Positions 1-64,000 of a stretch of DNA of 64,000 nucleotides are shown piece after piece. The stretch lies in NCBI GenBank assembly GCA_016873115.1, contig VGYB01000005.1, positions 1-64,000 of the forward strand, given 5' to 3'. Source of the DNA: Planctomycetota bacterium (GTDB lineage Bacteria; Planctomycetota; Phycisphaerae; Phycisphaerales; SM1A02). The position numbers and the translations under genes were made by a program. Every line of letters starts with the position of its first letter. Position 1 is the stretch's first letter. The notes under the pieces are model-generated. The model saw only the letters and a list, made by a program, of their open reading frames with translations, did no database searches and had not been told where the DNA came from.

Positions 1-36
1 CTCACCGCCTCATCACCCCAACCCGGAGCACCCAAC

Positions 37-510
37 ATGAAGAACCTGTCCACTGGAACCGGCCTTGCACTCCTCGCGACCGCCATCGTCGCGTACCCAA
101 TCGTGAACCGCATCAGCTCGGTCGATCAGACCGCACACGCGAGTGTGCCCGTCGCTGCGATCGCCGCCGCGGCGACCGCGCAGGCGAACCCGGAGCCGAC
201 GATCGTGTGGTACGGAACCTATGGCGGCAAGTATGGGAGCTACGTGAGCGGTGTTGTACTTCGAGCCTGGACGGACGGCCGAATCGAAGCCAAGTTCATC
301 GACAACATGATAAGCTGCGGATCCAACCCGTGTACCGGCTCGTGGCTCACCATTTCAACCGCCTCCGAAGGCTACGCCTACCGCTCCGACATCACCGCTG
401 ATCAGGTCGTTGACGGCGCCGACCTCGCGACGATGCTCGCCGACTGGGGCGACGCCCCCCGCTACGACATCCCGCCGTCGGACTGCCCCCTGAACTTGAT
501 CAATCCCTGA
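37..510 (+). CDS. Secreted or membrane-anchored protein with half dockerin-like motif
   Basis: This gene encodes a 157-residue protein. Residues 8-22 are hydrophobic (GLALLATAIVAYPIV) and look like an uncleaved signal or anchor. No conserved domain is recognised in residues 50-120. The C-terminal region contains ITADQVVDGADLATMLADWGD, which matches one half of the dockerin-like calcium-loop motif of planctomycete secreted proteins. The first half is missing, unlike in the next gene to the right. A GGAG at 26-29, seven bases before the ATG, supports the start. The protein is probably exported. Its function is unknown. The gene lies at the window edge, beside the possible integration remnant at about 845-1012. 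Confidence 0.7.
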   Translation: MKNLSTGTGLALLATAIVAYPIVNRISSVDQTAHASVPVAAIAAAATAQANPEPTIVWYGTYGGKYGSYVSGVVLRAWTDGRIEAKFIDNMISCGSNPCTGSWLTISTASEGYAYRSDITADQVVDGADLATMLADWGDAPRYDIPPSDCPLNLINP

Positions 511-815
511 ACCTCGCGCTCGCGAAAGACAGGCACGCGACCCTGGCGCACATCGGCGCGAGGGAAGTGTGCCGCACAGGCTAGACCCCTCCCCCCCCAT
601 AGGGGCCGGGGCTCGGCGCGAGCGGCCACCCGTCATCGCCCGCATTCTTATCAATCAACCTCGCGCCCGCCCGTCTCGTGAGCTCCTCGCGGCTCCAGAC
701 GACCGCCGGCGAGGGCCCCGATGTGTGCGTGCATGAAGAGGGGCCCGCGGTGAGGGATCCACCGACTCACCCCCGCCACCCTCATACGGGGGGCACTCCC
801 CGCCTCGTCTTGTGT

Positions 816-868
816 GTGTCACCGCGTGTCACACTCGTACAGGGTTGGTACACACTTGGTACACACTT
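816..868. repeat. Two sets of short tandem repeats with 10-11 bp period
   Basis: GTGTCAC occurs at 816-822 and again at 826-832, a period of 10 bases. TTGGTACACAC occurs at 845-855 and again at 856-866, a period of 11 bases, followed by TT. Repeats spaced by one helical turn often bind protein arrays, for example the arm-type sites of tyrosine recombinases or the sites of repressors. Which protein would bind here is unknown. Confidence 0.55.
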
Positions 869-959
869 CCACGCAACGTCATCGACAATCGCAACGGCGC
901 GAGGTACATTCAACCCTCGTAGGAGTCTCTAAACGGCGTTTCAATGAGGTGGCAAACGA

Positions 960-1012
960 GCGGGCCGTGACTTCCATGCCGAATGTCGCGAGTTCGAATC
1001 TCGTCGCCCGCT
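960..1012 (+). other. tRNA-Gly-like 3' half (possible att remnant)
   Basis: The sequence resembles the 3' half of a tRNA-Gly(TCC). CTTCCA at 971-976 matches the anticodon loop. A 5-bp T-stem (GCGAG 988-992 with CTCGT 1000-1004, one G-T pair) closes a TTCGAAT loop. CGCCCGC at 1005-1011 matches an acceptor 3' strand, with T1012 as discriminator. GCGGGC at 960-965 could pair with it. A full tRNA cannot be folded: the spacing is about 20 bases too short and no anticodon stem forms. No CCA is encoded. Such 3' halves are typically left when an element integrates into a tRNA gene. This reading is an inference. Confidence 0.4.
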
Positions 1013-1135
1013 TTCTCCCGGCCATCTCAGAACCCGCCGGGAACGGCCTCCGGCCCCCCCGTCCGCCGGCCAGGAGCCTAGATAGAACCCGTGATCAGCA
1101 GCCCCCGCCCTTGGAGCCCTCCCGGTCGTGGGCTA

Positions 1136-1159
1136 TGGTGTGTGTGCAGGAACACACCA
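1136..1159 (+). promoter_or_regulatory. Hairpin over the start of the RCC1-repeat gene
   Basis: TGGTGTGT (1136-1143) is perfectly complementary to ACACACCA (1152-1159), and the last A is the first base of the ATG. The loop holds AGG, the only Shine-Dalgarno-like bases. If formed in the mRNA, this 8-bp stem would sit directly on the initiation region. Whether it is regulatory is not known. Confidence 0.3.
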
Positions 1160-2235
1160 TGCACACCGGGTCAAACCACGCCGTCCGAGTGACCCTTGCC
1201 GCGCTGTCGATCGTGCTGGGGTTGGGTGCCGCCGTGCCTGCTGCGGCCCAGTGCCCCGGCGACCTGATTGAAAATGGATTGGTGGACGGCGCGGATCTTG
1301 GTGAGTTGCTCAGCGCCTGGGGCACGCAAGGTGGCTCCGCCGATGTGACGGGCGACGGCATCGTGGACGGAGCGGATCTTGGTGTGCTCCTTGGGAACTG
1401 GGGATCATGCTTGCAGGGCACCGTCAGGGCGTGGGGATGGAACGTGCAGGGCCAGTGCAACATCCCCTTGAACCTCGGTTCCTGCACCGCCATCGCTGGG
1501 GGCAACAGCCACACCATCGCGCTGAGTACCGACGGCACCGTCAGGGCGTGGGGATACAACTACTTCGGCCAGTCCACCGTCCCCACCGACCTTGGTTCGT
1601 GCACCGCAATCGCCGGGGGCGGCTTGCACTCCATCGCTCTGCGCACCGACGGAACCGTCCGAGTGTGGGGTTTCAACAGCGACGGTCAGAGCGATATCCC
1701 AACCGATCTGGGGCCGTGCATTGCCATCGCGGGGGGCTATCTGCACACCATCGCGTTGCGCACCGACAGCACCGTCAGGGCGTGGGGCGGCAACGACTGG
1801 GGCCAGTGCAACATCCCCACGAACCTCGGACCCTGCATTGCCATCGCGGGGGGCAACAGCCACACGATCGCAGTTCGCACCGACGGCACCGTCAAAGCCT
1901 GGGGACGCAACGACTACGGCCAGTGCAACATCCCCACGAACCTCGGACCCTGCATTGCCGTCGCGGGCGGCAACGACCACACCATCGCGCTTCGCACCGA
2001 CGGAACCGTCAGAGCGTGGGGAGACGGCTTCTTGGGTCAGACCACCATCCCCGCCGACCTCGGCACCTGCACCGCCATCGCGACGGGCCAGTACCACAGC
2101 ACGGCGCTGCGCACTGACGGCACCGTCAGGGCATGGGGATGGAACGGCTACGGCCAGTGCAACATCCCAACCGATCTCGGCCCCTGCGCCGCCATCGCTG
2201 CGGGCGGCTACCACACCATCGTGATCCAACCGTGA
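1159..2235 (+). CDS. Secreted dockerin-like/RCC1-repeat protein
   Basis: The 358-residue product begins with a clear signal peptide (hydrophobic [20 protein letters not shown], likely cleaved after AAA). A duplicated dockerin-like module follows: [18 protein letters not shown], then [21 protein letters not shown]. Seven near-identical 39-residue repeats of RCC1 type fill the rest ([39 protein letters not shown] pattern). Seven units fit a closed seven-bladed propeller. The frame is open further upstream to 814, but only the 1159 start gives a signal peptide. The protein is probably exported. Dockerin-like motifs in this group may mediate calcium-dependent association or anchoring, but no cohesin partner is in view. 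Ligand and function are unknown. Confidence 0.85.
1417..2232 (+). repeat. Seven 117-bp coding repeats (RCC1-type)
   Basis: There are seven head-to-tail units of 117 bases, the last one codon short. They are highly similar at DNA level (GGCACCGTCAGGGCGTGGGG recurs at or near the head of most units), which suggests recent internal duplication. The units are coding and have no spacers, so this is not a CRISPR array. Confidence 0.85.
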
Positions 2236-2339
2236 TGTCTGTGCCACCTGGCGAATGGCGGCAACGCCCTCGGTCACCACGCGAGCGCATCATGTTGAGC
2301 AGACTGCCCGAGTGAAACCGGGCCCGGTGGCCGGCACGC

Positions 2340-3737
2340 TCACTCCGCCGAGCCCATCACGCTGCGGAGCGTGTTGCGGCCCAGACGCGCAAGCAGCGCC
2401 GCCGTCGCCAGCGGCCGGTGCATCGACTCGAGCACCGATTCGAACGCACCAAGGAACCAGTGCACATCGGCCTCGTCGATCACGAGCGGCGGAATGAGTT
2501 TGACCACATCAAGGTTGTGTCCCGCGACCTGGCAGAGGATCCGGTGATCCTCCATGAGCGGCACGATCGCGCTCTGCGCAAAGAGGTTCCGGTCCATCGC
2601 GTGGGTGGCGGCCCAGGATGCCCGCAGGGCCAGCGACTTGGGCTGCCCAAACTCGACGCCGATCATGAGCCCCCGACCGCGGATGGCCTTGAGCATCTCG
2701 AAGCGCGGCTGCATCGCCCGCAGCCCATCCATGAGCTTCGCACCCATGCGCCGGGCATTGCCCGCCGCATCGCACGCGTCGTAGGCGTGCAGCACGCTCA
2801 GGCCCGCGACCATCGCCAGCGTGCCCATGTAGAAGGTCGACGAATGCACGATCGCGCGGTCGAGGCTGGAGAAGGTCGCCTTCCACACGCCACCGCGCAC
2901 GAGCACCGCACCCACGGGGACCTGGCCGCCTGAGAGCGCCTTGGACAGAATGACCATGTCAGGCTCGACCCCCTGCTCTTGATCGATCGCCAGGAATGTG
3001 CCGGTGCGGCCCACGCCCGTCTGCACTTCGTCGCAGACCAGCAGCGTCCCATGCTTGCGGCAGAGCCGCGAAGCTTCGGCGAGGTAGTTGGGCGAGTGCA
3101 GGTTCACGCCCTTGCCTTGGATGGGCTCGATGATGAACGCCGCGATGTCACCGAGCGCCAGTTCCGCCTCGAGCGAGCTCAGATCATTGAACTCGACCAT
3201 GCGGCAGCCCGGGAGGAAGGGCGCGAAGCCAGCACGGAAGCTCTCGCAACCGTTCAGGGAGACCGATCCGCTCGAGAGTCCGTGGAAGGCCTGGCGCGCA
3301 TAGAGCAGGCCCGGCCGGCCCGTCGCGCACTTGGCGAACTTGATCGCGGCCTCGACCCCTTCGGTGCCTGAGTTCGTGAAGAACACATGGTCGAGGCCCC
3401 TGCCCACGCGCGCCTTGAGCTCCCGCGCAAGGGCGGCGGCCAGCGTCGGCACCTCGAACTGCACCATCGATGGGAGGTCGAGCGCCAGCGCATCCTGCAA
3501 GGCGCGGGTGACCGTGGGATGGTTGCGGCCGAGGTTGCAGACCGCGTAGCCGGCCAGGAAATCGAGGTAACGATGGCCCTTGGCATCCCACAGGTGGGCG
3601 CCCTCGGCCCGCACATACTCCCGGTCGAAGCCGATCGTGCGCAGGACCGTGGCGAACCGAGGGTTCACATGCTCGGCGAGTTGGCTGGTGCCCTGCCCTC
3701 GTTCACGATCCAGCAGGGCTTGAAGGTCAAACTCCAT
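2340..3737 (-). CDS. Class III PLP-dependent aminotransferase
   Basis: The 465-residue protein belongs to the acetylornithine/ornithine/4-aminobutyrate aminotransferase family. The PLP-binding features are in order: SGT for phosphate contact at 123-125, an aromatic-His pair in FHG near 151-153, the acidic pair in VCDEVQTG near 236-237, and the Schiff-base lysine in ILSKALSGG at K266. The substrate cannot be read from sequence; ornithine-like or omega-amino substrates are possible. It is the last gene of an apparent accB-accC-aminotransferase operon, 12 bases after accC. The N-terminal 40 residues and the C-terminal tail are less conserved. No argD or GABA-pathway context is present to narrow the role. 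Confidence 0.85.
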   Translation of the reverse strand: MEFDLQALLDRERGQGTSQLAEHVNPRFATVLRTIGFDREYVRAEGAHLWDAKGHRYLDFLAGYAVCNLGRNHPTVTRALQDALALDLPSMVQFEVPTLAAALARELKARVGRGLDHVFFTNSGTEGVEAAIKFAKCATGRPGLLYARQAFHGLSSGSVSLNGCESFRAGFAPFLPGCRMVEFNDLSSLEAELALGDIAAFIIEPIQGKGVNLHSPNYLAEASRLCRKHGTLLVCDEVQTGVGRTGTFLAIDQEQGVEPDMVILSKALSGGQVPVGAVLVRGGVWKATFSSLDRAIVHSSTFYMGTLAMVAGLSVLHAYDACDAAGNARRMGAKLMDGLRAMQPRFEMLKAIRGRGLMIGVEFGQPKSLALRASWAATHAMDRNLFAQSAIVPLMEDHRILCQVAGHNLDVVKLIPPLVIDEADVHWFLGAFESVLESMHRPLATAALLARLGRNTLRSVMGSAE

Positions 3738-3749
3738 GGGACGCCCTGC

Positions 3750-5096
3750 TTACTTCGCCGCCAGCAGCCGCTCGACATACTTGATGTCGTGCGTGGCGTT
3801 CACGAACTGCGGTTCACAAAGGAGCCGCATGTGCAGCGGGATCGTGGTCTTGATGGGGCCGACCTTGAACTCCTTGAGCGCACCGAGCGAACGCTGGATG
3901 CACGACGCACGGTCCGGCGCATGCACGATGAGCTTGCCCACCATGCTGTCGTAGTTGGGTGGTACGCGGTAGCCGGCGCGCACATGGCTGTCCATGCGGA
4001 TGCCCGGGCCACCGGGCGGAGCCCAGGTCTCGATCAGGCCCGCCTGCGGCATGAAGTTCCGATCCGGGTCCTCGGCGTTGATGCGGAACTCGATCGCGTG
4101 GCCGTTGATGCGGATGTCTTCCTGGCGATAGGGAAGCTTCTCCCCTGCCGCCACGCGAATCCCGGTCTGCACGATGTCCACGCCGGTGATCGCTTCGCTG
4201 ATGGGGTGCTCCACCTGCACGCGGGTGTTCACCTCGAGCATGTAGAAGTTCTGGTCCCGGTCCATCAGGAACTCGCAGGTCGCCGCGCCGCAGTACTTGG
4301 CGTTGCGGATGAGCGCCGCGGCGCTCGCGCACACGCGGTCACGCTTGGTCGGGTCCACACCGGGCGCGGGGGCTTCCTCGATCAGCTTCTGGTGACGGCG
4401 CTGGCTGCTGCAGTCGCGTTCGTAGAGGTGGATCGAATTGCCGTGGTTGTCGCCGATCACCTGCACCTCGACATGACGCGCCTGCTCGAGGTACTTCTCG
4501 ACATAGACCGTCGGGTTGCCGAAGGCCGCAGCGGCTTCCTGCCGGGCACTGTCCACGCCCGCGCGAAGCTCCGTCTCGTCCCGAGCGATGCGCATGCCGC
4601 GACCGCCGCCGCCACCGGCGGCCTTCACGATGACCGGGTAGCCGATCTCGGCAGCAACCTTCACGGCTTCCTCAAGGTCCTCGATGCCACCGTCGGTCCC
4701 GGGGAAGATGGGTGTGCCGCTCTGCTTGGCCATGCGCTTGCAATTGACCTTGTCACCGAGCAGGTTCATGGCTTCGGGGCTTGGACCGATGAAGGTGAAG
4801 CCTGAGTCACGCACCACCTCGGCGAAGTGGCTGTTCTCGCTCAGGAAGCCATAGCCCGGATGGATGGCATCGGCATGCATGAGTTCGGCTGCAGCGATGA
4901 TGCGGTCGATGCGAAGGTAGGAGTCCTTGGACGGGCCCGGCCCGATGCAGACCGTGCGATCGGCCTGCTCAAGCCAGGTGCCGCCGGCATCGGCCTGGCT
5001 GTGCACGCAGACGGTCTCGACCCCGAGCTCACGGCAGGCGCGGATGATCCGCAGCGCGATCTCGCCGCGGTTGGCGATGAGGATTCGTTTGAACAT
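3750..5096 (-). CDS. accC: Biotin carboxylase subunit of acetyl-CoA carboxylase
   Basis: The 448-residue protein has the normal length and layout of AccC. It carboxylates the biotin on AccB using ATP and bicarbonate, the first half-reaction in malonyl-CoA synthesis, in the cytoplasm. The N-terminal domain starts with KRILIANRGEIALRIIRA. The ATP-grasp glycine loop GGGGGRGM is at 161-168. The catalytic stretch MLEVNTRVQVEHPISEAITG, with the conserved Glu, Asn, Arg and Glu-His, lies near residue 290. accB lies directly upstream with an 18-base gap. accA and accD are not in the window. Confidence 0.96.
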   Translation of the reverse strand: MFKRILIANRGEIALRIIRACRELGVETVCVHSQADAGGTWLEQADRTVCIGPGPSKDSYLRIDRIIAAAELMHADAIHPGYGFLSENSHFAEVVRDSGFTFIGPSPEAMNLLGDKVNCKRMAKQSGTPIFPGTDGGIEDLEEAVKVAAEIGYPVIVKAAGGGGGRGMRIARDETELRAGVDSARQEAAAAFGNPTVYVEKYLEQARHVEVQVIGDNHGNSIHLYERDCSSQRRHQKLIEEAPAPGVDPTKRDRVCASAAALIRNAKYCGAATCEFLMDRDQNFYMLEVNTRVQVEHPISEAITGVDIVQTGIRVAAGEKLPYRQEDIRINGHAIEFRINAEDPDRNFMPQAGLIETWAPPGGPGIRMDSHVRAGYRVPPNYDSMVGKLIVHAPDRASCIQRSLGALKEFKVGPIKTTIPLHMRLLCEPQFVNATHDIKYVERLLAAK

Positions 5097-5114
5097 GGTG
5101 GTGCTTGCGCCCGC

Positions 5115-5591
5115 TCAGGACGGCTTGACCAGGAAGAGTTTCTGGCCGAATTCGACGGGTTGGCCGCTCTTGACCAGGATCTTGTGAATGGTGCCGGACT
5201 TCTCGGACTTGATCTCGTTGAAGATCTTCATCGCCTCGACGAGGCAGACAATCGAGTCCGCTCCCACGCGTGCACCGACCTGCACGAAGGGCGGCTTGTC
5301 GGGGCCTGGGGTGGCGTAGAAGGTGCCGACCATCGGGCTCTCGACGGCGGTGCAGCCGGCGTCATCGTCCCACTTGGGGGGAGCAGCGGCAGCGGGCGCA
5401 GCGACCGTCGACGCAGCACCAGGAGCCCCGGCTGCCGGAAGCGCCACCACAGGCGCGGGTGCGGCCAGCACGACGGGCTTGCCGCCACGCTTGACGGTCA
5501 CGGTCTCCTCACCATCCTTGAGGTCCAACTCAGCGAGGTCGTTCTCAACCATCAGGCGGACCAACGACTCGAGTTTGCGGATATCGATCAT
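5115..5591 (-). CDS. accB: Biotin carboxyl carrier protein of acetyl-CoA carboxylase
   Basis: The 158-residue protein has the usual AccB plan: a short N-terminal region (MIDIRKLESLVRLMVENDL), an Ala/Pro linker at about 42-72, then the biotinyl domain. The biotin-accepting lysine is K122 in EAMKIFNEI, and the SPMVGTFY motif lies at 85-92. It carries carboxybiotin between AccC and the carboxyltransferase. It is the first gene of the operon with accC and an aminotransferase. There is no Shine-Dalgarno sequence. A TACACT hexamer lies 11 bases before the ATG. Confidence 0.96.
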   Translation of the reverse strand: MIDIRKLESLVRLMVENDLAELDLKDGEETVTVKRGGKPVVLAAPAPVVALPAAGAPGAASTVAAPAAAAPPKWDDDAGCTAVESPMVGTFYATPGPDKPPFVQVGARVGADSIVCLVEAMKIFNEIKSEKSGTIHKILVKSGQPVEFGQKLFLVKPS

Positions 5592-5602
5592 GTTGGGGCC
5601 GA

Positions 5603-5608
5603 AGTGTA
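5603..5608 (-). promoter_or_regulatory. Possible -10 element (TACACT) for accB operon
   Basis: Read on minus, TACACT ends 11 bases before the accB ATG. No good -35 is seen. If it is used, the transcript leader would be only a few bases long. Confidence 0.4.
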
Positions 5609-5697
5609 TCGATCGTGCGCCGATCAGGCCCCAATCCGCCCTGGACCAAGGGGATCAGCCCTGGCTGCCTCAGAACCTGCTGGGTCCGATATTGAGA

Positions 5698-6537
5698 CTA
5701 TCGAAGCCGCTTGACCGCCCGTGGTGGGCCAAGGATCTCGGACATCAGGATGGCCCGCCGCGCACCCTCCCGCGAGCGGAGGAGGCCGGCCACCGAGTCC
5801 GCCAGAGCACCACGATCATGGGGTCGCCGAGCCGAAGAGGCGGCGATCGTCGAGGTCTCCGGCGTAGCGATCGCCCCACCTTGAGGCTTGGGGGCCGATG
5901 CAGCAGGCGACACCGACGGAGCCACTCTGGGCACGACCGCCGGTGCGGCACTGGGTCGCTCGATACCCGTCGCGCGAAGGGCCCGACCGAGCACCGACTG
6001 GACCTCAGCTCGAACGTGGTCCACCGCAGCACGCACACTCTGGAGCGAGCGGCGCGCGTCGTTGCTCTCGTCCTCTTCCCCGTCCTGCGATGCCGCCTCG
6101 TGATCCGGATCGTCTTGGATCGGGGGCGGAGCGGGAGGAGCCACCGCGGTCGTTGCAATTCCCGTGGTCCGGAGTGAAACGCCGCCGGGTGGCAGCAAGT
6201 CCGCCGGGAACCCTCGCGCGGGGAACTGATTGATGACATCGCGCGCTTCGGCGAGGCCGATGTTGCAGATCGCCCGCAGCGCCATCACGGCCTCGATCAC
6301 GTTGCGTTGCTCAATCAAGCGCGCGACCGCGATGGCCTGCTCGGCAGTCATGGGGCGCACGCTGTTGACCTGCACGGGGCGCGTGCCGTCGAGCGATGGA
6401 GAGATGCCAACGCCCGATCCCTCTCCGCGTCCTGCCGCATCTGCCGCAGCCTGCTTCTGCTTGGCCTTCTTCGCGTAGTAGCCAGCCACCGCCTGGAAGA
6501 CGGCGATCAGGATGAAGATGACGATCGTCTGCGTCAC
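5698..6537 (-). CDS. Membrane-anchored protein with L7/L12 C-terminal-like patch
   Basis: The product has 279 residues and a GTG start. An N-terminal membrane segment (TIVIFILIAVFQAVAGYYA) is followed by a basic, Lys/Gln-rich stretch. Residues of about 64-105 (EQAIAVARLIEQRNVIEAVM, then ALRAICNIGLAEARDVINQF) resemble the C-terminal domain of ribosomal protein L7/L12, with its LxEARD-type turn. The rest is a Pro/Ala-rich, low-complexity linker with an acidic segment and a basic C-terminus. The frame overlaps the possible -10 region shared with the end of the ABC ATPase gene upstream. Function is unknown. The L7/L12-like patch is a visual match only. Confidence 0.6.
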   Translation of the reverse strand: MTQTIVIFILIAVFQAVAGYYAKKAKQKQAAADAAGRGEGSGVGISPSLDGTRPVQVNSVRPMTAEQAIAVARLIEQRNVIEAVMALRAICNIGLAEARDVINQFPARGFPADLLPPGGVSLRTTGIATTAVAPPAPPPIQDDPDHEAASQDGEEDESNDARRSLQSVRAAVDHVRAEVQSVLGRALRATGIERPSAAPAVVPRVAPSVSPAASAPKPQGGAIATPETSTIAASSARRPHDRGALADSVAGLLRSREGARRAILMSEILGPPRAVKRLR

Positions 6538-6546
6538 GCTTCGGGG

Positions 6547-6552
6547 ATCCTA
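6547..6552 (-). promoter_or_regulatory. Possible -10 element (TAGGAT)
   Basis: On minus, TAGGAT ends nine bases before the GTG of the 5698-6537 gene and overlaps the stop codon of the ABC ATPase gene. Confidence 0.3.
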
Positions 6553-7314
6553 GCCTGCCGACGGAGTGCAGCGTGGGGCGACGATCGGTCGAAGGCTGCC
6601 GCCGACGCGTTCGAAGGCGACGCCGAAGCCCGCGCCGAGTGCGGCTTCGCTGAGCACGGATGCCCGCGGCCCGCTCGCCCGCAGGCGCCCCGCTTCCATC
6701 CACCAAACCGTGTGCGCCAAGGCATCGGCGAGCACCAAGTCATGCAGAACGATCAGGACCAGGCTTCCGGCGCCGGCCAGGCACTGCAGCGCACCGGCCA
6801 CGCGATGCTGCTCGGCAAGGTCCATGGCGTTGAAGGGTTCATCTAGCACCAGCAGTCCACCCACATCATGCTGCGCCAAGGCCCGCGCCAGCACGACGCG
6901 CTGCTGCTCACCGCCCGAGAGTGCGGCAAAGGGTCGATCCATCAGGTCGTGCACCGCGAGTGCATCGATGGCACGCTCGAGTTGCTCAGTCGATCGCGCC
7001 ACCACGGCCCCGGCCAAACCGATCACCTCGCGCGCCGTGAAGTCGGCCGCCACGAGCGGGCGCTGCGCGACATAGGCGATGCAGCGCGCTCGATCCGCTG
7101 CGGAGCATGTGGAGAGTTCACGCCCCTTCCACACCACCGAGCCGGAGCACCTCCCTGCATGGATGCCGGCGATGGCACGGACGAGTGAACTCTTTCCGCT
7201 GCCGTTGCGGCCGATCACGGCGACGGTCTGCCCGGGGGGCGCGCTCACGCTGACCCCCTGCACTGCCGTGCGCGCGCCATGCCAGACGGACATCGAGTCG
7301 ATGACGAGACTCAT
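6550..7314 (-). CDS. ABC transporter ATP-binding protein (BtuD/FecE type)
   Basis: The 254-residue cytoplasmic ATPase has Walker A GRNGSGKSS near residue 35, the Q-loop region YVAQRP, signature LSGGEQQRVVLARAL, Walker B LLVLDEPFNAMD and the switch histidine in VLHDL. It would power the permease encoded directly upstream, with which it shares a four-base ATGA overlap. The set BtuF-like lipoprotein, FecCD permease and ATPase imports cobalamin or an iron chelate. The sequence does not decide which. Confidence 0.92.
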   Translation of the reverse strand: MSLVIDSMSVWHGARTAVQGVSVSAPPGQTVAVIGRNGSGKSSLVRAIAGIHAGRCSGSVVWKGRELSTCSAADRARCIAYVAQRPLVAADFTAREVIGLAGAVVARSTEQLERAIDALAVHDLMDRPFAALSGGEQQRVVLARALAQHDVGGLLVLDEPFNAMDLAEQHRVAGALQCLAGAGSLVLIVLHDLVLADALAHTVWWMEAGRLRASGPRASVLSEAALGAGFGVAFERVGGSLRPIVAPRCTPSAG

Positions 7315-8291
7315 GCTCCGCGCCCTCCATGGCGCCGGAGCACCCAGAGGAAGATCGGCCCGCCCAAGATGGCCGTCACCACCGCCACGGGCAGCTTGCC
7401 TGCACCAGGAAGAGGCATGGCCAGCCGCAGCGCGTCGGCAGCGATCAGCAATGCCGCCCCCAGGATGGTTGACGCCGCCACCAGGCCTCGGTGCCCGGCA
7501 CCGAGCATGAGTCGGGCGACATGCGGTGCGACGAAGCCCACGAATGCGATCGGTCCGCAGAGCACCACGCTCGAGCCCGCCAGCGCACCGCTCAGGATGA
7601 CCAGCCTCCAGCGCATCGCCGGCAGATCGACCCCAAGACTCATGGCTTCGTCATCGGCCGTGCAGGCGGCGTCGAGCCATCGTGCACGGACGAACGACCA
7701 CCAGCCGATCATGGCCAGGAGCACAACAGCCGTGATGAGCGGCACGCGCTCGGGAAGTTCGGGGATCCGGCCCATCGCCCAGGCCATGAGGTCGCCGCGC
7801 GAGGACGGAGGCATGAGGTACTGGACCAGCACGGTCAGCGCGCCCGCCACACTCGCCACGACCACGCCAGCCAGAAGCAGCGTGACCGGATCGATTGCCC
7901 CGTGACGACGCCCTGCCACGACAACCACCACGAGTGCCAGTGCAGCGCCGACCGTGGCCGCCACCATGCCGCCGTCGGCAACCACCCAGGTGGCGCCCCA
8001 ACTCGCCGCAAGCGCGGCGACGGAGACCGCAAGGCCCGCACCTGACGACAGTCCCAGCACGAACGGCGAGGCCAAGGGGTTGCGCAGGAGCGCCTGCAGC
8101 AACACGCCCGACAGGCCAAGGCTTGCACCAGCCACGGCGGCACTGGCGAGCGCACCGAGCCGCAGATCGACGATCTCGGTGGTCGGCCATGACCAGCCCC
8201 GCGCACCAAGCACCAAACGAAGCAGCACGGCCACCACCAAGGCCACCGTGATGACCGACCAGGCAACGACCCTGGGCCGACCGGCACTCAT
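7311..8291 (-). CDS. FecCD/BtuC-family ABC transporter permease
   Basis: The 326-residue integral membrane protein has about ten hydrophobic segments and is close to the family's usual length. Family landmarks include LGLSGVLLQALLRNPLASPF near residues 55-75, GLSSGAGLAVSVAALA, the ATPase-contact region near SLGVDLPAMRWR, and FVGFVAPHVARLMLGAGHR. It forms the channel for a cobalamin or ferric-chelate importer. Four-base overlaps with the binding protein upstream and the ATPase downstream indicate translational coupling. Confidence 0.93.
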   Translation of the reverse strand: MSAGRPRVVAWSVITVALVVAVLLRLVLGARGWSWPTTEIVDLRLGALASAAVAGASLGLSGVLLQALLRNPLASPFVLGLSSGAGLAVSVAALAASWGATWVVADGGMVAATVGAALALVVVVVAGRRHGAIDPVTLLLAGVVVASVAGALTVLVQYLMPPSSRGDLMAWAMGRIPELPERVPLITAVVLLAMIGWWSFVRARWLDAACTADDEAMSLGVDLPAMRWRLVILSGALAGSSVVLCGPIAFVGFVAPHVARLMLGAGHRGLVAASTILGAALLIAADALRLAMPLPGAGKLPVAVVTAILGGPIFLWVLRRHGGRGA

Positions 8292-9097
8292 CGCGATGGC
8301 TCCGCGTTCCCTGAGTGCTCCAGCGCAGCGCGAACACGCTCAAGGCTCATGCCGAGCGCGCCCGAGGGGACCAGCAAGGTGTCGTCGTCGACCTTCACGA
8401 CGACCGCACTCGTCCGCAGGGCAACCTCGTCGGTCCATGGTGATGGCGCCGAGCCGATCGTGAGCACGACTGACGGCTTGATCGTGACCATCTCCTCGAT
8501 GTCCAGCGTCTGCCACGCTCCAGCGGCCAGGGCATTGGGCACCCCGCATGACATCAGAAACTCCCCGAGATAGGTCGACGGCCCGAACGCCAATCGGCCA
8601 TCTCCGGCCTGCACGACGAGCACTCTGCGATCACGATCCCATGACATGGGAGCGCAGGCCCGATCCATCGCCGACAGCAGGTCGCTGGCACGCGCTGCGA
8701 TCTGCCGATCATCGGGCGCAAGCACCCGTGGCAGTTCGCGCACCATGGCACGGATGTCGGTCATCGTGGCCAGTGGCCAGGCGTGGACCTCTGCACCCAG
8801 ACGCGCTGCGACCTCCTCAAGCCCGCCGTCGATCCCCTGCGCCGGAGGCTGGACCAGGATCACGCAGGGTCTTGCCAGGACCAGTGCTTCGGCATCGAGA
8901 TCCAGCAGCGAGCCCACAACGGGCGCCTGGGACACGCACCACGGTGTGCGCCCGACCAGGTCACCTCCCGCCCCGAGCGCCACGATGGTCGATGTGATCG
9001 CTGGGCTCAGGCTCGCGGCGCCCCGGCAGCCGTCACGCGTTCGGTCACCACAGGCGACCAACATGAACACGAGGAATCCAAGCGTGACCGGACGCAT
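8288..9097 (-). CDS. Periplasmic binding lipoprotein (BtuF-like)
   Basis: The 269-residue protein starts with a lipoprotein signal, MRPVTLGFLVFMLVACG, with the lipobox cysteine near residue 16. SLSPAITSTIVALGAGGDLVG and LDAEALVLARPCVILV follow the pattern of TroA/BtuF-type cluster A binding proteins. The frame is open much further upstream, but that part overlaps the divergent gene and has no signal peptide, so the start at 9097 is preferred. It would capture the substrate for the FecCD permease encoded next. A cobalamin riboswitch is not possible here because the upstream gap is only 24 bases. Confidence 0.85.
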   Translation of the reverse strand: MRPVTLGFLVFMLVACGDRTRDGCRGAASLSPAITSTIVALGAGGDLVGRTPWCVSQAPVVGSLLDLDAEALVLARPCVILVQPPAQGIDGGLEEVAARLGAEVHAWPLATMTDIRAMVRELPRVLAPDDRQIAARASDLLSAMDRACAPMSWDRDRRVLVVQAGDGRLAFGPSTYLGEFLMSCGVPNALAAGAWQTLDIEEMVTIKPSVVLTIGSAPSPWTDEVALRTSAVVVKVDDDTLLVPSGALGMSLERVRAALEHSGNAEPSR

Positions 9098-9105
9098 CGA
9101 AGCGA

Positions 9106-9112
9106 TACAGTA
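9106..9112. promoter_or_regulatory. Shared symmetric -10 region of a divergent gene pair
   Basis: The gap between the divergent starts at 9097 and 9122 is 24 bases. It contains TACAGTA. Read on plus this gives TACAGT, ten bases before the ATG at 9122. Read on minus it gives TACTGT, nine bases before the ATG at 9097. One near-symmetric element could serve both directions. No -35 hexamers are obvious. Confidence 0.45.
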
Positions 9113-9121
9113 CGGGCCACG

Positions 9122-10015
9122 ATGCCTCTGCGCAGTGCGATCAGCAGCCTCTTCCTCGGTGACCCTGCGCCGACCACCGCCGCCACGCCGCCCGAGGGCG
9201 ACCGTGCGATCCAGGTCCACGAGGCCGAGCCAATCAAGCCCTCCGAGGTGATGCAGCAGTTCGAATCGCAACTGGCCTCCCAGACCGATGTGAACCGTCG
9301 GTTGGGCGAACTCATCCGCCAGCTCGATGGCACGCTTGCGTCGCTGCCGGAGATGGCCCGCCAGCAGTCGCGCATGGTCGACACGCTCATCGATCAGGCC
9401 CAACGAGCGAAGGACCGCGATGCGGCGCTCACGCGCGGCCTCAGGGACCTTGGCGAGGGCTCCGACCGGCAAACCCAGGTGCTCGGCCTGGTCCAGCAGC
9501 AGCTCGACCTGCACAGCGAGACGAGTGCCCGCGTGGCCGAGATCCTTGGCGAGGCTCGGACCGCGCTGGGGGCCTTCAGTGCCTCCAGCGAGCGGCATGC
9601 CCGAAGCATCGAGTCGCTCGCCGAAGCCACGCGCCGCCGCACCATCCAGAGCGACCGCCTTGAACGGCGCTTGCAGCTCTGGTTGGTCGTCACCACGGCG
9701 CTTTCGACCACAGCGCTGGTCTACGCGCTGGTCGTTGCCTTGCGCGACGCACCGCAGGCCCAGCCCGCTCCCGTGGCACCCGTGGTCGCGACCGACCCTG
9801 CCGCCACCAGCGGCACCGAACCGGCCGCTGCACCGCCGGTCACGGCGCCCGCTGCGGAGAGCGGCGCGACGGCATCAACCACCAAGCCCACGGCACCGGT
9901 CCCGGACGCCACCAATGCGGATGCCAGCGGCACGAAGACCAGCGAACCTGCGACGGTCGATCCGGTTGCGCCAGGAGCCCTGCGCGGCACCCGGGGTGAA
10001 CCCATCGACCCCTGA
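9122..10015 (+). CDS. Coiled-coil membrane protein of unknown function
   Basis: The 297-residue product has a predicted cytoplasmic region (1-185) rich in heptad-like Gln/Leu/Ala sequence, consistent with a coiled coil at about 43-180. A single membrane segment lies at about 186-207 (LWLVVTTALSTTALVYALVV), followed by a 90-residue Ala/Pro/Thr-rich tail presumably outside the membrane. No enzymatic domain is visible. The layout recalls small scaffolding proteins, but no family is recognised. The frame extends upstream to 8783, but that part overlaps the divergent btuF-like gene, so the ATG at 9122 is chosen. Confidence 0.8.
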   Translation: MPLRSAISSLFLGDPAPTTAATPPEGDRAIQVHEAEPIKPSEVMQQFESQLASQTDVNRRLGELIRQLDGTLASLPEMARQQSRMVDTLIDQAQRAKDRDAALTRGLRDLGEGSDRQTQVLGLVQQQLDLHSETSARVAEILGEARTALGAFSASSERHARSIESLAEATRRRTIQSDRLERRLQLWLVVTTALSTTALVYALVVALRDAPQAQPAPVAPVVATDPAATSGTEPAAAPPVTAPAAESGATASTTKPTAPVPDATNADASGTKTSEPATVDPVAPGALRGTRGEPIDP

Positions 10016-10024
10016 GCACGGCGC

Positions 10025-11848
10025 TCATGCGGTCGCTGGCATGAGCTGGCTGGCCGCGATCGAGCGATAGATGCCGCACCGCTCCATCAACTCGGTGTGG
10101 GAGCCTCGGTCGACCACGCGACCCTGGTCCATGACCACGATCCAATCTGCGGCGAGCACCGTGCTCAATCGATGGGCCACCGTGATCACCGTACGGCCCT
10201 GTGCGAACTCACGGATCGCCTCGTTGATCTGGCGCTCGCTGTCGGCATCGACCTGGCTCGTGGCCTCGTCCATGAGGAGCAGGCACGGATCACGAAGCGC
10301 CGCACGAGCGATGGCGATGCGCTGTCGCTGCCCACCCGAGAGGCTCATGCCCTGTTCGGCCACCGTCGTGTCGTACCCTCGCGGCAGCGCACGGATGAAG
10401 GCATCGGCGTGGGCGCGCTGGGCCGCCACCACGATCGACTCCCGGGTGGTGCCTTCGCACCCGAGCGCGATGTTCTCGGCGATCGATCCCTGCACGAGCA
10501 CCGACTCCTGCGAAACCACGCCGATCTGCGAACGCCAGGATCGAAGCGATGCACCGTCGAGGTCGATCCCGTCGATCACCACGCGGCCCGTCGAGGGCAC
10601 CAGCAGCCGGGGGATCAACGAGAGCAGCGTGGACTTGCCGCAGCCATTGGGGCCGACGATCGCCACATGGGCCCCCGCCGGAATGGTGAGCTCGATCCCA
10701 CGCAGCGTGGCGTGTTCGGCGCCAGGGTAGGTGAACCCGACCCCGACGAGATCGATCGAACGGGCGAATCGAGCGACCTCATGACCGCCGTCCGTGCCGG
10801 GTTCGGCCGCCGCATCGAGGACCGTGCGGATCCGCTGCGCCGGAGCCTCGGCCGACTGGATGTCGCTGACGAAGGCCGTCAGCGGCCGGAAACTGCCCGC
10901 CGCCACGGCGAGGCTGCCCAGCGCCATGAGGAATCGGTCCAACTGCATGCGACCTGCCAGGAGTTCCCGCCCGGCAATGAAGACGAGTCCGAGCACGACG
11001 AGCACGGCCAGGAGCTCCATGAGCGGGCTCGCCAGGCTGCGCGCCTTGCGAAGCTTGAGCTCGTTGCGCAGGACACCCTCGTTCGCGCCCGCGAATCGCC
11101 GCGACATGTCGGGTTCGGCCGTGGCAGCCTTCACGGAGCGAAGCCCCTGCATGGCTTCGTTCGTCACCAGCAGCAGCCGCTGCTGGGCCTCGAGCGTGCC
11201 ACGCATGCCACGATTGATGCGCTTGCCGAGGCGGCGCAGCGTGTAGGCCAAGGGCGGCCCGGCCACGACCGCCGCGAGCACGATGCGCCAATCGAACCAG
11301 ATCGCCACGCCCGCTGCAGCAAGGCCCTTGGTGACATGCGCCAGGGAGCGATTCGTGAGCGCCACCAGTCCGCCATGCAGTTCGCTGCAATCGCGGAGGA
11401 TGCGCGTGGTGAAGTCGCTCGGTCCTCTCGCCACGACCTGCACCAGCGGCAATCTGATCGCGGCGTCGAAAGCGCGCTGGCGAACCTCGGCCACGATGCG
11501 CGTGACCATCGTCAGCGTGAGGTACTGATGCAGGAAGTTGGCGGCGGCACCGATCACCGTCAGTACGGCCAAGGCCAGCAGCACGACCGCAAGACTGGTG
11601 TCGGTCGCTTCCGGAAGACGCTCCAGAACCCACCCAGGAACCTGCAGCCGCGCGCCCGTCGCGTTGTGGTCCACCGCAATGCCGGCCAGACCCTTGGCAT
11701 CCTCACCCAGCATGAGCTGCAGCACCGGAAGCGCAGCACCGAGCCCCGCCGCGATGCCCAACCCACTCACGACGGCGCACGCCACGGCACCTCCCAGGGT
11801 CCATGGGGTGTCCAGCAGCTGTCGGGCAAAGGTCCAGTACGCCTTCAT
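10025..11848 (-). CDS. ABC exporter, fused permease and ATPase (MsbA-like)
   Basis: The 607-residue half-transporter has an N-terminal six-helix membrane domain (about 15-320) and a C-terminal nucleotide-binding domain. Walker A is GPNGCGKST, the signature is SLSGGQRQRIAIARA, Walker B is CLLLMDEATSQVD, and the H-loop is VAHRLSTV. It would act as a homodimer exporting a lipid or other hydrophobic substrate; lipid A-core flipping (MsbA) is one possibility and is not proven here. It lies 15 bases after aroA in a run groES-like, aroA, exporter. Confidence 0.93.
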   Translation of the reverse strand: MKAYWTFARQLLDTPWTLGGAVACAVVSGLGIAAGLGAALPVLQLMLGEDAKGLAGIAVDHNATGARLQVPGWVLERLPEATDTSLAVVLLALAVLTVIGAAANFLHQYLTLTMVTRIVAEVRQRAFDAAIRLPLVQVVARGPSDFTTRILRDCSELHGGLVALTNRSLAHVTKGLAAAGVAIWFDWRIVLAAVVAGPPLAYTLRRLGKRINRGMRGTLEAQQRLLLVTNEAMQGLRSVKAATAEPDMSRRFAGANEGVLRNELKLRKARSLASPLMELLAVLVVLGLVFIAGRELLAGRMQLDRFLMALGSLAVAAGSFRPLTAFVSDIQSAEAPAQRIRTVLDAAAEPGTDGGHEVARFARSIDLVGVGFTYPGAEHATLRGIELTIPAGAHVAIVGPNGCGKSTLLSLIPRLLVPSTGRVVIDGIDLDGASLRSWRSQIGVVSQESVLVQGSIAENIALGCEGTTRESIVVAAQRAHADAFIRALPRGYDTTVAEQGMSLSGGQRQRIAIARAALRDPCLLLMDEATSQVDADSERQINEAIREFAQGRTVITVAHRLSTVLAADWIVVMDQGRVVDRGSHTELMERCGIYRSIAASQLMPATA

Positions 11849-11863
11849 GGGAACGGAGTCACC

Positions 11864-13165
11864 TTACACGCCCTCGAGCTGCGCGAGGGACTCCCAGAAC
11901 CCCGGCCAGCTCTTGGCCACGCAGGTCGGGTCATCGATCGAGATGCCCGGGCGAAGGAGTCCGAGGGTCGCCAGACTCATCGCCACACGGTGGTCGCTGT
12001 GCGCATGCAGCGTCACCGGGCGTTCGTGACGGGTCGATGGATCGATCACCAACGCATCACCGCTTGCCGAGACCGTGCACCCGAGGGCTCGGAGCTCCGT
12101 CGCCATGGCACCGATGCGGTCGCTTTCCTTCAGGCGAAGGGTGCGCAGGCCCGTGATGGTCGTCGTGCCCGAAGCAGCCGCAGCCACGGCGGCGATTGCG
12201 AGCGCACCATCGGGCCAGAGCGATGCATCGATCGCGATCCCGTGCAACACACCGCCGTGCTCGATCGAGGTCGATCCATCGATGGTCCGTTCTCTCGCGC
12301 CCATCGCCACCAAGGCATCGATCGCCCCGCGATCGGGCTGCGCCGTGGTCCGCGGGAGCCCGGGGACCGTGACGCGCGTGCCCGGCACCAGCGCCGCAGC
12401 GGCGAGCGGGTAGATCGCGCTGCTGGCGTCGGGCTCGACCGTGATGTCGATACCACGCAGGGGCATCGGCTCGATGGTCACCCTCGAGAGCCCCCCACTG
12501 ACCGTGCGCTCGATCCTGAGCGGCACGCCAGCCCGCCCAAGCACGCTGATCGAGAGTTCCAGATACGAAGCGCTCGTGGGCGGCTCGGTGAAGACGAGTT
12601 CGAGCCCCCGCTCGAGCCACGGTGCGATCAGCATGACCGCACTGACGAACTGGCTGCTGCTGGTGGCCCCGACGGCGAGCGTGCTGCCCACGAGTCGCAA
12701 GCCACCGACGGCCACGGGCAGCCTGCCCACGGACTCCATCCATCGGATGGGCGCACCCAAGGCCGCCAGCATCGCGATCCCCTCGGCCACAGGGCGCTCG
12801 CGCATGCGCGGGCTGCCATCGATCACGATCGGTCGATCAGCGAGCGCGGCGAACGCCGCCATGAACCGCGTCGGCGTTCCGCCGTCGCCCAGGTTCACGC
12901 GGCTGCCGCCACGCGGTCGCCCGGCGCATCCGACGATGGTGAGTTCGTCGGGGGCGGTCCATGTCGCGTGAACGCCGCAGTTCGTCACGGCCCCGGCAAG
13001 GGAACTCGTGTCGTCGGAGGCGAGCGCACCCCGCACCAAACTCTGGCCTTCGGCCAGGGCACCGAGCATGAGCCAGCGGTTGGTCAGGCTCTTGCTGCCG
13101 GGCACCTGCACAAGGATGTCCTGTCCCCTCGTCGCCGGCCGCACCACCCTGGCGGAGCCAATCAC
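11864..13165 (-). CDS. aroA: 3-phosphoshikimate 1-carboxyvinyltransferase (EPSP synthase)
   Basis: The 433-residue enzyme transfers the enolpyruvyl group of PEP to shikimate 3-phosphate in the shikimate pathway. Family signatures are present: PGSKSLTNRWLMLGALAEG at the N-terminus, GDGGTPTRF (usually GNAGTxxRF), DGSPRMRERP, LRLKESDRI near residue 355, and DHRVAMSLATLGL near the C-terminus. Asp and Pro replace common residues in the GNAGT motif, and that variation is worth noting for inhibitor response. The start lies four bases after the GroES-like gene, so the two are probably co-transcribed. Confidence 0.95.
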   Translation of the reverse strand: MIGSARVVRPATRGQDILVQVPGSKSLTNRWLMLGALAEGQSLVRGALASDDTSSLAGAVTNCGVHATWTAPDELTIVGCAGRPRGGSRVNLGDGGTPTRFMAAFAALADRPIVIDGSPRMRERPVAEGIAMLAALGAPIRWMESVGRLPVAVGGLRLVGSTLAVGATSSSQFVSAVMLIAPWLERGLELVFTEPPTSASYLELSISVLGRAGVPLRIERTVSGGLSRVTIEPMPLRGIDITVEPDASSAIYPLAAAALVPGTRVTVPGLPRTTAQPDRGAIDALVAMGARERTIDGSTSIEHGGVLHGIAIDASLWPDGALAIAAVAAAASGTTTITGLRTLRLKESDRIGAMATELRALGCTVSASGDALVIDPSTRHERPVTLHAHSDHRVAMSLATLGLLRPGISIDDPTCVAKSWPGFWESLAQLEGV

Positions 13166-13168
13166 CGC

Positions 13169-13495
13169 TCAGGCGCCTTCCCTGCGGAAGACGGCCACGA
13201 CATCGTCGACCGGAATCACGAACAGCCGGTTGTCGCCCTCGAAATCGACGGGAATGCCGTGCCGCGGATTGAAGAGCACACGGTCGTAGCGCTTGATCGG
13301 GTAGTCCTCGTCGCGCTCGACCTGGGCGCTGACCGCCACCACTCGACCGGTGAGCGTGGGGATCTCGATCTTGTCCGGAAGGTGAATCCCGACCTTGGTG
13401 ATCTTCTTGTCCTCGTCCTTGCGGATGAGCACGCGCTTGCCGACGGGTTCAACCGTCTCAAGACGCGTGGCTGGCTGGGTCGGCTTGCTCGACAT
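13169..13495 (-). CDS. GroES-like co-chaperonin
   Basis: The 108-residue protein follows the GroES fold pattern. It has RLETVEPVGKRVLIRKDED at the N-terminus, a mobile-loop region of unusual sequence (KITKVGIHLPD), TGRVVAVS, a central DRVLFNPRHGIPVDFEGD and a C-terminal LFVIPVDDVVAVF. Canonical GroES has a Gly-Gly-Ile/Leu mobile loop, and here only VGIHLP remains. No groEL is adjacent. The gene is instead first in an operon with aroA. It may be a divergent paralogue rather than the housekeeping GroES. The ATG at 13495 has TATCCT six bases upstream and no Shine-Dalgarno sequence. Confidence 0.82.
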   Translation of the reverse strand: MSSKPTQPATRLETVEPVGKRVLIRKDEDKKITKVGIHLPDKIEIPTLTGRVVAVSAQVERDEDYPIKRYDRVLFNPRHGIPVDFEGDNRLFVIPVDDVVAVFRREGA

Positions 13496-13501
13496 GTCTT
13501 G

Positions 13502-13507
13502 AGGATA
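13502..13507 (-). promoter_or_regulatory. Possible -10 element (TATCCT) for groES-like-aroA
   Basis: On minus, TATCCT ends six bases before the ATG of the GroES-like gene, which would make the mRNA essentially leaderless. No -35 is evident. Confidence 0.45.
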
Positions 13508-13529
13508 GGCGAACCGCCCCTCCTGCTGC

Positions 13530-13535
13530 TAGAAC
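13530..13535 (+). promoter_or_regulatory. Possible -10 element (TAGAAC) for apt
   Basis: TGCTAGAAC (extended -10 type) abuts an ATG at 13536 and lies six bases before a second ATG at 13542. A start site about six bases downstream of the hexamer would place the 5' end at the second ATG. Confidence 0.4.
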
Positions 13536-13541
13536 ATGCGT

Positions 13542-14060
13542 ATGCCTGACCGGATCCGCCAACTCGTGCGCGACGTGCCCGACTTCCCCAAGCCGGGCAT
13601 CATCTTCAAGGACATCACGCCGGTTCTTGGGGATCCGGCCGGCCTGGCGCTCGCCATCGAGCTCATGGCGAATCCCTTCCGCAATGTCCGCGTCGATGTC
13701 GTGATCGGCCCTGAAAGCCGCGGCTTCATCTTCGGAACGGCGATCGCGCAGAGCCTCAATGCGGGATTCGTGCCCGTGCGCAAGCCGGGCAAGCTGCCAT
13801 GGCGCAAGCGCTCGGTGCGCTATGCGCTCGAGTACGGCCACGACGAACTCCAGATGCACGAGGATGGGATCACGCCCGGCATGCGCGTGCTGCTCGCCGA
13901 CGACCTGCTCGCCACGGGCGGGACGCTGAGGGCAGCGACCGATCTGGTCCAGGCGTGCGGCGGTCAGGTGGTCGGGGCATCGGTCCTGATCGAGCTCGAG
14001 GGCCTCGGCGGGCGCGCGGTGCTGCACGACATCGCGGTCTCGAGCGTGCTGCGGTACTGA
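13542..14060 (+). CDS. apt: Adenine phosphoribosyltransferase
   Basis: The 172-residue cytoplasmic enzyme salvages adenine to AMP with PRPP. The N-terminus RDVPDFPKPGIIFKDITPVL is characteristic. The flexible-loop region is RKPGKLPWRKRS, and the PRPP-binding motif VLLADDLLATGG is at about 116-127. An ATG six bases earlier (13536) is in frame. The later one is preferred because it gives the usual family length and sits six bases after the possible -10. It is a single-gene unit, divergent from the GroES-like gene. Confidence 0.95.
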   Translation: MPDRIRQLVRDVPDFPKPGIIFKDITPVLGDPAGLALAIELMANPFRNVRVDVVIGPESRGFIFGTAIAQSLNAGFVPVRKPGKLPWRKRSVRYALEYGHDELQMHEDGITPGMRVLLADDLLATGGTLRAATDLVQACGGQVVGASVLIELEGLGGRAVLHDIAVSSVLRY

Positions 14061-14090
14061 CTGCAGTTCGTTCGGACCGTCGTGGCGATC

Positions 14091-14096
14091 TATACT
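14091..14096 (+). promoter_or_regulatory. Possible -10 element (TATACT) for hppD
   Basis: TATACT is near the sigma-70 consensus and ends six bases before the hppD ATG at 14103. A poor -35 (TTCGTT at 14067-14072, 18-base spacer) is possible. This is one of the clearest cases of the leaderless-type arrangement. Confidence 0.5.
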
Positions 14097-14102
14097 CGTG
14101 CA

Positions 14103-15305
14103 ATGAGCAGCCTCTCCACCACCCCGACCGCCAAAGACCTTTCCTCGACCGATCCCCTGATGCTGGTCGATGTCGACCATGTCCGGTTCTATGTCGGCAA
14201 CGCCAAGCAGTCGGCCTTCTTCTACGCCAGCGCGTTCGGCTTCCAGGTCGATCAGGTGTCGGACCTGACCACCGGCAGTCGGACAACCGCCCAGTACCTG
14301 CTCACCCAGGGCAACATCCGATTCATCCTGGAAACGGCCCTGACCAGCGACCACCCGGTGGCCGAGGAGTGCCGCCGGTATGGGGACGGCGTGAAGGATG
14401 TGGCCCTGACCGTGCTCGATGCGGAGCGCGCCTGGGAGCAGGCCCGGCGCAACGGCGGCGAGAGCGCCTACGAACCGCGCACGGTCAGCGACGCCAACGG
14501 GAGCGTCACCATGGCCGGCATCAAGACCTACGGCCGTGCCGTCCACAGTTTCGTCAGCCGCACCGGTGCCTACGCGCTTCCCAACATCAAGCAAGGTGCG
14601 ACCTTCGCCCCGGACTTCCGGTCCATGGGGAACATCAGCCTGAACGCCTGGAACAAGGCCAACCCCTGTGGCCTCAAGTTCGTCGACCACTGCGTGGGCA
14701 ATGTCGAGTTGGGCAAGATGAACCATTGGGTCAAGTGGTACGAGGATGTCTTGGGCTTCACGATGTTCAAGCACTTCGACGACAAGGACATCTCGACCGA
14801 GTACTCGGCGCTCATGAGCAAGGTGATGGCCAGCGGCAACCACCTGATCAAGATGCCGATCAACGAGCCCGCCGCCGGCAAGAAGAAGAGCCAGATCCAG
14901 GAGTACCTGGAGTGGCACGGCATGTGCGCAGGCGTGCAGCACCTGGCACTGCGCACCGATGACGAGCTTCACAGCGTGGCCGAGCTGCGCCGCCGCGGCG
15001 TCGACTTCCTGGCCCTGCCTGATGCGTACTACGAGAGCGTCTGGAACCGCGTCGACACGATGCTCCGCCAGCACGGCCACGATGTCGTGAAGGAAGACCA
15101 CCAGAAGGTCAAGGACCTGGGCATCCTGGTCGATGCCGATGACGAGGGCTACCTGCTGCAACTCTTCACGAAGCCGCTGCAGGACCGCCCCACGCTCTTC
15201 TTCGAGATCATCTGCCGTCGCGGTTCGCAGAGCTTCGGCAAGGGCAACTTCAAGGCGCTCTTCGAGGCGCTCGAGATCGAGCAGGACCGCCGCGGCAACC
15301 TGTGA
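14103..15305 (+). CDS. hppD: 4-hydroxyphenylpyruvate dioxygenase
   Basis: The 400-residue Fe(II) enzyme converts 4-hydroxyphenylpyruvate to homogentisate in tyrosine breakdown. Two vicinal-oxygen-chelate halves are visible. The three metal ligands are recognisable as H196 (FVDHCVGNVE), H280 (GVQHLALRT) and E368 (FFEIICR). The C-terminal helix GNFKALFEALEIEQ matches the gating helix of the family. The start at 14103 follows TATACT by six bases, and an upstream in-frame ATG at 14082 is unlikely. hmgA and fahA, the following steps, lie 0.8 and 2.8 kb to the right. Confidence 0.96.
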   Translation: MSSLSTTPTAKDLSSTDPLMLVDVDHVRFYVGNAKQSAFFYASAFGFQVDQVSDLTTGSRTTAQYLLTQGNIRFILETALTSDHPVAEECRRYGDGVKDVALTVLDAERAWEQARRNGGESAYEPRTVSDANGSVTMAGIKTYGRAVHSFVSRTGAYALPNIKQGATFAPDFRSMGNISLNAWNKANPCGLKFVDHCVGNVELGKMNHWVKWYEDVLGFTMFKHFDDKDISTEYSALMSKVMASGNHLIKMPINEPAAGKKKSQIQEYLEWHGMCAGVQHLALRTDDELHSVAELRRRGVDFLALPDAYYESVWNRVDTMLRQHGHDVVKEDHQKVKDLGILVDADDEGYLLQLFTKPLQDRPTLFFEIICRRGSQSFGKGNFKALFEALEIEQDRRGNL

Positions 15306-15365
15306 ACGGCGCGGTACCGTCAGGACGGCCGCGGAATCCTCCCCTCGGCGTCCGCGTTGACCGCG

Positions 15366-16022
15366 TCATGCACCGAAGCGTGGGTCGGGATCCACCACCT
15401 CGTCGCCATCGATGATGATCGCCTGGGCGTGCAGCGCGGCCTGGTCGAATCCCTCGCGCGCTGAGCCACGGTAGGCAGCGTCGCTCGCCAGGGGGAAGCC
15501 GAGCCACGCGAACCCCGCCCTGATCTGGTGGCGACGCCCCGGACCCACAAGTTCGATCTCGACGAGGTCATGCGTGGCACCGCGTGAGAGGACGACCCAC
15601 CTGCAGATGCCTCGCGTCGACGCCTCGCCCCGTTCACTCACGGTGACCTTGGACGAGCCGCGGTGACGACCGGTGAAGTGCAGGGCAAACTGGCCGCGAT
15701 CACGGGCGCCAGCGGCAACCCATGCGCGATAGCGTTTCTCCACCGCATGCTGCGATGGCTCGCCCGAGAACGCCGAGCGGAGTCCCGCAAGTGCCTGCCC
15801 CGATCGCGCCGCGACCAAGCAACCGGTGGTGCCCTCGTCAAGCCGATGCACGAGTCCTGCACCCGGGAGCGAATCCTGCGCCGTGACGGCCGTACGCAGC
15901 CACGCCTCGATCGTGTGCGTGCCGCCACCGGCCTGTTCGATCGAATGCCATCCTGCAGGCTTGCCGACCACGAGCCATGCCGCGCGCTCGGCGATGATGC
16001 AGGGTTCGGTGCGCGGTGCCAT
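15366..16022 (-). CDS. RluA-family RNA pseudouridine synthase
   Basis: The 218-residue protein carries the catalytic motif VHRLDEGTTGCLVAARS; the Asp of HRLD attacks the uridine. LVVGKPAGWHS at the N-terminus and the C-terminal HQIRAGFAWLGFPLASDAAY are also family landmarks. No S4 domain is present, so it is a short RluA/RluC-type enzyme, and its rRNA or tRNA target is unclear. The frame is open to 16085 but would then run over the divergent hmgA start. The ATG at 16022 is preferred, and TACCCT lies nine bases upstream of it. Confidence 0.88.
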   Translation of the reverse strand: MAPRTEPCIIAERAAWLVVGKPAGWHSIEQAGGGTHTIEAWLRTAVTAQDSLPGAGLVHRLDEGTTGCLVAARSGQALAGLRSAFSGEPSQHAVEKRYRAWVAAGARDRGQFALHFTGRHRGSSKVTVSERGEASTRGICRWVVLSRGATHDLVEIELVGPGRRHQIRAGFAWLGFPLASDAAYRGSAREGFDQAALHAQAIIIDGDEVVDPDPRFGA

Positions 16023-16031
16023 GAGGCGTCG

Positions 16032-16037
16032 AGGGTA
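16032..16037 (-). promoter_or_regulatory. Possible -10 element (TACCCT) for rluA-like gene
   Basis: On minus, TACCCT ends nine bases before the ATG at 16022. No Shine-Dalgarno sequence is seen. Confidence 0.35.
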
Positions 16038-16058
16038 CGGGCGCGACCCCTTCATGGC

Positions 16059-16064
16059 TACACT
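16059..16064 (+). promoter_or_regulatory. Possible -10 element (TACACT) for hmgA
   Basis: TACACT lies 19 bases before the hmgA ATG. A GAGGA at 16074-16078 could act as a ribosome binding site, so this transcript would have a short leader, unlike many neighbours. Confidence 0.35.
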
Positions 16065-16083
16065 TGCCGACACGAGGATTCCC

Positions 16084-17400
16084 ATGGCCTACTACACCAA
16101 GATGGGCAAGTTGCCCGGCAAGCGCCACATCCAGTTCCGCGCCCCCAACGGCCGCCTGTACAGCGAGGAAGTCTTCGGCACCGAGGGTTTCACGGGGCCG
16201 ACCAGCACCCTCTACCACATCAATGCGCCGACGCAGGTCTGCGGCTGGGAACCCCTGTACGACGCGCGCCCCGAGTATGTGGAGCAGAACGTGATGCGCA
16301 TGCGTCACACGCGAAGCAGCCCGATGCAACCCCAGGGCGATCCGATCACCGGCCGAGTGATCCTCTACGGCAATGCCGATGTCGAGATGGGCGTCTGCGT
16401 CCCGGCCGACGGGATGGACTACCACTACAAGAGCGTCTTCGACGACTGCCTCTTCGTGCACCACGGCCGAGGCACGCTCTACACGATGTTCGGTGCGATC
16501 CCCTTCGGTCCCAAGGACTACCTCGTCATCCCCAAGGGCACGATCTATCGACTCGTCTTCGAGAAGCCCAAGGCCAGCGAACCTGCGAACAGGTTCGTCT
16601 TCATGGAGGCCGTCAACGGCAGCCTGATCCTTCCCCCGCCGCGCTACCTGAGCAAGAAGGGCTCGCAGTTCCTGGAGCATGCGCCCTACTGCGAACGCGA
16701 TCTGCGGCTGCCGCAACTGCCGATGACCTTCGATGAACGGGGCGAATTCGAGGTGCGCATCAAGAGCCGCGGCTGGGTGCACAGCTACACCTACCAGTAC
16801 CACCCGCTCGACATCGTCGGCTGGGACGGCTGCGTCTATCCCTATGCCTTCAACATCGATGACTTCAGCCCCATCGTCGGCAAGCACCACATGCCGCCGC
16901 CGACGCACCAGACCTTCGAGGCGCACAACTTCGTGATCTGCTCGTTCTGCCCGCGGCCGCTGGACTTCCATCCGCAGGCGATCGTCGTCCCCTACAACCA
17001 CTCGAACCTCGACTCGGACGAGGTGCTCTACTACGTCGAGGGCAACTACAAGGCCCGTCGCGGCATCGAGAGCGGCTCGCTCACCCTGCATCCGCAGGGC
17101 ATTCCGCACGGCCCGCATCCTGGAACGGTCGAGGCCACGATCGGCCTGACCCACACCAACGAGCTCGCCGTGATGTGCGACACCTTCCGTCCACTCATGG
17201 CCACGCGAGCCGCAGTCGAGCTCGACGAACCCCGCTACCCGGCCTCGTGGGAAGAGGGTGCCATGACGGCCAGCAGCAAGGTGCGTACACCCAAGGCAGC
17301 CAAGGCGACAGGCGAACCCAAGGCCGCGAAACCCGCCGGCAAGGGCAAGCCAGCCCGCCGCACGCCAGCGCGCACTGCGGCCGCGAACACCTGGGACTGA
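16084..17400 (+). CDS. hmgA: Homogentisate 1,2-dioxygenase
   Basis: The 438-residue cupin enzyme opens the ring of homogentisate to maleylacetoacetate. Conserved stretches include AYYTKMGKLPGKRHIQFR, FHxxN-type cupin residues, KDYLVIPKGTIYRL, and the metal-binding region around HHMPPPTHQTFEAHNFVICS and PYNHSNLDSDEVLYYVEG (ferrous His/Glu ligands). Residues from about 394 form an unusual Lys/Ala/Pro-rich basic tail (KVRTPKAAKATGEPKAAKP and on) that is not part of the dioxygenase fold. It follows hppD in the pathway. The start matches the family N-terminus, and the upstream extension of the frame is rejected. Confidence 0.95.
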   Translation: MAYYTKMGKLPGKRHIQFRAPNGRLYSEEVFGTEGFTGPTSTLYHINAPTQVCGWEPLYDARPEYVEQNVMRMRHTRSSPMQPQGDPITGRVILYGNADVEMGVCVPADGMDYHYKSVFDDCLFVHHGRGTLYTMFGAIPFGPKDYLVIPKGTIYRLVFEKPKASEPANRFVFMEAVNGSLILPPPRYLSKKGSQFLEHAPYCERDLRLPQLPMTFDERGEFEVRIKSRGWVHSYTYQYHPLDIVGWDGCVYPYAFNIDDFSPIVGKHHMPPPTHQTFEAHNFVICSFCPRPLDFHPQAIVVPYNHSNLDSDEVLYYVEGNYKARRGIESGSLTLHPQGIPHGPHPGTVEATIGLTHTNELAVMCDTFRPLMATRAAVELDEPRYPASWEEGAMTASSKVRTPKAAKATGEPKAAKPAGKGKPARRTPARTAAANTWD

Positions 17401-17405
17401 CGGTC

Positions 17406-18104
17406 ATGGACGCACCCTTGCTCGCGGCGACCGGGGTGATGGGCCTTGTCGCCTTGGTCGCTGTTGGCGCGTCGCCACTGTCGACGACGGAGCGGCATCC
17501 CACCCAGGATCAGCCGAAGCAAGCGCCAACCAGAGCTCCCGCGACTGCGCCGGCGGCTGGCGACGCTCCGCCCGCCGCGGTGCCGGTCTGCCCGGCCCCG
17601 CCAGCCGATGACGATCCCCTGCCCACGCAGATCCCCAACCTCAGCGATGCCGGTCTGCCGGTGGTGCGGCTCACCTTGGGAAGCGAGCCATTCGATCTCG
17701 AACTGGCGGCAACCGACGACGCGATCGCCAAGGGGCTCTCGGGTCGTGATCGTGTGCGCCGCCACCGCGGCATGCTGTTCGTCATGCCCTACTCGCGCGA
17801 ACAGGGCTTCTGGATGATCGACTGCCTCGTGCCCATCGATATCGCGTTCATGAACGAGCAAGGGGTCGTGACCGCGGTGCACACCATGAAGACCGAGCCG
17901 CCGCAGCGCGCGGATGAATCGCGTGGCGCGTACGAAGTCAGGCTGCCGCGCTATCCGAGCGGCGCCAAGGCCCGCTACGCGATCGAGCTCGCCGCTGGCG
18001 AGTTCGCGCGCCTTGGCATCGCCAAGGGCAGCGAGATCAAGGTCGACTGGCAGGCCGTGAACACCGTGGCTCGCGCCACGCGCGTGGCCGGCTCGAAGCG
18101 CTGA
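17406..18104 (+). CDS. Exported DUF192 protein
   Basis: The 232-residue protein has an N-terminal hydrophobic stretch (LLAATGVMGLVALVAVGA), a Pro/Ala-rich linker to about residue 75, then a DUF192 domain. Landmarks are GLSGRDRVRRHRGMLFVMPY, FWMIDCLVPIDIAFMNEQGV and VTAVHTMKTEPP. The biochemical function of DUF192 is not established. The gene begins five bases after the hmgA stop and is probably co-transcribed with it. It ends ten bases from the convergent fahA end. Confidence 0.82.
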   Translation: MDAPLLAATGVMGLVALVAVGASPLSTTERHPTQDQPKQAPTRAPATAPAAGDAPPAAVPVCPAPPADDDPLPTQIPNLSDAGLPVVRLTLGSEPFDLELAATDDAIAKGLSGRDRVRRHRGMLFVMPYSREQGFWMIDCLVPIDIAFMNEQGVVTAVHTMKTEPPQRADESRGAYEVRLPRYPSGAKARYAIELAAGEFARLGIAKGSEIKVDWQAVNTVARATRVAGSKR

Positions 18105-18114
18105 GCACCGCCCC

Positions 18115-19422
18115 TCACGCCACAGGCAGCACGATCCCGCGGCACTCCCCGAAACTGAGCCGGGGCAGACCATCGCGAACGGCCGAGCCGCGCAGGATGA
18201 CTTCGTCCCCGTCCTGCAGGAACTTCCGTTCGGTGCCATCGGGAAGCGTGATCGGCTTGGTCCCGCGCCGGGTGAGCTCGAGCAGGCAACCGTGCTCATC
18301 CTCGCCCGCACCGCTGATCGTGCCACTGCCAAGGAGATCACCCGGGCGCATGCGGCAGCCGCTCACCGTGTGGTGAGCGAGCATCTGGTTCATGCTCCAC
18401 CACAGGTCGGTGCCACGACTGCGGCTGACGACCATCGCGGGCACACCGCGTTCGCGCATCGCCGCGCTGGAGATCGCGACCTCAAACCGCACATCAAGCA
18501 GGAAGTCGCCATCCCACCGCAGGTACTCCAGTGGCTGCGGATCGCCCTCCCCGCGTGCCGGAACCGGTATGCGGTACGGAGCCAGCGCCTCCGCAGTGAC
18601 GATCCACGGACTGATCGATGTGATGAAGTTCTTGGCCGTGAACGGGCCGAGCGGCTGGTACTCCCATTTCTGCAGGTCACGCGCGCTCCAGTCGTTCAGG
18701 AGGACATGACCGAAGATGCGCTGGGCGGACTCAGCCACGCTGAGCCGCTGGCCGATCTCGTTGGCCTGCCCGCCCACGATCGCACCGAGCTCGAGTTCAT
18801 AGTCGAGCAACCGGCAGGCCGTGAACGACGGCGGGCCATCGTCCGCCTGGACGGTCTGTCCCATCGGACGCCGCACCGCAGCACCGCTGGCCACGACCGT
18901 GCTCGCACGCCCGTGATAGCCGACGGGAAGGTGCTTCCAGTTCGGCATGAGCGGATTCGTCGGGCGGAACATCGAACCCACATTGGTCGCGTGATGGATC
19001 GAGGCGTAGAAGTCGGTGTAGTCGCCGATCTCGCACGGCAGTCGCATCGTGACGCCCCACGCCGGCAGCAACGCTTCCTTGGCGACCGCTGCATCAGAGA
19101 GTTCACTGCACGATGCACTGAGCAATCGCTGGAGCTCGGCGCGTGCCGCGGCCCACGCCGACTGGCCGAGGCTGAGATAGTCATTGAGCGCGGGCTTGGC
19201 CAGCGCATCCTGGATCCGGCGGTCGAGCCGCGCGAGCACCCCCGACTCCACACAGCGATGGAGGTCGAGAAGGCTGTCACCGATCCGTACGCCCAGGCGC
19301 GCGCCGCGCCCCTCGCCGCTCCAGGCACCCATCGGCAGGTTGGCGAGACCGAAGCCCTCGCTCTTGCCCTCGCCGCCGACGGTCCTGGCGCCTCCAACCC
19401 ACGATGTTCCCGCTGCAGTCAT
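18115..19422 (-). CDS. fahA: Fumarylacetoacetase
   Basis: The 435-residue hydrolase cleaves fumarylacetoacetate to fumarate and acetoacetate, the last step of tyrosine catabolism. Metal and catalytic residues of the family are visible: D137 and the catalytic H144 in DYTDFYASIHHATNVGSMFR, the Glu pair in LDYELELGAIVGG, and NDWSARDLQKWEYQPLGPF. The start at 19422 overlaps the stop of the upstream unknown gene by four bases (ATGA). Maleylacetoacetate isomerase, which should precede this step, is not recognised in the window. Confidence 0.95.
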   Translation of the reverse strand: MTAAGTSWVGGARTVGGEGKSEGFGLANLPMGAWSGEGRGARLGVRIGDSLLDLHRCVESGVLARLDRRIQDALAKPALNDYLSLGQSAWAAARAELQRLLSASCSELSDAAVAKEALLPAWGVTMRLPCEIGDYTDFYASIHHATNVGSMFRPTNPLMPNWKHLPVGYHGRASTVVASGAAVRRPMGQTVQADDGPPSFTACRLLDYELELGAIVGGQANEIGQRLSVAESAQRIFGHVLLNDWSARDLQKWEYQPLGPFTAKNFITSISPWIVTAEALAPYRIPVPARGEGDPQPLEYLRWDGDFLLDVRFEVAISSAAMRERGVPAMVVSRSRGTDLWWSMNQMLAHHTVSGCRMRPGDLLGSGTISGAGEDEHGCLLELTRRGTKPITLPDGTERKFLQDGDEVILRGSAVRDGLPRLSFGECRGIVLPVA

Positions 19423-20348
19423 GCGCACTCCTCCTTGCTGACCAGCCCCATGGACAGGAGATCCTCCAGTGGTTCGTCGTAGCTGCACGAGCCGAAGCTG
19501 TGCATGAGCTGGGTGCGCGCGGCATCTGCCTGCGCGGCCGTGATGCGATGGCCATCCCATGAGATGGCCTGCGCATCGACGGTGAAGGCACCATGCCGCT
19601 CATCGGCAAGGAGCCGCTCGAGCCCCCCGCGATCGATCACACCCGCATGCATCATGCACGAACCCACGATGACATTCATGAAGCCATGCTGCGTGCAACC
19701 GATGGCTGGCACCTCGTGACGCAGCGCCCGGTGCAGGCCGGCGGTTGCCTTGAAGGGGACGCGGCCCCGGGCACAGGCTTCGATGAAGGCAGCCACCTGG
19801 CTGATGGACGGATGCGCCGCTGCAACGGTGCCGCCGGTGCGGATCTTCGCACCGAAGCCCTCTTCGGCGACGGCGATGAGCAGCCCACGGACATCGCGAT
19901 CGACCGGGAACTCCCAGTACGTGAAGCACTCCGGCAGCACCTCGATGGCGCGCTCGATCTCGTCGGCGCTCGCCGCCTTCACCTCGAGGCAGTCCACGCG
20001 CATCGCGGGCTCGCCCGGTGAGGCGTGGCGATCGTTGAAGGTCTCGACCGCCGCGAGTGCTGCCATGAAGTCATCCCACTGGGCAATCGGTGGCGTGACG
20101 GCGGAGACCGCCCAGGCACCCTCGGTGCGCGGGAGCTCGGCGATGGGCGCGTGGCCCTTGGCGAGCGAGCCAAGCGCCCCGAGCCGACCCGTCGGCCACA
20201 CGAGCCGTGCACCGATCCACGCAGCACCACCCCCCAGGAGGCGCGCATGCATCGAGACCACCGTGGGCTCATCGAGCGACGCGGGTGGATAGAGCCCCGC
20301 GTAGTCGATCGATTCACCAAGGAGCGCGTGCAGCGTGGAGTTGATCAT
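19419..20348 (-). CDS. Conserved-looking protein of unknown function coupled to fahA
   Basis: The 309-residue soluble protein has no signal peptide. The sequence alternates predicted strands and helices and contains motif-like stretches: SIDYAGLYPPASLDEPTVV, YWEFPVDRD, FGAKIRTGGT, and FKATAGLHRALRHE followed by GFMNVIV. This could be a TIM-barrel-like fold, but no family can be named with confidence. Its stop overlaps the fahA start (ATGA), so the two are translationally coupled. That suggests a role with fumarylacetoacetase or the missing isomerase step. The ATG at 20348 lies seven bases after the lipoprotein gene of the Mla operon. Confidence 0.8.
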   Translation of the reverse strand: MINSTLHALLGESIDYAGLYPPASLDEPTVVSMHARLLGGGAAWIGARLVWPTGRLGALGSLAKGHAPIAELPRTEGAWAVSAVTPPIAQWDDFMAALAAVETFNDRHASPGEPAMRVDCLEVKAASADEIERAIEVLPECFTYWEFPVDRDVRGLLIAVAEEGFGAKIRTGGTVAAAHPSISQVAAFIEACARGRVPFKATAGLHRALRHEVPAIGCTQHGFMNVIVGSCMMHAGVIDRGGLERLLADERHGAFTVDAQAISWDGHRITAAQADAARTQLMHSFGSCSYDEPLEDLLSMGLVSKEECA

Positions 20349-20355
20349 GCGACGC

Positions 20356-21030
20356 TCAGGGCTTGACGAGCGCATCGGCCGGGACCGCACGCAGGTCGCG
20401 CACAAGATCCCGCAAGCACTGTCCGTAGGCATCGGAGAGCCCCTTGACCACGCTTGCTGCATCGTCCTTCTCGATCGGGAACCCGTGCTCGTAGAACCAC
20501 TCCATCACGATGCGTGGCTCATCGACGGTGCGCTGCATGAGGAGTGCCTGCATCGCGACGCGCGCGACGCCGGAACGGTCCGCCGCAAAGCAAGCGCCGA
20601 AGGAGCGCATGTTGCTCACCAGGATCAGTTGGTCCGAGCCATACAGCCCAGCGAGCGTCACGGAGTTCGCCACCTTGGCCCGGGAGAGCACATCGACCAT
20701 CTGGGCCTGCAGGAGTTGGTCCAGCGGCATGACCCACCCGTTGTAGATGTCGGCACGCGCTTCGCCATTGGCCTGCTGGTAGACCAGCGTGTCAGAGTTC
20801 CACGGAGCCGCAGGGCGCGGTCGGGCCACCCCAAGTGCGGCAAGCGTGGGAGGACCTTCGGCGGCCGGGATCGACATCGACACATCGATGGTCCACTGCG
20901 TGGCACCGGGCCGAGGTGCCAGGAGCGAACAGCCGCCAAGCGACAGGATGACGGCCGTGATGCCCACGACCGCACGGCTCAGGAAGCCCATCATGGTGCT
21001 GGATCGGGCGCGAGGGGTGAAGCGTGTCAT
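20356..21030 (-). CDS. ABC transport auxiliary lipoprotein (PqiC/DUF330-like)
   Basis: The 224-residue protein has a lipoprotein signal near residues 20-34 (VGITAVILSLGGCSLLAPRPG, lipobox LGGC). The C-terminal region resembles the auxiliary lipoproteins found beside MCE-domain transporters. It is assigned partly from context: it follows MlaE, MlaF and MlaD homologues and overlaps the MlaD gene by four bases. It is probably the outer-envelope partner of the lipid transporter. Confidence 0.7.
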   Translation of the reverse strand: MTRFTPRARSSTMMGFLSRAVVGITAVILSLGGCSLLAPRPGATQWTIDVSMSIPAAEGPPTLAALGVARPRPAAPWNSDTLVYQQANGEARADIYNGWVMPLDQLLQAQMVDVLSRAKVANSVTLAGLYGSDQLILVSNMRSFGACFAADRSGVARVAMQALLMQRTVDEPRIVMEWFYEHGFPIEKDDAASVVKGLSDAYGQCLRDLVRDLRAVPADALVKP

Positions 21031-21992
21031 GGGTTGGTGCTCCTGAAGGAATTCGATGGGGAATTGGCGGGTTCGGGAGGCGCAAAGAGCGTGGAGCCCG
21101 CATCGCGCTCAAGTTGGTTCGCGAGGCGCTCGAAGCTGCGGGCGGCGGACGTGAGTTCCTCGATGAGCGCACCGATCCGGGGCTCCCCACGGGCCACCGC
21201 GCCCTCGAGGCGGCGTGCGAGCAAGCGGATGTCCTCGGCGGCCTTCCGGAAGGAAGCGACCGTCTCGGGCAGCTCCTTCATGGTGGACTTGAAGTCCCCG
21301 CTCTGGAGGAAGGCCCGGATCTCGTCACTGGTGTCGGAGATGCTGGCCAAGGTGCGGTGGAGGTCCGTCTTGATGGTGGTGTCGGCGGTGTCGATGAGCT
21401 CACCGATGCGTACACCGAGCCCCGCAAAGTCGATGCGGCTGATCTTGGCGACCGCAGCCTGGATCGAGTCGACCATTTCCTCGAACTTGCTGGATGTACT
21501 GGCGATCGCCACGACATTGTCCCTCATCATGTCATCAGGCGGCATCGAGAGCAGCGACTGGTCCTTCTCGTTCAGGATCTCGATGTACGGCAGCCCGGTC
21601 AGCCCCGCCGTGGCTACACGCGCGCACAAGCCATGGTTGCGGCCGAGGGAGAACTCGTGGCGGACCTCGTCACTCGACTGGCCATCGGGTACGAAGATGT
21701 CCATGCTCACGATGACATTGCGGTTGAACTCGCCTGCCTTGGATTCGCCCTCGTCATAGACGAACCTTCCCTCGGGGAACCCGACATCCGTCACCTTGCC
21801 GATGGTCACGCCGAGGTAGCGCACCGGTGTGCCGGGCGCCACACCGGTGACCGCGCTGGTGAAGTATGACCTGATCGGTATCGTGGTCTGGAACATGGCC
21901 CGGCTCGTCGTGATCAGCGTGCCTGCAATGATGGCCACAAGGCCTGCGAGTACGAAGATCCCAGCCTTGTAGGCGTGCTTGTTGCTGCTCAT
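21027..21992 (-). CDS. mlaD: MCE-domain lipid transport protein (MlaD-like)
   Basis: The 321-residue protein has an N-terminal anchor (AGIFVLAGLVAIIAGTLITT), then an MCE domain (VTGVAPGTPVRYLGVTIGKV near residues 46-65) and a long helical C-terminal region with SMEEL-like heptads. The family forms hexameric rings that carry phospholipids across the periplasm. It overlaps mlaF and the auxiliary lipoprotein gene by four bases each. Confidence 0.9.
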   Translation of the reverse strand: MSSNKHAYKAGIFVLAGLVAIIAGTLITTSRAMFQTTIPIRSYFTSAVTGVAPGTPVRYLGVTIGKVTDVGFPEGRFVYDEGESKAGEFNRNVIVSMDIFVPDGQSSDEVRHEFSLGRNHGLCARVATAGLTGLPYIEILNEKDQSLLSMPPDDMMRDNVVAIASTSSKFEEMVDSIQAAVAKISRIDFAGLGVRIGELIDTADTTIKTDLHRTLASISDTSDEIRAFLQSGDFKSTMKELPETVASFRKAAEDIRLLARRLEGAVARGEPRIGALIEELTSAARSFERLANQLERDAGSTLFAPPEPANSPSNSFRSTNP

Positions 21993-22780
21993 GATGCTGC
22001 TCCTTGGAGAGTCTGGTCCTCGGGTTGGCGTGCCAGGAACCGCCGAACATCCGTCGGGCCGGACTCCAGCAGTTCCTTGGGCGTGCCGATCGCCAACTGG
22101 GTCTTGTTCTCGCCACCGAGCACGACCATGCGGTCGGCGATGGTGAAGATGCTGGGGAGTTCGTGGGTGACGACCACGAAGGTCCGCCCCGTCGAACGCG
22201 CCAGGCGTACGACCATCTGGTCGAACTCGGCGCTGCTGATGGGATCCAGGCCCGCGCTGGGCTCGTCAAGGAAGACGATCTTGGGGTTCATCGCCAGCGC
22301 ACGCGCCACCGCCGCACGCTTCTGCATGCCGCCTGAGAGCGCACTGGGCATCTTGTTGCAATGCTCGTCAAGATCGACCATGGCCAGGAGGGAGAGTGCC
22401 AGCGAGTTCATCTCGTTCATCGTGTACAGCCCGTTCTCCTCCATCGCCAGCCGCACATTCTCCAGCACCGTCAGGCCGCCGAAGAGCGCACCCCCCTGAT
22501 ACATGACACCGATCGAATGGCGTACAGATTCGACCACGGCCTCGCCGCCAGTGACCAGCTCATGCCCTGCGATCCGGAGCGTGCCATCGATCGGTGGCAG
22601 CAGCGTGATCATGGCCTTCATCAGGGTGCTCTTGCCGCATCCCGAGCCGCCGCCGATCACGAAGACCTCGCCGGACGCCACCGTGAAGTTGATGCCGGTC
22701 AGGACGGGGATTCCCTCGTAGCCGACTGACAGGTCCTTGGCCTCGATCACGGTCTCGGTGGATCTCGCGGTGGACAGCAT
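21989..22780 (-). CDS. mlaF: Lipid transporter ATP-binding protein (MlaF-like)
   Basis: The 263-residue ATPase has Walker A GGGSGCGKST, signature LSGGMQKRAAVARAL, Walker B IVFLDEPSAGLDP and switch VTHEL. The SGGMxKR form of the signature is typical of the Mla/MCE importer group. It lies between mlaE (three-base gap) and mlaD (four-base overlap). Confidence 0.94.
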   Translation of the reverse strand: MLSTARSTETVIEAKDLSVGYEGIPVLTGINFTVASGEVFVIGGGSGCGKSTLMKAMITLLPPIDGTLRIAGHELVTGGEAVVESVRHSIGVMYQGGALFGGLTVLENVRLAMEENGLYTMNEMNSLALSLLAMVDLDEHCNKMPSALSGGMQKRAAVARALAMNPKIVFLDEPSAGLDPISSAEFDQMVVRLARSTGRTFVVVTHELPSIFTIADRMVVLGGENKTQLAIGTPKELLESGPTDVRRFLARQPEDQTLQGAAS

Positions 22781-22783
22781 GGC

Positions 22784-23887
22784 TCAGATCCCAAGCGTGT
22801 GGAAGAGACCCACGAGCACGCCATCGAGCACGATGATGGCCACGATGCCCGCCACGACCGCTCGGGTGGTGCTGGCACCGACGGCACCCGGGCCGACCTG
22901 GGTCTTCAGGCCGGATCGGCAGCCGATGCCACCGATGACGACCGCGAAGACGAAGGCCTTGAAGACCCCCTGCAGGAAGTCGACCTGGTCGATCGAGCTG
23001 CGGACATTCTGCAGGTAGAGCTCGAGGCTCATGCCGCGAGCGGCCATCGGAAGCCATCCCCCGAGCACGCCGGCGAATGAGGCGAAGACCGAAAGCAGCG
23101 GTGTGGTGATCGCCACCGCCAGGACACGGGGAGTCACGAGGTAGCGCTCAGGATTGAGCCCCATCGTGGTCAGCGCGTTGACTTCCTCGGTGACCTTCAT
23201 GGTGCCGATCTCCGCGGCGAAGGCACTGCCGGAGCGGCCTGCAAGGATGATCGCCGTGACGAGCGGCCCGAGTTCCCGGATGATCGCGAAGCCCATGATG
23301 GTGGGAGTCTGGTCCGCGGCACCGTAGCGGTCGAGCGCGGGCATCATCTGGTACGCAATGATGAACCCCACGATTCCGCTGAGCATGCAGGTCACGGGCA
23401 TCGAATCGATGCCCGACTGGCCCATCACACGCAGGAGATCGCGCCATCGCAGCGATCGGGGATGCCCGATCGCGTGGACCAGGTCAATCGCCGCCTCACC
23501 GATGAAGCGCACGGTGTCCGCCAGCTCATGAAGCAACCGGAAAGCCGTTTCCCCCACATCGCTGACGAATGTGGAGTCCTTCACGCGCGCGGTGGGCGGC
23601 TTGTGCCCGACGGCGCGCTCGACCAACGAAGCCTGATCGGCCGTCAGTCCACGCATCTCGATCTTCCCACCTGCCCACACCACCGTCCGGCGGATCTCAG
23701 CCAGGAGCAGGAGCCCGCTCCCGCTGACCGTCTGCAGCTTGGAGGCATCCACCACGACCGAGCCCGATCCTGCCGCGCGGGCGCGCCCCACCAGATCTTC
23801 CCAGGCATCGCGGACGCGCCCATCGTCGAGTGCGCCCTCCAGGGCGATCACGGTCGTACCGGTGGTGCTCTCCATGTCGGGGGACAT
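22784..23887 (-). CDS. mlaE: MlaE-family permease with N-terminal STAS domain
   Basis: The product has 367 residues from the ATG at 23887. Residues 1 to about 100 form a STAS domain (VIALEGALDDGRV and SVVVDASKLQTVSGSGLLLL), equivalent to a fused MlaB. The remainder is an MlaE permease with several membrane segments and the conserved ELGPLVTAIILAGRSGSAFAAE stretch. It should pair with MlaF and MlaD to move phospholipids across the inner membrane. A GTG at 23914 is also in frame. The ATG is preferred because TACATT lies eight bases upstream of it. Confidence 0.92.
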   Translation of the reverse strand: MSPDMESTTGTTVIALEGALDDGRVRDAWEDLVGRARAAGSGSVVVDASKLQTVSGSGLLLLAEIRRTVVWAGGKIEMRGLTADQASLVERAVGHKPPTARVKDSTFVSDVGETAFRLLHELADTVRFIGEAAIDLVHAIGHPRSLRWRDLLRVMGQSGIDSMPVTCMLSGIVGFIIAYQMMPALDRYGAADQTPTIMGFAIIRELGPLVTAIILAGRSGSAFAAEIGTMKVTEEVNALTTMGLNPERYLVTPRVLAVAITTPLLSVFASFAGVLGGWLPMAARGMSLELYLQNVRSSIDQVDFLQGVFKAFVFAVVIGGIGCRSGLKTQVGPGAVGASTTRAVVAGIVAIIVLDGVLVGLFHTLGI

Positions 23888-23895
23888 CGAGTCGG

Positions 23896-23901
23896 AATGT
23901 A
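23896..23901 (-). promoter_or_regulatory. Possible -10 element (TACATT) for the Mla operon
   Basis: On minus, TACATT ends eight bases before the mlaE ATG at 23887. It lies inside the alternative longer reading from the GTG at 23914, which it argues against. Confidence 0.4.
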
Positions 23902-23925
23902 GCGGCTTGCGCACCCATGGTGGGT

Positions 23926-25368
23926 TCAGCGTTCAGTCCAGTCGAGGCTCGTGCCGAAGGTCTCACGCAACCCGAACCATCCCAAGGTGGCGAGCGTCAG
24001 CACCACGAGACCCGTGATCGCTGCAGCCTGCCACGGTGCGCCCGGATCATCGATCCCGATCCAGCGTTCGACCATCAACCAGAGCGCACCACTGCCCGCA
24101 GCCGACCAGCGCACGAGGTTGGGCGCCGTGGTCGCAGCCGTGGCGCGCAGGTCGGTGCCGAAGTGCTCGGCCGCGGTCGTGACGAACACCGCCCAGTACC
24201 CGCTGCCGAACCCGAGCAGCGCGATGATCGCATAGGTGACACCGAGGCTTGCTTGGATCTGCCCGAGCGAGAAGTACCCCACGAGACCGAGCGCCGTGAT
24301 GCCGAGGAAGGCCGCGATCGCAGCCCGACGCGAGTGCCACCACTGGCTGGCCAGACCGCTGACCAGGTCGCCCACCGCAAGCCCCACATAGCACCACATG
24401 ATCGCGCGACCGGGTACTGGGCGATCGAGCTCGATGATGCCCATCGATCGCGCGATGACATCGCTGTACTTCACGCAGACGCCGACCACATACCAGATCG
24501 GCAGCGCGATGAGCACCACGCTGAGGTAGCGCACCAAGCGCTCACGAGGCCAGAGCAGGCGCCAGACGGCACCGCGACCGGGACGATGGGCACGCCGGAC
24601 CGCGCTGAACATCCCGCTTTCCACCACACCGAAGCGCAACGCCAGCAGGCCCAGACCGAGCCCCCCGCCGATGAGGAATGAGGTGCGCCAGGTGAATGCC
24701 TGCGTCACGAAGTAGCCCGCGATGGCGCCGCAGATCCCGACCGCCGCCACGATCGTGGTCGCAATGCCGCGGCGATCCGGCGTCACGAGTTCAGCCACCA
24801 GCGTGATGCCCGCACCGAGTTCGCCGGCCAAGCCGATGCCGGCGACCACACGCAGCACCTCGTACTGGCGGATCGCCGAGCCGCAGCCGATCCAGTGCAG
24901 GAACCAAAGGGGCCCGTTCGGGTCCACATCCGCGATGAACCCGTTCAGCACATTCGCCACGCTGTACAGCAGGATGCTCCCGAACAGCACCGAAAGCCGC
25001 CCGCGTCGATCGCCGAGTACGCCCCACACCACGCCACCGACCAACAGCCCGGTCGTCTGGAGGGTGTTGTCCAGCCACACCCCCCAGTCCCGAAGCATGA
25101 GGTCCTGCGCGGCGGCATCGAGCCCATCGAGCCGCGACCCCAGGACCTCGCGCAGCGATTCCTTGCGGACCATGGCGAAGAGCAGGAGATCGAAGATGTC
25201 CACGAAGTAGCCGAGCGCTGCGACGACCACGGCGAGGATCGTCGACACGCGCGCAAGGTTGCCGGGCTGTGCGCCACCCTCCGGCGCGCCGGGTGCGGCC
25301 ATCGGGGTCGTCGTGCTCTCCGGCTTCGGATCGGCGCGCCGTGCATCGGGACCGTGTGGATCAGCCAT
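23926..25368 (-). CDS. Major facilitator superfamily transporter
   Basis: The 480-residue protein has about twelve hydrophobic segments. The loop motif GVLGDRRGRLSVLFGS between helices 2 and 3 is the MFS signature (GxxxDRxGRR type). A second, weaker copy near the mid-point (GELGAGITLVAELVTPDRRG) fits the metabolite:H+ symporter group. The substrate is not predictable. The frame extends upstream to 25545, but the start at 25368 gives the normal N-terminus and avoids the divergent gene. It stands alone on minus, divergent from the Tat-exported TIM-barrel protein. Confidence 0.85.
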   Translation of the reverse strand: MADPHGPDARRADPKPESTTTPMAAPGAPEGGAQPGNLARVSTILAVVVAALGYFVDIFDLLLFAMVRKESLREVLGSRLDGLDAAAQDLMLRDWGVWLDNTLQTTGLLVGGVVWGVLGDRRGRLSVLFGSILLYSVANVLNGFIADVDPNGPLWFLHWIGCGSAIRQYEVLRVVAGIGLAGELGAGITLVAELVTPDRRGIATTIVAAVGICGAIAGYFVTQAFTWRTSFLIGGGLGLGLLALRFGVVESGMFSAVRRAHRPGRGAVWRLLWPRERLVRYLSVVLIALPIWYVVGVCVKYSDVIARSMGIIELDRPVPGRAIMWCYVGLAVGDLVSGLASQWWHSRRAAIAAFLGITALGLVGYFSLGQIQASLGVTYAIIALLGFGSGYWAVFVTTAAEHFGTDLRATAATTAPNLVRWSAAGSGALWLMVERWIGIDDPGAPWQAAAITGLVVLTLATLGWFGLRETFGTSLDWTER

Positions 25369-25413
25369 CCGGGGAAGTGTCGCAGCGAGCGACCCATCGC
25401 GCCAGTCGGCGGC

Positions 25414-25419
25414 TACCCT
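25414..25419 (+). promoter_or_regulatory. Possible -10 element (TACCCT)
   Basis: TACCCT ends seven bases before the ATG at 25427, and no Shine-Dalgarno sequence precedes it. Confidence 0.35.
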
Positions 25420-25426
25420 TCCCTCC

Positions 25427-26416
25427 ATGCATGAGCCACCCACGACGGTTGACCGTCGCGCCTTTCTGGCCGGCACCGCTGCGCTCGCTGCAGCGGTCAC
25501 GGGCACCGCGACGGTCACCGCAGGTCCGGCACTGCCGCTGAACACGGTGACTGCCGACCCGCCCGCGAGCCGTCACGCGGGAACGCCATGGCCCATCTGC
25601 CTGGACACCTCCACGATCCGCCCCGTTCCCCTGCTCGAGAAGATCCGCATCGCGGCCGACGCCGGTTACGACGCCATCGAGCCCTGGGAATCGGAATTGG
25701 CCGACCACGAGCGATCGGGGGGCAGCCTCAAGGACCTCGGCAAAGGGTTGCGCGATCGTGGCCTTCGCGTGCCGAGCGTGATCGGCCTGTGGAATGCGAT
25801 CCCGGAAACGCAGGAGGCCTGGGACGCGCAGTTGCCTGCCTCGCGCGACCGCATGCGCATGGCCCAGGCCATCGGTGCCGAGCATATCCAGGTGATCCCG
25901 CAGCCAGAGCGCCCGCGCGAGCGATTCGATCCAGCGTGGGCGGCAGCGCGCTACCGCGATCTCCTGGAAATCGGCATCCGCGACTACCAGCTCGTGCCCG
26001 CGATGGTCTTCGTCAAGTTCCTGCCGGGCGCACGCACGCTCGGTCAGGCCGCGCAGATCGCGATCGACTCGGGGCATCCGCAGGCCAAGGTCATTCCCGA
26101 CACCTTCCACATGTTCATTGGCGGCACGCCGTTCGGCGGGCTGCAGCACCTGCGCGGCGAGTTCATCGCGATCTTCCAGTTCAACGATGCCCCGGCTGCA
26201 CCCGCGCGGGATGCGCTCGAGGACCGCCATCGGGTCTATCCCGGCGACGGCGTGCTGCCGTTGCGCGACATCCTCCGGGATCTCAAGCGCATCGGCTACA
26301 CCGGCTGCGTCTCGCTCGAGCTCTACAACGAGGAGTACTGGAAGCAGGATCCGATGGTGGTGGCACGGACGGGGCTCGAGAAGACGCTTGCCGTGATCCG
26401 CTCGGCGTGCGGGTGA
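25427..26416 (+). CDS. Tat-exported sugar phosphate isomerase/epimerase-like protein
   Basis: The 329-residue protein has a twin-arginine signal (DRRAFLAGTAALAAAVTG) and then a xylose-isomerase-like TIM barrel. Conserved-type stretches are KIRIAADAGYDAIEPWESEL, the metal-site strand VIPDTFHMFIGG, IFQFND and GYTGCVSLELYNEEYW, whose Glu is a likely metal ligand. The family includes inosose dehydratases, hydroxypyruvate isomerases and epimerases. The substrate is unknown. Export before folding control by Tat fits a metal cofactor. Many planctomycetes have such exported family members. Confidence 0.85.
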   Translation: MHEPPTTVDRRAFLAGTAALAAAVTGTATVTAGPALPLNTVTADPPASRHAGTPWPICLDTSTIRPVPLLEKIRIAADAGYDAIEPWESELADHERSGGSLKDLGKGLRDRGLRVPSVIGLWNAIPETQEAWDAQLPASRDRMRMAQAIGAEHIQVIPQPERPRERFDPAWAAARYRDLLEIGIRDYQLVPAMVFVKFLPGARTLGQAAQIAIDSGHPQAKVIPDTFHMFIGGTPFGGLQHLRGEFIAIFQFNDAPAAPARDALEDRHRVYPGDGVLPLRDILRDLKRIGYTGCVSLELYNEEYWKQDPMVVARTGLEKTLAVIRSACG

Positions 26417-26479
26417 TGGCTGTCACTCGGGGTTCATCACGGTCTGGCGCCCGCTCCGGGGGCCCGCGTCCTGACTGAC

Positions 26480-26485
26480 TAGCAT
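26480..26485 (+). promoter_or_regulatory. Possible -10 element (TAGCAT) for cdsA
   Basis: TAGCAT ends six bases before the cdsA ATG at 26492. Confidence 0.35.
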
Positions 26486-26491
26486 CCGCGC

Positions 26492-27385
26492 ATGCTCTGG
26501 CAGCGACTCATCACGGGCCCCCTGCTGATCCTGATGCTCATCGGGCTCGTCTGGCTGGACGAGACGGCGTCCACGACGATGGTGAGTGGTGGGCGATCTG
26601 CCGAGCAGGTGCCCTTCGCACCGCGCGGCATGGTGCTGCTGGCGATGTGCGGCCTCGTGATCGCACCGCTCCTGGCGCGCGAGATTGCCGGCATGCTCTC
26701 CCGGGCAGGCTCGGCCGTTCACGAGTGGTCGTGCATGCTCGCGGCCATGCTCGGTACGGGTTCAATGTGGTTCCTGGGCAACAGCACCACCATCCCGACC
26801 AAGGCTGCCGGTGCCATGCTCGCCGTGCCCATCGCGCTCATCGCGCTGATGGCCTTCGCGCTCCTGCAGCGCCGATCCGCCACCGGGGCATCATCGACCG
26901 TGGCCGGCGTCCTGCTGTCGTGGGCCTACGCCGGCTTGCCCTGGGCCTTCTGGATCGCCCTCGACCGTGCGCAGGGCCCCGCCGTCCTGGCCGGTGCGAT
27001 CCTCACCGTCAAGTCAACCGACATCGGTGCCTACTTCACCGGCATGGCGATTGGTCGAACCAAGCTGATTCCTTGGCTGAGCCCGGGCAAGACGCGCGAG
27101 GGATTCGTCGGTGGCCTGGTGACAGGTGCGGGCATCGGTGCGTTCCTTGCATGGTGGTCAGGTGACTGCGTGTGGGTCGCCACGCCGATCGATCCCGTGC
27201 GCGGTGCGATCGCAGGAGCGATCTTCGGGATCCTCGGACCGATCGGGGATCTGGCGGAGTCGCTGCTCAAGCGCGAAGCGCGTGTGAAGGACAGTGGCCG
27301 CCTGCTCCCGGGCATGGGAGGCGTCCATGATGTGGCCGACAGCCTGCTCTTGACCGCCCCTGCAGCGTGGCTGCTCCTCGCCTGA
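26492..27385 (+). CDS. cdsA: Phosphatidate cytidylyltransferase
   Basis: The 297-residue integral membrane enzyme makes CDP-diacylglycerol from phosphatidate and CTP. Features include KSTDIGAYFTGMAIGRTKL, the SPGKTREGFVGGLVTG motif, and the C-terminal signature ESLLKREARVKDSGRLLPG. The usual HGGxxDRxDS ending is here MGGVHDVADS, so two charged residues of the family pattern differ. About seven membrane segments are visible. It stands alone between two leaderless-type promoters. Confidence 0.92.
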   Translation: MLWQRLITGPLLILMLIGLVWLDETASTTMVSGGRSAEQVPFAPRGMVLLAMCGLVIAPLLAREIAGMLSRAGSAVHEWSCMLAAMLGTGSMWFLGNSTTIPTKAAGAMLAVPIALIALMAFALLQRRSATGASSTVAGVLLSWAYAGLPWAFWIALDRAQGPAVLAGAILTVKSTDIGAYFTGMAIGRTKLIPWLSPGKTREGFVGGLVTGAGIGAFLAWWSGDCVWVATPIDPVRGAIAGAIFGILGPIGDLAESLLKREARVKDSGRLLPGMGGVHDVADSLLLTAPAAWLLLA

Positions 27386-27443
27386 ACCCCGGTGACGAGC
27401 CAATTCGCTTGGACTGAACCCCTTCGCGTGCGTGGCCTTCCAG

Positions 27444-27449
27444 TAGGCT
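27444..27449 (+). promoter_or_regulatory. Possible -10 element (TAGGCT)
   Basis: TAGGCT ends nine bases before the ATG at 27459. Confidence 0.35.
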
Positions 27450-27458
27450 TGCGCAACC

Positions 27459-28199
27459 ATGAGTGTCATTGCCGCCTTGCGCCACCTCCAGCGTGTCGAC
27501 AGCCAGGTCCGAGCCCTCAGCACCCGCCTTGATGGCGCTGCCGACGCTCTGGCCGCTCGGGAACGCGAGGTGACGACGGCGAACGCCAAGCTCGCTGAGG
27601 CGGAGTCGATCCATCGCCAGTTGATGGCCAGTGCCAAGAACCTGGAAGCCGAGAGTGGCAGCTTCAAGGTCCGCATCGAATCGCTGCGCGTGGAGCTGAA
27701 CGCGACCTCGAAGAAGTCCCAGTACGACATCATCCTCGGTGAGATGGGCACGCTGCAGGAAAAGCGCGACGAGCTCGACGGCCAGGCGTTGGAATTCATG
27801 ACCAAGGCCGATGCCCAGCAGGCACGGATCACCGACGCCACGACCCACCGCGATGAGCGTGTCCGACGCCGCGATGCCGCCAGGACCGAGCATGACCAGC
27901 GTCAGGCCGACATCGCCGACCGCCTTGCCGAACTTCGTCGCGAGCGCGAAGAAGCCGCCATCCAGGTCCCTGCCAAGGAACTTGCGCTCTTCAACTCCAT
28001 CGCCGACGAGCACGAGGGCGAGGCCATGGCCGAGGTCATCGAACTGAGCGCACGCCATCGCGAGTACACCTGTGGCGCGTGCAACATTGAACTGCCGCCG
28101 CGCGCCTACGCGGCCCTGATGGGCAACAACGACACGATCATCTGCTGCCCCAGCTGCCGCCGGATCCTGCATCTGGCCTTCGCCGAGAAGGCAGACTGA
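27459..28199 (+). CDS. Coiled-coil protein with C-terminal zinc ribbon (CT398/COG1579 type)
   Basis: The 246-residue protein has a long helical hairpin (about 10-190) of the CT398 type. A C-terminal zinc ribbon carries two CxxC pairs, YTCGACNIELP and CCPSCRRILHL. The family is widespread and is thought to act in nucleic acid or protein-quality processes, but its role is not settled. Length and arrangement are normal for the family. Confidence 0.88.
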   Translation: MSVIAALRHLQRVDSQVRALSTRLDGAADALAAREREVTTANAKLAEAESIHRQLMASAKNLEAESGSFKVRIESLRVELNATSKKSQYDIILGEMGTLQEKRDELDGQALEFMTKADAQQARITDATTHRDERVRRRDAARTEHDQRQADIADRLAELRREREEAAIQVPAKELALFNSIADEHEGEAMAEVIELSARHREYTCGACNIELPPRAYAALMGNNDTIICCPSCRRILHLAFAEKAD

Positions 28200-28247
28200 A
28201 CCTGCGCGGCGGGTCCTGCCGGAGCGGCTCCCGGGCCGCGCTGAGCG

Positions 28248-28712
28248 TCACTCGTAGCCGAGCGCCGAGAGGTCCTCTTCCGAGAGACCGAAGTGGTGGC
28301 CGATCTCGTGCAGGATCGTGATCCGTATCTGGCGCATGACCTCGTCGTCGCCGCCGTACGGCCGCCCATCCTCATCGGTGCCCGGCTCCCAACCCCCGGC
28401 CTCGTCGATGATGCCCCGCCTGAAGACATGGATCGTCTCGGGCAGCTCCCCGCTCGCATCATGGCGTCGCTCGGTCAGCGGGATGCCCGAGTAGAGCCCA
28501 CAGAGATCGTCGAGCTCCGGATCGAGTCCCATCTCCTCGAGCAGCGCTGCGCTCGGGCAGTCGTCGATGATGAGCGGCGACTCCTCGAGGAGTTCGTGCA
28601 GACGCGCAGGCAGCGACGCCATGACACGGTCCATGAGCCGATCGAAGCGCTCGCGCTCCCATGTTGGCAGGTGCTCGCTCATGGCCGTTGGAATCGGATC
28701 ATGTGCCGACAT
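28248..28712 (-). CDS. Small zincin-like metallopeptidase
   Basis: The 154-residue protein contains HEIGHHFG at about 135-142, a HExxHxxG zinc site with the metal-binding histidines and catalytic Glu. GLYSGIPLTER and IHVFRRGII match the small DUF1025-type metallopeptidase family. It lacks a signal peptide, so it is probably cytoplasmic. An internal ATG at 28682 would give a 144-residue form. Substrate is unknown. Confidence 0.82.
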   Translation of the reverse strand: MSAHDPIPTAMSEHLPTWERERFDRLMDRVMASLPARLHELLEESPLIIDDCPSAALLEEMGLDPELDDLCGLYSGIPLTERRHDASGELPETIHVFRRGIIDEAGGWEPGTDEDGRPYGGDDEVMRQIRITILHEIGHHFGLSEEDLSALGYE

Positions 28713-28738
28713 CCTCGCTCACGGACCACGGGCATCGC

Positions 28739-29677
28739 TCAGGTGAGGTCGGGTGCGCACAGGTCGACCGCACCCACCAGGTCAGCGATGGTCGAGGCTC
28801 CCTGGCGCCGCACCCAAGCATCGAGGTCGCGCACCACCGTGGCTGGCCCCGACGGATCGACGAACAGCGATGTGCCCATGCCCACCAGCGTGGCTCCAGC
28901 CAGCACGAGCTCGGCCGCGTCGCGCCAGTCCATCACGCCACCAAGACCGATGATCGGTGTGCCCGCATCGCGCGCAACCTGTGTGTACACATCGTGCACC
29001 ATGCGGACCGCGATGGGGTGGATGGCCGGACCGCTGAGCCCGCCCTTGCCATGCGAGAGGCGCGTGCGGCGGGTCTCGGGGTCGATCGCCATCGCCTGCA
29101 CGGTGTTGATCAGCGTCAAGCCGTCGGCACCACCCTCGATGGCACCGCGCGCGAGGCCGACGATGTCTCCGGTGTTGGGCGTGAGCTTGACGATGAGCGG
29201 CTTGGTGGTGAGCGGTCGCAGCGTCCTGGTCAGTTCGCGCAAATGCTCCGGCGAGTCGCTGAACTGCAGGCCCGTCGCGGTGTTCGGGCAGCTCGCGTTG
29301 ATCTCGATCGCGGACATCCCTGCGAGGCCGTCGAAGGCACGCACGACCGCGGCATAGTCCTCCATCGAGTGGCCCGCGACGCTGCCGATGATCCGGCACG
29401 GCATCCGGGAGGCATGGCCCCACTTCTCGCGCACGAACGCCTCGATGCCCACATTGGCCAGGCCGATGGCGTTGAGCATGCCACCCTTGGCCCCGATGAT
29501 GCGCCAGGGCATGTTGCCATCGCGAGACTCACGGGTGATGCTCTTGGTCGTGACGGCGCCGAGCGTGCGCAGATCGAGCGCATCGGAGAGCTCGTCCAGG
29601 TAGCCGCAGGTCCCCGCCGCCGCCACCAGCGGCGAGGCGAAGTCCATGCCCAGGGCGTGCACGCGCAGGCGCTGCAT
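28739..29677 (-). CDS. pyrD: Dihydroorotate dehydrogenase, class 1
   Basis: The 312-residue flavoenzyme oxidises dihydroorotate to orotate in pyrimidine synthesis. The catalytic cysteine of class 1 enzymes is C130 in EINASCPN (class 2 has Ser). FMN-binding stretches are VTTKSITRESRDGN, GGLSGPAIHPIAVR and PIIGLGGVMDWRDA. Class 1B enzymes need PyrK, which is not nearby. The ATG at 29677 matches the family start. TAGAAC lies seven bases upstream and no Shine-Dalgarno sequence is present. Confidence 0.93.
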   Translation of the reverse strand: MQRLRVHALGMDFASPLVAAAGTCGYLDELSDALDLRTLGAVTTKSITRESRDGNMPWRIIGAKGGMLNAIGLANVGIEAFVREKWGHASRMPCRIIGSVAGHSMEDYAAVVRAFDGLAGMSAIEINASCPNTATGLQFSDSPEHLRELTRTLRPLTTKPLIVKLTPNTGDIVGLARGAIEGGADGLTLINTVQAMAIDPETRRTRLSHGKGGLSGPAIHPIAVRMVHDVYTQVARDAGTPIIGLGGVMDWRDAAELVLAGATLVGMGTSLFVDPSGPATVVRDLDAWVRRQGASTIADLVGAVDLCAPDLT

Positions 29678-29684
29678 GCACGGA

Positions 29685-29690
29685 GTTCTA
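29685..29690 (-). promoter_or_regulatory. Possible -10 element (TAGAAC) for pyrD
   Basis: On minus, TGCTAGAAC, the same extended hexamer as upstream of apt, ends seven bases before the pyrD ATG. Confidence 0.35.
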
Positions 29691-29706
29691 GCAGGTGCTG
29701 CACCGC

Positions 29707-29712
29707 TATGCT
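29707..29712 (+). promoter_or_regulatory. Possible -10 element (TATGCT) for the TPR-YggX gene
   Basis: TATGCT ends six bases before the ATG at 29719. The gap to the divergent pyrD start is only 41 bases, so the two promoters are nearly back to back. Confidence 0.45.
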
Positions 29713-29718
29713 TCGGGC

Positions 29719-30363
29719 ATGAGCACGCCCGACCGCATTGCGCAGTTCGAGAAGATGGCCTCGGCCGATCCAAGCAACGAGATGGCCCACTTCAGCCTCG
29801 GCAATGCCTACCTGCAGGTCGGCCGCCACGCCGAAAGTGCGCAGAGCCTCGAGCGGTGCATCGCGATCAACCCCGACATGAGCAAGGCCTATCAGCTCTG
29901 CGGCCAGGCGATGATCGGCGCAGGTTGGGAAGACAAGGCCGTGGCCCTGCTCATGGCTGGCTACGAGGTCGCCGCGCGCAAGGGTGATCGCTTGCCGCAG
30001 GAGGCGATTGCGGGCATGCTCCGTTCCATCGGCCGCGAGCCGCCGAAGGTCGAACGCCCGGCCGACCCCGCTGCCGATGCGCTGCGCGCCAGCGGCGTCT
30101 TTGTCTGCGGACGGACCGGTCGCCCCGGTACCAAGCTTCTCTCGCCACCCTTCCGCGGACCCGTCGGCCAGTGGATCTTCGAGACGATCAGCGCCGAGAC
30201 CTGGCGCGACTGGATCGGCCAGGGCACGAAGGTCATCAATGAGCTGCGCCTCGACTTCAGCCGCGACAGCGACCAGGAGATCTACGACCGCCACATGCGG
30301 GAGTACCTGGGCATCGACGATGACGTGCTGGCGCAGTTGCGCTCGGCCACGGCCAAGTCGTGA
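29719..30363 (+). CDS. TPR protein fused to a YggX-like Fe(II) trafficking domain
   Basis: The 214-residue protein has two tetratricopeptide repeats at about 20-88 (HFSLGNAYLQVGRHAESAQS, then AYQLCGQAMIGAGWEDKAV). A linker follows, then a YggX-like domain at about 127-198. This has the family cysteine (C130 in VFVCGRTGR), the PPFRGPVGQWIFETIS stretch, W162 and W165, and TKVINELRLDF. Single-domain YggX proteins of about 90 residues protect Fe-S clusters or help iron supply under oxidative stress. The TPR extension suggests a bound partner. It is cytoplasmic. Confidence 0.85.
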   Translation: MSTPDRIAQFEKMASADPSNEMAHFSLGNAYLQVGRHAESAQSLERCIAINPDMSKAYQLCGQAMIGAGWEDKAVALLMAGYEVAARKGDRLPQEAIAGMLRSIGREPPKVERPADPAADALRASGVFVCGRTGRPGTKLLSPPFRGPVGQWIFETISAETWRDWIGQGTKVINELRLDFSRDSDQEIYDRHMREYLGIDDDVLAQLRSATAKS

Positions 30364-30397
30364 TCGACGAGCGCCGCGGGTCCCACCCCGCCTTGCC

Positions 30398-32371
30398 TCA
30401 GACCTTTCGCAAGTACACAAGCCACTCGAGCGTGAGGACCGCGAGTGCGGCCAGGATGAGCCACGGCCAGAGTGCGCTGCGGCTCGTGACGCCTCCCTGG
30501 ACGCCACGCACCGTTTCCAGACCGAGCGAGAGCGAATCGACCGTGCCGACACGACCTTCGCGCGGATCCTGCAGGGCCACGGCGATCGACCGCGTTCGCT
30601 CCTCGCCACCCTCCTGCCAGCGCACCGACCAGATCCCGGCCTGCCGCAACGGTCCCACGACCGTCTGCGCGGGATCGGTGACGGTGATCTCCCGGGTGCG
30701 TGATGCGGGCGAGACCAGCTCGATCGAACGCACGCCCGCGCCAAGCCGGATCGGCTGCGTTTCACCAGGGGCGATCGTGGGCAGTGCCGCCTCGCGCCCG
30801 CTCGCAGCGAGGAACTCGACCGCATTCGCCATGAAGTTCACGAAGCCACGCTGGAAGGGCCAATTGCTGTCGAGCGGATCGAAGGCCACCACCACCGCCT
30901 GACCGCCACCGCGGGCAAGCGTCATGACCAAGGGGCCATCACTTCCCTCGACGATGGTCTCCACATCGCTGGCAGGCGAGTACGCCACGCCCCGCGAGAC
31001 ACCCAGTTCGTCGAGGTTCACGAAGCGCATGAGCGGGTGCGTGGCCTGCACCGAGCGCATCGAGACATCCGCCTTGTCACCGTACGGATTCAGTCCCTCG
31101 AAGGGAGCGATCCCGCCGAGCACGAGGTAGCGGGACGGAGGCAGCACGGTCGGCGACGCACCATCGAGCACGATGACGTCGAATGCATCGATCCACGCCG
31201 GGTTCGCTGCCGAGCGCGTCGAGAACTCGTCGAGCGTGATGGAGTCCACCGACTTGACGGGCAGTGCCTGAACCACGCCACGCGTGATCGACGATGCGCC
31301 CACGAGCAGTACACGCGCGGCAGCGGCGGGTGCCGCGATCATCGCCATGCGATTGTCGGCAGGCTGGTCATCGGCCTGGACCAGCCGCACCTCCACGATG
31401 CCATCGGGCTTCACCGTGACCGATGGGAACGACACGCGCACCTCGCCGGGCAACCAGGCCTTGCGCGATGGATCCTCGCCGGCGGCGGGCACATCGACGC
31501 CACTGGGCAGGACGGCACGGAGGGTGCCATCGACCCAGAGCTCGACATCCGAATGCAGCGGCAGCTCATCCCAATTCATGATGCGCGCAAACACGGCAAC
31601 CTCGTCGGGGTTGCCGGCCAGACGCGAGACACCGGCACCCCCGATGCCTGCGTTGCGCGCCGTGGCGGACCCCATGGGGCGATAGCGCAGGTTCTCCCCC
31701 GGCTTCACCACGCACCGATCGAGATCCGGGATGCGGCCGTCCGACCACAGATCGAGCGTGACGCCGCTCTCCTGCGGAGCGCCCTGCTTGTCGGGATTGG
31801 GCACTGCCATGAAGGAGCGGGCCACATCGAGCGCATCGAAGAGGGTGGTGGACTCGTCGGTCGCCTCGATGGCATCGATCGCATCGTGCGCACGCGCGGC
31901 GATCGTGCTGAACGGACTGAGCACGGTGGCTTCGCCGGCGAATGCCACGACCATGACCTCGGGCGCCTGCGAGAAGAGCCCCGCACCGAACAGCGCATCA
32001 ACCCGTTCATGCGCCTCTCGCTTGGCCTGGTCGAGCCGAGACCGGCCATCGGCATCCTTCACCCCCATGCTCGCGCTGCGGTCGATGAGCAGCACCACGC
32101 GCCCGCTCTCGACCAGACCAAGATCCGCCTGGGGCTGGGCAAGCGCCAGCGCGAGCAGCACGATGGCCAACGCCTGCAGGATGAGCAGCCAGGACATCCG
32201 CATGCGCTGGAAGAGGCTGTTGGCGCGCAGGTCCTCGACCTGACGCGTCCACAGCAGCGTGCTGGCCACGGTGCGCTTTGGCCGGCGCAGGCGAAGGATG
32301 TAGAGCGCCAGCAGCGGCGGCAGCGTGGCGGCCGCCAGGATGATCCCAGCCAGCGGGACGAGCCATGTCAT
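30398..32371 (-). CDS. BatA-type VWA membrane protein
   Basis: The 657-residue protein has the N-terminal BatA/CoxE-type pair of membrane segments (PLAGIILAAATLPPLLALYI and LLILQALAIVLLALALAQ). A VWA domain follows, with an intact MIDAS start, LLIDRSASMG (DxSxS), at about 92-101. A C-terminal membrane segment (LWPWLILAALAVLTLEWLVY) closes the chain. The middle carries a large extracytoplasmic region. It is the last gene of the seven-gene overlapping operon, after DUF58. Such proteins act with MoxR ATPases in envelope stress or assembly of partner complexes. Confidence 0.85.
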   Translation of the reverse strand: MTWLVPLAGIILAAATLPPLLALYILRLRRPKRTVASTLLWTRQVEDLRANSLFQRMRMSWLLILQALAIVLLALALAQPQADLGLVESGRVVLLIDRSASMGVKDADGRSRLDQAKREAHERVDALFGAGLFSQAPEVMVVAFAGEATVLSPFSTIAARAHDAIDAIEATDESTTLFDALDVARSFMAVPNPDKQGAPQESGVTLDLWSDGRIPDLDRCVVKPGENLRYRPMGSATARNAGIGGAGVSRLAGNPDEVAVFARIMNWDELPLHSDVELWVDGTLRAVLPSGVDVPAAGEDPSRKAWLPGEVRVSFPSVTVKPDGIVEVRLVQADDQPADNRMAMIAAPAAAARVLLVGASSITRGVVQALPVKSVDSITLDEFSTRSAANPAWIDAFDVIVLDGASPTVLPPSRYLVLGGIAPFEGLNPYGDKADVSMRSVQATHPLMRFVNLDELGVSRGVAYSPASDVETIVEGSDGPLVMTLARGGGQAVVVAFDPLDSNWPFQRGFVNFMANAVEFLAASGREAALPTIAPGETQPIRLGAGVRSIELVSPASRTREITVTDPAQTVVGPLRQAGIWSVRWQEGGEERTRSIAVALQDPREGRVGTVDSLSLGLETVRGVQGGVTSRSALWPWLILAALAVLTLEWLVYLRKV

Positions 32372-33285
32372 CGCAGGAGACCTCGCTTGCGCAGGTAGTC
32401 CAGCAACAACTCATCGACCGGCGTCGTGGTCGGGACGGGCACATGCACGATCCCACGGCGCACGCAGAACTCACGCAGCGCGGTGGCGTGGGTGATCGTC
32501 GCCCGGCCGTAGGCCTCGAGCGCCTTCGAGGTGATCGTCATCTCGACCTCGGTGCCGTCCTCACTGTCGATGAACCGCAGGTCGCCGGTGAGCCCATGCT
32601 GACCGGGATCACGCTCCTCGGGAGAGACCAGCTGCAACGCATAGACATCGAAACCGCGCCCGGCAACCGAGCGCAGCCCCTTCTCGGCCCCGTCGCGGAA
32701 GAGGAAGTCACTGAGCACGACCATGACACCGCGGCCTTGGCGACCGAGTGCGATCGTTCGCATGGCGTCATCGAAGCCCGCATCCCCCACCGCCTTGCGG
32801 TCGAGCAGCCACTGTCCGAGATCGCGCGTGCGACGCCGGCCGCGCATCCCCGTGAGTGGATGGAGTCCATCGCCGCCGAAACCGAACGCGGAGACCCGGT
32901 TGTGGTTGACCAGCCCGACATAACCGAGCGCCATCGCCACGCGACGCGCGTAGTCGAACTTGTTGGGCGTGCCCCAGTCCATGCTGCCCGAGCAATCGAT
33001 CGCCAGCACGAGGCTCAAGTCCTCTTCCTCGAGGAAGAGCTTCAGGAAGAGCCGATCGAGCCGACCGTAGATGTTCCAGTCCACGAATCGAAGGTCATCC
33101 CCCGCGACATAGGGCCGGAAGTCGGCGAACTCGACGCTCTGGCCCCGGCGCCGGCTGCGTCGTTCGCCCTGCACCTTGCCCTGGAAGATCTTGCGGCTCG
33201 TCACATCGAGCGCATCGAGCCGCGCCATGAGCGGGCCATCGATGAGTTGGTCGACGGTCCTTGGTGCATCGGTGCGTTCACTCAT
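32368..33285 (-). CDS. DUF58 protein
   Basis: The 305-residue protein has the DUF58 core: RRRGQSVEFADFRPYVAGDD, LRFVDWNIYGRLDRLFLK, and a VWA-like LVLAIDCSGSMDWG (DxSGS metal site). It lacks the N-terminal membrane pair common in longer DUF58 proteins. It lies between moxR and the BatA-type gene and overlaps both by four bases. The trio is a standard MoxR system, probably cytoplasmic or membrane-associated. Confidence 0.92.
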   Translation of the reverse strand: MSERTDAPRTVDQLIDGPLMARLDALDVTSRKIFQGKVQGERRSRRRGQSVEFADFRPYVAGDDLRFVDWNIYGRLDRLFLKLFLEEEDLSLVLAIDCSGSMDWGTPNKFDYARRVAMALGYVGLVNHNRVSAFGFGGDGLHPLTGMRGRRRTRDLGQWLLDRKAVGDAGFDDAMRTIALGRQGRGVMVVLSDFLFRDGAEKGLRSVAGRGFDVYALQLVSPEERDPGQHGLTGDLRFIDSEDGTEVEMTITSKALEAYGRATITHATALREFCVRRGIVHVPVPTTTPVDELLLDYLRKRGLLR

Positions 33286-34319
33286 GGCACCACCTCGGTC
33301 GGCGTGCGCCGGATGACATGCTCGATGATGCGGTCGACCGGGGTCGCGTCGGCTTCGGCCTCGAAGCTGGCGACCACGCGATGACGGAGCGCAGCCGGTG
33401 CAATCGCCCGCAGGTCATCGCAACTCACGGCGAAGCGCCCATCGAGCAACGCACGCACCTTGGCACAGGAGACCAGCGCCTGGGCAGCGCGTGGGCTGGC
33501 ACCGAAGGCGATCCATCGATCGGTCCATCGATCGCTGAATGCCCCGCGAGGATGCGTGCCCAGGACAAGCCGGACCGCGTAGTCCTGCACATGCGGCGCC
33601 ATCGCGACCTGCCGGGCGAGCCGCTGCGCCGCGAGGATCGCCGGCGCATCGAGCAGTTGGCGCGCCTGCGGGGTCTGGTCGGTCGTGGTACGGGCCAGGA
33701 CCTCGTTCAGGGTCGTCTGGTCGACCGTGGGAACCCGCACCTTGAGCAGGAAGCGGTCGAGTTGCGCCTCGGGCAAGGGATAGGTGCCTTCCTGCTCGAT
33801 CGGGTTCTGCGTGGCCAGGACGAAGAACGGCCGCTCCAGCTGCATCGTGCGACCACTCGCGGTCACGCTGCGCTCCTGCATCGCCTCGAGCAATGCGCTC
33901 TGTGCCTTGGGGGTGGCCCGATTGATCTCATCGGCAAGCACGACCTGCGCGAAGATCGGGCCCGCGCGGAACTGGATCTCACGATTGCCGCTCGCGGCGT
34001 CCTCGACGACGATGTGCGTGCCGGTGATGTCAGCCGGCATCAGGTCGGGCGTGAACTGGATGCGGGAGAACTTCAGGCCGAGGATCTGACCGAGTGTCCT
34101 GACGAGCAGCGTCTTGCCCAGACCCGGGACACCCTCCAACAGGATGTGCCCATCGGCGAGGAGCGCCGTCAGGCACTCATCGACGACCGCCTGCTGGCCC
34201 ACGAGCACACGCCCGACTTCCTGGCGCATCGCCAGCACCGTGCGACCGAAGGCATCGGCCGCAGCGCGGACCTCCTCAATGGTCGAAGGCGCATCGGGCA
34301 CCGACTGCAATCGCGTCAT
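33282..34319 (-). CDS. MoxR-family AAA+ ATPase
   Basis: The 345-residue ATPase has Walker A LLEGVPGLGKTLLVRTLG, Walker B VVLADEINRATPKAQSALLE, and the MoxR helix-2 insert and sensor stretch FVLATQNPIEQEGTYPLPEAQ. MoxR proteins act as chaperone-like remodelling machines with VWA and DUF58 partners, here encoded on both sides. The gene overlaps the 980-residue VWA gene and the DUF58 gene by four bases each. Confidence 0.95.
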   Translation of the reverse strand: MTRLQSVPDAPSTIEEVRAAADAFGRTVLAMRQEVGRVLVGQQAVVDECLTALLADGHILLEGVPGLGKTLLVRTLGQILGLKFSRIQFTPDLMPADITGTHIVVEDAASGNREIQFRAGPIFAQVVLADEINRATPKAQSALLEAMQERSVTASGRTMQLERPFFVLATQNPIEQEGTYPLPEAQLDRFLLKVRVPTVDQTTLNEVLARTTTDQTPQARQLLDAPAILAAQRLARQVAMAPHVQDYAVRLVLGTHPRGAFSDRWTDRWIAFGASPRAAQALVSCAKVRALLDGRFAVSCDDLRAIAPAALRHRVVASFEAEADATPVDRIIEHVIRRTPTEVVP

Positions 34320-37258
34320 GAGGCGTCCTCTTCGCCTCGCGCACGGCGCTTGGCTGCCCGCAACCGCGCAAGGCTCGAGGCATCGTCGGTCGGCTTGGCA
34401 TCGGACGCTGCGTCACTCCCTGCCGCCTCCGTGCGATCCACGATCTCGACGGGCGCGCTCGATGCAGCCCGGCGGTCGGGCTTGGTGGGTGCGGCGGACG
34501 CCGTGACGACGGGCTCGCCGGAGGCCGTGCGGGCACCGCTCTTGGCGCGCTTCCACGCCTCGACCGTCGCTCCCCCGGCTTTGGCGCCCTCGCCGACCGC
34601 CATCGCCGCAAGGTCGCGTGCCGCCTCGGAATCCAAGGAGATCCTGCGCGCCGCCACATCGAGGATCAGGAGCGCCGCCGCCAGGATGGCCAGCACATCC
34701 CAGATCCGCTTGGCCGCCTCCGGCATCGAAAGACCGCTGCGATCGAAGAAGTCCGTCGTCGCTGCATCCTTGAGCGCGATCACGCGGCCACCGCTCACTT
34801 CCGCGATCCGACGCAGCAGCGCCGAGTCATCGCGCGTGGCCGCGAGCTCACGCGGGTACGGCACGCTGACCACCGAGCGCGCCGATCGATCCGCGCCCAT
34901 GCCATCACGCGCCGACACACTCGCCAGATATGCGCCCTGCTCGCGCGCATCGAAACTCGCCACATACTGGCCCGGAGCCGTTTGCTGCAGGTCGAGCACC
35001 TCGACCGTGCCATCGGGCCGCATGAGCGTTGCCGAACTGCGCAAGAAGTCGCGCGGCTCGCCATCAGCCGTGAAGGCCGACACCTGCACGCGACCCACAT
35101 CACCATCGACCGAGGTCGACACCAAGAGATCCTGCGCCGTGGGTGGACGCATCATCCATCGAATCGCGCGTGTCCAGAACGGTTGGTATCCGCTCCAGAT
35201 CGCCCAGGATCTGCCCCATCGGCCACCAAGATCGCTCGTGAACGCCATCGACTTGCCAAGGCCGTAGTTCCAGTAGGCCACCAGCGGATCACGCGACTCC
35301 TTCGTCGGCAGGATCGCCGGCACCTGGGCCAGGCCTTCACGCGGCACGGTCACCACCCAGCCGTTCACCTCGGGCAGGCTCCCGGCACCGTCCATCGGCC
35401 CACCCGTCGATTGCTCCACCACCGGGCGGATCGTCTGCTCAAGGATCAGCGTGCGGCTGACGAGCGTGGCTTCCTTCGTGAAGATCCTGGGCAGGAGATT
35501 CGGATTCTGCACGTTGTAGAAGGTGCCGCCGGTCTGCTCGGCGACCGCACGCATGTTCTGCAGATCGATGCTCGTGCCGTGACCGCCAACCATGATCGTG
35601 GTCACCGTGATCTTCAGGCGCTTGAGTTCATCAAGCTCCGCCTGCGTGGGCGGACTCGGATCGCCGTCCGAGATGATGATGATGTGCTTCTGGCCGGCGT
35701 TGACCTTCGCGAGACCCTGCTTCGCGAGTGCCAGGCTCGGCCTGAAGTCGGGCATGTCGCCGACCACCATCTTCTTGATCGCCGCGCGGATCGCCGACTT
35801 GTCGCCCACCAGCTGCAGATCGTGCGCCCATGAGGCGAGCTTGGCATCCTTGCCGCCCCAATCGAAGGTCACGATCCCCGCAAGGTCGAGCCGGCTCAAT
35901 GCATCGACCGCGGCCTCGGCGACCTTCTCGCCCCAGTAGTTGCCGGCAGCCATCTCGCATGAGTGCATGACCAAGACGAGCGCCCCCTGCGGCAGTTGGC
36001 GTGTCGCCGGCGGTTCGAGCTTGACGGCAAAGGCCTTCGACGCGTCGCTGCCCTGCCAGCCGCCTGCACCGAAGGCTCGGTCGCCCCCAGTCACCAGCAG
36101 ACCACCTCCGAGATCATGCACATACGAGTGCAGCAACTGGTCCGTCTCGTTCGTGATCTCGAAGCGACCCACATTCGCCAGGACCACGGCATCCGCATCC
36201 GCAAGGGCCGACACACCCTCGTTGTCAAGTTCATCCGGCGTGATCACGCGGGACGGGATGTCGCCCTCGGCCAGGGCAGCCACCAACGGCTGCGACTCCT
36301 CGCCACCGTCGCTCCCATCCACGATGACGACCTTCGCACCCGTACTCACCAGCACCATCGCCGCGCCGCGGTTGTTCTCGGGAATCGAATCGGAGGCTTG
36401 ATCAAGAGGCGTGTACACCAGCTCGTATCGACGGGATTGCCGACCCACCACGACCATCGGGAAGGTCAGCGCATTCACGCCAGCCTTGAGTTCGACCGCA
36501 AGTCCACTCCCGGGCGCAGAAGGATCGAGATCCACCGGTTCCCCGTTCTCACGCAGGGTCACGATGCCGCGATTGGGCCCCATGCTCCGGATCGAGGCCC
36601 TCAGGTCGATCGTCTGCCCCTCGCGCGCCGTGCTCGGTGTCCTGAGCGACTCGACCATCACCTCGCTCGCATGGCTGAAGGGCAAAGCCACCACATCGAT
36701 CGGGATGCCATTGGCTCGTGCAGCTTCGGCCGCCTCGATCGCGTTGCCGGAGGTCTGGTTGCCATCGGAGATCAGCAGCATCCGGCTTGCCGTGTCCGGC
36801 GGCAGCATCGCCAAACCCCGCCTGAGCGCAGTTTCGATGCCGGTCGCCATCCGATCGCCACCATGCTGGGAAACATCGAGGCTGGCATCGCTCTCGGCGA
36901 CTGCACGCACCTCGGGCCGGTCGGCGAAGGTGACCAAGCCCACCCTGTCGGCAGGCTCGCGCTTCCTTGCGACCAGGCCATCGACCAGCTTCTGCGCCTG
37001 CTGCTGCATCGACTGCGGCACGGATCGGCTCGCATCGGACACCACCATCACCGTGAGGCCCTCGCCCTTGCGCACCAGGCTTGGCTGCGCCAGCGCCAGT
37101 GCCAGCAGCGTCACCAGCACCCCCCGCAGCACCATCGTCGTGATCGTCTTGCCACGACCCACCACGCGGCGGCGCTGCCACGCCATCCAGCACAACAGAG
37201 GAACCAGCAGCAGCACCACCAGCGCCAGCGGGCGTTCAACATCGATCGATGGCATCAA
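34316..37258 (-). CDS. Large VWA-domain membrane protein
   Basis: The 980-residue protein has N-terminal hydrophobic segments (LALVVLLLVPLLCWMAW and MVLRGVLVTLLALALAQPSL). A VWA domain starts at VMVVSDASRSVPQ, where the first MIDAS Asp is kept (DASRS). A second VWA-like or glutamine-amidotransferase-like middle section includes LLVTGGDRAFGAGGWQGS and IIIISDGDPSPPTQ. A C-terminal membrane segment (VLAILAAALLILDVA) precedes a 110-residue basic, Ala/Lys-rich cytoplasmic tail. It resembles the long VWA membrane proteins often found with MoxR and DUF58. The middle GATase-like assignment is from pattern only. Confidence 0.82.
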   Translation of the reverse strand: MMPSIDVERPLALVVLLLVPLLCWMAWQRRRVVGRGKTITTMVLRGVLVTLLALALAQPSLVRKGEGLTVMVVSDASRSVPQSMQQQAQKLVDGLVARKREPADRVGLVTFADRPEVRAVAESDASLDVSQHGGDRMATGIETALRRGLAMLPPDTASRMLLISDGNQTSGNAIEAAEAARANGIPIDVVALPFSHASEVMVESLRTPSTAREGQTIDLRASIRSMGPNRGIVTLRENGEPVDLDPSAPGSGLAVELKAGVNALTFPMVVVGRQSRRYELVYTPLDQASDSIPENNRGAAMVLVSTGAKVVIVDGSDGGEESQPLVAALAEGDIPSRVITPDELDNEGVSALADADAVVLANVGRFEITNETDQLLHSYVHDLGGGLLVTGGDRAFGAGGWQGSDASKAFAVKLEPPATRQLPQGALVLVMHSCEMAAGNYWGEKVAEAAVDALSRLDLAGIVTFDWGGKDAKLASWAHDLQLVGDKSAIRAAIKKMVVGDMPDFRPSLALAKQGLAKVNAGQKHIIIISDGDPSPPTQAELDELKRLKITVTTIMVGGHGTSIDLQNMRAVAEQTGGTFYNVQNPNLLPRIFTKEATLVSRTLILEQTIRPVVEQSTGGPMDGAGSLPEVNGWVVTVPREGLAQVPAILPTKESRDPLVAYWNYGLGKSMAFTSDLGGRWGRSWAIWSGYQPFWTRAIRWMMRPPTAQDLLVSTSVDGDVGRVQVSAFTADGEPRDFLRSSATLMRPDGTVEVLDLQQTAPGQYVASFDAREQGAYLASVSARDGMGADRSARSVVSVPYPRELAATRDDSALLRRIAEVSGGRVIALKDAATTDFFDRSGLSMPEAAKRIWDVLAILAAALLILDVAARRISLDSEAARDLAAMAVGEGAKAGGATVEAWKRAKSGARTASGEPVVTASAAPTKPDRRAASSAPVEIVDRTEAAGSDAASDAKPTDDASSLARLRAAKRRARGEEDAS

Positions 37259-39744
37259 CGGGAAGATACCGCCCCGGACTCACGCTTGGCACGATCCACC
37301 CACCGCTCCGACGGCATCAGGTAGAGCCGGTTGTTGGTGGAGTCAAGGACGGCCATGGTGCCACCATGCACCTGCGCCGTCCACGGCCCGTTGAGCATGC
37401 CCGGCTCGCGGCCGCCCTTTCCCCAGCATCCGCTGGACGCACCACTCCCAAGGTCGAACGCCTGCAGTCGGCACCCACCGAACTCGGTCACCAGGACCGT
37501 GGCCCCATCGAGGCGCTCGAGGCCGTACGGGTAGAGCAATTCCCCGCTCTCCTGCCCCATCGCGCCGATCGACCGCATGAACTCCCCGTCGGTCGTGAGT
37601 TCCACCAGCCGATGGTTGCATGCGTCGGCTACCAGCAGCCGCCCCGAACCGAGCATGAGCATCGATTGAGGGCGGTCGAACTTGGGTTCAGGGGATCCAT
37701 CGCCGACGACGCCGTGATGGCCGAACGCGCGGACGAAGGTGCCATCACGCCGGAAGACCTGGATCCGATCGTTGCCGCCGTACTCGCTCACATACGCGAG
37801 CCCATCCTCGCCGAACACGATGTCGGTCGGGAAGACGAACTGCCCGGGCTCCTGGCCGAAGCCACCGAAGGTCTTCAGGACCCGGCCCGCGTCATCCATC
37901 ACGGTGATCCGATGCTCGTGCGTGTCGGCGATCCAAAGTTCGCCCTCGGGCGACACGCTCACCCCCGTGGGGAATCCCTGATCGAACTCGGGCATCGTCC
38001 ACTCGCGCCGATACGAACCATCGGCCCCAAGCACCTGGACCCGGGCACTGCGATCGATGATCACAAGTTCGCCGGCCGGGGTCCAGGCCATGGCGCGTGG
38101 ATAGTTGAACTGCAGTGGCCCCTTGCCGCCGCGACCGACGAGGCGTGCATCGGCGCACCACGCCGGGAGCGGAGTGGAGGATGGCTCGCGACCGCAGGCG
38201 ACCAGCATCGGCATGACGGCCAGGCACACGACCAGCACGCCACCGCAGCGCCGGGCCAGCCACGCCAGGGCGACCGCAGCCAGGCTGGCCACGATCATGA
38301 GGATGGGCACGAAGCCCGCCACCACATCGGGTCGCTGGTAGTGCATGGCGTTGAGGAGCGCGCTCGCGATCCAATCGCCGCCGGGTGGCTGCACGCGTGC
38401 CGACACGACCACCTCGCCGGCAGCACCGACTGCGCCGATCGCTCCCGCGGCTGCACAGGCCAATCCCACGCGAGGCCACAACGCCAGCACGATCGTCCAA
38501 GCACGGCCATCAAGGCGCGCACTCGCGCGCAGGTCGCGAGGCGCGCTTCGCACGGCCAGCCACCCCAGCACCGCACCGAGCCATCCCCAACGGGTCAGCT
38601 GCGCCGCGGCCACGATGCCAAGGCCATCGTGCATCCACGACAGCCCCTCCCGGTTCCACGCCTGCACATGCGTCACCGCAACCACGATGGCCGGGGACAG
38701 CGCAAGCGTGATCCACGCCACACGGAGCCATCGCTCCACGCGATGCAGCCAGATCGAACCTTCGGCGAGCCACGCATGCAGCATGCAGACCCCCGCAACC
38801 AGCGCACCGCAGAGTGCCGAAGCCGTGGCCGTGCGCAGGGCACCTTCTCCGTACACCTGCATGACCCGAGCCATGCCGCCCTGGCTGAGTGAAAGGACCA
38901 TCAGCACCACGCTGGGCACGACCAGCGGCAGCGCGAGGAGGACCAGCGGCCATCGAGCCGAACCGGTCGACCCAGCCCCGGCATGGTCGTCGGTCACCCG
39001 AGGCCGCGTGACCACGATCGCCACCGCGAGCGCCGCAATGATCGACCAGACCGATGCCATGAGGACCGACCACGGGCTTGCACCGGCAGCCTCGAGCGCG
39101 CGCAACTCGTAGCCCACCGTCCGAACGAGCGCCAGATCGAAGGCCGTCGTGTCGGCCATCGTCAGCCCCCCCACGGCAATGATCGAGAGCAGCACACCGT
39201 GTCGATCCTCGCGCCATGACAAGCGGACGCGATCGCTCCAGCGCAGAGGGTCGGTGGCCGCCGCCTCGCGTGCGACGACACGCTCCCGCAAGCCGATCAC
39301 CAGCACCCCTGCGATCGGCCAGAGCGTGCAGCCAAGTGCGATGACCAGCGCGAGCATGCGCCACGCACCGACGGCGTCGTGCTCGATGATCCACGCACCA
39401 AGCGCCCACTCCGGCGACCCGAGCTGCCACCACGCGTACCACGCGGCATACGGCGGCACCAGCACGGGCACGATCCAGCCGATCCACGACAGCCATCCCC
39501 GTGGCGGGCTGTTGCGCGACATCCACCATCCCACCGCGGTCACCAGCACGCCCGCGCCGACGCTCCACAGCACGGTGCGCACGACGACCGTCCATGGATC
39601 GCCACCAAGGCCCACCGGCGCGTCGGTGCCAGAACCCAGCGACGGCAGGTGCAGCACGGGCACCACCACGCCGATCATCACCCCAAGCATCCCGAGCGCG
39701 AGCAGGATGATGGGCAGGATCGGCACCACCGATCGGTGCATCAC
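37255..39744 (-). CDS. Iron-type ABC permease fused to an NHL-repeat propeller
   Basis: The 829-residue protein has two parts. Residues 1 to about 500 form an ABC importer permease of the Fe(III)/thiamine type with about twelve hydrophobic segments, including the paired DTTAFDLALVRT-type and ASARLDGRAW coupling regions. Residues 518-829 form an NHL six-bladed propeller (units such as PAGELVIIDRSARVQVLG, PEGELWIADTHEHRITVMDD and DGLAYVSEYGGNDRIQVF). The junction VVCLAVMPMLVACG, with Cys at 517, looks like an embedded lipoprotein signal. This suggests fusion of a permease gene with a lipoprotein gene. No ATPase gene accompanies it. It overlaps its neighbours by four bases. Confidence 0.8.
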   Translation of the reverse strand: MMHRSVVPILPIILLALGMLGVMIGVVVPVLHLPSLGSGTDAPVGLGGDPWTVVVRTVLWSVGAGVLVTAVGWWMSRNSPPRGWLSWIGWIVPVLVPPYAAWYAWWQLGSPEWALGAWIIEHDAVGAWRMLALVIALGCTLWPIAGVLVIGLRERVVAREAAATDPLRWSDRVRLSWREDRHGVLLSIIAVGGLTMADTTAFDLALVRTVGYELRALEAAGASPWSVLMASVWSIIAALAVAIVVTRPRVTDDHAGAGSTGSARWPLVLLALPLVVPSVVLMVLSLSQGGMARVMQVYGEGALRTATASALCGALVAGVCMLHAWLAEGSIWLHRVERWLRVAWITLALSPAIVVAVTHVQAWNREGLSWMHDGLGIVAAAQLTRWGWLGAVLGWLAVRSAPRDLRASARLDGRAWTIVLALWPRVGLACAAAGAIGAVGAAGEVVVSARVQPPGGDWIASALLNAMHYQRPDVVAGFVPILMIVASLAAVALAWLARRCGGVLVVCLAVMPMLVACGREPSSTPLPAWCADARLVGRGGKGPLQFNYPRAMAWTPAGELVIIDRSARVQVLGADGSYRREWTMPEFDQGFPTGVSVSPEGELWIADTHEHRITVMDDAGRVLKTFGGFGQEPGQFVFPTDIVFGEDGLAYVSEYGGNDRIQVFRRDGTFVRAFGHHGVVGDGSPEPKFDRPQSMLMLGSGRLLVADACNHRLVELTTDGEFMRSIGAMGQESGELLYPYGLERLDGATVLVTEFGGCRLQAFDLGSGASSGCWGKGGREPGMLNGPWTAQVHGGTMAVLDSTNNRLYLMPSERWVDRAKRESGAVSSR

Positions 39745-40790
39745 TGCCCGTTCGCCTTCATGAGATCCGCGACCGCAGCATCCATGCGACGGGCGGCATC
39801 CTCGATGTCGACCCGCAACGGGTCCTCGGGGAGCGGATCGAGGTCAGGCGGAAGTTCCACGCCAAGCGGCCAGTTGCGACTCTCGCTCGCGGCGATGCGC
39901 GCCTGCACGCCCGGGCTCAGCATGTACTCCATGAACCAGATCGCGTTGGAGCGATGTGGCGCACCAGCGATCAGTGCCACCGTGTTGGGGATCAGCAGCG
40001 TGCCGCCTCCCGGATCGGAGACGGGATCGTGTCGCGGCATGATCCAGCGGACATTCGCGCCCCGAGCCTGTGCCGCGAGAACATCATCGGTGTCCGTCAG
40101 GCCGATGTCGGCTTCGCCACGCGCCACCGCCTCGACCACTGCGGCGTTGCCCCCTGTCAGGAGCCGCGGCTCGTTCTGGGCAAGGCCGTCGACGAAGGCT
40201 TCCCAGTAGCCGGGAATCCGCAAGGTGCGCTCGAAGAACGACTGCATGGCGCCGAGATGCCCACGCGTGGTCCCGAAGCGTGGATCGGCCATGACGATGC
40301 GCCCCTTCCACCACGGGCGGACGAGATCCATCCAGGTATCGGGCAGTTCCTCGGGCTTCACGCGGTCGGGGGCGATCACGAGCACGCGAGCGCGCGCACT
40401 GAAGCCGAACCATCGGCGCTCGCCGTCACGATGGTTCGCTGGCCATTCGCCGAACACGCCCGCATCCAGCGGCTCGAACGAACCCTCCGCGGCCAGTTGG
40501 GCGACCGCGAAGCACTCGCTGCTCCAGAAGACATCGGCACGCGGCCGCTCGCGTTCAGCCCTGAGCAGGCTCGCCAACGCGGTTGTCTTGGTGGCCTCGG
40601 TGTCGTAGCGCACACCGACCTTCAGGCCGGACTCCCCCTCGAATGACTCGATGATGGGGCGCGCGACCTGCTCATCCGCGCTGACATAGACAATGAGATC
40701 AGGCGACCTGCCGCAGGCGGCCAAGGCCGCCACCACGGCGCCCGCAATCCAACGACGCGCGCCATCCCAACGAGGCACGGCAACCATCAC
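39741..40790 (-). CDS. Fe(III)-type extracellular solute-binding lipoprotein
   Basis: The 349-residue protein has a lipoprotein signal (AGAVVAALAACGRS, lipobox LAAC). The start of the mature protein, LIVYVSADEQVARPIIESFE, is typical of AfuA/FbpA-like binding proteins. It also has GLKVGVRYDTEATKTTALAS and ADVFWSSECFAV. It would deliver ferric iron or a chelate to the permease encoded directly downstream, with a four-base overlap. Iron specificity is inferred from family resemblance. Confidence 0.85.
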   Translation of the reverse strand: MMVAVPRWDGARRWIAGAVVAALAACGRSPDLIVYVSADEQVARPIIESFEGESGLKVGVRYDTEATKTTALASLLRAERERPRADVFWSSECFAVAQLAAEGSFEPLDAGVFGEWPANHRDGERRWFGFSARARVLVIAPDRVKPEELPDTWMDLVRPWWKGRIVMADPRFGTTRGHLGAMQSFFERTLRIPGYWEAFVDGLAQNEPRLLTGGNAAVVEAVARGEADIGLTDTDDVLAAQARGANVRWIMPRHDPVSDPGGGTLLIPNTVALIAGAPHRSNAIWFMEYMLSPGVQARIAASESRNWPLGVELPPDLDPLPEDPLRVDIEDAARRMDAAVADLMKANGQ

Positions 40791-42661
40791 TTCGTGCCGC
40801 CCTGGCTCGGAGCCTGCCCCGCAGGCTGATCCGCGGCGGTGCCGCTGCCCTGACCTGCGCCGCCGGTCTTGCGATCGATCTGCTTCTTGACATCGCCGAA
40901 GTAGCGTCGATGCGCTTCCTTCAGGTGCGGGGGCACGGGATCCTCGGCCGTGGCACGTTCGGCCTTGCGCGTCACATCGCCGGCCACGGACTGCAGCGCG
41001 GTCGCGGCCTCACCGGTGATCGCCGGCCCCTCGACGAGCTGGCGCGCGATGATCGGCCCCTGGCCCTTCTCGACCTTCTCGCGGCGCTTGACGGTGTTGG
41101 TCTTCGTGACTTCGCGAGGCGCTTGCCCACCCGCGCCACGACCGCGCGCACCCATGCCGGGACCATTGCTATCGCCGTCCTGGCCTTCGCTCTGGCCGCC
41201 CTCCGCGAGCTTGGTGGGGCCATCGCCGCCCTTGCACTGGCCACCGGCGCACTGACCAGCCTGGTCCATCTGCTCCTGCGCCTCCATGTCGTTCAGCAGT
41301 TCGCTGGGGTCGCCGGCGGCGGCATCCTTCTGCTCATCCGACTCGCCCTGCTCGCCGTCGGACGGTTGGTCCTGACTGCCCTGCTGGCCTTGATTGCCTT
41401 GCTGGCCGTTCTGGCCCTTCTGGCCCTTCTGGCCCTGCTGCCCCTTCTGCCCGGACTGGCCGGGGTTCTGGCATTGCTTGCAGGCGTTGCTCAACTGCTG
41501 CATGTTCTGCTGCATCTGCTGGGCCGCATCGAGCGCCTGCTTGAGTTGCTCCTTCTGCGCCTCGTTGAGCTGCTTCGACTGCTCGATCGCGCGCTTGAGC
41601 GCTTCGGGGTTGTCAGCCATGTTGGGATCAAGTCCCGCATCCTCGAGCGACTTGCGCAAGGCGTCCTTGTCCTTCGCCATCTGCTGCAACTTCTTCGCCA
41701 AGGCCTCAAGATCCTTCTTCGCCTGCTCGCGCTCGGCGTCGGTCATCGAGCCATCATTCATCTTCTGCTGCAGGTCCTTCATCGCCTCCTTCGCACCGGC
41801 GATGTCGCCCTGCTTGAGCGCCTCAGTCAACGGCGCGACGGCACTGTCCTTGGGTACGTTGAGTGTGGCGAGCGCATCCTTGGTCTGCGCCATGCCCTTG
41901 GCCTGGGCGCTCTCCTTGAGCGCCTCGAGCTTCTGCGCCATCTCGGTCAGGCGCTTGGCAAGTTCGCGCTCCTTCTCCGCAAGGCTCTTGTCATCCTGAC
42001 CCTCGAGCGCCTCGTTCGCGCGCCGGATCTCGGCAGCCATCTCCTCGCTCAGGCGCGGATCGTCGGCCATGGTCTTCACGACCGCTTCAAGACGCGCCTT
42101 CATGTCGTCGACGCGTGCCTGGCTCCCCGGATCGGTTGCGGCAGCGTCGGCCTGCGCGGTCGACCATGCCGGGATGACCATGAAGAGCAGCCACGCCAGC
42201 GCGAGCGCACCCGGTCCGCCCCACCAGAGCCGAGGCAGCCTGAAGGGAAGCGCGCGGCGCCACATGCCAAGGAGGCCTCGTTCATCCGCCAGGTGCATCG
42301 CATCCTGCACTGCGGCCTGCGCGAAGGGATCCTGACGATCGCGCACGGCCAGCGCCGTTGACAGGCGATCCTTCAGGTCCAGTTGGGAGTCGATCACGCT
42401 CGCCATGGCGACCGGCGACGGTGTGCGTTCGCGCAGGACGAGTCCAGCGATGCCGGCACCGACGGCTGCTGCCACACTCACGAGGGCAAGCCATTGCGGG
42501 TCACCCGCGGCATCCCACCGATCACCGACGATCTTCGTCACCAGCACCCACAGGAGCGGCAAAGCACTCGCCAGGAGCAGTGCCCAGAGGAACGCACGCG
42601 CCCAGGCCTGCATGGCATAGCGGCCCTGGCAGCGACGGACGATGCGATCGATCAAGTCCAT
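40787..42661 (-). CDS. Two-TM coiled-coil protein with Gly-Gln collagen-like segment
   Basis: The 624-residue protein has two membrane segments (LWALLLASALPLLWVLVTKI and WLALVSVAAAVGAGIAGLVL), a helix-rich region, a third hydrophobic segment (LALAWLLFMVIPAW) near residue 165, then a long Lys/Glu/Ala/Met coiled coil (about 180-390). Next are ten GQx-type triplets (about 400-430) and a Gly/Gln-rich low-complexity tail. The layout recalls DUF4175-like partners of MoxR operons, but no domain is certain. The start at 42661 has GGAGAGGAG nine bases upstream; the frame extends to 43153, but that part overlaps the divergent gene. It is the first gene of the seven-gene operon. Confidence 0.8.
   Translation of the reverse strand: MDLIDRIVRRCQGRYAMQAWARAFLWALLLASALPLLWVLVTKIVGDRWDAAGDPQWLALVSVAAAVGAGIAGLVLRERTPSPVAMASVIDSQLDLKDRLSTALAVRDRQDPFAQAAVQDAMHLADERGLLGMWRRALPFRLPRLWWGGPGALALAWLLFMVIPAWSTAQADAAATDPGSQARVDDMKARLEAVVKTMADDPRLSEEMAAEIRRANEALEGQDDKSLAEKERELAKRLTEMAQKLEALKESAQAKGMAQTKDALATLNVPKDSAVAPLTEALKQGDIAGAKEAMKDLQQKMNDGSMTDAEREQAKKDLEALAKKLQQMAKDKDALRKSLEDAGLDPNMADNPEALKRAIEQSKQLNEAQKEQLKQALDAAQQMQQNMQQLSNACKQCQNPGQSGQKGQQGQKGQKGQNGQQGNQGQQGSQDQPSDGEQGESDEQKDAAAGDPSELLNDMEAQEQMDQAGQCAGGQCKGGDGPTKLAEGGQSEGQDGDSNGPGMGARGRGAGGQAPREVTKTNTVKRREKVEKGQGPIIARQLVEGPAITGEAATALQSVAGDVTRKAERATAEDPVPPHLKEAHRRYFGDVKKQIDRKTGGAGQGSGTAADQPAGQAPSQGGTK
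41372..41461 (-). repeat. Ten Gly-x-x triplets (GQK/GQQ/GQN/GNQ/GSQ)
   Basis: Ten consecutive Gly-x-x triplets with Gln at most second positions encode a collagen-like or simply low-complexity stretch inside the 40787-42661 gene. The triplet usage is near-uniform (GGC CAG AAG), so it may expand and contract by slippage. Confidence 0.7.
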
Positions 42662-42670
42662 GACGGTACG

Positions 42671-42686
42671 CTCCTCTCCGGAAGGA
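42671..42686. promoter_or_regulatory. Divergent ribosome binding sites
   Basis: GGAGAGGAG (minus, complement of 42671-42679) lies nine bases before the ATG at 42661. GGAAGGA (plus, 42680-42686) lies nine bases before the ATG at 42696. The 34-base divergent gap therefore carries two clear Shine-Dalgarno sequences, so the promoters must lie inside the opposite genes. Confidence 0.6.
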
Positions 42687-42695
42687 TATCCCCGG

Positions 42696-43532
42696 ATGAT
42701 CATGACGCGAGCCATCACCGTACTGTTCGCCACGATTGCCGTGCTCTGCGCTCGGCCTGCCATCGCCCAGGTCGACAATGACCTGCAGCGGCAGGTCGAT
42801 GCCCTGAAGGAGCAGGTGCGCCGCAAGGACATCGACCTCCAGGTCCTGACCGCCAAGGTCTCGGAACTTGAGGCCAAGCTCGCCGACTGCGAACGCTCGC
42901 GCGAGCCGGCGCCTGCGCCCCCACCCGCTCCCGTGCCCGAGACCGTGCCGCCGGAACCGGATCTTCCCAAGCCCACCCCCGGGGATCCCTTCATGCCCCC
43001 AGCCGAGCCAGTCCCGTTCACGCCGCCCGACGCGGAAGAGCCTCGACCGGCCGGCAACACCGCTGACTTCGCCTCGCCCGAGGCCATGCTGGACGCCGTG
43101 CGGATCAGGCTCCGTGAGGACTTCGGCTCGCGTGCGGGCTCGACTGACCCCATGGAGCGCGCGGCCTACCAACGCGAACTCAAGACCTGGACCGCGGAGA
43201 TCGCGCACTCGACGCGACGCGAGGTCGCGTGGCCCGTACGCCTGATCGAGGCCGTGTCGGTCCGCAACGGTCGGCTCCTCGTCCAGGCCGTCGTGCTTGA
43301 TGAAGCCAACCGTGAGCGTGGGCACTGCACCATCGAACTGGTCGGTGCTGCATCCAAGGCGTGGCGCGGTGCCTCGATCGGGGGCCGTCGTGCGAGCCTG
43401 CGTGGGTTGGCGACGCTCGAACTGACGATCGATCTTGAGCTGCAGGAAGCCCGACCCTTCCGCAACGACCGATTCATCGGCCCATGCCTCGAGGGCCGCG
43501 TGATCGTGACCCAAGCGGTGCTCAGCACCTGA
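42696..43532 (+). CDS. Secreted coiled-coil protein of unknown function
   Basis: The 278-residue product has a signal peptide (AITVLFATIAVLCARPAIAQ). A short coiled coil follows (about 26-68, LQRQVDALKEQVRRKDIDLQ and on). After a Pro-rich linker (70-120) comes a C-terminal globular region with no recognised family. The start is set by GGAAGGA nine bases upstream; an ATG six bases further in (42702) is also possible. It is divergent from the seven-gene MoxR operon and precedes the iron genes by 14 bases, so it may be read with the BFD-like gene. Function is unknown. Confidence 0.78.
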   Translation: MIMTRAITVLFATIAVLCARPAIAQVDNDLQRQVDALKEQVRRKDIDLQVLTAKVSELEAKLADCERSREPAPAPPPAPVPETVPPEPDLPKPTPGDPFMPPAEPVPFTPPDAEEPRPAGNTADFASPEAMLDAVRIRLREDFGSRAGSTDPMERAAYQRELKTWTAEIAHSTRREVAWPVRLIEAVSVRNGRLLVQAVVLDEANRERGHCTIELVGAASKAWRGASIGGRRASLRGLATLELTIDLELQEARPFRNDRFIGPCLEGRVIVTQAVLST

Positions 43533-43546
43533 ATGGACCGTCAATC

Positions 43547-43849
43547 ATGGACCAGCATGGCCATGTCTGCGTGTGCTTCAAGGTGAGCCTGCACAAACTC
43601 ACGACCTTCATGGATCGCGAACAACCAGCGATGCCCAGCCAACTCAGCCAGTGCCTGCAGGCCGGCACCGGCTGCGGTTGGTGCGTGCCATTCCTGTGTC
43701 GACTCCATGCCCAGCACACGGCCGGACAGCAGCCTGACCTGGCCATCTCGCCCGAGGAGTACGTGGCCAAACGCTCGGCATACAAGGCAGCCGGCAAGAT
43801 CCATCAGGGCAACGAGGCCACCGACGCCGGTGCCTGGCAGCGCGGCTAG
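43547..43849 (+). CDS. BFD-like [2Fe-2S]-binding protein
   Basis: The 100-residue protein has the four-cysteine pattern of bacterioferritin-associated ferredoxin-type domains: CxC (C8, C10) and CxxC (C43, C46, in GTGCGWC). Such domains bind a [2Fe-2S] cluster and pass electrons, often to release or handle iron. The location between a secreted protein gene and feoA, with the Fur-like site overlapping its stop, supports an iron role. The residue spacing between the two pairs matches the BFD family. Confidence 0.82.
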   Translation: MDQHGHVCVCFKVSLHKLTTFMDREQPAMPSQLSQCLQAGTGCGWCVPFLCRLHAQHTAGQQPDLAISPEEYVAKRSAYKAAGKIHQGNEATDAGAWQRG

Positions 43850-43868
43850 TATTGAGAATCGTTCTCAA
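43847..43868 (+). promoter_or_regulatory. Fur-like operator overlapping a -10 element, upstream of feoA
   Basis: TTGAGAA (43852-43858), TCG, TTCTCAA (43862-43868) is a perfect 7-3-7 inverted repeat resembling Fur/iron-box operators. The possible -10 TAGTAT (43847-43852) overlaps its left end and uses the stop codon TAG of the BFD-like gene. A repressor bound here would block the promoter. The GTG start of feoA is 13 bases downstream. Confidence 0.7.
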
Positions 43869-43880
43869 CACGAGCCTCGC

Positions 43881-44144
43881 GTGACCAACCCCACCCCACC
43901 CATTCGTATCCCGCTGACCCAACTCGCCCCCGGGCGACGGGCCACGGTTGACTGCTCGGCGCTCGACGCGCTGCCCGAGGGGGACCGCTGCCTGCTCACG
44001 GCCATGGGCCTCGGCGAGCGGTGCGAGTTGCGCATGTGTCGGGGCGGCCACGCCTGCATCGTCCAGGTGGACACCACTCGGCTTGGACTCTCGCAGGAGG
44101 TCGCCGCGCGCATCATGGTGACCCCGATCGACGAAGCGTCATGA
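43881..44144 (+). CDS. feoA: Ferrous iron transport protein A
   Basis: The 87-residue protein is of FeoA size and pattern: IPLTQLAPGRRATVDCSAL at the N-terminus, LLTAMGLGERCELRMCRGG (the GLxxGxxLxxxxxxP-type core), and IVQVDTTRLGLSQEVAARI. The start is a GTG, 13 bases after the Fur-like palindrome. Its stop overlaps the feoB start (ATGA). The SH3-like protein is needed for full FeoB activity in the systems studied. Confidence 0.92.
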   Translation: MTNPTPPIRIPLTQLAPGRRATVDCSALDALPEGDRCLLTAMGLGERCELRMCRGGHACIVQVDTTRLGLSQEVAARIMVTPIDEAS

Positions 44145-46096
44145 ACAACGCTGTCCCCGCGACGATCGTGCTCGTCGGCAACCCCAATACCGGCAAGACC
44201 ACGCTCTTCAACGCGCTCTGCGGTGCGCGCGCACGAACCTCCAACTTCCCCGGAAGCACCGTCGAGCACCACGCGGGCCTCTGCACGCTCGCGGGGGGCG
44301 CGGTCGAAGTGATCGACCTGCCGGGCGTCTACTCCCTTGAGCTCGACCTTCCTGAGAGCCTGGTCTGTGCCGACTGCATCGCTGGCAGGCTCGGCCCTGC
44401 ACCGGATGCGGTGGTCCTGGTCCTGGATGCCACGAACCTCCAACGCAACCTGCAGTTCGCCAGCTCGGTGCTGCGACGGGGCGTGCCCTGCGTGGCGGCG
44501 CTGACCATGACCGATGCTGCGCGCTCGGCCGGACTCGTGCTCGATCCTGCCTCCATCGGAACGGACCTCGGGATCCCCGTCATCGAGGCCAGCGGCCGGA
44601 CCGGCATAGGGCTCGCCCAACTGGCGCACTCGGCACGCGATATCGCGACTCGCCTTGCACCGCCGAATCCGGCGATCCCCTACCCGCAGGCTTCACCGGG
44701 CACCTCGACCTGCGCCGATTGGGCCTCTGGCATCTTCGAGCGTGCCGGCGGACGGCCGACCCGTGCCGGCATGGATCCGCTGACCGAACGGCTCGACCGG
44801 GCGTTCACCCATCCTGTGCTCGGCCTCGCCGCCTTCCTGACGACCATGGCGGTGCTGTTCATGTCGATCTTCTGGCTCGCTGGCTATCCGATGGATGCCA
44901 TCGACGCGCTGATCGGGGCGCTCGCGGAGTCGGTGCGCTCCCTCATGCCCGGGGGCCTGCTGCGCGACTTCCTCGCCGATGGCCTCATCGGCGGGATCGG
45001 TGCAACGCTCGTCTTCCTGCCGCAGATCGCCCTGCTCTTCTTCCTGCTCGCCCTGCTCGAGGACACCGGCTACCTCGCGCGGGCCGCGCTCTCGCTCGAT
45101 CGCACGATGCGGCGCTTCGGCCTCCCCGGCCAGGCGTTCCTCCCGCTGCTGTCCAGCCACGCGTGTGCGCTCCCGGGCATCATGAGCACGCGGCTCATTC
45201 CCGGTCGCCGCGACCGGCTCGCCACGATCCTCTGCGCACCCTTCATGAGCTGCACCGCACGGATCCCCGTGTATGTCCTGCTGTGCGGCCTGCTCTTCGC
45301 GGACGCTCCCTGGCTGGCGGGCATCGCCTTTGCGGGCTGCTACGCGCTGGGGATCGCCGCAGGCCTCGGGACCGCATGGCTGCTGCGTACGACGATCCTC
45401 GCCGGGGAAGGCCGCGCGATGGTCATGGAACTCCCGCCGTACCGACGCCCGAGCCTGCGCACCGCGCTCTTGGTCTCGCGCGACCGCTCGGCGCTCTTCC
45501 TGCGCAACGCCGCCACCGTGATCCTGTCGATCAGCGTCGTGATGTGGTGGCTCAGCGCCTTCCCGCGCAGCGAGCCCGTGCCGCAGTCGCAGGCGCTCCG
45601 CCAGGTCGCCGAGGCAGCAGTCGCTGCAGGCGACGAACTCCGCGCCGCGGAACTCGTGGCTGCCGCCGAGTCCCTGGACGCCCAGACCCAGGCCCGCAGC
45701 AGCTTCGCCGCACGCGTGGGTGATGCCGTGCAACCCGTGTTCGAGCCGCTGGGCCTCGATCGACAGCTGACGATGGCCGTGCTCACCAGCTTCCTCGCGC
45801 GCGAAGTCTTCGTGAACACCGTCGCGATCCAGGTCCAATCGGGCGATGATGTCAGCGACCCGGGCACCATGGAGTCGATGCGTGCCGCCACGCGCGATGA
45901 CGGCTCGCCGCTCTTCAGCCGAGGGACATGCGCGGCACTCCTGATCTTCTATGTGCTGGCCATGCAGTGCCTGCCCACGCTCGTCCTCACCGCGCGGGAA
46001 GCCGGCGGCTGGCGCTGGGCGCTCCTGCAACTGGGCTGGATGAGCTCGATTGCGTGGATCGCCGGTGCAATCGCCTTCCGATTGGTGGCGGCGTGA
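44141..46096 (+). CDS. feoB: Ferrous iron transporter B
   Basis: The 651-residue protein has an N-terminal G domain (G1 GNPNTGKTT at 12-20, G3 DLPG, G5-like SGRTGIG). A polytopic membrane domain follows, with the gate motifs CALPGIMSTR and FMSCTARIPVYVLL. G4, normally NxxD, is here TMTD in ALTMTDAARS, so the guanine-contacting Asn is replaced. The length is shorter than the usual 700-770 residues. It takes up Fe(II) across the inner membrane. A small ORF overlaps its stop. Confidence 0.95.
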   Translation: MNNAVPATIVLVGNPNTGKTTLFNALCGARARTSNFPGSTVEHHAGLCTLAGGAVEVIDLPGVYSLELDLPESLVCADCIAGRLGPAPDAVVLVLDATNLQRNLQFASSVLRRGVPCVAALTMTDAARSAGLVLDPASIGTDLGIPVIEASGRTGIGLAQLAHSARDIATRLAPPNPAIPYPQASPGTSTCADWASGIFERAGGRPTRAGMDPLTERLDRAFTHPVLGLAAFLTTMAVLFMSIFWLAGYPMDAIDALIGALAESVRSLMPGGLLRDFLADGLIGGIGATLVFLPQIALLFFLLALLEDTGYLARAALSLDRTMRRFGLPGQAFLPLLSSHACALPGIMSTRLIPGRRDRLATILCAPFMSCTARIPVYVLLCGLLFADAPWLAGIAFAGCYALGIAAGLGTAWLLRTTILAGEGRAMVMELPPYRRPSLRTALLVSRDRSALFLRNAATVILSISVVMWWLSAFPRSEPVPQSQALRQVAEAAVAAGDELRAAELVAAAESLDAQTQARSSFAARVGDAVQPVFEPLGLDRQLTMAVLTSFLAREVFVNTVAIQVQSGDDVSDPGTMESMRAATRDDGSPLFSRGTCAALLIFYVLAMQCLPTLVLTAREAGGWRWALLQLGWMSSIAWIAGAIAFRLVAA

Positions 46097-46272
46097 TGGG
46101 CTTTCCCGTCGATGATTGGCAGTTCTGGCTCGTGACGGCGTGCGCGCTCGTGGGAGCATGGTTCGTGCTCAAGCCGTTCCTGCCCGCAGCATGGAGGCCA
46201 CGACCGAAGCCACGACCGACCCGCGCTCGCCTGACCATCGGCGGCAAGCCGCCCGACGAACCCCTGCCGTGA
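46096..46272 (+). CDS. Small single-TM protein coupled to feoB
   Basis: The 58-residue product has a hydrophobic segment (FWLVTACALVGAWFVLKPF) and a basic Pro/Arg-rich tail. The ATG overlaps the feoB stop (TGATG), so translational coupling is likely. It occupies the place of FeoC or other small Feo accessories but has no Cys beyond one in the membrane segment and no winged-helix features, so it is not FeoC. Role unknown. Confidence 0.6.
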   Translation: MGFPVDDWQFWLVTACALVGAWFVLKPFLPAAWRPRPKPRPTRARLTIGGKPPDEPLP

Positions 46273-46284
46273 TCGGCTGCGGCA

Positions 46285-47076
46285 TCAGAAGCCGAATGCA
46301 GGCTTGTCGCCCGGCAACTTCGCACCCAGCATGAGTTTCGCCAGCACCAAGTCCGCCTGCGTCGTGATCTTGAAGTTGCGAGGGTCGCCAGCGACCACCA
46401 GGACCGGTTCACCGAGCCGCTCGACCAGCGAGGCATCGTCGGTCGCGCCCTCGAGCCCGGCCTGCGCGTAGGCGCGGGCGAAGAGCTCACGCTCGAAGAC
46501 CTGCGGGGTCTGGATCGCCATCATGCGCTCGCGCGAGACAGTCTCCACCACGCGACGGCCCTTGATGCCATCACTGACCGGCTCTCCGTCGCCGCCCCCG
46601 AGGATCGAGTCCACGATCGCATCATCGGCGCTGGCGTCGAAGGTCTCCTCGGTCACGCGCTTGAGCGTGGCCGACACGGGCTCGCCGGGAATGGCCGCCT
46701 TCGCCACGGCCGCGGCCGCGAAGACGCGATCGATCAACTCCTGGTTCACGAGCGGGCGCGCCGCATCGTGGACCGCCACATGCGTGCACTCCGCGGGCAC
46801 CGCCGCCAGCGCGTTGCGCACGCTCTCCCATCGCTCGCGACCGCCCGCAACGACCTTCACGCCATGGAACGCCAATTGGACGCCGTAGCGATTGCGGAAC
46901 TCATCGACCCCATCGGCGGGAGCTGCCACGATGACCACGGCGACATCGTCGCGCTTGGCAAACGCCTCGACGCTCCTCAGGAGGACCGGACGACCGCCAA
47001 GGTCCTGGCCGAGCTTGTCGCCGAGACCGAACCGAACGCTCTTGCCCGCAGCGGGCAGGATCACCGCGACCTTCAT
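46285..47076 (-). CDS. ispD: 2-C-methyl-D-erythritol 4-phosphate cytidylyltransferase
   Basis: The 263-residue enzyme makes CDP-ME in the MEP isoprenoid pathway. Signatures are VILPAAGKSVRFGLGDK at the N-terminus (PPi-binding loop), VAVHDAARPLV near residue 107, and TDDASLVERLG near 220. An insertion of about 25 residues with an acidic stretch (ETFDASADDAIVDSILGGGD) lies before the conserved QTPQVF. The gene overlaps the stop of hscA by four bases. Confidence 0.92.
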   Translation of the reverse strand: MKVAVILPAAGKSVRFGLGDKLGQDLGGRPVLLRSVEAFAKRDDVAVVIVAAPADGVDEFRNRYGVQLAFHGVKVVAGGRERWESVRNALAAVPAECTHVAVHDAARPLVNQELIDRVFAAAAVAKAAIPGEPVSATLKRVTEETFDASADDAIVDSILGGGDGEPVSDGIKGRRVVETVSRERMMAIQTPQVFERELFARAYAQAGLEGATDDASLVERLGEPVLVVAGDPRNFKITTQADLVLAKLMLGAKLPGDKPAFGF

Positions 47077-48929
47077 GGCTTCACCGGTCCTTTCGAGCCA
47101 CGATCCATCGACTGGAGGCTCTGCACGATCGCGGCCTCGTGCAGGCGCATGCTCGCTCGATCGAGCGCATCCTTCGCCTTGTGGAAGGCGTCGGCATCGA
47201 CCTGGCCGGGCGCACGCTCACCGAGCGCGATGAAGCCCTTGAGCCGGGTCAGGTGGCCTTCGAGTTCCTCGAGGTAGGCCGCATCGACCAGGGCACCCGC
47301 GCGCGCGCGGGCGTCCTCGATCCAGGTGATGTCCAGCCGCGCATTCACGATCAGGTCGATCACGCGATGCGCCTGCATGTCCTCGCGAGCATGGGCCAGC
47401 GAGTCGGCCTCCATGCGATCGACTTCCTCGGCCGTGAGCCCATAGGCCGGCACCACCTGCACCTGGGCACGGCGACCGCTGCGACGCTCGACCGCATGCA
47501 CGGCGAGCACGCCGTTCGCATCGACCATGAAGTCGACCTGCACCTGCGGGATGCCGGCTGGCATGGGCGGCAGCCCGCGCAACTCGAAGGTGGCCAGGCT
47601 GCGGCAGTCCTTCACGAGTTCGCGCTCGCCCTGCACGACATGGACCTTGACCGCGGTCTGGCCATCCACGCCGGTCGAGAACATCTCGGTCGCACGCGCC
47701 GGCATGGCGCTGTTGCGCACGATCATCTTGGCGACGGCACCGCCGGCCGTCTCGATCCCGAGCGACAGGGGCACGACATCCATGAGGAGCAGGTCCGTGC
47801 GCCCACCCGCAAGCACCTGGGCCTGCAGTGCCGCGCCGAGCGCGACCACGACATCCGGATCGAGCGCCGTGTACGGCTCGATGCCGAACAGCCGTCCCGC
47901 AAGGGCGCGCACCGCAGGCACGCGCGTGCTGCCACCCACGAGCACCACGCGATCGATGGTCGGTGAGCCGGCATCGACGAGCGCCCGTCTGCAACAGGCT
48001 GCCATGCGGTCGAGGAGCGGTGCCGCGAGGGACTCGAGCGACGCCCGGTCGAGGACCAGTTCCCACGCACCGTGCGCGTGTTCGATGCGCTCGATCGCAC
48101 GCTCGGCGGTGGAGAGCGCACACTTGGCACGCTCGGCTGCCGCTCGGAGCAGCTCCATGCCGTGCGGCGTCGCCGGCCCGCCCAACCACGCTTCGTAGCG
48201 TGGCAGCACGTCAACCATGATGGCCGCGTCAAGATCGTCGCCACCGAGCGCCGTGTCGCCCGCCGTGGCAAGCACTTGCAGGAACTCGCCATCCAAGCCC
48301 GTGCCGTCGCCGGGGATCACCGAGAGAATGCTCAGGTCGAAGGTGCCGCCGCCCAAATCGAAGACCGCAACGGTTTCCGCCGCGCGGTGGCCCCTGCCGA
48401 TGCCATAGGCGAGCGCGGCGGCAGTCGGTTCATTCACGATGCGGACGGCCTCGAGCCCGGCAAGCCTCGCCGCGTCGCGTGTGGCCTGGCGCTGACCATC
48501 GTCGAAGTAGGCCGGCACCGTGATCACCGCACGCCGAACCTTCACCCCAAGTTGGGCCGAGGCCACCCGTGCGAGTTCGCGCAGGATGTGCGCCGAGAGC
48601 TCCTGCGGCAGCATCATGCGATCGGCCAGGCCGACCGCCGCCAGTCCACGCGGACCATCGACCACATGCAGTCCATGGGGCGCGCCAGCACCGCGGACCT
48701 CGGCCGCCGAGCGGCCGATGAGCCGCTTCACACTCGCGGCAGTGGTGTGTGGGTGCCGGGCGCGCTCGGCCTTGGCCTGCTCCCCGACCACCACGCCCGC
48801 CGCATCGACCCGGATCACGCTGGGTACAAGGCCCCGGCCGGGCCCAAGCACGCGAGGACCGCGCGCATCGGCAACGGCGACGAGCGAGTTCGTGGTGCCC
48901 AGGTCAATGCCGACGATCGGATCCTGCAT
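47073..48929 (-). CDS. hscA: Hsp70 chaperone, HscA-like
   Basis: The 618-residue Hsp70 has the ATPase motifs GIDLGTTNS, VKRLIGRSAAEV, VFDLGGGTFDLSIL and VLVGGSTRVPAVR. DVVPLSLGIETAGGAVAKMI and VQGERELVKDCRSLATFELR match HscA more closely than DnaK, and the length is right for HscA. HscA helps transfer Fe-S clusters from IscU; hscB and isc genes are not in the window. The start has TAGACT nine bases upstream and no Shine-Dalgarno sequence. ispD follows with a four-base overlap. Confidence 0.9.
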   Translation of the reverse strand: MQDPIVGIDLGTTNSLVAVADARGPRVLGPGRGLVPSVIRVDAAGVVVGEQAKAERARHPHTTAASVKRLIGRSAAEVRGAGAPHGLHVVDGPRGLAAVGLADRMMLPQELSAHILRELARVASAQLGVKVRRAVITVPAYFDDGQRQATRDAARLAGLEAVRIVNEPTAAALAYGIGRGHRAAETVAVFDLGGGTFDLSILSVIPGDGTGLDGEFLQVLATAGDTALGGDDLDAAIMVDVLPRYEAWLGGPATPHGMELLRAAAERAKCALSTAERAIERIEHAHGAWELVLDRASLESLAAPLLDRMAACCRRALVDAGSPTIDRVVLVGGSTRVPAVRALAGRLFGIEPYTALDPDVVVALGAALQAQVLAGGRTDLLLMDVVPLSLGIETAGGAVAKMIVRNSAMPARATEMFSTGVDGQTAVKVHVVQGERELVKDCRSLATFELRGLPPMPAGIPQVQVDFMVDANGVLAVHAVERRSGRRAQVQVVPAYGLTAEEVDRMEADSLAHAREDMQAHRVIDLIVNARLDITWIEDARARAGALVDAAYLEELEGHLTRLKGFIALGERAPGQVDADAFHKAKDALDRASMRLHEAAIVQSLQSMDRGSKGPVKP

Positions 48930-48938
48930 GGACCAAAG

Positions 48939-48944
48939 AGTCTA
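48939..48944 (-). promoter_or_regulatory. Possible -10 element (TAGACT) for hscA
   Basis: On minus, TAGACT ends nine bases before the hscA ATG at 48929. Confidence 0.4.
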
Positions 48945-49052
48945 GGGCGGATGCCCGACGGCGCGACCGGCGCGTGACGAGCCCGTGGCGCGGGCCCGCA
49001 CAAGAGCAACCAGCGCGAGCGGCCGAAGCCCGCGCCATGAACACGAGGCCCA

Positions 49053-49574
49053 CTAACCAGCCGTGGCACCCGTGCGCGCCCGCACGCGGCGCAAGCCGCG
49101 GACCCGCAGGTTCGTGACCTCGTGCTCGGATGCGCCAAGCGCGCAAGCCGCCTCGCGATAGGTCATGCCCTGGCAGATGAGCATGCGGAAGACCTCGACC
49201 TCACGAGGATCGACTGCACCCAGCGCCTGGGCCAGCGACTCGCGCTGCACCTCGGGCTCGGCCAGGCAGGCGTGACTGGATTCGATCGTGTCCTCGAGGG
49301 ACCACTCGGTCGATGCATGGTTCTGGAGCCGGATCAAGCGCCGCTCCTCGACCCGGATGCGCCGCCGCACGGCCCGGTTGGCCGCCCGCCAGAGGTAGCG
49401 ATCGGTGAGCTGGTCGGGATCCCCGAACCCGATGCGGGCGAGCTTGAGGAAGAGGTCCTGCACGACATCCTCGACCACGGCCTGCGGATACAGCCTTGCC
49501 AGGCTGCTGACGAGACGGTCGCGGTGATGCTCATACGCCCCAGCCACCGCGTGCCACCGAATGGACTGCTCCAT
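49053..49574 (-). CDS. ECF-type RNA polymerase sigma factor
   Basis: The 173-residue protein has sigma region 2 (HHRDRLVSSLARLYPQ, then VVEDVVQDLFLKLARIG) and region 4 with a helix-turn-helix (EVEVFRMLICQGMTYREAAC). It is small and has no anti-sigma gene beside it. The start at 49574 has GAGGAG seven bases upstream, in contrast to the leaderless-type neighbours; the upstream extension of the frame is rejected. Its regulon is unknown. Confidence 0.85.
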   Translation of the reverse strand: MEQSIRWHAVAGAYEHHRDRLVSSLARLYPQAVVEDVVQDLFLKLARIGFGDPDQLTDRYLWRAANRAVRRRIRVEERRLIRLQNHASTEWSLEDTIESSHACLAEPEVQRESLAQALGAVDPREVEVFRMLICQGMTYREAACALGASEHEVTNLRVRGLRRVRARTGATAG

Positions 49575-49581
49575 GGGCACG

Positions 49582-49587
49582 CTCCTC
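49582..49587 (-). promoter_or_regulatory. Shine-Dalgarno sequence (GAGGAG) of the sigma factor gene
   Basis: On minus, GAGGAG lies seven bases before the ATG at 49574 and fixes that start. The gap to the next gene (163 bases) holds no further recognised element. Confidence 0.6.
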
Positions 49588-49737
49588 GATGCGCAACATG
49601 CGTTGCACCACCACCGTAGCCCGGCGAGGCAGGTCGCCAAGGGAACCGCCAAAAGTTCGTTCAGGTTCTGCGTACCGACCCAAGCACGATCTGCGCCGAA
49701 ATATCCGGGAGCACCCTTGACACGCCGGTCCGGTCGC

Positions 49738-50298
49738 TCAGTCGCGCGTCTGGTCGAAGCGCTGCCCGGCCTTGGGCAGTTCATCGAGCGTGCCGTCAAG
49801 GCGGCGTGCGGCGATCGCCATCAGTGCCGTCCGCAGGCTCGCGATCGCCGCATCATCAGCCTGCACGCGCACGCGATGCTCGTCGGGCCGCCCCGTCACG
49901 ATCACGACATACGCACGATCCTCGGTCACGCTCTCCTGCTTGGCTTCGAGCGCAGCCCAATCGACACCAGCCAGTTGCGTCGCCACCTGCATGCAGTCAT
50001 CGGGCGAGAGCATCATGCCCCAGCTCGTGCGGCGATCGAAGGCATCGAGCCCACCGCCCCAACCGATCTGGCCTTGATCCACCCGCACGAACTCGAAGCG
50101 AGCCTTGGGTGGATCAGCCCACCAGACATCGATCGAGGCCTCGCACCCGGGCACACCGCGTGGTGCCTGCACGCCAGGCGCAGCGGCGCATGACGACATC
50201 AGGAGCGCCAGCACGGGGAGCACGGCATGATCGCGCACCCGGACCATGGAGGGACGATGCGCAGCCAGATCGGACACGCCGCAACCGACCGCGCTCAT
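49738..50298 (-). CDS. Lipoprotein of unknown function
   Basis: The 186-residue product has a lipoprotein signal (VLPVLALLMSSCAAAPG, lipobox MSSC) near residues 27-37. The mature part has no recognised domain, though it is a single compact unit with a central Cys-containing segment. The ATG at 50298 overlaps the stop of the next lipoprotein gene (ATGA); an ATG at 50247 gives a more standard signal length. The two adjacent lipoproteins are probably co-expressed and may be distant relatives. Confidence 0.65.
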   Translation of the reverse strand: MSAVGCGVSDLAAHRPSMVRVRDHAVLPVLALLMSSCAAAPGVQAPRGVPGCEASIDVWWADPPKARFEFVRVDQGQIGWGGGLDAFDRRTSWGMMLSPDDCMQVATQLAGVDWAALEAKQESVTEDRAYVVIVTGRPDEHRVRVQADDAAIASLRTALMAIAARRLDGTLDELPKAGQRFDQTRD

Positions 50299-50906
50299 GG
50301 CGTGGTCAGCGCAGCGTTCCCGCGCATGGTGGCGTATGGATCGGCACCGAAGTCGTAGCGCATCGGCAGATCGCCATCCGTCGGCAGGTCATCCATCCAA
50401 CAGGCCGAGGCCAGCGTGCGCACGAGCGAAGCGACCTCGTTGGGCTGCTCGCGCGCCGCGGCATCGAGCCGGGTGACCGACCAGGTCCCGCGCTGGTCAT
50501 GCGTCATCCAGACGATGATCGTCACATCGCCGGGCGTCGGGCGCACGGCCGTGATCCACGGCATGTCGCTGCCGGGTGCACCGGGCGGGAACGGCGGCTG
50601 CGCGTCCATCACGGCCTCGAAGCGGTCCCAGATCGGCTTGAGCTGCGTGGGCGAGAGCACGCGCACGCGCGGCGGGCGGTCGCGGATCGTGAGCCCGCCA
50701 TTGGCCTGGCCATGCAGCGCGCCGTCAGGAAAGAGCGTGTAGCGAGCCGGCTGGAACTGCGCACGGTCGTCGCCCTTGACGCCCTCATCGACGAGCACGG
50801 TGATGTCGATCGTCGGCTCGGACTGGTCCTGGACCTGGTCGCTCGATGCGCACGCCCCGAGCATGGTCGCCAGGAGCGGTACGGCCATTCGACGGAGGTC
50901 TGGCAT
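50295..50906 (-). CDS. Lipoprotein of unknown function
   Basis: The 203-residue product has a lipoprotein signal (MAVPLLATMLGACASSD, lipobox LGAC). The mature part contains LSPTQLKPIWDRFEAVMDAQ and ends in an acidic, Tyr-containing region. No family is recognised. TACCTT lies seven bases before the ATG at 50906. The gene is divergent from pheT, whose own hexamer is 41 bases further to the right, and overlaps the next lipoprotein gene. Confidence 0.68.
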   Translation of the reverse strand: MPDLRRMAVPLLATMLGACASSDQVQDQSEPTIDITVLVDEGVKGDDRAQFQPARYTLFPDGALHGQANGGLTIRDRPPRVRVLSPTQLKPIWDRFEAVMDAQPPFPPGAPGSDMPWITAVRPTPGDVTIIVWMTHDQRGTWSVTRLDAAAREQPNEVASLVRTLASACWMDDLPTDGDLPMRYDFGADPYATMRGNAALTTP

Positions 50907-50913
50907 GCATGGG

Positions 50914-50919
50914 AAGGTA
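50914..50919 (-). promoter_or_regulatory. Possible -10 element (TACCTT) for the lipoprotein pair
   Basis: On minus, TACCTT ends seven bases before the ATG at 50906. Confidence 0.4.
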
Positions 50920-50959
50920 ACACGGCGCGCGAGCCCACGCCGCCATCCGACCCTTGCGC

Positions 50960-50965
50960 TACCTT
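50960..50965 (+). promoter_or_regulatory. Possible -10 element (TACCTT) for pheT
   Basis: TACCTT, identical to the divergent element for the lipoprotein gene, ends eight bases before the pheT ATG at 50974. Confidence 0.4.
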
Positions 50966-50973
50966 GGCACCCC

Positions 50974-52992
50974 ATGCGCACGAGCGTTCGCTGGCTCAAC
51001 GATTACCTCGACCGACCGGTGACTCCCGACGAGGCCGCCCTCGCCCTCACGCGGGTCGGGTTCCCGGTTGCGCACCGCGAATCGACCGATGACGGTGATG
51101 TGGTCCTTGAGGTCGAGCTCACGAGCAACCGCGGCGATTGCCTGAGCCACCTGAATCTGGCGCGCGAGCTGGCCGCCATGACCGGACGAACGGTGAAGGA
51201 ACCGACCTTCGCGCGAATCCCTGATGGTGCGGGCCCCGTGCCGGTCACCAACCACGACCACGAGTCGTGCCCGCTCTACACCGCTCGCGTGATCCGTGGC
51301 GTCAGCGTGCGCCCGAGCCCCGCGTGGATGCAGCAGCGCCTGCGCGCGATCGGCCAGACCCCCCGCAACAATCTCGTCGATGCCACCAACTATGTGCTGT
51401 TCGAGTACGGGCAACCCACGCATATCTTCGACCTGGCGCGGCTGGCCGGCCCGGCGATCCATGTGCGCCCGGCGAAGGACGGCGAATCGATCCTGCCCAT
51501 CGGCGAGGGCGCCAAGCCGCTTTCCCTGCGCGCGGGTGACCTGGTGATCGCCGACGCCACGGTGCCCGCGGCGATCGCCGGCGTCAAGGGTGGCGCGCCG
51601 AGCGCGGTCAGCGACCGCACGACGGATGTCCTCATCGAGGCGGCGACCTTCGCGCCGAAGTCCGTGCGCAGCTCGAGCCGGGGGCTCAGGGTGGCCAGCG
51701 ACAGTTCGTACCGCTTCGAGCGTGGCGTGGCGCCAGCCGATGTCGATGCCGCGGCTGACCGACTGGTCGCCCTCATCCTCGAACACGCCGGTGGCCGCCT
51801 CGATGGCGGTCGCGTGGCGGCCGGGCCGTCGCTGCCATCGCCGCGTTTGGTGCAGGTGCGCGTCGAGCGAGCGCAACGCGTCCTGGGCTACCCGCTCCCG
51901 GCCGACGAGATGCTCGCCACGCTGCGCACCTTGGGCTTTGCGCCTTCGCGCACCGGCGACACCATCACCTGCACCGTCCCGCCACGGCGCATCGACATCG
52001 AGCGCGAGATCGACCTCATCGAGGAACTCGCCCGCCTGCACGGCATGGACCGCGTGCCGATGCTCGATGCGATCCAGGTGCGGGTCGCTGCCACGCAGCC
52101 GCAGATCGAGGGCATGCGCGAAGCCCGCCGCACCCTCGTGGGCCTGGGCTTCGTCGAGACCGTCACGCACACGCTCGTCTCGGAGCGCGCGGCGCAGCCC
52201 TTCACGCACGCCGGCACCACGCCGCTGCGGGTCAGCGATGAGCGCGCCGGCGATCCGATCCTGCGGCCATCGCTGCTCTCCAGCCTCATGGCGACTGCAC
52301 GCCTGAATGCCGATCGCGGCACACCATCGATCCGGCTGATGGAGGCCGCGAATGTCTTCGATCTGCAGGGACCAGAACTTCGCGAGCGATCCTCGCTCGG
52401 GCTCCTCATCACCGACACGCCCGATGCCGATGAGGCCATGCGCACGATGCGCGGCTGCGTCGAGCGGTTGCTGCGTGCAGTGCTCGGAGCGCACGCTGCC
52501 ATCGAGGTCGTCCCGCTCGCCGGCGCCGCTGGACTGTCGCCGGCTGCCCTCGTGCGCACCCGCGGCCATGCCGTGGGCACGATCGGGTTGCTCTCCGTCG
52601 ATGCACTCAAGGCCTTCGGCCTCGATGCCCCGATCGCGGGCGCCGAACTCTTCATCAAGCCCCTCCTCACGCAGTGGCCACCCGACACGACCGTGCGCGC
52701 ACTGCCGAGCTTCCCTTCGATCGATCGTGATGTCAGTGCGATCGTCGCTGATGGCGTGGCCTGGGCATCGATCGAGGGCGTCGTGCGCGATCTGTCGCTC
52801 GAACACTTCGAATCGATCGCCTTCGTCGGGACCTACCGTGGCAAGCAGGTTGGTCAGGGCCGCAAGAGCGTGACCATGAGGCTCACCTTCCGCAGCTCGG
52901 CCGGAACGCTGCGCCGCGAGGATGCCGATCCGCAGGTCGCGCGCGTGATCGGGGCCCTGCACGCCGGCGTCGGCGCCGAGGTGCGCTCGTGA
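50974..52992 (+). CDS. pheT: Phenylalanyl-tRNA synthetase beta subunit, short form
   Basis: The 672-residue protein has the B1 start (SVRWLNDYLDRPVTPDEAAL), the B3/B4 domain (TARVIRGVSVRPSPAWMQQR, NNLVDATNYVLFEYGQPTHI), the B5 domain, the synthetase-like core and the C-terminal ferredoxin-fold anticodon-binding domain (ALPSFPSIDRDVSAIVAD). The tRNA-binding EMAP-type insert that normally sits between GF and LEVELTSNRGD (about residues 40-150 of standard PheT) is absent. pheS is not adjacent. The start at 50974 lies eight bases after TACCTT. Confidence 0.93.
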   Translation: MRTSVRWLNDYLDRPVTPDEAALALTRVGFPVAHRESTDDGDVVLEVELTSNRGDCLSHLNLARELAAMTGRTVKEPTFARIPDGAGPVPVTNHDHESCPLYTARVIRGVSVRPSPAWMQQRLRAIGQTPRNNLVDATNYVLFEYGQPTHIFDLARLAGPAIHVRPAKDGESILPIGEGAKPLSLRAGDLVIADATVPAAIAGVKGGAPSAVSDRTTDVLIEAATFAPKSVRSSSRGLRVASDSSYRFERGVAPADVDAAADRLVALILEHAGGRLDGGRVAAGPSLPSPRLVQVRVERAQRVLGYPLPADEMLATLRTLGFAPSRTGDTITCTVPPRRIDIEREIDLIEELARLHGMDRVPMLDAIQVRVAATQPQIEGMREARRTLVGLGFVETVTHTLVSERAAQPFTHAGTTPLRVSDERAGDPILRPSLLSSLMATARLNADRGTPSIRLMEAANVFDLQGPELRERSSLGLLITDTPDADEAMRTMRGCVERLLRAVLGAHAAIEVVPLAGAAGLSPAALVRTRGHAVGTIGLLSVDALKAFGLDAPIAGAELFIKPLLTQWPPDTTVRALPSFPSIDRDVSAIVADGVAWASIEGVVRDLSLEHFESIAFVGTYRGKQVGQGRKSVTMRLTFRSSAGTLRREDADPQVARVIGALHAGVGAEVRS

Positions 52993-53609
52993 CCACGGCG
53001 CGCGCTCCCTTGGCCCAACTCACGCTCGGGGGCTACCTGCACGACCTCGCCGGCAAGCAGCCGGTGCCGGGCGGCGGCGCCGCATCCGCCGTGGCGCTCG
53101 CCCATGGTGCCGCGCTCGGTTCGATGGTGCTGCACTACACGCTCGGCAAGGCCAAGTTCGCCAAGTGGGAGCACGACAACGCCGCGATGCTCGTGCATCT
53201 GGACCAGGCGCGCACCGAGGCGCTCGCGCTCTCTGACCTCGATGCCGCGGCCTACGCCGAACTCAATGCACTCTGGACGCTCACCGCCGCGGAGCGGCTC
53301 GCCGATCCGCGCTGGATGCCCGCCGTCAAGGCCGCCACGAGCGCGCCCGCGGCGATCGGCGACCTTGCCCTGGCCGTCCTGGCCATGCTTGGTCGCATGC
53401 CCGGCCGGACCAGCACGATCATCCGCAGCGACCTCGCGATCGCCGCGGAATTCGCGGCACTCGCCGTGCACGGCGCGATCTGGAATGTCCGTGCGAACCT
53501 GCCGCTGCACCCGACCGTCGACCAGGCATTCTGGTCCGCGTGGTGCGAGCGCGCCTCCGCACACGCCTCGTCCATGCGCGACCGCATCGTCGCTGCGTGC
53601 CGGTCATGA
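52989..53609 (+). CDS. Cyclodeaminase/cyclohydrolase (FTCD) family protein
   Basis: The 206-residue soluble protein matches the cyclodeaminase family found in formiminotransferase-cyclodeaminase: GGYLHDLAGKQPVPGGGAAS with the PxPGGGxxxA signature, then a helical bundle. In the family this domain handles 5-formimino- or methenyl-tetrahydrofolate. The start overlaps the pheT stop and the stop overlaps the next gene (ATGA), so the three genes form a coupled unit. Partner formiminotransferase and histidine-degradation genes are not in view. Confidence 0.82.
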   Translation: MTTARAPLAQLTLGGYLHDLAGKQPVPGGGAASAVALAHGAALGSMVLHYTLGKAKFAKWEHDNAAMLVHLDQARTEALALSDLDAAAYAELNALWTLTAAERLADPRWMPAVKAATSAPAAIGDLALAVLAMLGRMPGRTSTIIRSDLAIAAEFAALAVHGAIWNVRANLPLHPTVDQAFWSAWCERASAHASSMRDRIVAACRS

Positions 53610-54529
53610 TCCCGCTGGTGCCGCTTGCTGCGGTGGCAGCAGGCGCCATCGCGACCACCTACACCATGGCGATCGCGCGCGAAGCCACGCGGCCGCGCCG
53701 TGCGACCTATGCATGGGCGCTCGCGCACGGGGTGGCGGCAAGCCCCGCAGAAGTGCCGGGTGTGCGCGCGTGGCGTGAAGGCAGCACCACGCTGCATGCA
53801 GCAGGCCGTGCCATGACGCACACCGCTCATGCTCCGCCCTCGGCACGCTCGATTGTGCTGCCGTGGTGGTTCGTGCAGGGCCAGGGTGCGGGCGCCATGC
53901 TCGTCATCCACGGTTGGGGTCGATCGCGCTGGGATTCCCTGCGTCGGCTGCCGTGGCTCCTCGAGCACGCGGCATCGTTCCTCCTGCCGGATCTCCGTGG
54001 GCACGGCGAGGCACCGGGGACCACGAGCATCGGCCACAGCGACCACCTTGATCTGGATCAGGTGATGGCGAACGCCTTCAACGGCTCCGTGCCCCCCGCC
54101 GCCATCGATGGCGGCCTCACCCTCGTCGGCCACTCGATGGGAGCCATGGTGGCGGCGCGGCTTGCGGTGCTCCTGGCCGAGCGCGGCACACCGATCCGGC
54201 GGCTGGTGCTCATGTCACCCTACGACTCGTTGATCGTCCCGATGGGCCATCGGCTACGCCTGCGTGGGCTGCCCGCTGGTCCCTTCGCCGCCACGGCTGC
54301 GTGGTGGCTGGCCCGCGGCGAAGAGCCCCTGCACCGGACGCTGAGCCGGGTCCAGTGCCCGGTCCTCGTCTTGGGCGGCGGGCTCGATGCCGTCACCACG
54401 CCGAGTGATGTGCGCCGAGCGACCGCCCCGCACGATGGGCTCATCGAGCCGGGCATCGACCACGCCAATGTGGGCGTCGAAGGAACGGCATCGCGCGAGG
54501 CGCTGAACGCGTTCCTCGCGCGGACCTGA
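53606..54529 (+). CDS. Alpha/beta hydrolase with N-terminal membrane segment
   Basis: The 307-residue protein has an N-terminal hydrophobic segment (PLVPLAAVAAGAIATTYTMA) and then an alpha/beta hydrolase fold. The oxyanion region is VIHGWGRSRW, the nucleophile elbow is GHSMG, the acid may be the Asp of GGGLDAVTTP, and the base the His of GIDHANVG. DLRGHGEAPG is also typical. Substrate unknown, probably an ester or thioester at the membrane. It is coupled to the cyclodeaminase-like gene. Confidence 0.85.
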   Translation: MIPLVPLAAVAAGAIATTYTMAIAREATRPRRATYAWALAHGVAASPAEVPGVRAWREGSTTLHAAGRAMTHTAHAPPSARSIVLPWWFVQGQGAGAMLVIHGWGRSRWDSLRRLPWLLEHAASFLLPDLRGHGEAPGTTSIGHSDHLDLDQVMANAFNGSVPPAAIDGGLTLVGHSMGAMVAARLAVLLAERGTPIRRLVLMSPYDSLIVPMGHRLRLRGLPAGPFAATAAWWLARGEEPLHRTLSRVQCPVLVLGGGLDAVTTPSDVRRATAPHDGLIEPGIDHANVGVEGTASREALNAFLART

Positions 54530-54544
54530 ATCGTCAGCATTGCC

Positions 54545-56296
54545 TTACGGCATCAGCAGCCGGGCGCGGAACGAGAAGCCCTTGTCGGCCGGCGTGATCC
54601 ACCACACCGATGGCCCGAGGTACTTCTTCATCAGGTCGGCATCGAACTTGCCCATCATCTCCTGCACACTCTCCATGGCCTCGTCGGTGACGATGTCGTC
54701 GATCGGGTTGCCGGCATCATCGACGAAGCCATCCACGCCGTCCTGCATGGCACCAAGGCGCTTGAACGCCGACTTCTGCGCCTCGAGCTGGGCGGCGGTA
54801 TCGGTGAAGCCCCACCCGGAGACGACCCCCTTGGCGACCACGCCCGCACAACGCTTGTAGATCGGCAGTTCCGCGATGCCCTTGGTGTCCTTGTCGCTGG
54901 CCGCACGCAGCGCCTGCTCCACACCCGACGACTCGCCCATCAGCATCTGGCCCGATCCGAGACCAACCGCGAAGGGCACGAGGTCACCGCTGAAGATCGT
55001 GGCGCCCTGGAAGTCGCGCGGCATCAGGCCAACCGATGGCGCGAACATCTGCAGCATCGGCATGCCGGCCTTCTCGTCGCTGCACGCGACTGCCGTCACG
55101 CCGCCCATGCCGGTCTCGGCATTGGCATCGGCCCACTGCACACCGTGGATGCTCGGGCCCATGACCGCGAGCGCCTTGGTCATGATCGGTTCGTAGGCGA
55201 CCAGGGTCGGCTCGAGCTGCTCGGCCTGCATCTCGGGCAGGCTGGCGACCGCGGCCTCGATCGTCTTCCACAGGTCGGCGAAGACGACATGGGCACAGGA
55301 GTACGAGACGCACTCGTTGCCCAGGAGCTTCGGCGGCGCGCCGATCGGCTGGCCCTTGGCCAGGAGCGACACGAGTCCGTCCTTCTTGCCCGGGATGAAC
55401 GCAGCGCCCGACATCTCCAGGATGCCGTCCTTGGGCTGCACATCGAAGCCCAGCGACCAGGAGCGGATGTCGCCGAAGAGGGACGCGATCGCCGGCTGCA
55501 CCATGGCCATCGGACCCATCATCATCGGCCCGAGCATGTCCTGCAGCGGGCCGGTGAGCAGTGTCACGCTCAGGTCATTCGAGCCCAGGAGCGCAGCGTT
55601 CCCGCGCCAGTCGTCGCTGGAGCCCAGGGTCTTGCCCTTGCCCTTGCCCTGCGTGCCGAGCAGCGCTTCCTCGAGGCTCGCCATGCTGCTCGCGAGCAGC
55701 ATGTGCTCGCCGTCGCGCATGAAGTACATGGTGTCGGGGCCCGCACCGAGGGCGCCCATGTCCATGCCCATGCCGTCGAACTCGTCGTCGGCACCAAGGT
55801 CATCGGCCTCGTCGTCGCCCATCGGGATGACCCAGACTTCCTTGCCGTCGAGTTCGGCCTTCTCGATTGTCACCTTGGCTTCCTTCGCACCCCTCTCGAA
55901 CGCAGCCATCAGCATGCGCGCGCCGCTGTCGGCGCGGTCGTCGAAGTCGGCGACGACGATGAACGCCATGGTCATGGCATCGAGCTCCTCGTCGCGCTCA
56001 CCGAACACGGCCACGCCCATCCGGCCAGGCAGCACCAAGTCCTTGCGCTCGATGCCAAGGTCCTTGGCTGCCTCGTCGAGCGCCTTCTCGAGCTCCTTCG
56101 AGTCGTCGCCGATCAGCTCCTTGAGCTTCGGGTCGTCGTAGAGCTTGCCGAACTGGCCCGCGCGGATGGCCTGCCACGACGCATGGAGATCCTTGGCACT
56201 CACCGCCAGGAAGGTGCCCTGCGGGGCAATCGCCTCGATGGGCGGAAGGTCGGCGGCGGCTGCGATGGACGCGGTCAGGATGAAGGTCGTGAACAT
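54545..56296 (-). CDS. Secreted DUF3352-like protein
   Basis: The 583-residue product has a short signal peptide (FTTFILTASIAAAADLPP). The sequence PIEAIAPQGTFLAVSAKD and the duplicated ADFDDRA/GDDEADD acidic regions recall the large secreted proteins of unknown function common in planctomycetes (DUF3352-like). No catalytic motif is visible. The Met-rich stretch (MLGPMMMGPMAMVQ) is unusual. The start has GGAGA five bases upstream. Family assignment is tentative. Confidence 0.68.
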   Translation of the reverse strand: MFTTFILTASIAAAADLPPIEAIAPQGTFLAVSAKDLHASWQAIRAGQFGKLYDDPKLKELIGDDSKELEKALDEAAKDLGIERKDLVLPGRMGVAVFGERDEELDAMTMAFIVVADFDDRADSGARMLMAAFERGAKEAKVTIEKAELDGKEVWVIPMGDDEADDLGADDEFDGMGMDMGALGAGPDTMYFMRDGEHMLLASSMASLEEALLGTQGKGKGKTLGSSDDWRGNAALLGSNDLSVTLLTGPLQDMLGPMMMGPMAMVQPAIASLFGDIRSWSLGFDVQPKDGILEMSGAAFIPGKKDGLVSLLAKGQPIGAPPKLLGNECVSYSCAHVVFADLWKTIEAAVASLPEMQAEQLEPTLVAYEPIMTKALAVMGPSIHGVQWADANAETGMGGVTAVACSDEKAGMPMLQMFAPSVGLMPRDFQGATIFSGDLVPFAVGLGSGQMLMGESSGVEQALRAASDKDTKGIAELPIYKRCAGVVAKGVVSGWGFTDTAAQLEAQKSAFKRLGAMQDGVDGFVDDAGNPIDDIVTDEAMESVQEMMGKFDADLMKKYLGPSVWWITPADKGFSFRARLLMP

Positions 56297-56301
56297 GATG
56301 G

Positions 56302-56306
56302 TCTCC
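56302..56306 (-). promoter_or_regulatory. Shine-Dalgarno sequence (GGAGA)
   Basis: On minus, GGAGA lies five bases before the ATG at 56296 and supports that start over the upstream extension of the frame. Confidence 0.5.
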
Positions 56307-56405
56307 GTGAGTGGTTCGTTGCGGGCGGTTCGGTCTTGGTGGATCGTTGCAGGTGGTTCGTCGGTGCGCGAGTGGGTCAGGTGCGGTTCGCTCGAACCGC
56401 AAGGT

Positions 56406-57353
56406 TCAACGCGAATCGGTGCGGTCATCCAGTTGCGGCGGCGGCGTGAACGAGGTTCGCGCCGGCGGCTGATGGTAGTTGTGTCCCGAGTTGGGGTTGT
56501 TCTTGTCGTAACCGAAGGCTTCGCGGTTGCGGATGAAGTCCTTCACGTAGCGGGCGGGGATCGCGAAGCCCAGCGCCTCGCCGCCGCGGATCCCCATGTT
56601 GGTGATCCCGATGACCTCGCCCTTGGTGTTGAAGAGCGGGCCGCCGGAGTTGCCGGGGTTGATCGGCGTGTCGGTCTGGATGTAGGTCAGGCCGTCGAAG
56701 TTGCGCTGCGTGGTGCTGATCACGCCCTGCGTGAGCGTTCGCTCAAGCCCCAGCGGATTGCCGATCGCGAAGACCGGCTGGCCGATGTCGAACTTCTCCT
56801 TGTCGACCACCGCAGCGAAGTCGAACTCCTTGCCGTCGGGATGCTTGATCTTGACGAGCGCCAGGTCCACATGGTTGTTGACCGCGATCAGCTCGACATC
56901 CTCGATCTCGGTGCGCTTGAGCGTGCCGTCGGCCTGCGGGAACCACACCGTCACGCGCAGGTTCGTCTCGCCCTGCACGACGTGCGCGTTGGTCACGGCG
57001 TGGCCGCTCTTGTCGATGATCACGCCGCTGCCCAAGCCACCCGGCGTGCTCACCTTGATGACGGCAGGTCCGATGCGCTTGGCATGCTCCTTGGGCGAGA
57101 GCGTGGGCGGGTTGCTCGCGTGCGAATAGAGCTCATCTTGCACCGTCTGCATGTCGGCGGCGGCCTCGGCCTGCTTCACATCGGCCACATCCTCCATGTC
57201 GAAGACCAGCACATCGGGACCGACATCGAGCCAGACCTTGCGGTCGTTGCGCTTGATGATGGTGCCCTCGAGCCGACTGCCGCTCTTCATGACGAGCGTG
57301 TCGACGGGCGCAAGGACGCTGGCAGCAAGGACGACGGCGAGCAACGCGTGCAT
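56406..57353 (-). CDS. DegP-like trypsin-type serine protease
   Basis: The 315-residue protein has a signal peptide (LLAVVLAASVLAPVD). A short beta-rich domain follows (VMKSGSRLEGTIIKRNDRKV), seen in some planctomycete envelope proteins. The S1C protease core has the triad His in VTNAHVVQG, Asp in VDLALVKI and Ser in TPINPGNSGGPL. No PDZ domain is evident; the C-terminus is a short Pro/Asp-rich tail. It is likely periplasmic, for protein quality control. TAGCCT lies six bases before the ATG. Confidence 0.88.
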   Translation of the reverse strand: MHALLAVVLAASVLAPVDTLVMKSGSRLEGTIIKRNDRKVWLDVGPDVLVFDMEDVADVKQAEAAADMQTVQDELYSHASNPPTLSPKEHAKRIGPAVIKVSTPGGLGSGVIIDKSGHAVTNAHVVQGETNLRVTVWFPQADGTLKRTEIEDVELIAVNNHVDLALVKIKHPDGKEFDFAAVVDKEKFDIGQPVFAIGNPLGLERTLTQGVISTTQRNFDGLTYIQTDTPINPGNSGGPLFNTKGEVIGITNMGIRGGEALGFAIPARYVKDFIRNREAFGYDKNNPNSGHNYHQPPARTSFTPPPQLDDRTDSR

Positions 57354-57359
57354 CCCCGA

Positions 57360-57365
57360 AGGCTA
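57360..57365 (-). promoter_or_regulatory. Possible -10 element (TAGCCT) for the DegP-like gene
   Basis: On minus, TAGCCT ends six bases before the ATG at 57353. The divergent FG-GAP gene starts 38 bases away. Confidence 0.4.
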
Positions 57366-57402
57366 CCATGCTCTGCCGCTCCCTTTGGCTGCCAAAACCC
57401 CC

Positions 57403-59670
57403 ATGACCACCCTTCCCCTCGTTGCCCTTCTTCTCTCGCTCCCCCGGCAAGACCTCAGCCAGCACTTCGGCTTCGATCCGCTCGAGGTCGTGAAGGTCGG
57501 TCCCAACGCCGGCCCGGTGCTCGCGGTCGACATGAATGGCGATGGACTCGGCGACCTGGTGGTCGCGAACAACTACGACAGCCGCATCGAGGTGCACCTG
57601 CAGAAGAAGGGCGCGACCCCTGCCGATGCGGTCGCACCCACGCGCGTGAACGAGATCCCAGAGCACTGGCGCTTCCGCCGCATCGAGGTCCCCGCGGGCG
57701 AGGCGATCGGCGGCCTCCTCACCCACGATGCCAACGGCGACGGACGGCTCGATCTGGTCGCCGTGGGCACGCCCAACCGCGTGGTCTTCTACCTGCAGCA
57801 GCCCGATGGCACCTTCAAGGCCGACCGCAAGCACACCGTGAAGAACCTCGCCGTCGGCAAGGATGCGCTTGCGATCGCCGATGTCATGGGCGATGCCGCG
57901 CCGGAACTGCTCGTGATTGCCGACCAGAACATCAGCGTCTATCCGATGAAGGGCACCGAACTCGGTGCGCCGGCCGATCTCATGCCGGGCTCAAGCGGAC
58001 TCGCCGGCGTGATGGCGGGCGACCTCGATGCCAACGGCTGCAACGACATCGTCGCCGTGCTGCCCGACGACGCGCAGCCCATCCGCATCTGGTACGGCAC
58101 CAAGCGCGATGGGCGGACGCAGATGGGCCCGCAAGTGCGCTACGACATGCCGGTCTTGCGCGAGGCGGCACTCGTCACGATCAACGGCAAGCCCGGCTCG
58201 AGCCTGGCCACGATCGAGAAGAAGACCAAGCGCACCGTCGTCCACACCGCTCAGCCGGCCAAGGCCTCGAGCGAGGGCGGCAAGGGCGAACTCGTCACCT
58301 GGTCCTTCGAGGATCCCTCCAACCGAAAGCGCGACTTCGCGGTCGCCGATGTCGACGGCGATGGCCTGCCCGACCTCGTCGCCACCAACACCGAGTCGAA
58401 CGCGGTCAGCGTCTATCGCCAGCAGAAGGGCGTGGGCTTCGGCAACGCCGAGGAGTGCCCGAGCTACGCCGAGCTCGACTTCATCGCCGCGCGCGATGTC
58501 GATGGCGACGGCAAGGCCGAGGTCTTCGTGAGCAGCGAGAAGGAAGGCGTCGTCGGGCGCAGCGCGTGGAAGGCCGGCACCGTCGGCTTCCCCCAGGCTG
58601 CCGAGCTCGCGAAGGGCCTGACCCCGGTGGCCATGAATGTGGTCACGCTGCAGGGCGTACCCACGCTGGCCGTGATCGCCAAGGAGAACCGCAACTACCG
58701 GCTCGAACTCATCGATGCCAAGGGCGGCACCGCGAGCTCGATCGACCTGGGTGCGCTCAGCCGCACACCCGACACGATCCTCTCGATCGATGCGGACCAG
58801 GATGGCAAGGATGACCTGCTGCTCTTCACGCCCGAGAAGCCCATGACCATGGTGCGCTGGGACGGCAAGGACGAGGCCAAGCCGTATGTGCTGCTTGAGT
58901 CGAAGGACATGTCGCAGTTCGGCCTCGCGCAGGCGGCGAACGCGCAGAACACCGAGATCGCCGATGCCAACGGCGACGGCAAGGCCGAACTCCTCGTCGC
59001 TGACCGCAACTTCATCCGCGCGCTGCGCTACGACACCGCCAAGGGCTGGCAGGTCGTCGAGCAGGTCAATGCTGCACGCAGCGACAGCAAGCTCGTGGCG
59101 CTCGCCCTGCGCGGCAACCGCTTGGTCGCCGGCGACAAGGAGAACGGCAAGATCCTGGTCTTCGAGCGCAAGGACGGTGCGTGGAAGGAAACCGAAGCGC
59201 TCGATGCGAGCGGGTTCAAGTTCACCGCGCTCGCGACCGGCCCCTTCGCCGGCGGCGAGGATGCGGTGCTGCTCGTGGGTGACGAGGGCTTCGGCGTCCT
59301 GCGCGATGCCGGCCCGCGCATGGAGCTCGCCGAGAGCGGCTCGTTCCGCAGCGACAGCCCCCGCCGCGTCGAGCATGAGATCGGCGACGGCGATGTCAAC
59401 AGCGACGGCCGCACCGACCTGCTCCTTCTGGATGCCGGCGAGCAGAACCTCGAGATCCTCACCTTCTCCGACGCGGGCAAGCTCCTGTATGCCACGGGCT
59501 TCGAGGTCTTCGAGACCAAGATGTTCTCCGGCGGCGAACCCAAGGAGTTCCAGCCCAGCCAGGTCGTCGTGATGGATGTGACCGGCGACGGCGCCGACGA
59601 TGTGATCCTGCTTTGCCACGACCGTGTGCTCGTCTATCCACAGATGACCAAGGACGGCGCCAAGCGCTGA
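57403..59670 (+). CDS. FG-GAP/VCBS repeat protein
   Basis: The 755-residue product has a weak signal peptide (PLVALLLSLP) and at least nine calcium-loop FG-GAP-type repeats with DxDxDG-like cores, for example VDMNGDGLGDLVVANN, HDANGDGRLDLVAVG, ADVDGDGLPDLVATN, RDVDGDGKAEVFVSSE, ADANGDGKAELLVAD and MDVTGDGADDVILLC. The repeats should form a beta-propeller. Such proteins are abundant in planctomycetes and bind calcium and surface ligands. The start at 57403 is the first Met that gives a leader peptide. Confidence 0.85.
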   Translation: MTTLPLVALLLSLPRQDLSQHFGFDPLEVVKVGPNAGPVLAVDMNGDGLGDLVVANNYDSRIEVHLQKKGATPADAVAPTRVNEIPEHWRFRRIEVPAGEAIGGLLTHDANGDGRLDLVAVGTPNRVVFYLQQPDGTFKADRKHTVKNLAVGKDALAIADVMGDAAPELLVIADQNISVYPMKGTELGAPADLMPGSSGLAGVMAGDLDANGCNDIVAVLPDDAQPIRIWYGTKRDGRTQMGPQVRYDMPVLREAALVTINGKPGSSLATIEKKTKRTVVHTAQPAKASSEGGKGELVTWSFEDPSNRKRDFAVADVDGDGLPDLVATNTESNAVSVYRQQKGVGFGNAEECPSYAELDFIAARDVDGDGKAEVFVSSEKEGVVGRSAWKAGTVGFPQAAELAKGLTPVAMNVVTLQGVPTLAVIAKENRNYRLELIDAKGGTASSIDLGALSRTPDTILSIDADQDGKDDLLLFTPEKPMTMVRWDGKDEAKPYVLLESKDMSQFGLAQAANAQNTEIADANGDGKAELLVADRNFIRALRYDTAKGWQVVEQVNAARSDSKLVALALRGNRLVAGDKENGKILVFERKDGAWKETEALDASGFKFTALATGPFAGGEDAVLLVGDEGFGVLRDAGPRMELAESGSFRSDSPRRVEHEIGDGDVNSDGRTDLLLLDAGEQNLEILTFSDAGKLLYATGFEVFETKMFSGGEPKEFQPSQVVVMDVTGDGADDVILLCHDRVLVYPQMTKDGAKR

Positions 59671-59677
59671 CTGCTGC

Positions 59678-60982
59678 ATGCAGGACCTCGGCGCCTTCAA
59701 CGATCCGCAGGCCCTGCGGAGGCTCCTGGAGCTCTCACGCCATCTGGGTGAATGTGCCGATCTGGACCAGGTCCTGAGTACGGTCATCGATGCGCTGCGG
59801 GACATCCTGCACAGCGACCGTGCCACGGTCTTCGTGCACGATGCCAAGGGCGCATCGCTCGTCACCCGCGTCGCGCACGGGCTCGGCACGAGCACGATCC
59901 GCATTCCCGATTCGAAGGGGATCGCCGGCGCCTGCGCGCAGTCCCGAGCCGTCGTGAACATCAAGGATGCCTACGAGGACGATCGCTTCGATCGCTCGTT
60001 CGATGCGAAGACCGGCTACCGCACGCGCTCGATCCTCGCGGTGCCCCTGCTGGATGACGAGGGCGGGCTGGTCGGCGTGGCGCAGGTCCTCAACCGCACC
60101 GAAGGCACCTTCACCGAACAGGACGAACTCATCGCGCGATCCCTCGCGGCCCACGCTGCGGTCGCGGTGCGCCGGGCCACCTTGATCGAGGACCGCATCG
60201 AGCGCCTGCGCCTGCAGGAAGAGATCGATGTCGCACGATCGATCCAGCAGCAGGCGTTCCCGCAGGGCGTGCCATCGATCCCGGGCTACGGACTCTTCGG
60301 TCGCAGCACGCCCAGCCAGGAGTGCGGAGGCGATGCGTTCGACCTGGTGCCGCTCGATGCGCACGGCATCGCCGCGGTCGATGCCCCTGCTGATCGCGCG
60401 ATGCTGCTCGTTGCCGATGCGACCGGTCACGGCGTGGGCCCCGCCCTGAGCTCGATGCAGACGCGCGGCATGATGCGCCTGGCCCTGCGCCTGGGTCAAC
60501 CGCTTTCGCTGCTGGCCCGTCAGGTGAACCAGCAATTGCTCGACGATCTTCCCAGCGGTCGCTTCGTCACGGCGTGGTTCGGCCTGCTCGATGCGCGCAG
60601 CCACACGCTGCAGACCTTCAGCGCCGGCCAAGGTCCGCTCTTCGTGTATCGGCGCGCGAGCGATGCGTTCGAACCCGTCGACACCGATGCGCCGCCCATG
60701 GGCATCATGGACTTCGACGAATCGACCTGCGCCACGCAGACCGTGCGCCTGGAGCCCGGCGATCTCTTTGTGGCGATCACCGACGGCTACTACGAGGCCC
60801 CCGAGGCCGGCGGTGGTGCAGGCCAGTTCGGCGAGGATCGCGTGTTCGCGATCGTGCGCGCCATGCGCGCGGAGCCCCTCGAGGCGATCGTCGCCGAGCT
60901 CGACCGCGCGGTGCTTGGCTACCACGGCGCCGCCTTCACCCCCGATGACCGGACGGCGATCCTGGTGCGACGAGACGGCTGA
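59678..60982 (+). CDS. GAF-domain SpoIIE/PP2C-type phosphatase
   Basis: The 434-residue cytoplasmic protein has a GAF domain (about 25-180, VINIKDAYEDDRFDRSFD) and a C-terminal PP2C-like RsbU/SpoIIE phosphatase. Metal-site motifs are ADATGHGVGPALSSMQ and AITDGYYEAP. It would sense a small molecule through GAF and dephosphorylate an anti-sigma antagonist or similar target. The gap to the FG-GAP gene is seven bases. No anti-sigma or antagonist gene is adjacent. Confidence 0.88.
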   Translation: MQDLGAFNDPQALRRLLELSRHLGECADLDQVLSTVIDALRDILHSDRATVFVHDAKGASLVTRVAHGLGTSTIRIPDSKGIAGACAQSRAVVNIKDAYEDDRFDRSFDAKTGYRTRSILAVPLLDDEGGLVGVAQVLNRTEGTFTEQDELIARSLAAHAAVAVRRATLIEDRIERLRLQEEIDVARSIQQQAFPQGVPSIPGYGLFGRSTPSQECGGDAFDLVPLDAHGIAAVDAPADRAMLLVADATGHGVGPALSSMQTRGMMRLALRLGQPLSLLARQVNQQLLDDLPSGRFVTAWFGLLDARSHTLQTFSAGQGPLFVYRRASDAFEPVDTDAPPMGIMDFDESTCATQTVRLEPGDLFVAITDGYYEAPEAGGGAGQFGEDRVFAIVRAMRAEPLEAIVAELDRAVLGYHGAAFTPDDRTAILVRRDG

Positions 60983-60988
60983 ATCCAC

Positions 60989-63628
60989 TCACTTCGCCCG
61001 CAGCCTGAGCACGCCGTCGGCGTCACCGGCATCGAGCGCAGCCAGGAAGGGCTGCGCCATCCGCTCCGCCGCACCGGCGGCGCGTGACCATGCCTCGCTG
61101 GCCGCTGCGCCCTGCCCGGCGGCGAACGCCTCGACCGCGGCCACGACCAAGGCACGATCCGCCTCGGCAAGCCCCGGAACGGATGTCCAGAGCTCGACCG
61201 GAACCGACTGTCCAACCACGACCACGCGGCCAAGCTGCAGCATGCCCGGCAGGCCCGTGGCGCGGGCACCCTCGGCGATCGTGGCGTCCATCAGCACACC
61301 GGTCCCGAACTGCTTGTTCGCACTCTCGAGCCGGGCGGCCAGGTTCACCACATCGCCGATGGCGGTGTAGTCGTTGAGCCGCGGCGGGGCGCCGCAGTCG
61401 CCCACGATCGCCTTCCCCATCGACAGGCCGATGCGCAGCGACAGGCCCTCCATCCCCGGCTGCCGTCGGATCACCTCCATGCGCTCTTGGCATCGCACCG
61501 CGGCCCGCGCCGCACGCTCGGCCTGATCGGGCTGCAGTTCGAAGGCGCTCCAGAAGGCCATGAGTCCATCGCCGAGGAACTTGTTCACATAGCCGCCGGT
61601 CGCGATGACCTCGTCGGTCATGGCTCCCATGACTTGATTCAGGGTCGACACGGCACCGGCACCACCGAGGCGCTCCGCGATCGTGGTGAACCCCGCAAGG
61701 TCGCAGAACATGACCGCGATGACGCGCTCTTCGCCACCCATGCTCAACGAGCGAGGATCCTTCGTGAGGCGCTCGACCAGTTCCGGCGAAACGCGCGCTC
61801 CGAACTGCCGCTGGATCCGGGCACGGTCGCGCGCCGAGAGGAACGCACTCACCACGGTGCCGCTGACCCAAGCGGCAACCGGTGCCGTCACGGGCACGAA
61901 CATGGGGATGATCGCGTGTGCTTCGTCGAAGGCCACGATCCCGGTTGCCCACAGCCATGCGCCCACCAACCCCAGCACGGTCGCTGCGGCAACGAGCGCA
62001 CCCGTGCTCGCCACGAGCCACGCGGCGACCAGCGCCAGCGCAAGACCCACCGCAGGCCCGGTCCACGCCGGCCAGCTCGCGCGATATCGCTCCTGCAGCA
62101 CCATGTCCGCGACGACCGCGTGGGTGAAGACCCCAGGCGTGCGCGCGCCGTAGATCGTGGGCAGCACATCGGCCAGCTGCCCCGTGGCGTTCCAGCCCAC
62201 GAACACCACCTTGTCCTTGAGCTGCGGCGCCACCTCGGTGCGAATGCGTTCCAGTCCCGCCGTCGCCTGCGTCCGCTCAGGAAGCAGCGCCGCGATCTCG
62301 CGCAGCCGTGCATCGGGGTTGTCGGCGAGCATGAACTCCTCCTCGATCGCCGATACGAACGCTGCCAGGTCGGCCTCGGTCGAGAGCGCCACACCGGGGC
62401 CTGCAAGCTCCAGCAGGCGCGCATCGATCCGGTCACGCGCCTGTCGGATGCGCGCCGCTTCAGCAAAGCCCGCGAGGCTCAGTTGCACGCAGCCGTCCTC
62501 GTCACGGGCGCCAGCGAGCCGCGCCGCCCCAGCGAAGGTGCTCGTCGGCCAGTCCAGGCGAAGCAAGCCATGCTCCAGCGGAATCGAGAGTGCGTCGATG
62601 ACGAGCGCGTCGTCCGTGACCTGGACCCGCCCCGGCGGCACGCCGAGCATCAGCGCCGCGCCGGTCAGGCCAAGCGAGAGCATGTGACCGCCGTGGGCCT
62701 CGAACCTCAGCTGCGCCCTGCGCTTCACTTCGTCGGCATCGGTCTTGCCTGCCGTGACCGACCCGCAGTAGCGACCGGCTTCGGCGAGCACGATCAGCGG
62801 CGGCCGGTCCGTGAACGAGCCGCGCCCGTTGGCACTTGCGCGGTCCTTCAGGACCAGGAGATCCCACGCCGCGCGCTCGGCCAGCGCGGCCGCCATCCCC
62901 TGGCGCACGGCCGGGTCCACGCGACCCTGCGCGAACGCATCGGCCACGGGCTTGGCAAGTTCCGGCACGACCATCGCCAAGAAGTCCTCGGGCGTCGTCG
63001 CAGGCGGAATGGGTCGCGTGCCCAGCACCGCGCCCAGCGCAGCCCAGGTCACCGCACGCATCGATGCCTCAGGACTGTCCATCCCGGCCTTCACGAGCGA
63101 AGGATCGAACCCCATCGATCCTTCGATGGCTTCAGGCACGAACGGCGGCGCATCCGGTGCGGCGGCCACGCGCTGCAGGAGAGCCAGCGACGCCTGCGGG
63201 TCGCGCGCCCAGCGCGCGGCGGTGTCCTCGGCAGCGCCGCCGATTTCGGCTGCGAGCACGAATTGGGTGCCAGCGGCTCGCGCGTCCCTGATCACGGCCG
63301 CCAGGCGCGCATCGCCATCGGTACCCCGCTCGGGATTGCTCTGGAAGACATCGAGCGCGATGACCTTGGGCCCACAGAGCGCGATCTCCCGAAAGGCATC
63401 CGCCATCTCACCGCGCGACCACGGCCAGCGCGCGTAGTCGTTGGCCTTGTCATCGATGGCCACCAGCGCGATGCGATCGGTCATGGGCTCGGCCGTCGAT
63501 CGCGCGTTGCGGTAGCGCCAGTCGAGCGTCTGGTCCTCGAGCGTCGAAAAGACACCCAGCGCACCCAGGCCCACCATCATGGCGGCGCCCACGGTGGCGG
63601 CAAGAAAGGTCACTCTCGAGAAGGCCAT
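60989..63628 (-). CDS. CHASE2-domain adenylate/guanylate cyclase
   Basis: The 879-residue protein has an N-terminal membrane segment, a large extracytoplasmic CHASE2-type sensor (about 30-510, with DRIALVAIDDKANDYARWPW and KDKVVFVGWNATGQLADVLP), three membrane segments (about 520-610), and a class III cyclase domain. Cyclase residues are VMFCDLAGFTTIAERLG (first metal Asp), FLGDGLMAFW (second metal Asp), and GDCGAPPRLNDYTAIGDVVN (the purine-recognition region). The base specificity is not safe to call by eye. It is convergent with the GAF phosphatase gene, six bases apart. Confidence 0.9.
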   Translation of the reverse strand: MAFSRVTFLAATVGAAMMVGLGALGVFSTLEDQTLDWRYRNARSTAEPMTDRIALVAIDDKANDYARWPWSRGEMADAFREIALCGPKVIALDVFQSNPERGTDGDARLAAVIRDARAAGTQFVLAAEIGGAAEDTAARWARDPQASLALLQRVAAAPDAPPFVPEAIEGSMGFDPSLVKAGMDSPEASMRAVTWAALGAVLGTRPIPPATTPEDFLAMVVPELAKPVADAFAQGRVDPAVRQGMAAALAERAAWDLLVLKDRASANGRGSFTDRPPLIVLAEAGRYCGSVTAGKTDADEVKRRAQLRFEAHGGHMLSLGLTGAALMLGVPPGRVQVTDDALVIDALSIPLEHGLLRLDWPTSTFAGAARLAGARDEDGCVQLSLAGFAEAARIRQARDRIDARLLELAGPGVALSTEADLAAFVSAIEEEFMLADNPDARLREIAALLPERTQATAGLERIRTEVAPQLKDKVVFVGWNATGQLADVLPTIYGARTPGVFTHAVVADMVLQERYRASWPAWTGPAVGLALALVAAWLVASTGALVAAATVLGLVGAWLWATGIVAFDEAHAIIPMFVPVTAPVAAWVSGTVVSAFLSARDRARIQRQFGARVSPELVERLTKDPRSLSMGGEERVIAVMFCDLAGFTTIAERLGGAGAVSTLNQVMGAMTDEVIATGGYVNKFLGDGLMAFWSAFELQPDQAERAARAAVRCQERMEVIRRQPGMEGLSLRIGLSMGKAIVGDCGAPPRLNDYTAIGDVVNLAARLESANKQFGTGVLMDATIAEGARATGLPGMLQLGRVVVVGQSVPVELWTSVPGLAEADRALVVAAVEAFAAGQGAAASEAWSRAAGAAERMAQPFLAALDAGDADGVLRLRAK

Positions 63629-63671
63629 GCGCGCATTGTGACAGGCCGCGCGCGTGCCGTCACCCGATCAA

Positions 63672-64000
63672 TCAGGGATCACCATCGCCGGGTGGGACTG
63701 CTGCAGTCGCTGCGTCGTCGGCATCCTGCTGGGCTTGCGCTGCCGCGGCCTGTGCGAGTTCTGCCGCGTTGGCAGCGGCGCCGGCGTTGGCCAACGCAGC
63801 CGCGATGCCGTCCTGGATGTTCTCGATGGCGATGCTCGACGCCCAGGTCTGCGCGTAGGCCCGCAACTGGGAGTACTGGGCCGAAGCAGCCTCGAGCTGA
63901 TCGAGGGCATCCTGGATCTGGCCCGCGAGCACCGACAGTGCATTGTTGGGCTGCAGGACATCTCCTCCAAGTCCCCCGTAGGCACCCACCGCTTGCTCCG
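63672..64000 (-). CDS. Partial protein, Ala/Gln-rich, unknown function (5' end outside window)
   Basis: The minus frame is open from a stop at 63672 to the window edge. About 105 residues are visible, from a possible GTG at 63989 (VGAYGGLGGDVLQPNNAL), and the frame continues upstream. It is helical, Ala/Gln/Asp-rich (NAGAAANAAELAQAAAAQAQ) with no recognised motif. The true start is not visible. It is separated from the cyclase gene by 43 bases. Confidence 0.5.
   Translation of the reverse strand, partial: EQAVGAYGGLGGDVLQPNNALSVLAGQIQDALDQLEAASAQYSQLRAYAQTWASSIAIENIQDGIAAALANAGAAANAAELAQAAAAQAQQDADDAATAAVPPGDGDP

Follow-up and report, generated by a model that had tools for sequence, protein, structure and literature searches.

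A candidate glutathione-independent maleylacetoacetate isomerase encoded upstream of fumarylacetoacetase in Planctomycetota

Results

In a bacterium of the Planctomycetota, the gene directly upstream of the fumarylacetoacetase gene fahA probably encodes a maleylacetoacetate isomerase that is not homologous to the known enzyme MaiA, works independently of glutathione and employs a nucleophile of the protein itself. This functional assignment is drawn from gene content, gene order and residue conservation. The gene family to which it belongs was present in every genome with a long-type fahA in a large sample of the phylum, and none of these genomes carries a recognisable maiA.

A gene of no recognised family overlaps the start of fahA

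The family gene is located in a stretch of 64,000 nucleotides (the window) of contig VGYB01000005.1 of GenBank assembly GCA_016873115.1, which also contains fahA, hppD and hmgA (Table 1). Its open reading frame comprises 309 codons, from 20348 to 19422 on the minus strand, and ends with a TGA stop codon at 19421-19419. As an earlier sequence-only reading of the window had claimed, this stop overlaps the ATG start codon of fahA at 19422-19420, such that both are contained in the sequence ATGA. Since an AAGGAGG motif is found just 5' of the fahA start codon and thus within the family gene, translation of the two genes is likely to be coupled. Both are transcribed in the direction opposite to hppD and hmgA, and they lie downstream of a cluster encoding MlaE, an ABC ATPase, MlaD and a lipoprotein.

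Table 1. Positions of the genes and of selected conserved codons in the window.
Feature	Position	Strand	Basis
hppD, 4-hydroxyphenylpyruvate dioxygenase	14082..15305	(+)	TIGR01263
hmgA, divergent homogentisate 1,2-dioxygenase	16084..17400	(+)	PF20510; alignment; profile match 16084-17256
fahA, long-type fumarylacetoacetase	18115..19422	(-)	TIGR01266, PF01557, PF09298
Family gene, candidate maleylacetoacetate isomerase	19419..20348	(-)	Open reading frame; ATGA overlap; no known family; co-occurrence with fahA
C288 codon, GSCS motif, proposed catalytic thiol	19485..19487	(-)	C in 72/73 members
K200 codon, FKATAGLH motif	19749..19751	(-)	K in 73/73 members
K168 codon, AKxRTGG motif	19845..19847	(-)	K in 73/73 members

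Profile matches confirmed that hppD, hmgA and fahA are present and gave no maiA, in line with the same reading. HppD scored 382 bits against TIGR01263 (cut-off 277), and with 519.7 bits against TIGR01266 (cut-off 375.3) FahA is of the long, classical type. HmgA is divergent: it scored 49.6 bits against TIGR01015, which is below the cut-off of 510.75, exceeded the cut-off for the Pfam HgmA_N domain (PF20510), and aligned at 44-52% identity with three annotated homogentisate dioxygenases. Its start was picked from an alignment. No match to the maiA model TIGR01262 was found in the genome from which the window derives (2.36 Mb, 95.9% complete). A chance open reading frame can be rejected for the family gene, whose relatives in other genera are still 34-51% identical to it.

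The absence of a recognised family, likewise noted from the sequence, held up against the databases. The 309-residue protein matched no Pfam or NCBIfam family at E-values up to 1, and neither did it match the MaiA model (TIGR01262, zeta class of the glutathione S-transferases, GST) at that threshold. Its best sequence match in the PDB had an E-value of 0.24, and a PDB search with a profile of 28 members of the family returned no relative. When these 28 members were scanned against Pfam, three families were matched by one member each (best E-value 0.053), which we regard as stray matches. Specifically, neither the 309-residue protein nor the 28 members matched PF11716 (MDMPI / DinB-like), PF01557 (fumarylacetoacetate hydrolase superfamily) or, in Pfam, the maleate isomerase / Asp-Glu racemase superfamily, the enzymes of which use two catalytic cysteines. 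No relative was found in viral contigs and phage records, and a scan of genome contigs returned only near relatives with 87-88% identity.

The structure prediction and fold search that had been suggested along with the sequence-only reading were run, and they identified no fold. AlphaFold was run twice on six sequences each that are 86-89% alike, and the resulting models were poor (pLDDT 47.8 and 51.5, pTM 0.48 and 0.50), showing alternating strands and helices in part. Several conserved residues may be positioned where likely strands end, an arrangement familiar from beta/alpha barrels. Foldseek returned nothing for the models at an E-value of 0.001 or below, VIA-align, used on the second model only, returned nothing above a Z-score of 4.8, and a propensity-based secondary structure of the protein was too vague for use.

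The family accompanies long-type fahA among Planctomycetota

Co-occurrence with fahA was determined in a sample of 393 Planctomycetota genomes, for which 90% completeness had been requested. The family was present in 70 of these genomes and a long-type fahA in 68, namely 67 with a match above the cut-off and one (G383) in which the gene is split across two contigs. Both genes were found together in 68 genomes, fahA alone in none, and the family alone in two (G419 and G346). The corresponding Fisher value of 1e-74 treats genomes as independent and, since they are related, overstates the case. maiA exceeded its cut-off in 0 of the 393 genomes, and the weaker GST-like matches that were observed in 22 of them never concerned a fahA-positive genome. 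The co-occurrence check that had been proposed earlier thus shows the family in 68 of 68 fahA-positive genomes and maiA above the cut-off in none of them, which supports the original guess of a non-homologous isomerase, the activity as such being a prediction.

In 49 of the 68 genomes the family gene shares its strand with fahA and immediately precedes it, within 1 kb. The other 19 genomes, in which it is placed otherwise, indicate that the association is more than an inherited neighbourhood, and at the same time they count against the isomerase reading. Each of the families f46, f64 and f72 includes genomes carrying both genes and genomes carrying neither, and this mixed presence suggests that the distribution of the pair reflects several separate events.

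A set of 101 genomes, consisting of the organism's own genome and its relatives, gave a family match at an E-value of 0.001 or below in 72 cases, two of which (G001 and G002) reached only 18 bits and were left out as members. fahA was found in 73 of the 101 genomes (67 above the cut-off), hmgA in 74, and maiA above the cut-off in 0, with five weaker matches. In two genomes (G050 and G059) fahA was detected and the family was not, but here fahA reaches the contig end where the family gene would be. Three others (G073, G081 and G094) have weak FAH matches only, and two incomplete genomes (G045, 85%, and G047, 79%) contain pieces of the family gene without fahA. hmgA was detected without the family in G001, G011, G031, G050, G059 and G081, where in G031 it runs to the contig end and G011 (88% complete) lacks both fahA and the family. 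The family without hmgA was seen in G002 (the weak match), G007 and G018. The combination of a maiA elsewhere in the genome and absence of the family gene beside fahA in relatives, which had been named beforehand as refuting the guess, was not encountered (maiA above the cut-off in 0/101 and 0/393). Together with hmgA and fumarylacetoacetase, the family gene is present in genomes that have no maiA above the cut-off.

The two family-positive genomes without long-type fahA are of different kinds. G419 has no fahA match at all, and its copy of the family gene lacks the RTGG, ATAGLH and GSCS motifs. In G346 the operon that holds the family gene also contains hppD, hmgA and the gene of a short FAA hydrolase (L090). 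The owner of this stretch is uncertain, given its GC content of 38.7% and the 6% contamination with which the genome is listed, and the stretch may be foreign; it is still a homogentisate operon.

Genomes with a weak FAH match mostly lack the family

The best FAH match was weak (42-73 bits) in 18 of the 393 genomes, and the family was found in one of these 18 (G346), as compared to 68 of 68 genomes with long-type fahA. Of the remaining 17 genomes, 14 contain hmgA. A screen for hmgA detected it in 18 of 80 family-negative genomes, including the 14 just named. These 80 had been picked out of a total of 323 because they showed weak FAH or GST matches, so that 18/80 is not a rate and the absence of the family from them reflects the selection; the selection-free count for the family against weak FAH matches is the 1/18 given above. 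In 10 of the 18 hmgA-positive genomes a short FAA hydrolase is encoded beside hmgA, and nine of these hydrolases share 57-72% identity with the remaining one, which is from G081. The weak FAH match is by coordinates about 5 kb or less from hmgA in G154, G177 and G424, while in G368 it is on a different contig, and in four f10 genomes no FAH was found near hmgA. Both situations occur within the genus g255, where G318 and G394 have long-type fahA and the family, and G331, G424 and G434 have hmgA and neither of the two.

The short hydrolases beside hmgA belong to PF01557, unlike the family protein, and like the family protein they accompany HmgA where no MaiA match passes the cut-off. The gene order in G081 (hppD, short hydrolase, hmgA) resembles that of Bacillus anthracis BAS0226-0228 as given in PMC4457819, and on gene order BAS0227 can be likened to the short hydrolase. 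According to that 2015 paper, no maleylacetoacetate isomerase gene was identifiable in B. anthracis and the fate of maleylacetoacetate needs further analysis; it also cites Crawford (1976) for maleylacetoacetate hydrolase activity in some Bacillus. The short hydrolase possibly acts on maleylacetoacetate directly, in which case an isomerase would not be needed.

In Planctomycetota, the family is therefore tied to the long fumarylacetoacetase, and it is largely absent where direct use of the cis compound by a short hydrolase may occur. That it tracks long FahA and not hmgA is predicted by an isomerase and not by a helper of HppD or HmgA, and a general helper of the homogentisate pathway is rejected in view of the genomes with hmgA and no family gene. 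The 18 hmgA-positive genomes among the 80 selected ones, G011 and the short-hydrolase operon of G346 nevertheless count against the isomerase reading.

Occurrence on plasmids of other phyla

Outside Planctomycetota the family was encountered on plasmid records only. A search of 72,556 such records with one planctomycete member returned 24 records, and a second query added Tsukamurella; a match on a Mesorhizobium plasmid (26% coverage) was dropped because it spans annotated unrelated genes. On all 24 records the family gene is immediately upstream of fahA. The hosts are Priestia, Streptomyces, Pseudonocardia, Rhodococcus, Tsukamurella, Nonomuraea and Kovacikia, representing the Actinomycetota, the Bacillota and, with Kovacikia, one cyanobacterium. 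Inspection of 12 regions revealed hmgA, hppD or a cupin-domain gene close by in nine (a cupin-domain gene in two of the nine), and no hmgA close by in the three Streptomyces regions inspected. hmgA, family gene, fahA is a frequent order; in Priestia the order is hppD, family gene, fahA, aminotransferase, hmgA, in Kovacikia hppD and hmgA run in the opposite direction, and the first gene of two Rhodococcus regions carries no annotation beyond that of a cupin-domain protein. In the annotated regions inspected, the product of the family gene is called "hypothetical protein".

On at least 21 plasmids of Pseudomonadota, maiA is located within 2 kb of fahA, in place of the family gene. Three inspected fahA regions of Pseudomonadota show no maiA and no family gene in the neighbourhood, and for one of the plasmids concerned (W10) maiA stayed below the cut-off throughout. 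These cases count against the isomerase reading. When eight family-bearing plasmid records were searched for maiA, seven gave no match and the Kovacikia plasmid gave five GST-like matches, the best of which (87 bits) is below the maiA cut-off. In the same search a Sphingobium control scored 254.6 bits and Paracoccus 20.3 bits.

Conserved residues and a proposed mechanism

Conservation was counted over 94 loci with 74 distinct sequences, of which a 102-residue fragment (L036) was left out; many of the remaining 73 are close relatives. Nine residues are identical in all 73 members, namely D15, A17, P21, P22, E146, K168, G173, K200 and R278, and a further five (R170, H206, G286, C288 and S289) are found in 72, the exception being the copy of G419. 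This copy is also the sole deviant at G172, T202, A203 and G204. C288 is the best conserved cysteine, followed by C192 (62/73).

In the proposed pathway, HmgA would open homogentisate to give maleylacetoacetate (cis), the family protein would convert this compound to fumarylacetoacetate (trans), and FahA would split the latter into fumarate and acetoacetate. In MaiA, the thiol of glutathione adds to the double bond and then leaves it. The zeta-class isomerisation proceeds in the presence of GSH, as stated in PMC10950700. For the family protein we propose a built-in nucleophile, since its own genome contains matches neither to glutathione synthetase nor to PF11716. Cys288 would be our first choice: its thiol could add to the enedione, the resulting single bond would rotate, and the thiol would leave again. 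As a second choice, K168 or K200 might react with the beta-diketone to give an imine or enaminone, which would lower the double-bond order. In either case R170, R278 and H206 may hold the carboxylate and the enolate.

For glutathione synthetase this negative result refers to TIGR01380, the one enzyme of the route that was searched, in a genome that is 95.9% complete. Among 61 genomes, TIGR01380 had matches in 28, of which 25 are below the cut-off and three above it, and these three genomes have no fahA match. The cut-off of PF11716 was passed in seven of the 61, strongly in G083 and in most cases narrowly. Cyanobacteria make glutathione, and together with the GST-like matches on the Kovacikia plasmid this implies that the family is not confined to organisms lacking glutathione.

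Discussion

The strongest competitor of a protein nucleophile, though itself unlikely, is an isomerase that depends on a different small thiol in place of glutathione, such as bacillithiol, mycothiol or CoA, or another one. A precedent exists in the gentisate pathway, where the mycothiol-dependent maleylpyruvate isomerase (MDMPI, PF11716, DinB-like) carries out a glutathione-free cis-trans isomerisation. The family occurs in phyla known for different thiols, and the conserved cysteine may have another role. However, the same motifs across these lineages are simpler to explain without a thiol cofactor. The family protein moreover differs from MDMPI in its proposed substrate and shows no sequence match to its N-terminal model (MDMPI_N), and its own genome is devoid of PF11716.

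We consider it improbable that the family protein is an accessory of the long fumarylacetoacetase, involved in activation, assembly or channelling, with the isomerisation proceeding spontaneously or by free thiols. Such a role would be in line with the overlap of the two reading frames and with a family that follows long fahA and not hmgA. The long fahA of Pseudomonadota, on the other hand, sits beside maiA with no family gene nearby, so that it needs no such partner, and the 19 genomes with a family gene away from fahA are not expected for an accessory. Furthermore, the invariant lysines, arginine and glutamate and the nearly invariant histidine and cysteine have the appearance of catalytic residues.

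Slightly less probable still is another enzyme whose substrate arises in the pathway as a product or by-product, for instance a maleylacetoacetate hydrolase or a repair enzyme. The reaction cannot be told from sequence alone, and a hydrolase activity has been reported for some Bacillus (see Results); yet the operons with hmgA, the family gene and fahA miss just the isomerase. The hydrolase variant is rejected, since it would render superfluous the long FahA that is nearly always present.

We thus return to the protein-nucleophile isomerase as the favoured reading for the gene in the window. With regard to the family at large, the balance tips modestly towards a general glutathione-independent maleylacetoacetate isomerase of Planctomycetota, Actinomycetota, Bacillota and Cyanobacteriota that uses a protein nucleophile and possibly represents a new fold for cis-trans isomerisation. 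The reaction is a known one, and the protein family is unnamed in the libraries searched. It would be the reaction of MaiA (also HmgC), to which the family protein has no sequence relation; the MaiA of L079 has 214 residues as compared to 309. The family occurs in genomes without a MaiA match above the cut-off.

A glutathione-independent maleylacetoacetate isomerase activity in gram-positive bacteria was reportedly described by Hagedorn and co-workers in J Bacteriol in 1985, and we know of no gene that has been assigned to it. Our search of the open-licence literature retrieved neither a name for the present family nor an assigned gene for a glutathione-independent isomerase. Since the 1985 activity concerns the same reaction without glutathione and the family sits in operons of gram-positive bacteria (Priestia, Rhodococcus and Streptomyces), we propose that the two may be the same.

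If the assignment is correct, it would provide a gene, and residues that can be mutated, for this gram-positive activity. Annotation pipelines could then complete the breakdown of tyrosine, phenylalanine and homogentisate where the proteins are now called hypothetical. It would also fill the maleylacetoacetate isomerase gap that PMC4457819 states for B. anthracis, although this bacterium may use the hydrolase route. For the Planctomycetota, our findings suggest two routes around glutathione within one phylum: in one, a new isomerase is paired with the long hydrolase, and in the other a short hydrolase acts by itself.

Genomic context of the 309-residue gene

The window hmgA aligns well with proteins annotated as homogentisate dioxygenases, yet it scores far under the TIGR01015 cut-off (49.6 versus 510.75 bits). 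It belongs to a divergent bacterial subfamily that is also found in Priestia, Actinomycetota and Kovacikia.

Features flanking the tyrosine-breakdown genes in the window
Feature	Position	Strand	Remark
hmgA	16084-17400	+	divergent
DUF192 protein with N-terminal extension	17397-18104	+	between hmgA and fahA
MlaE (with STAS), ABC ATPase, MlaD/MCE and ABC auxiliary lipoprotein cluster	20356-23914	-	upstream of the 309-residue gene

The lipid-transport cluster ends 7 bases before the downstream 309-residue gene on the same strand. At the same-genus loci L002-L004 and L006 the family gene is likewise preceded by lipoprotein and MCE genes, and MCE matches lie close to it at L007-L010. In the window, tyrosine breakdown and lipid transport may share one transcript.

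Seven same-genus genomes (G001-G005, G007 and G008) carry a different ORF, of 357-385 residues, that matches the 309-residue protein very weakly (18-20 bits, residues about 76-179); this match may be due to chance.

Distribution of hmgA without the new family

At ten Planctomycetota loci (L118, L121, L122, L124-L128, L130 and L131, the last from the same genome as the longer stretch L107), hmgA is adjoined by short FAA hydrolases of one subfamily, and the genomes concerned have neither the long fahA nor the new family. These hydrolases are candidate maleylacetoacetate hydrolases. In four f10 genomes with hmgA (G361, G407, G425 and G429), no long fahA, nearby short hydrolase or new-family member was found. 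The family copy in G419 (L093, G419:C3) is decayed and that genome has no fahA match, which perhaps represents loss of the pathway caught underway.
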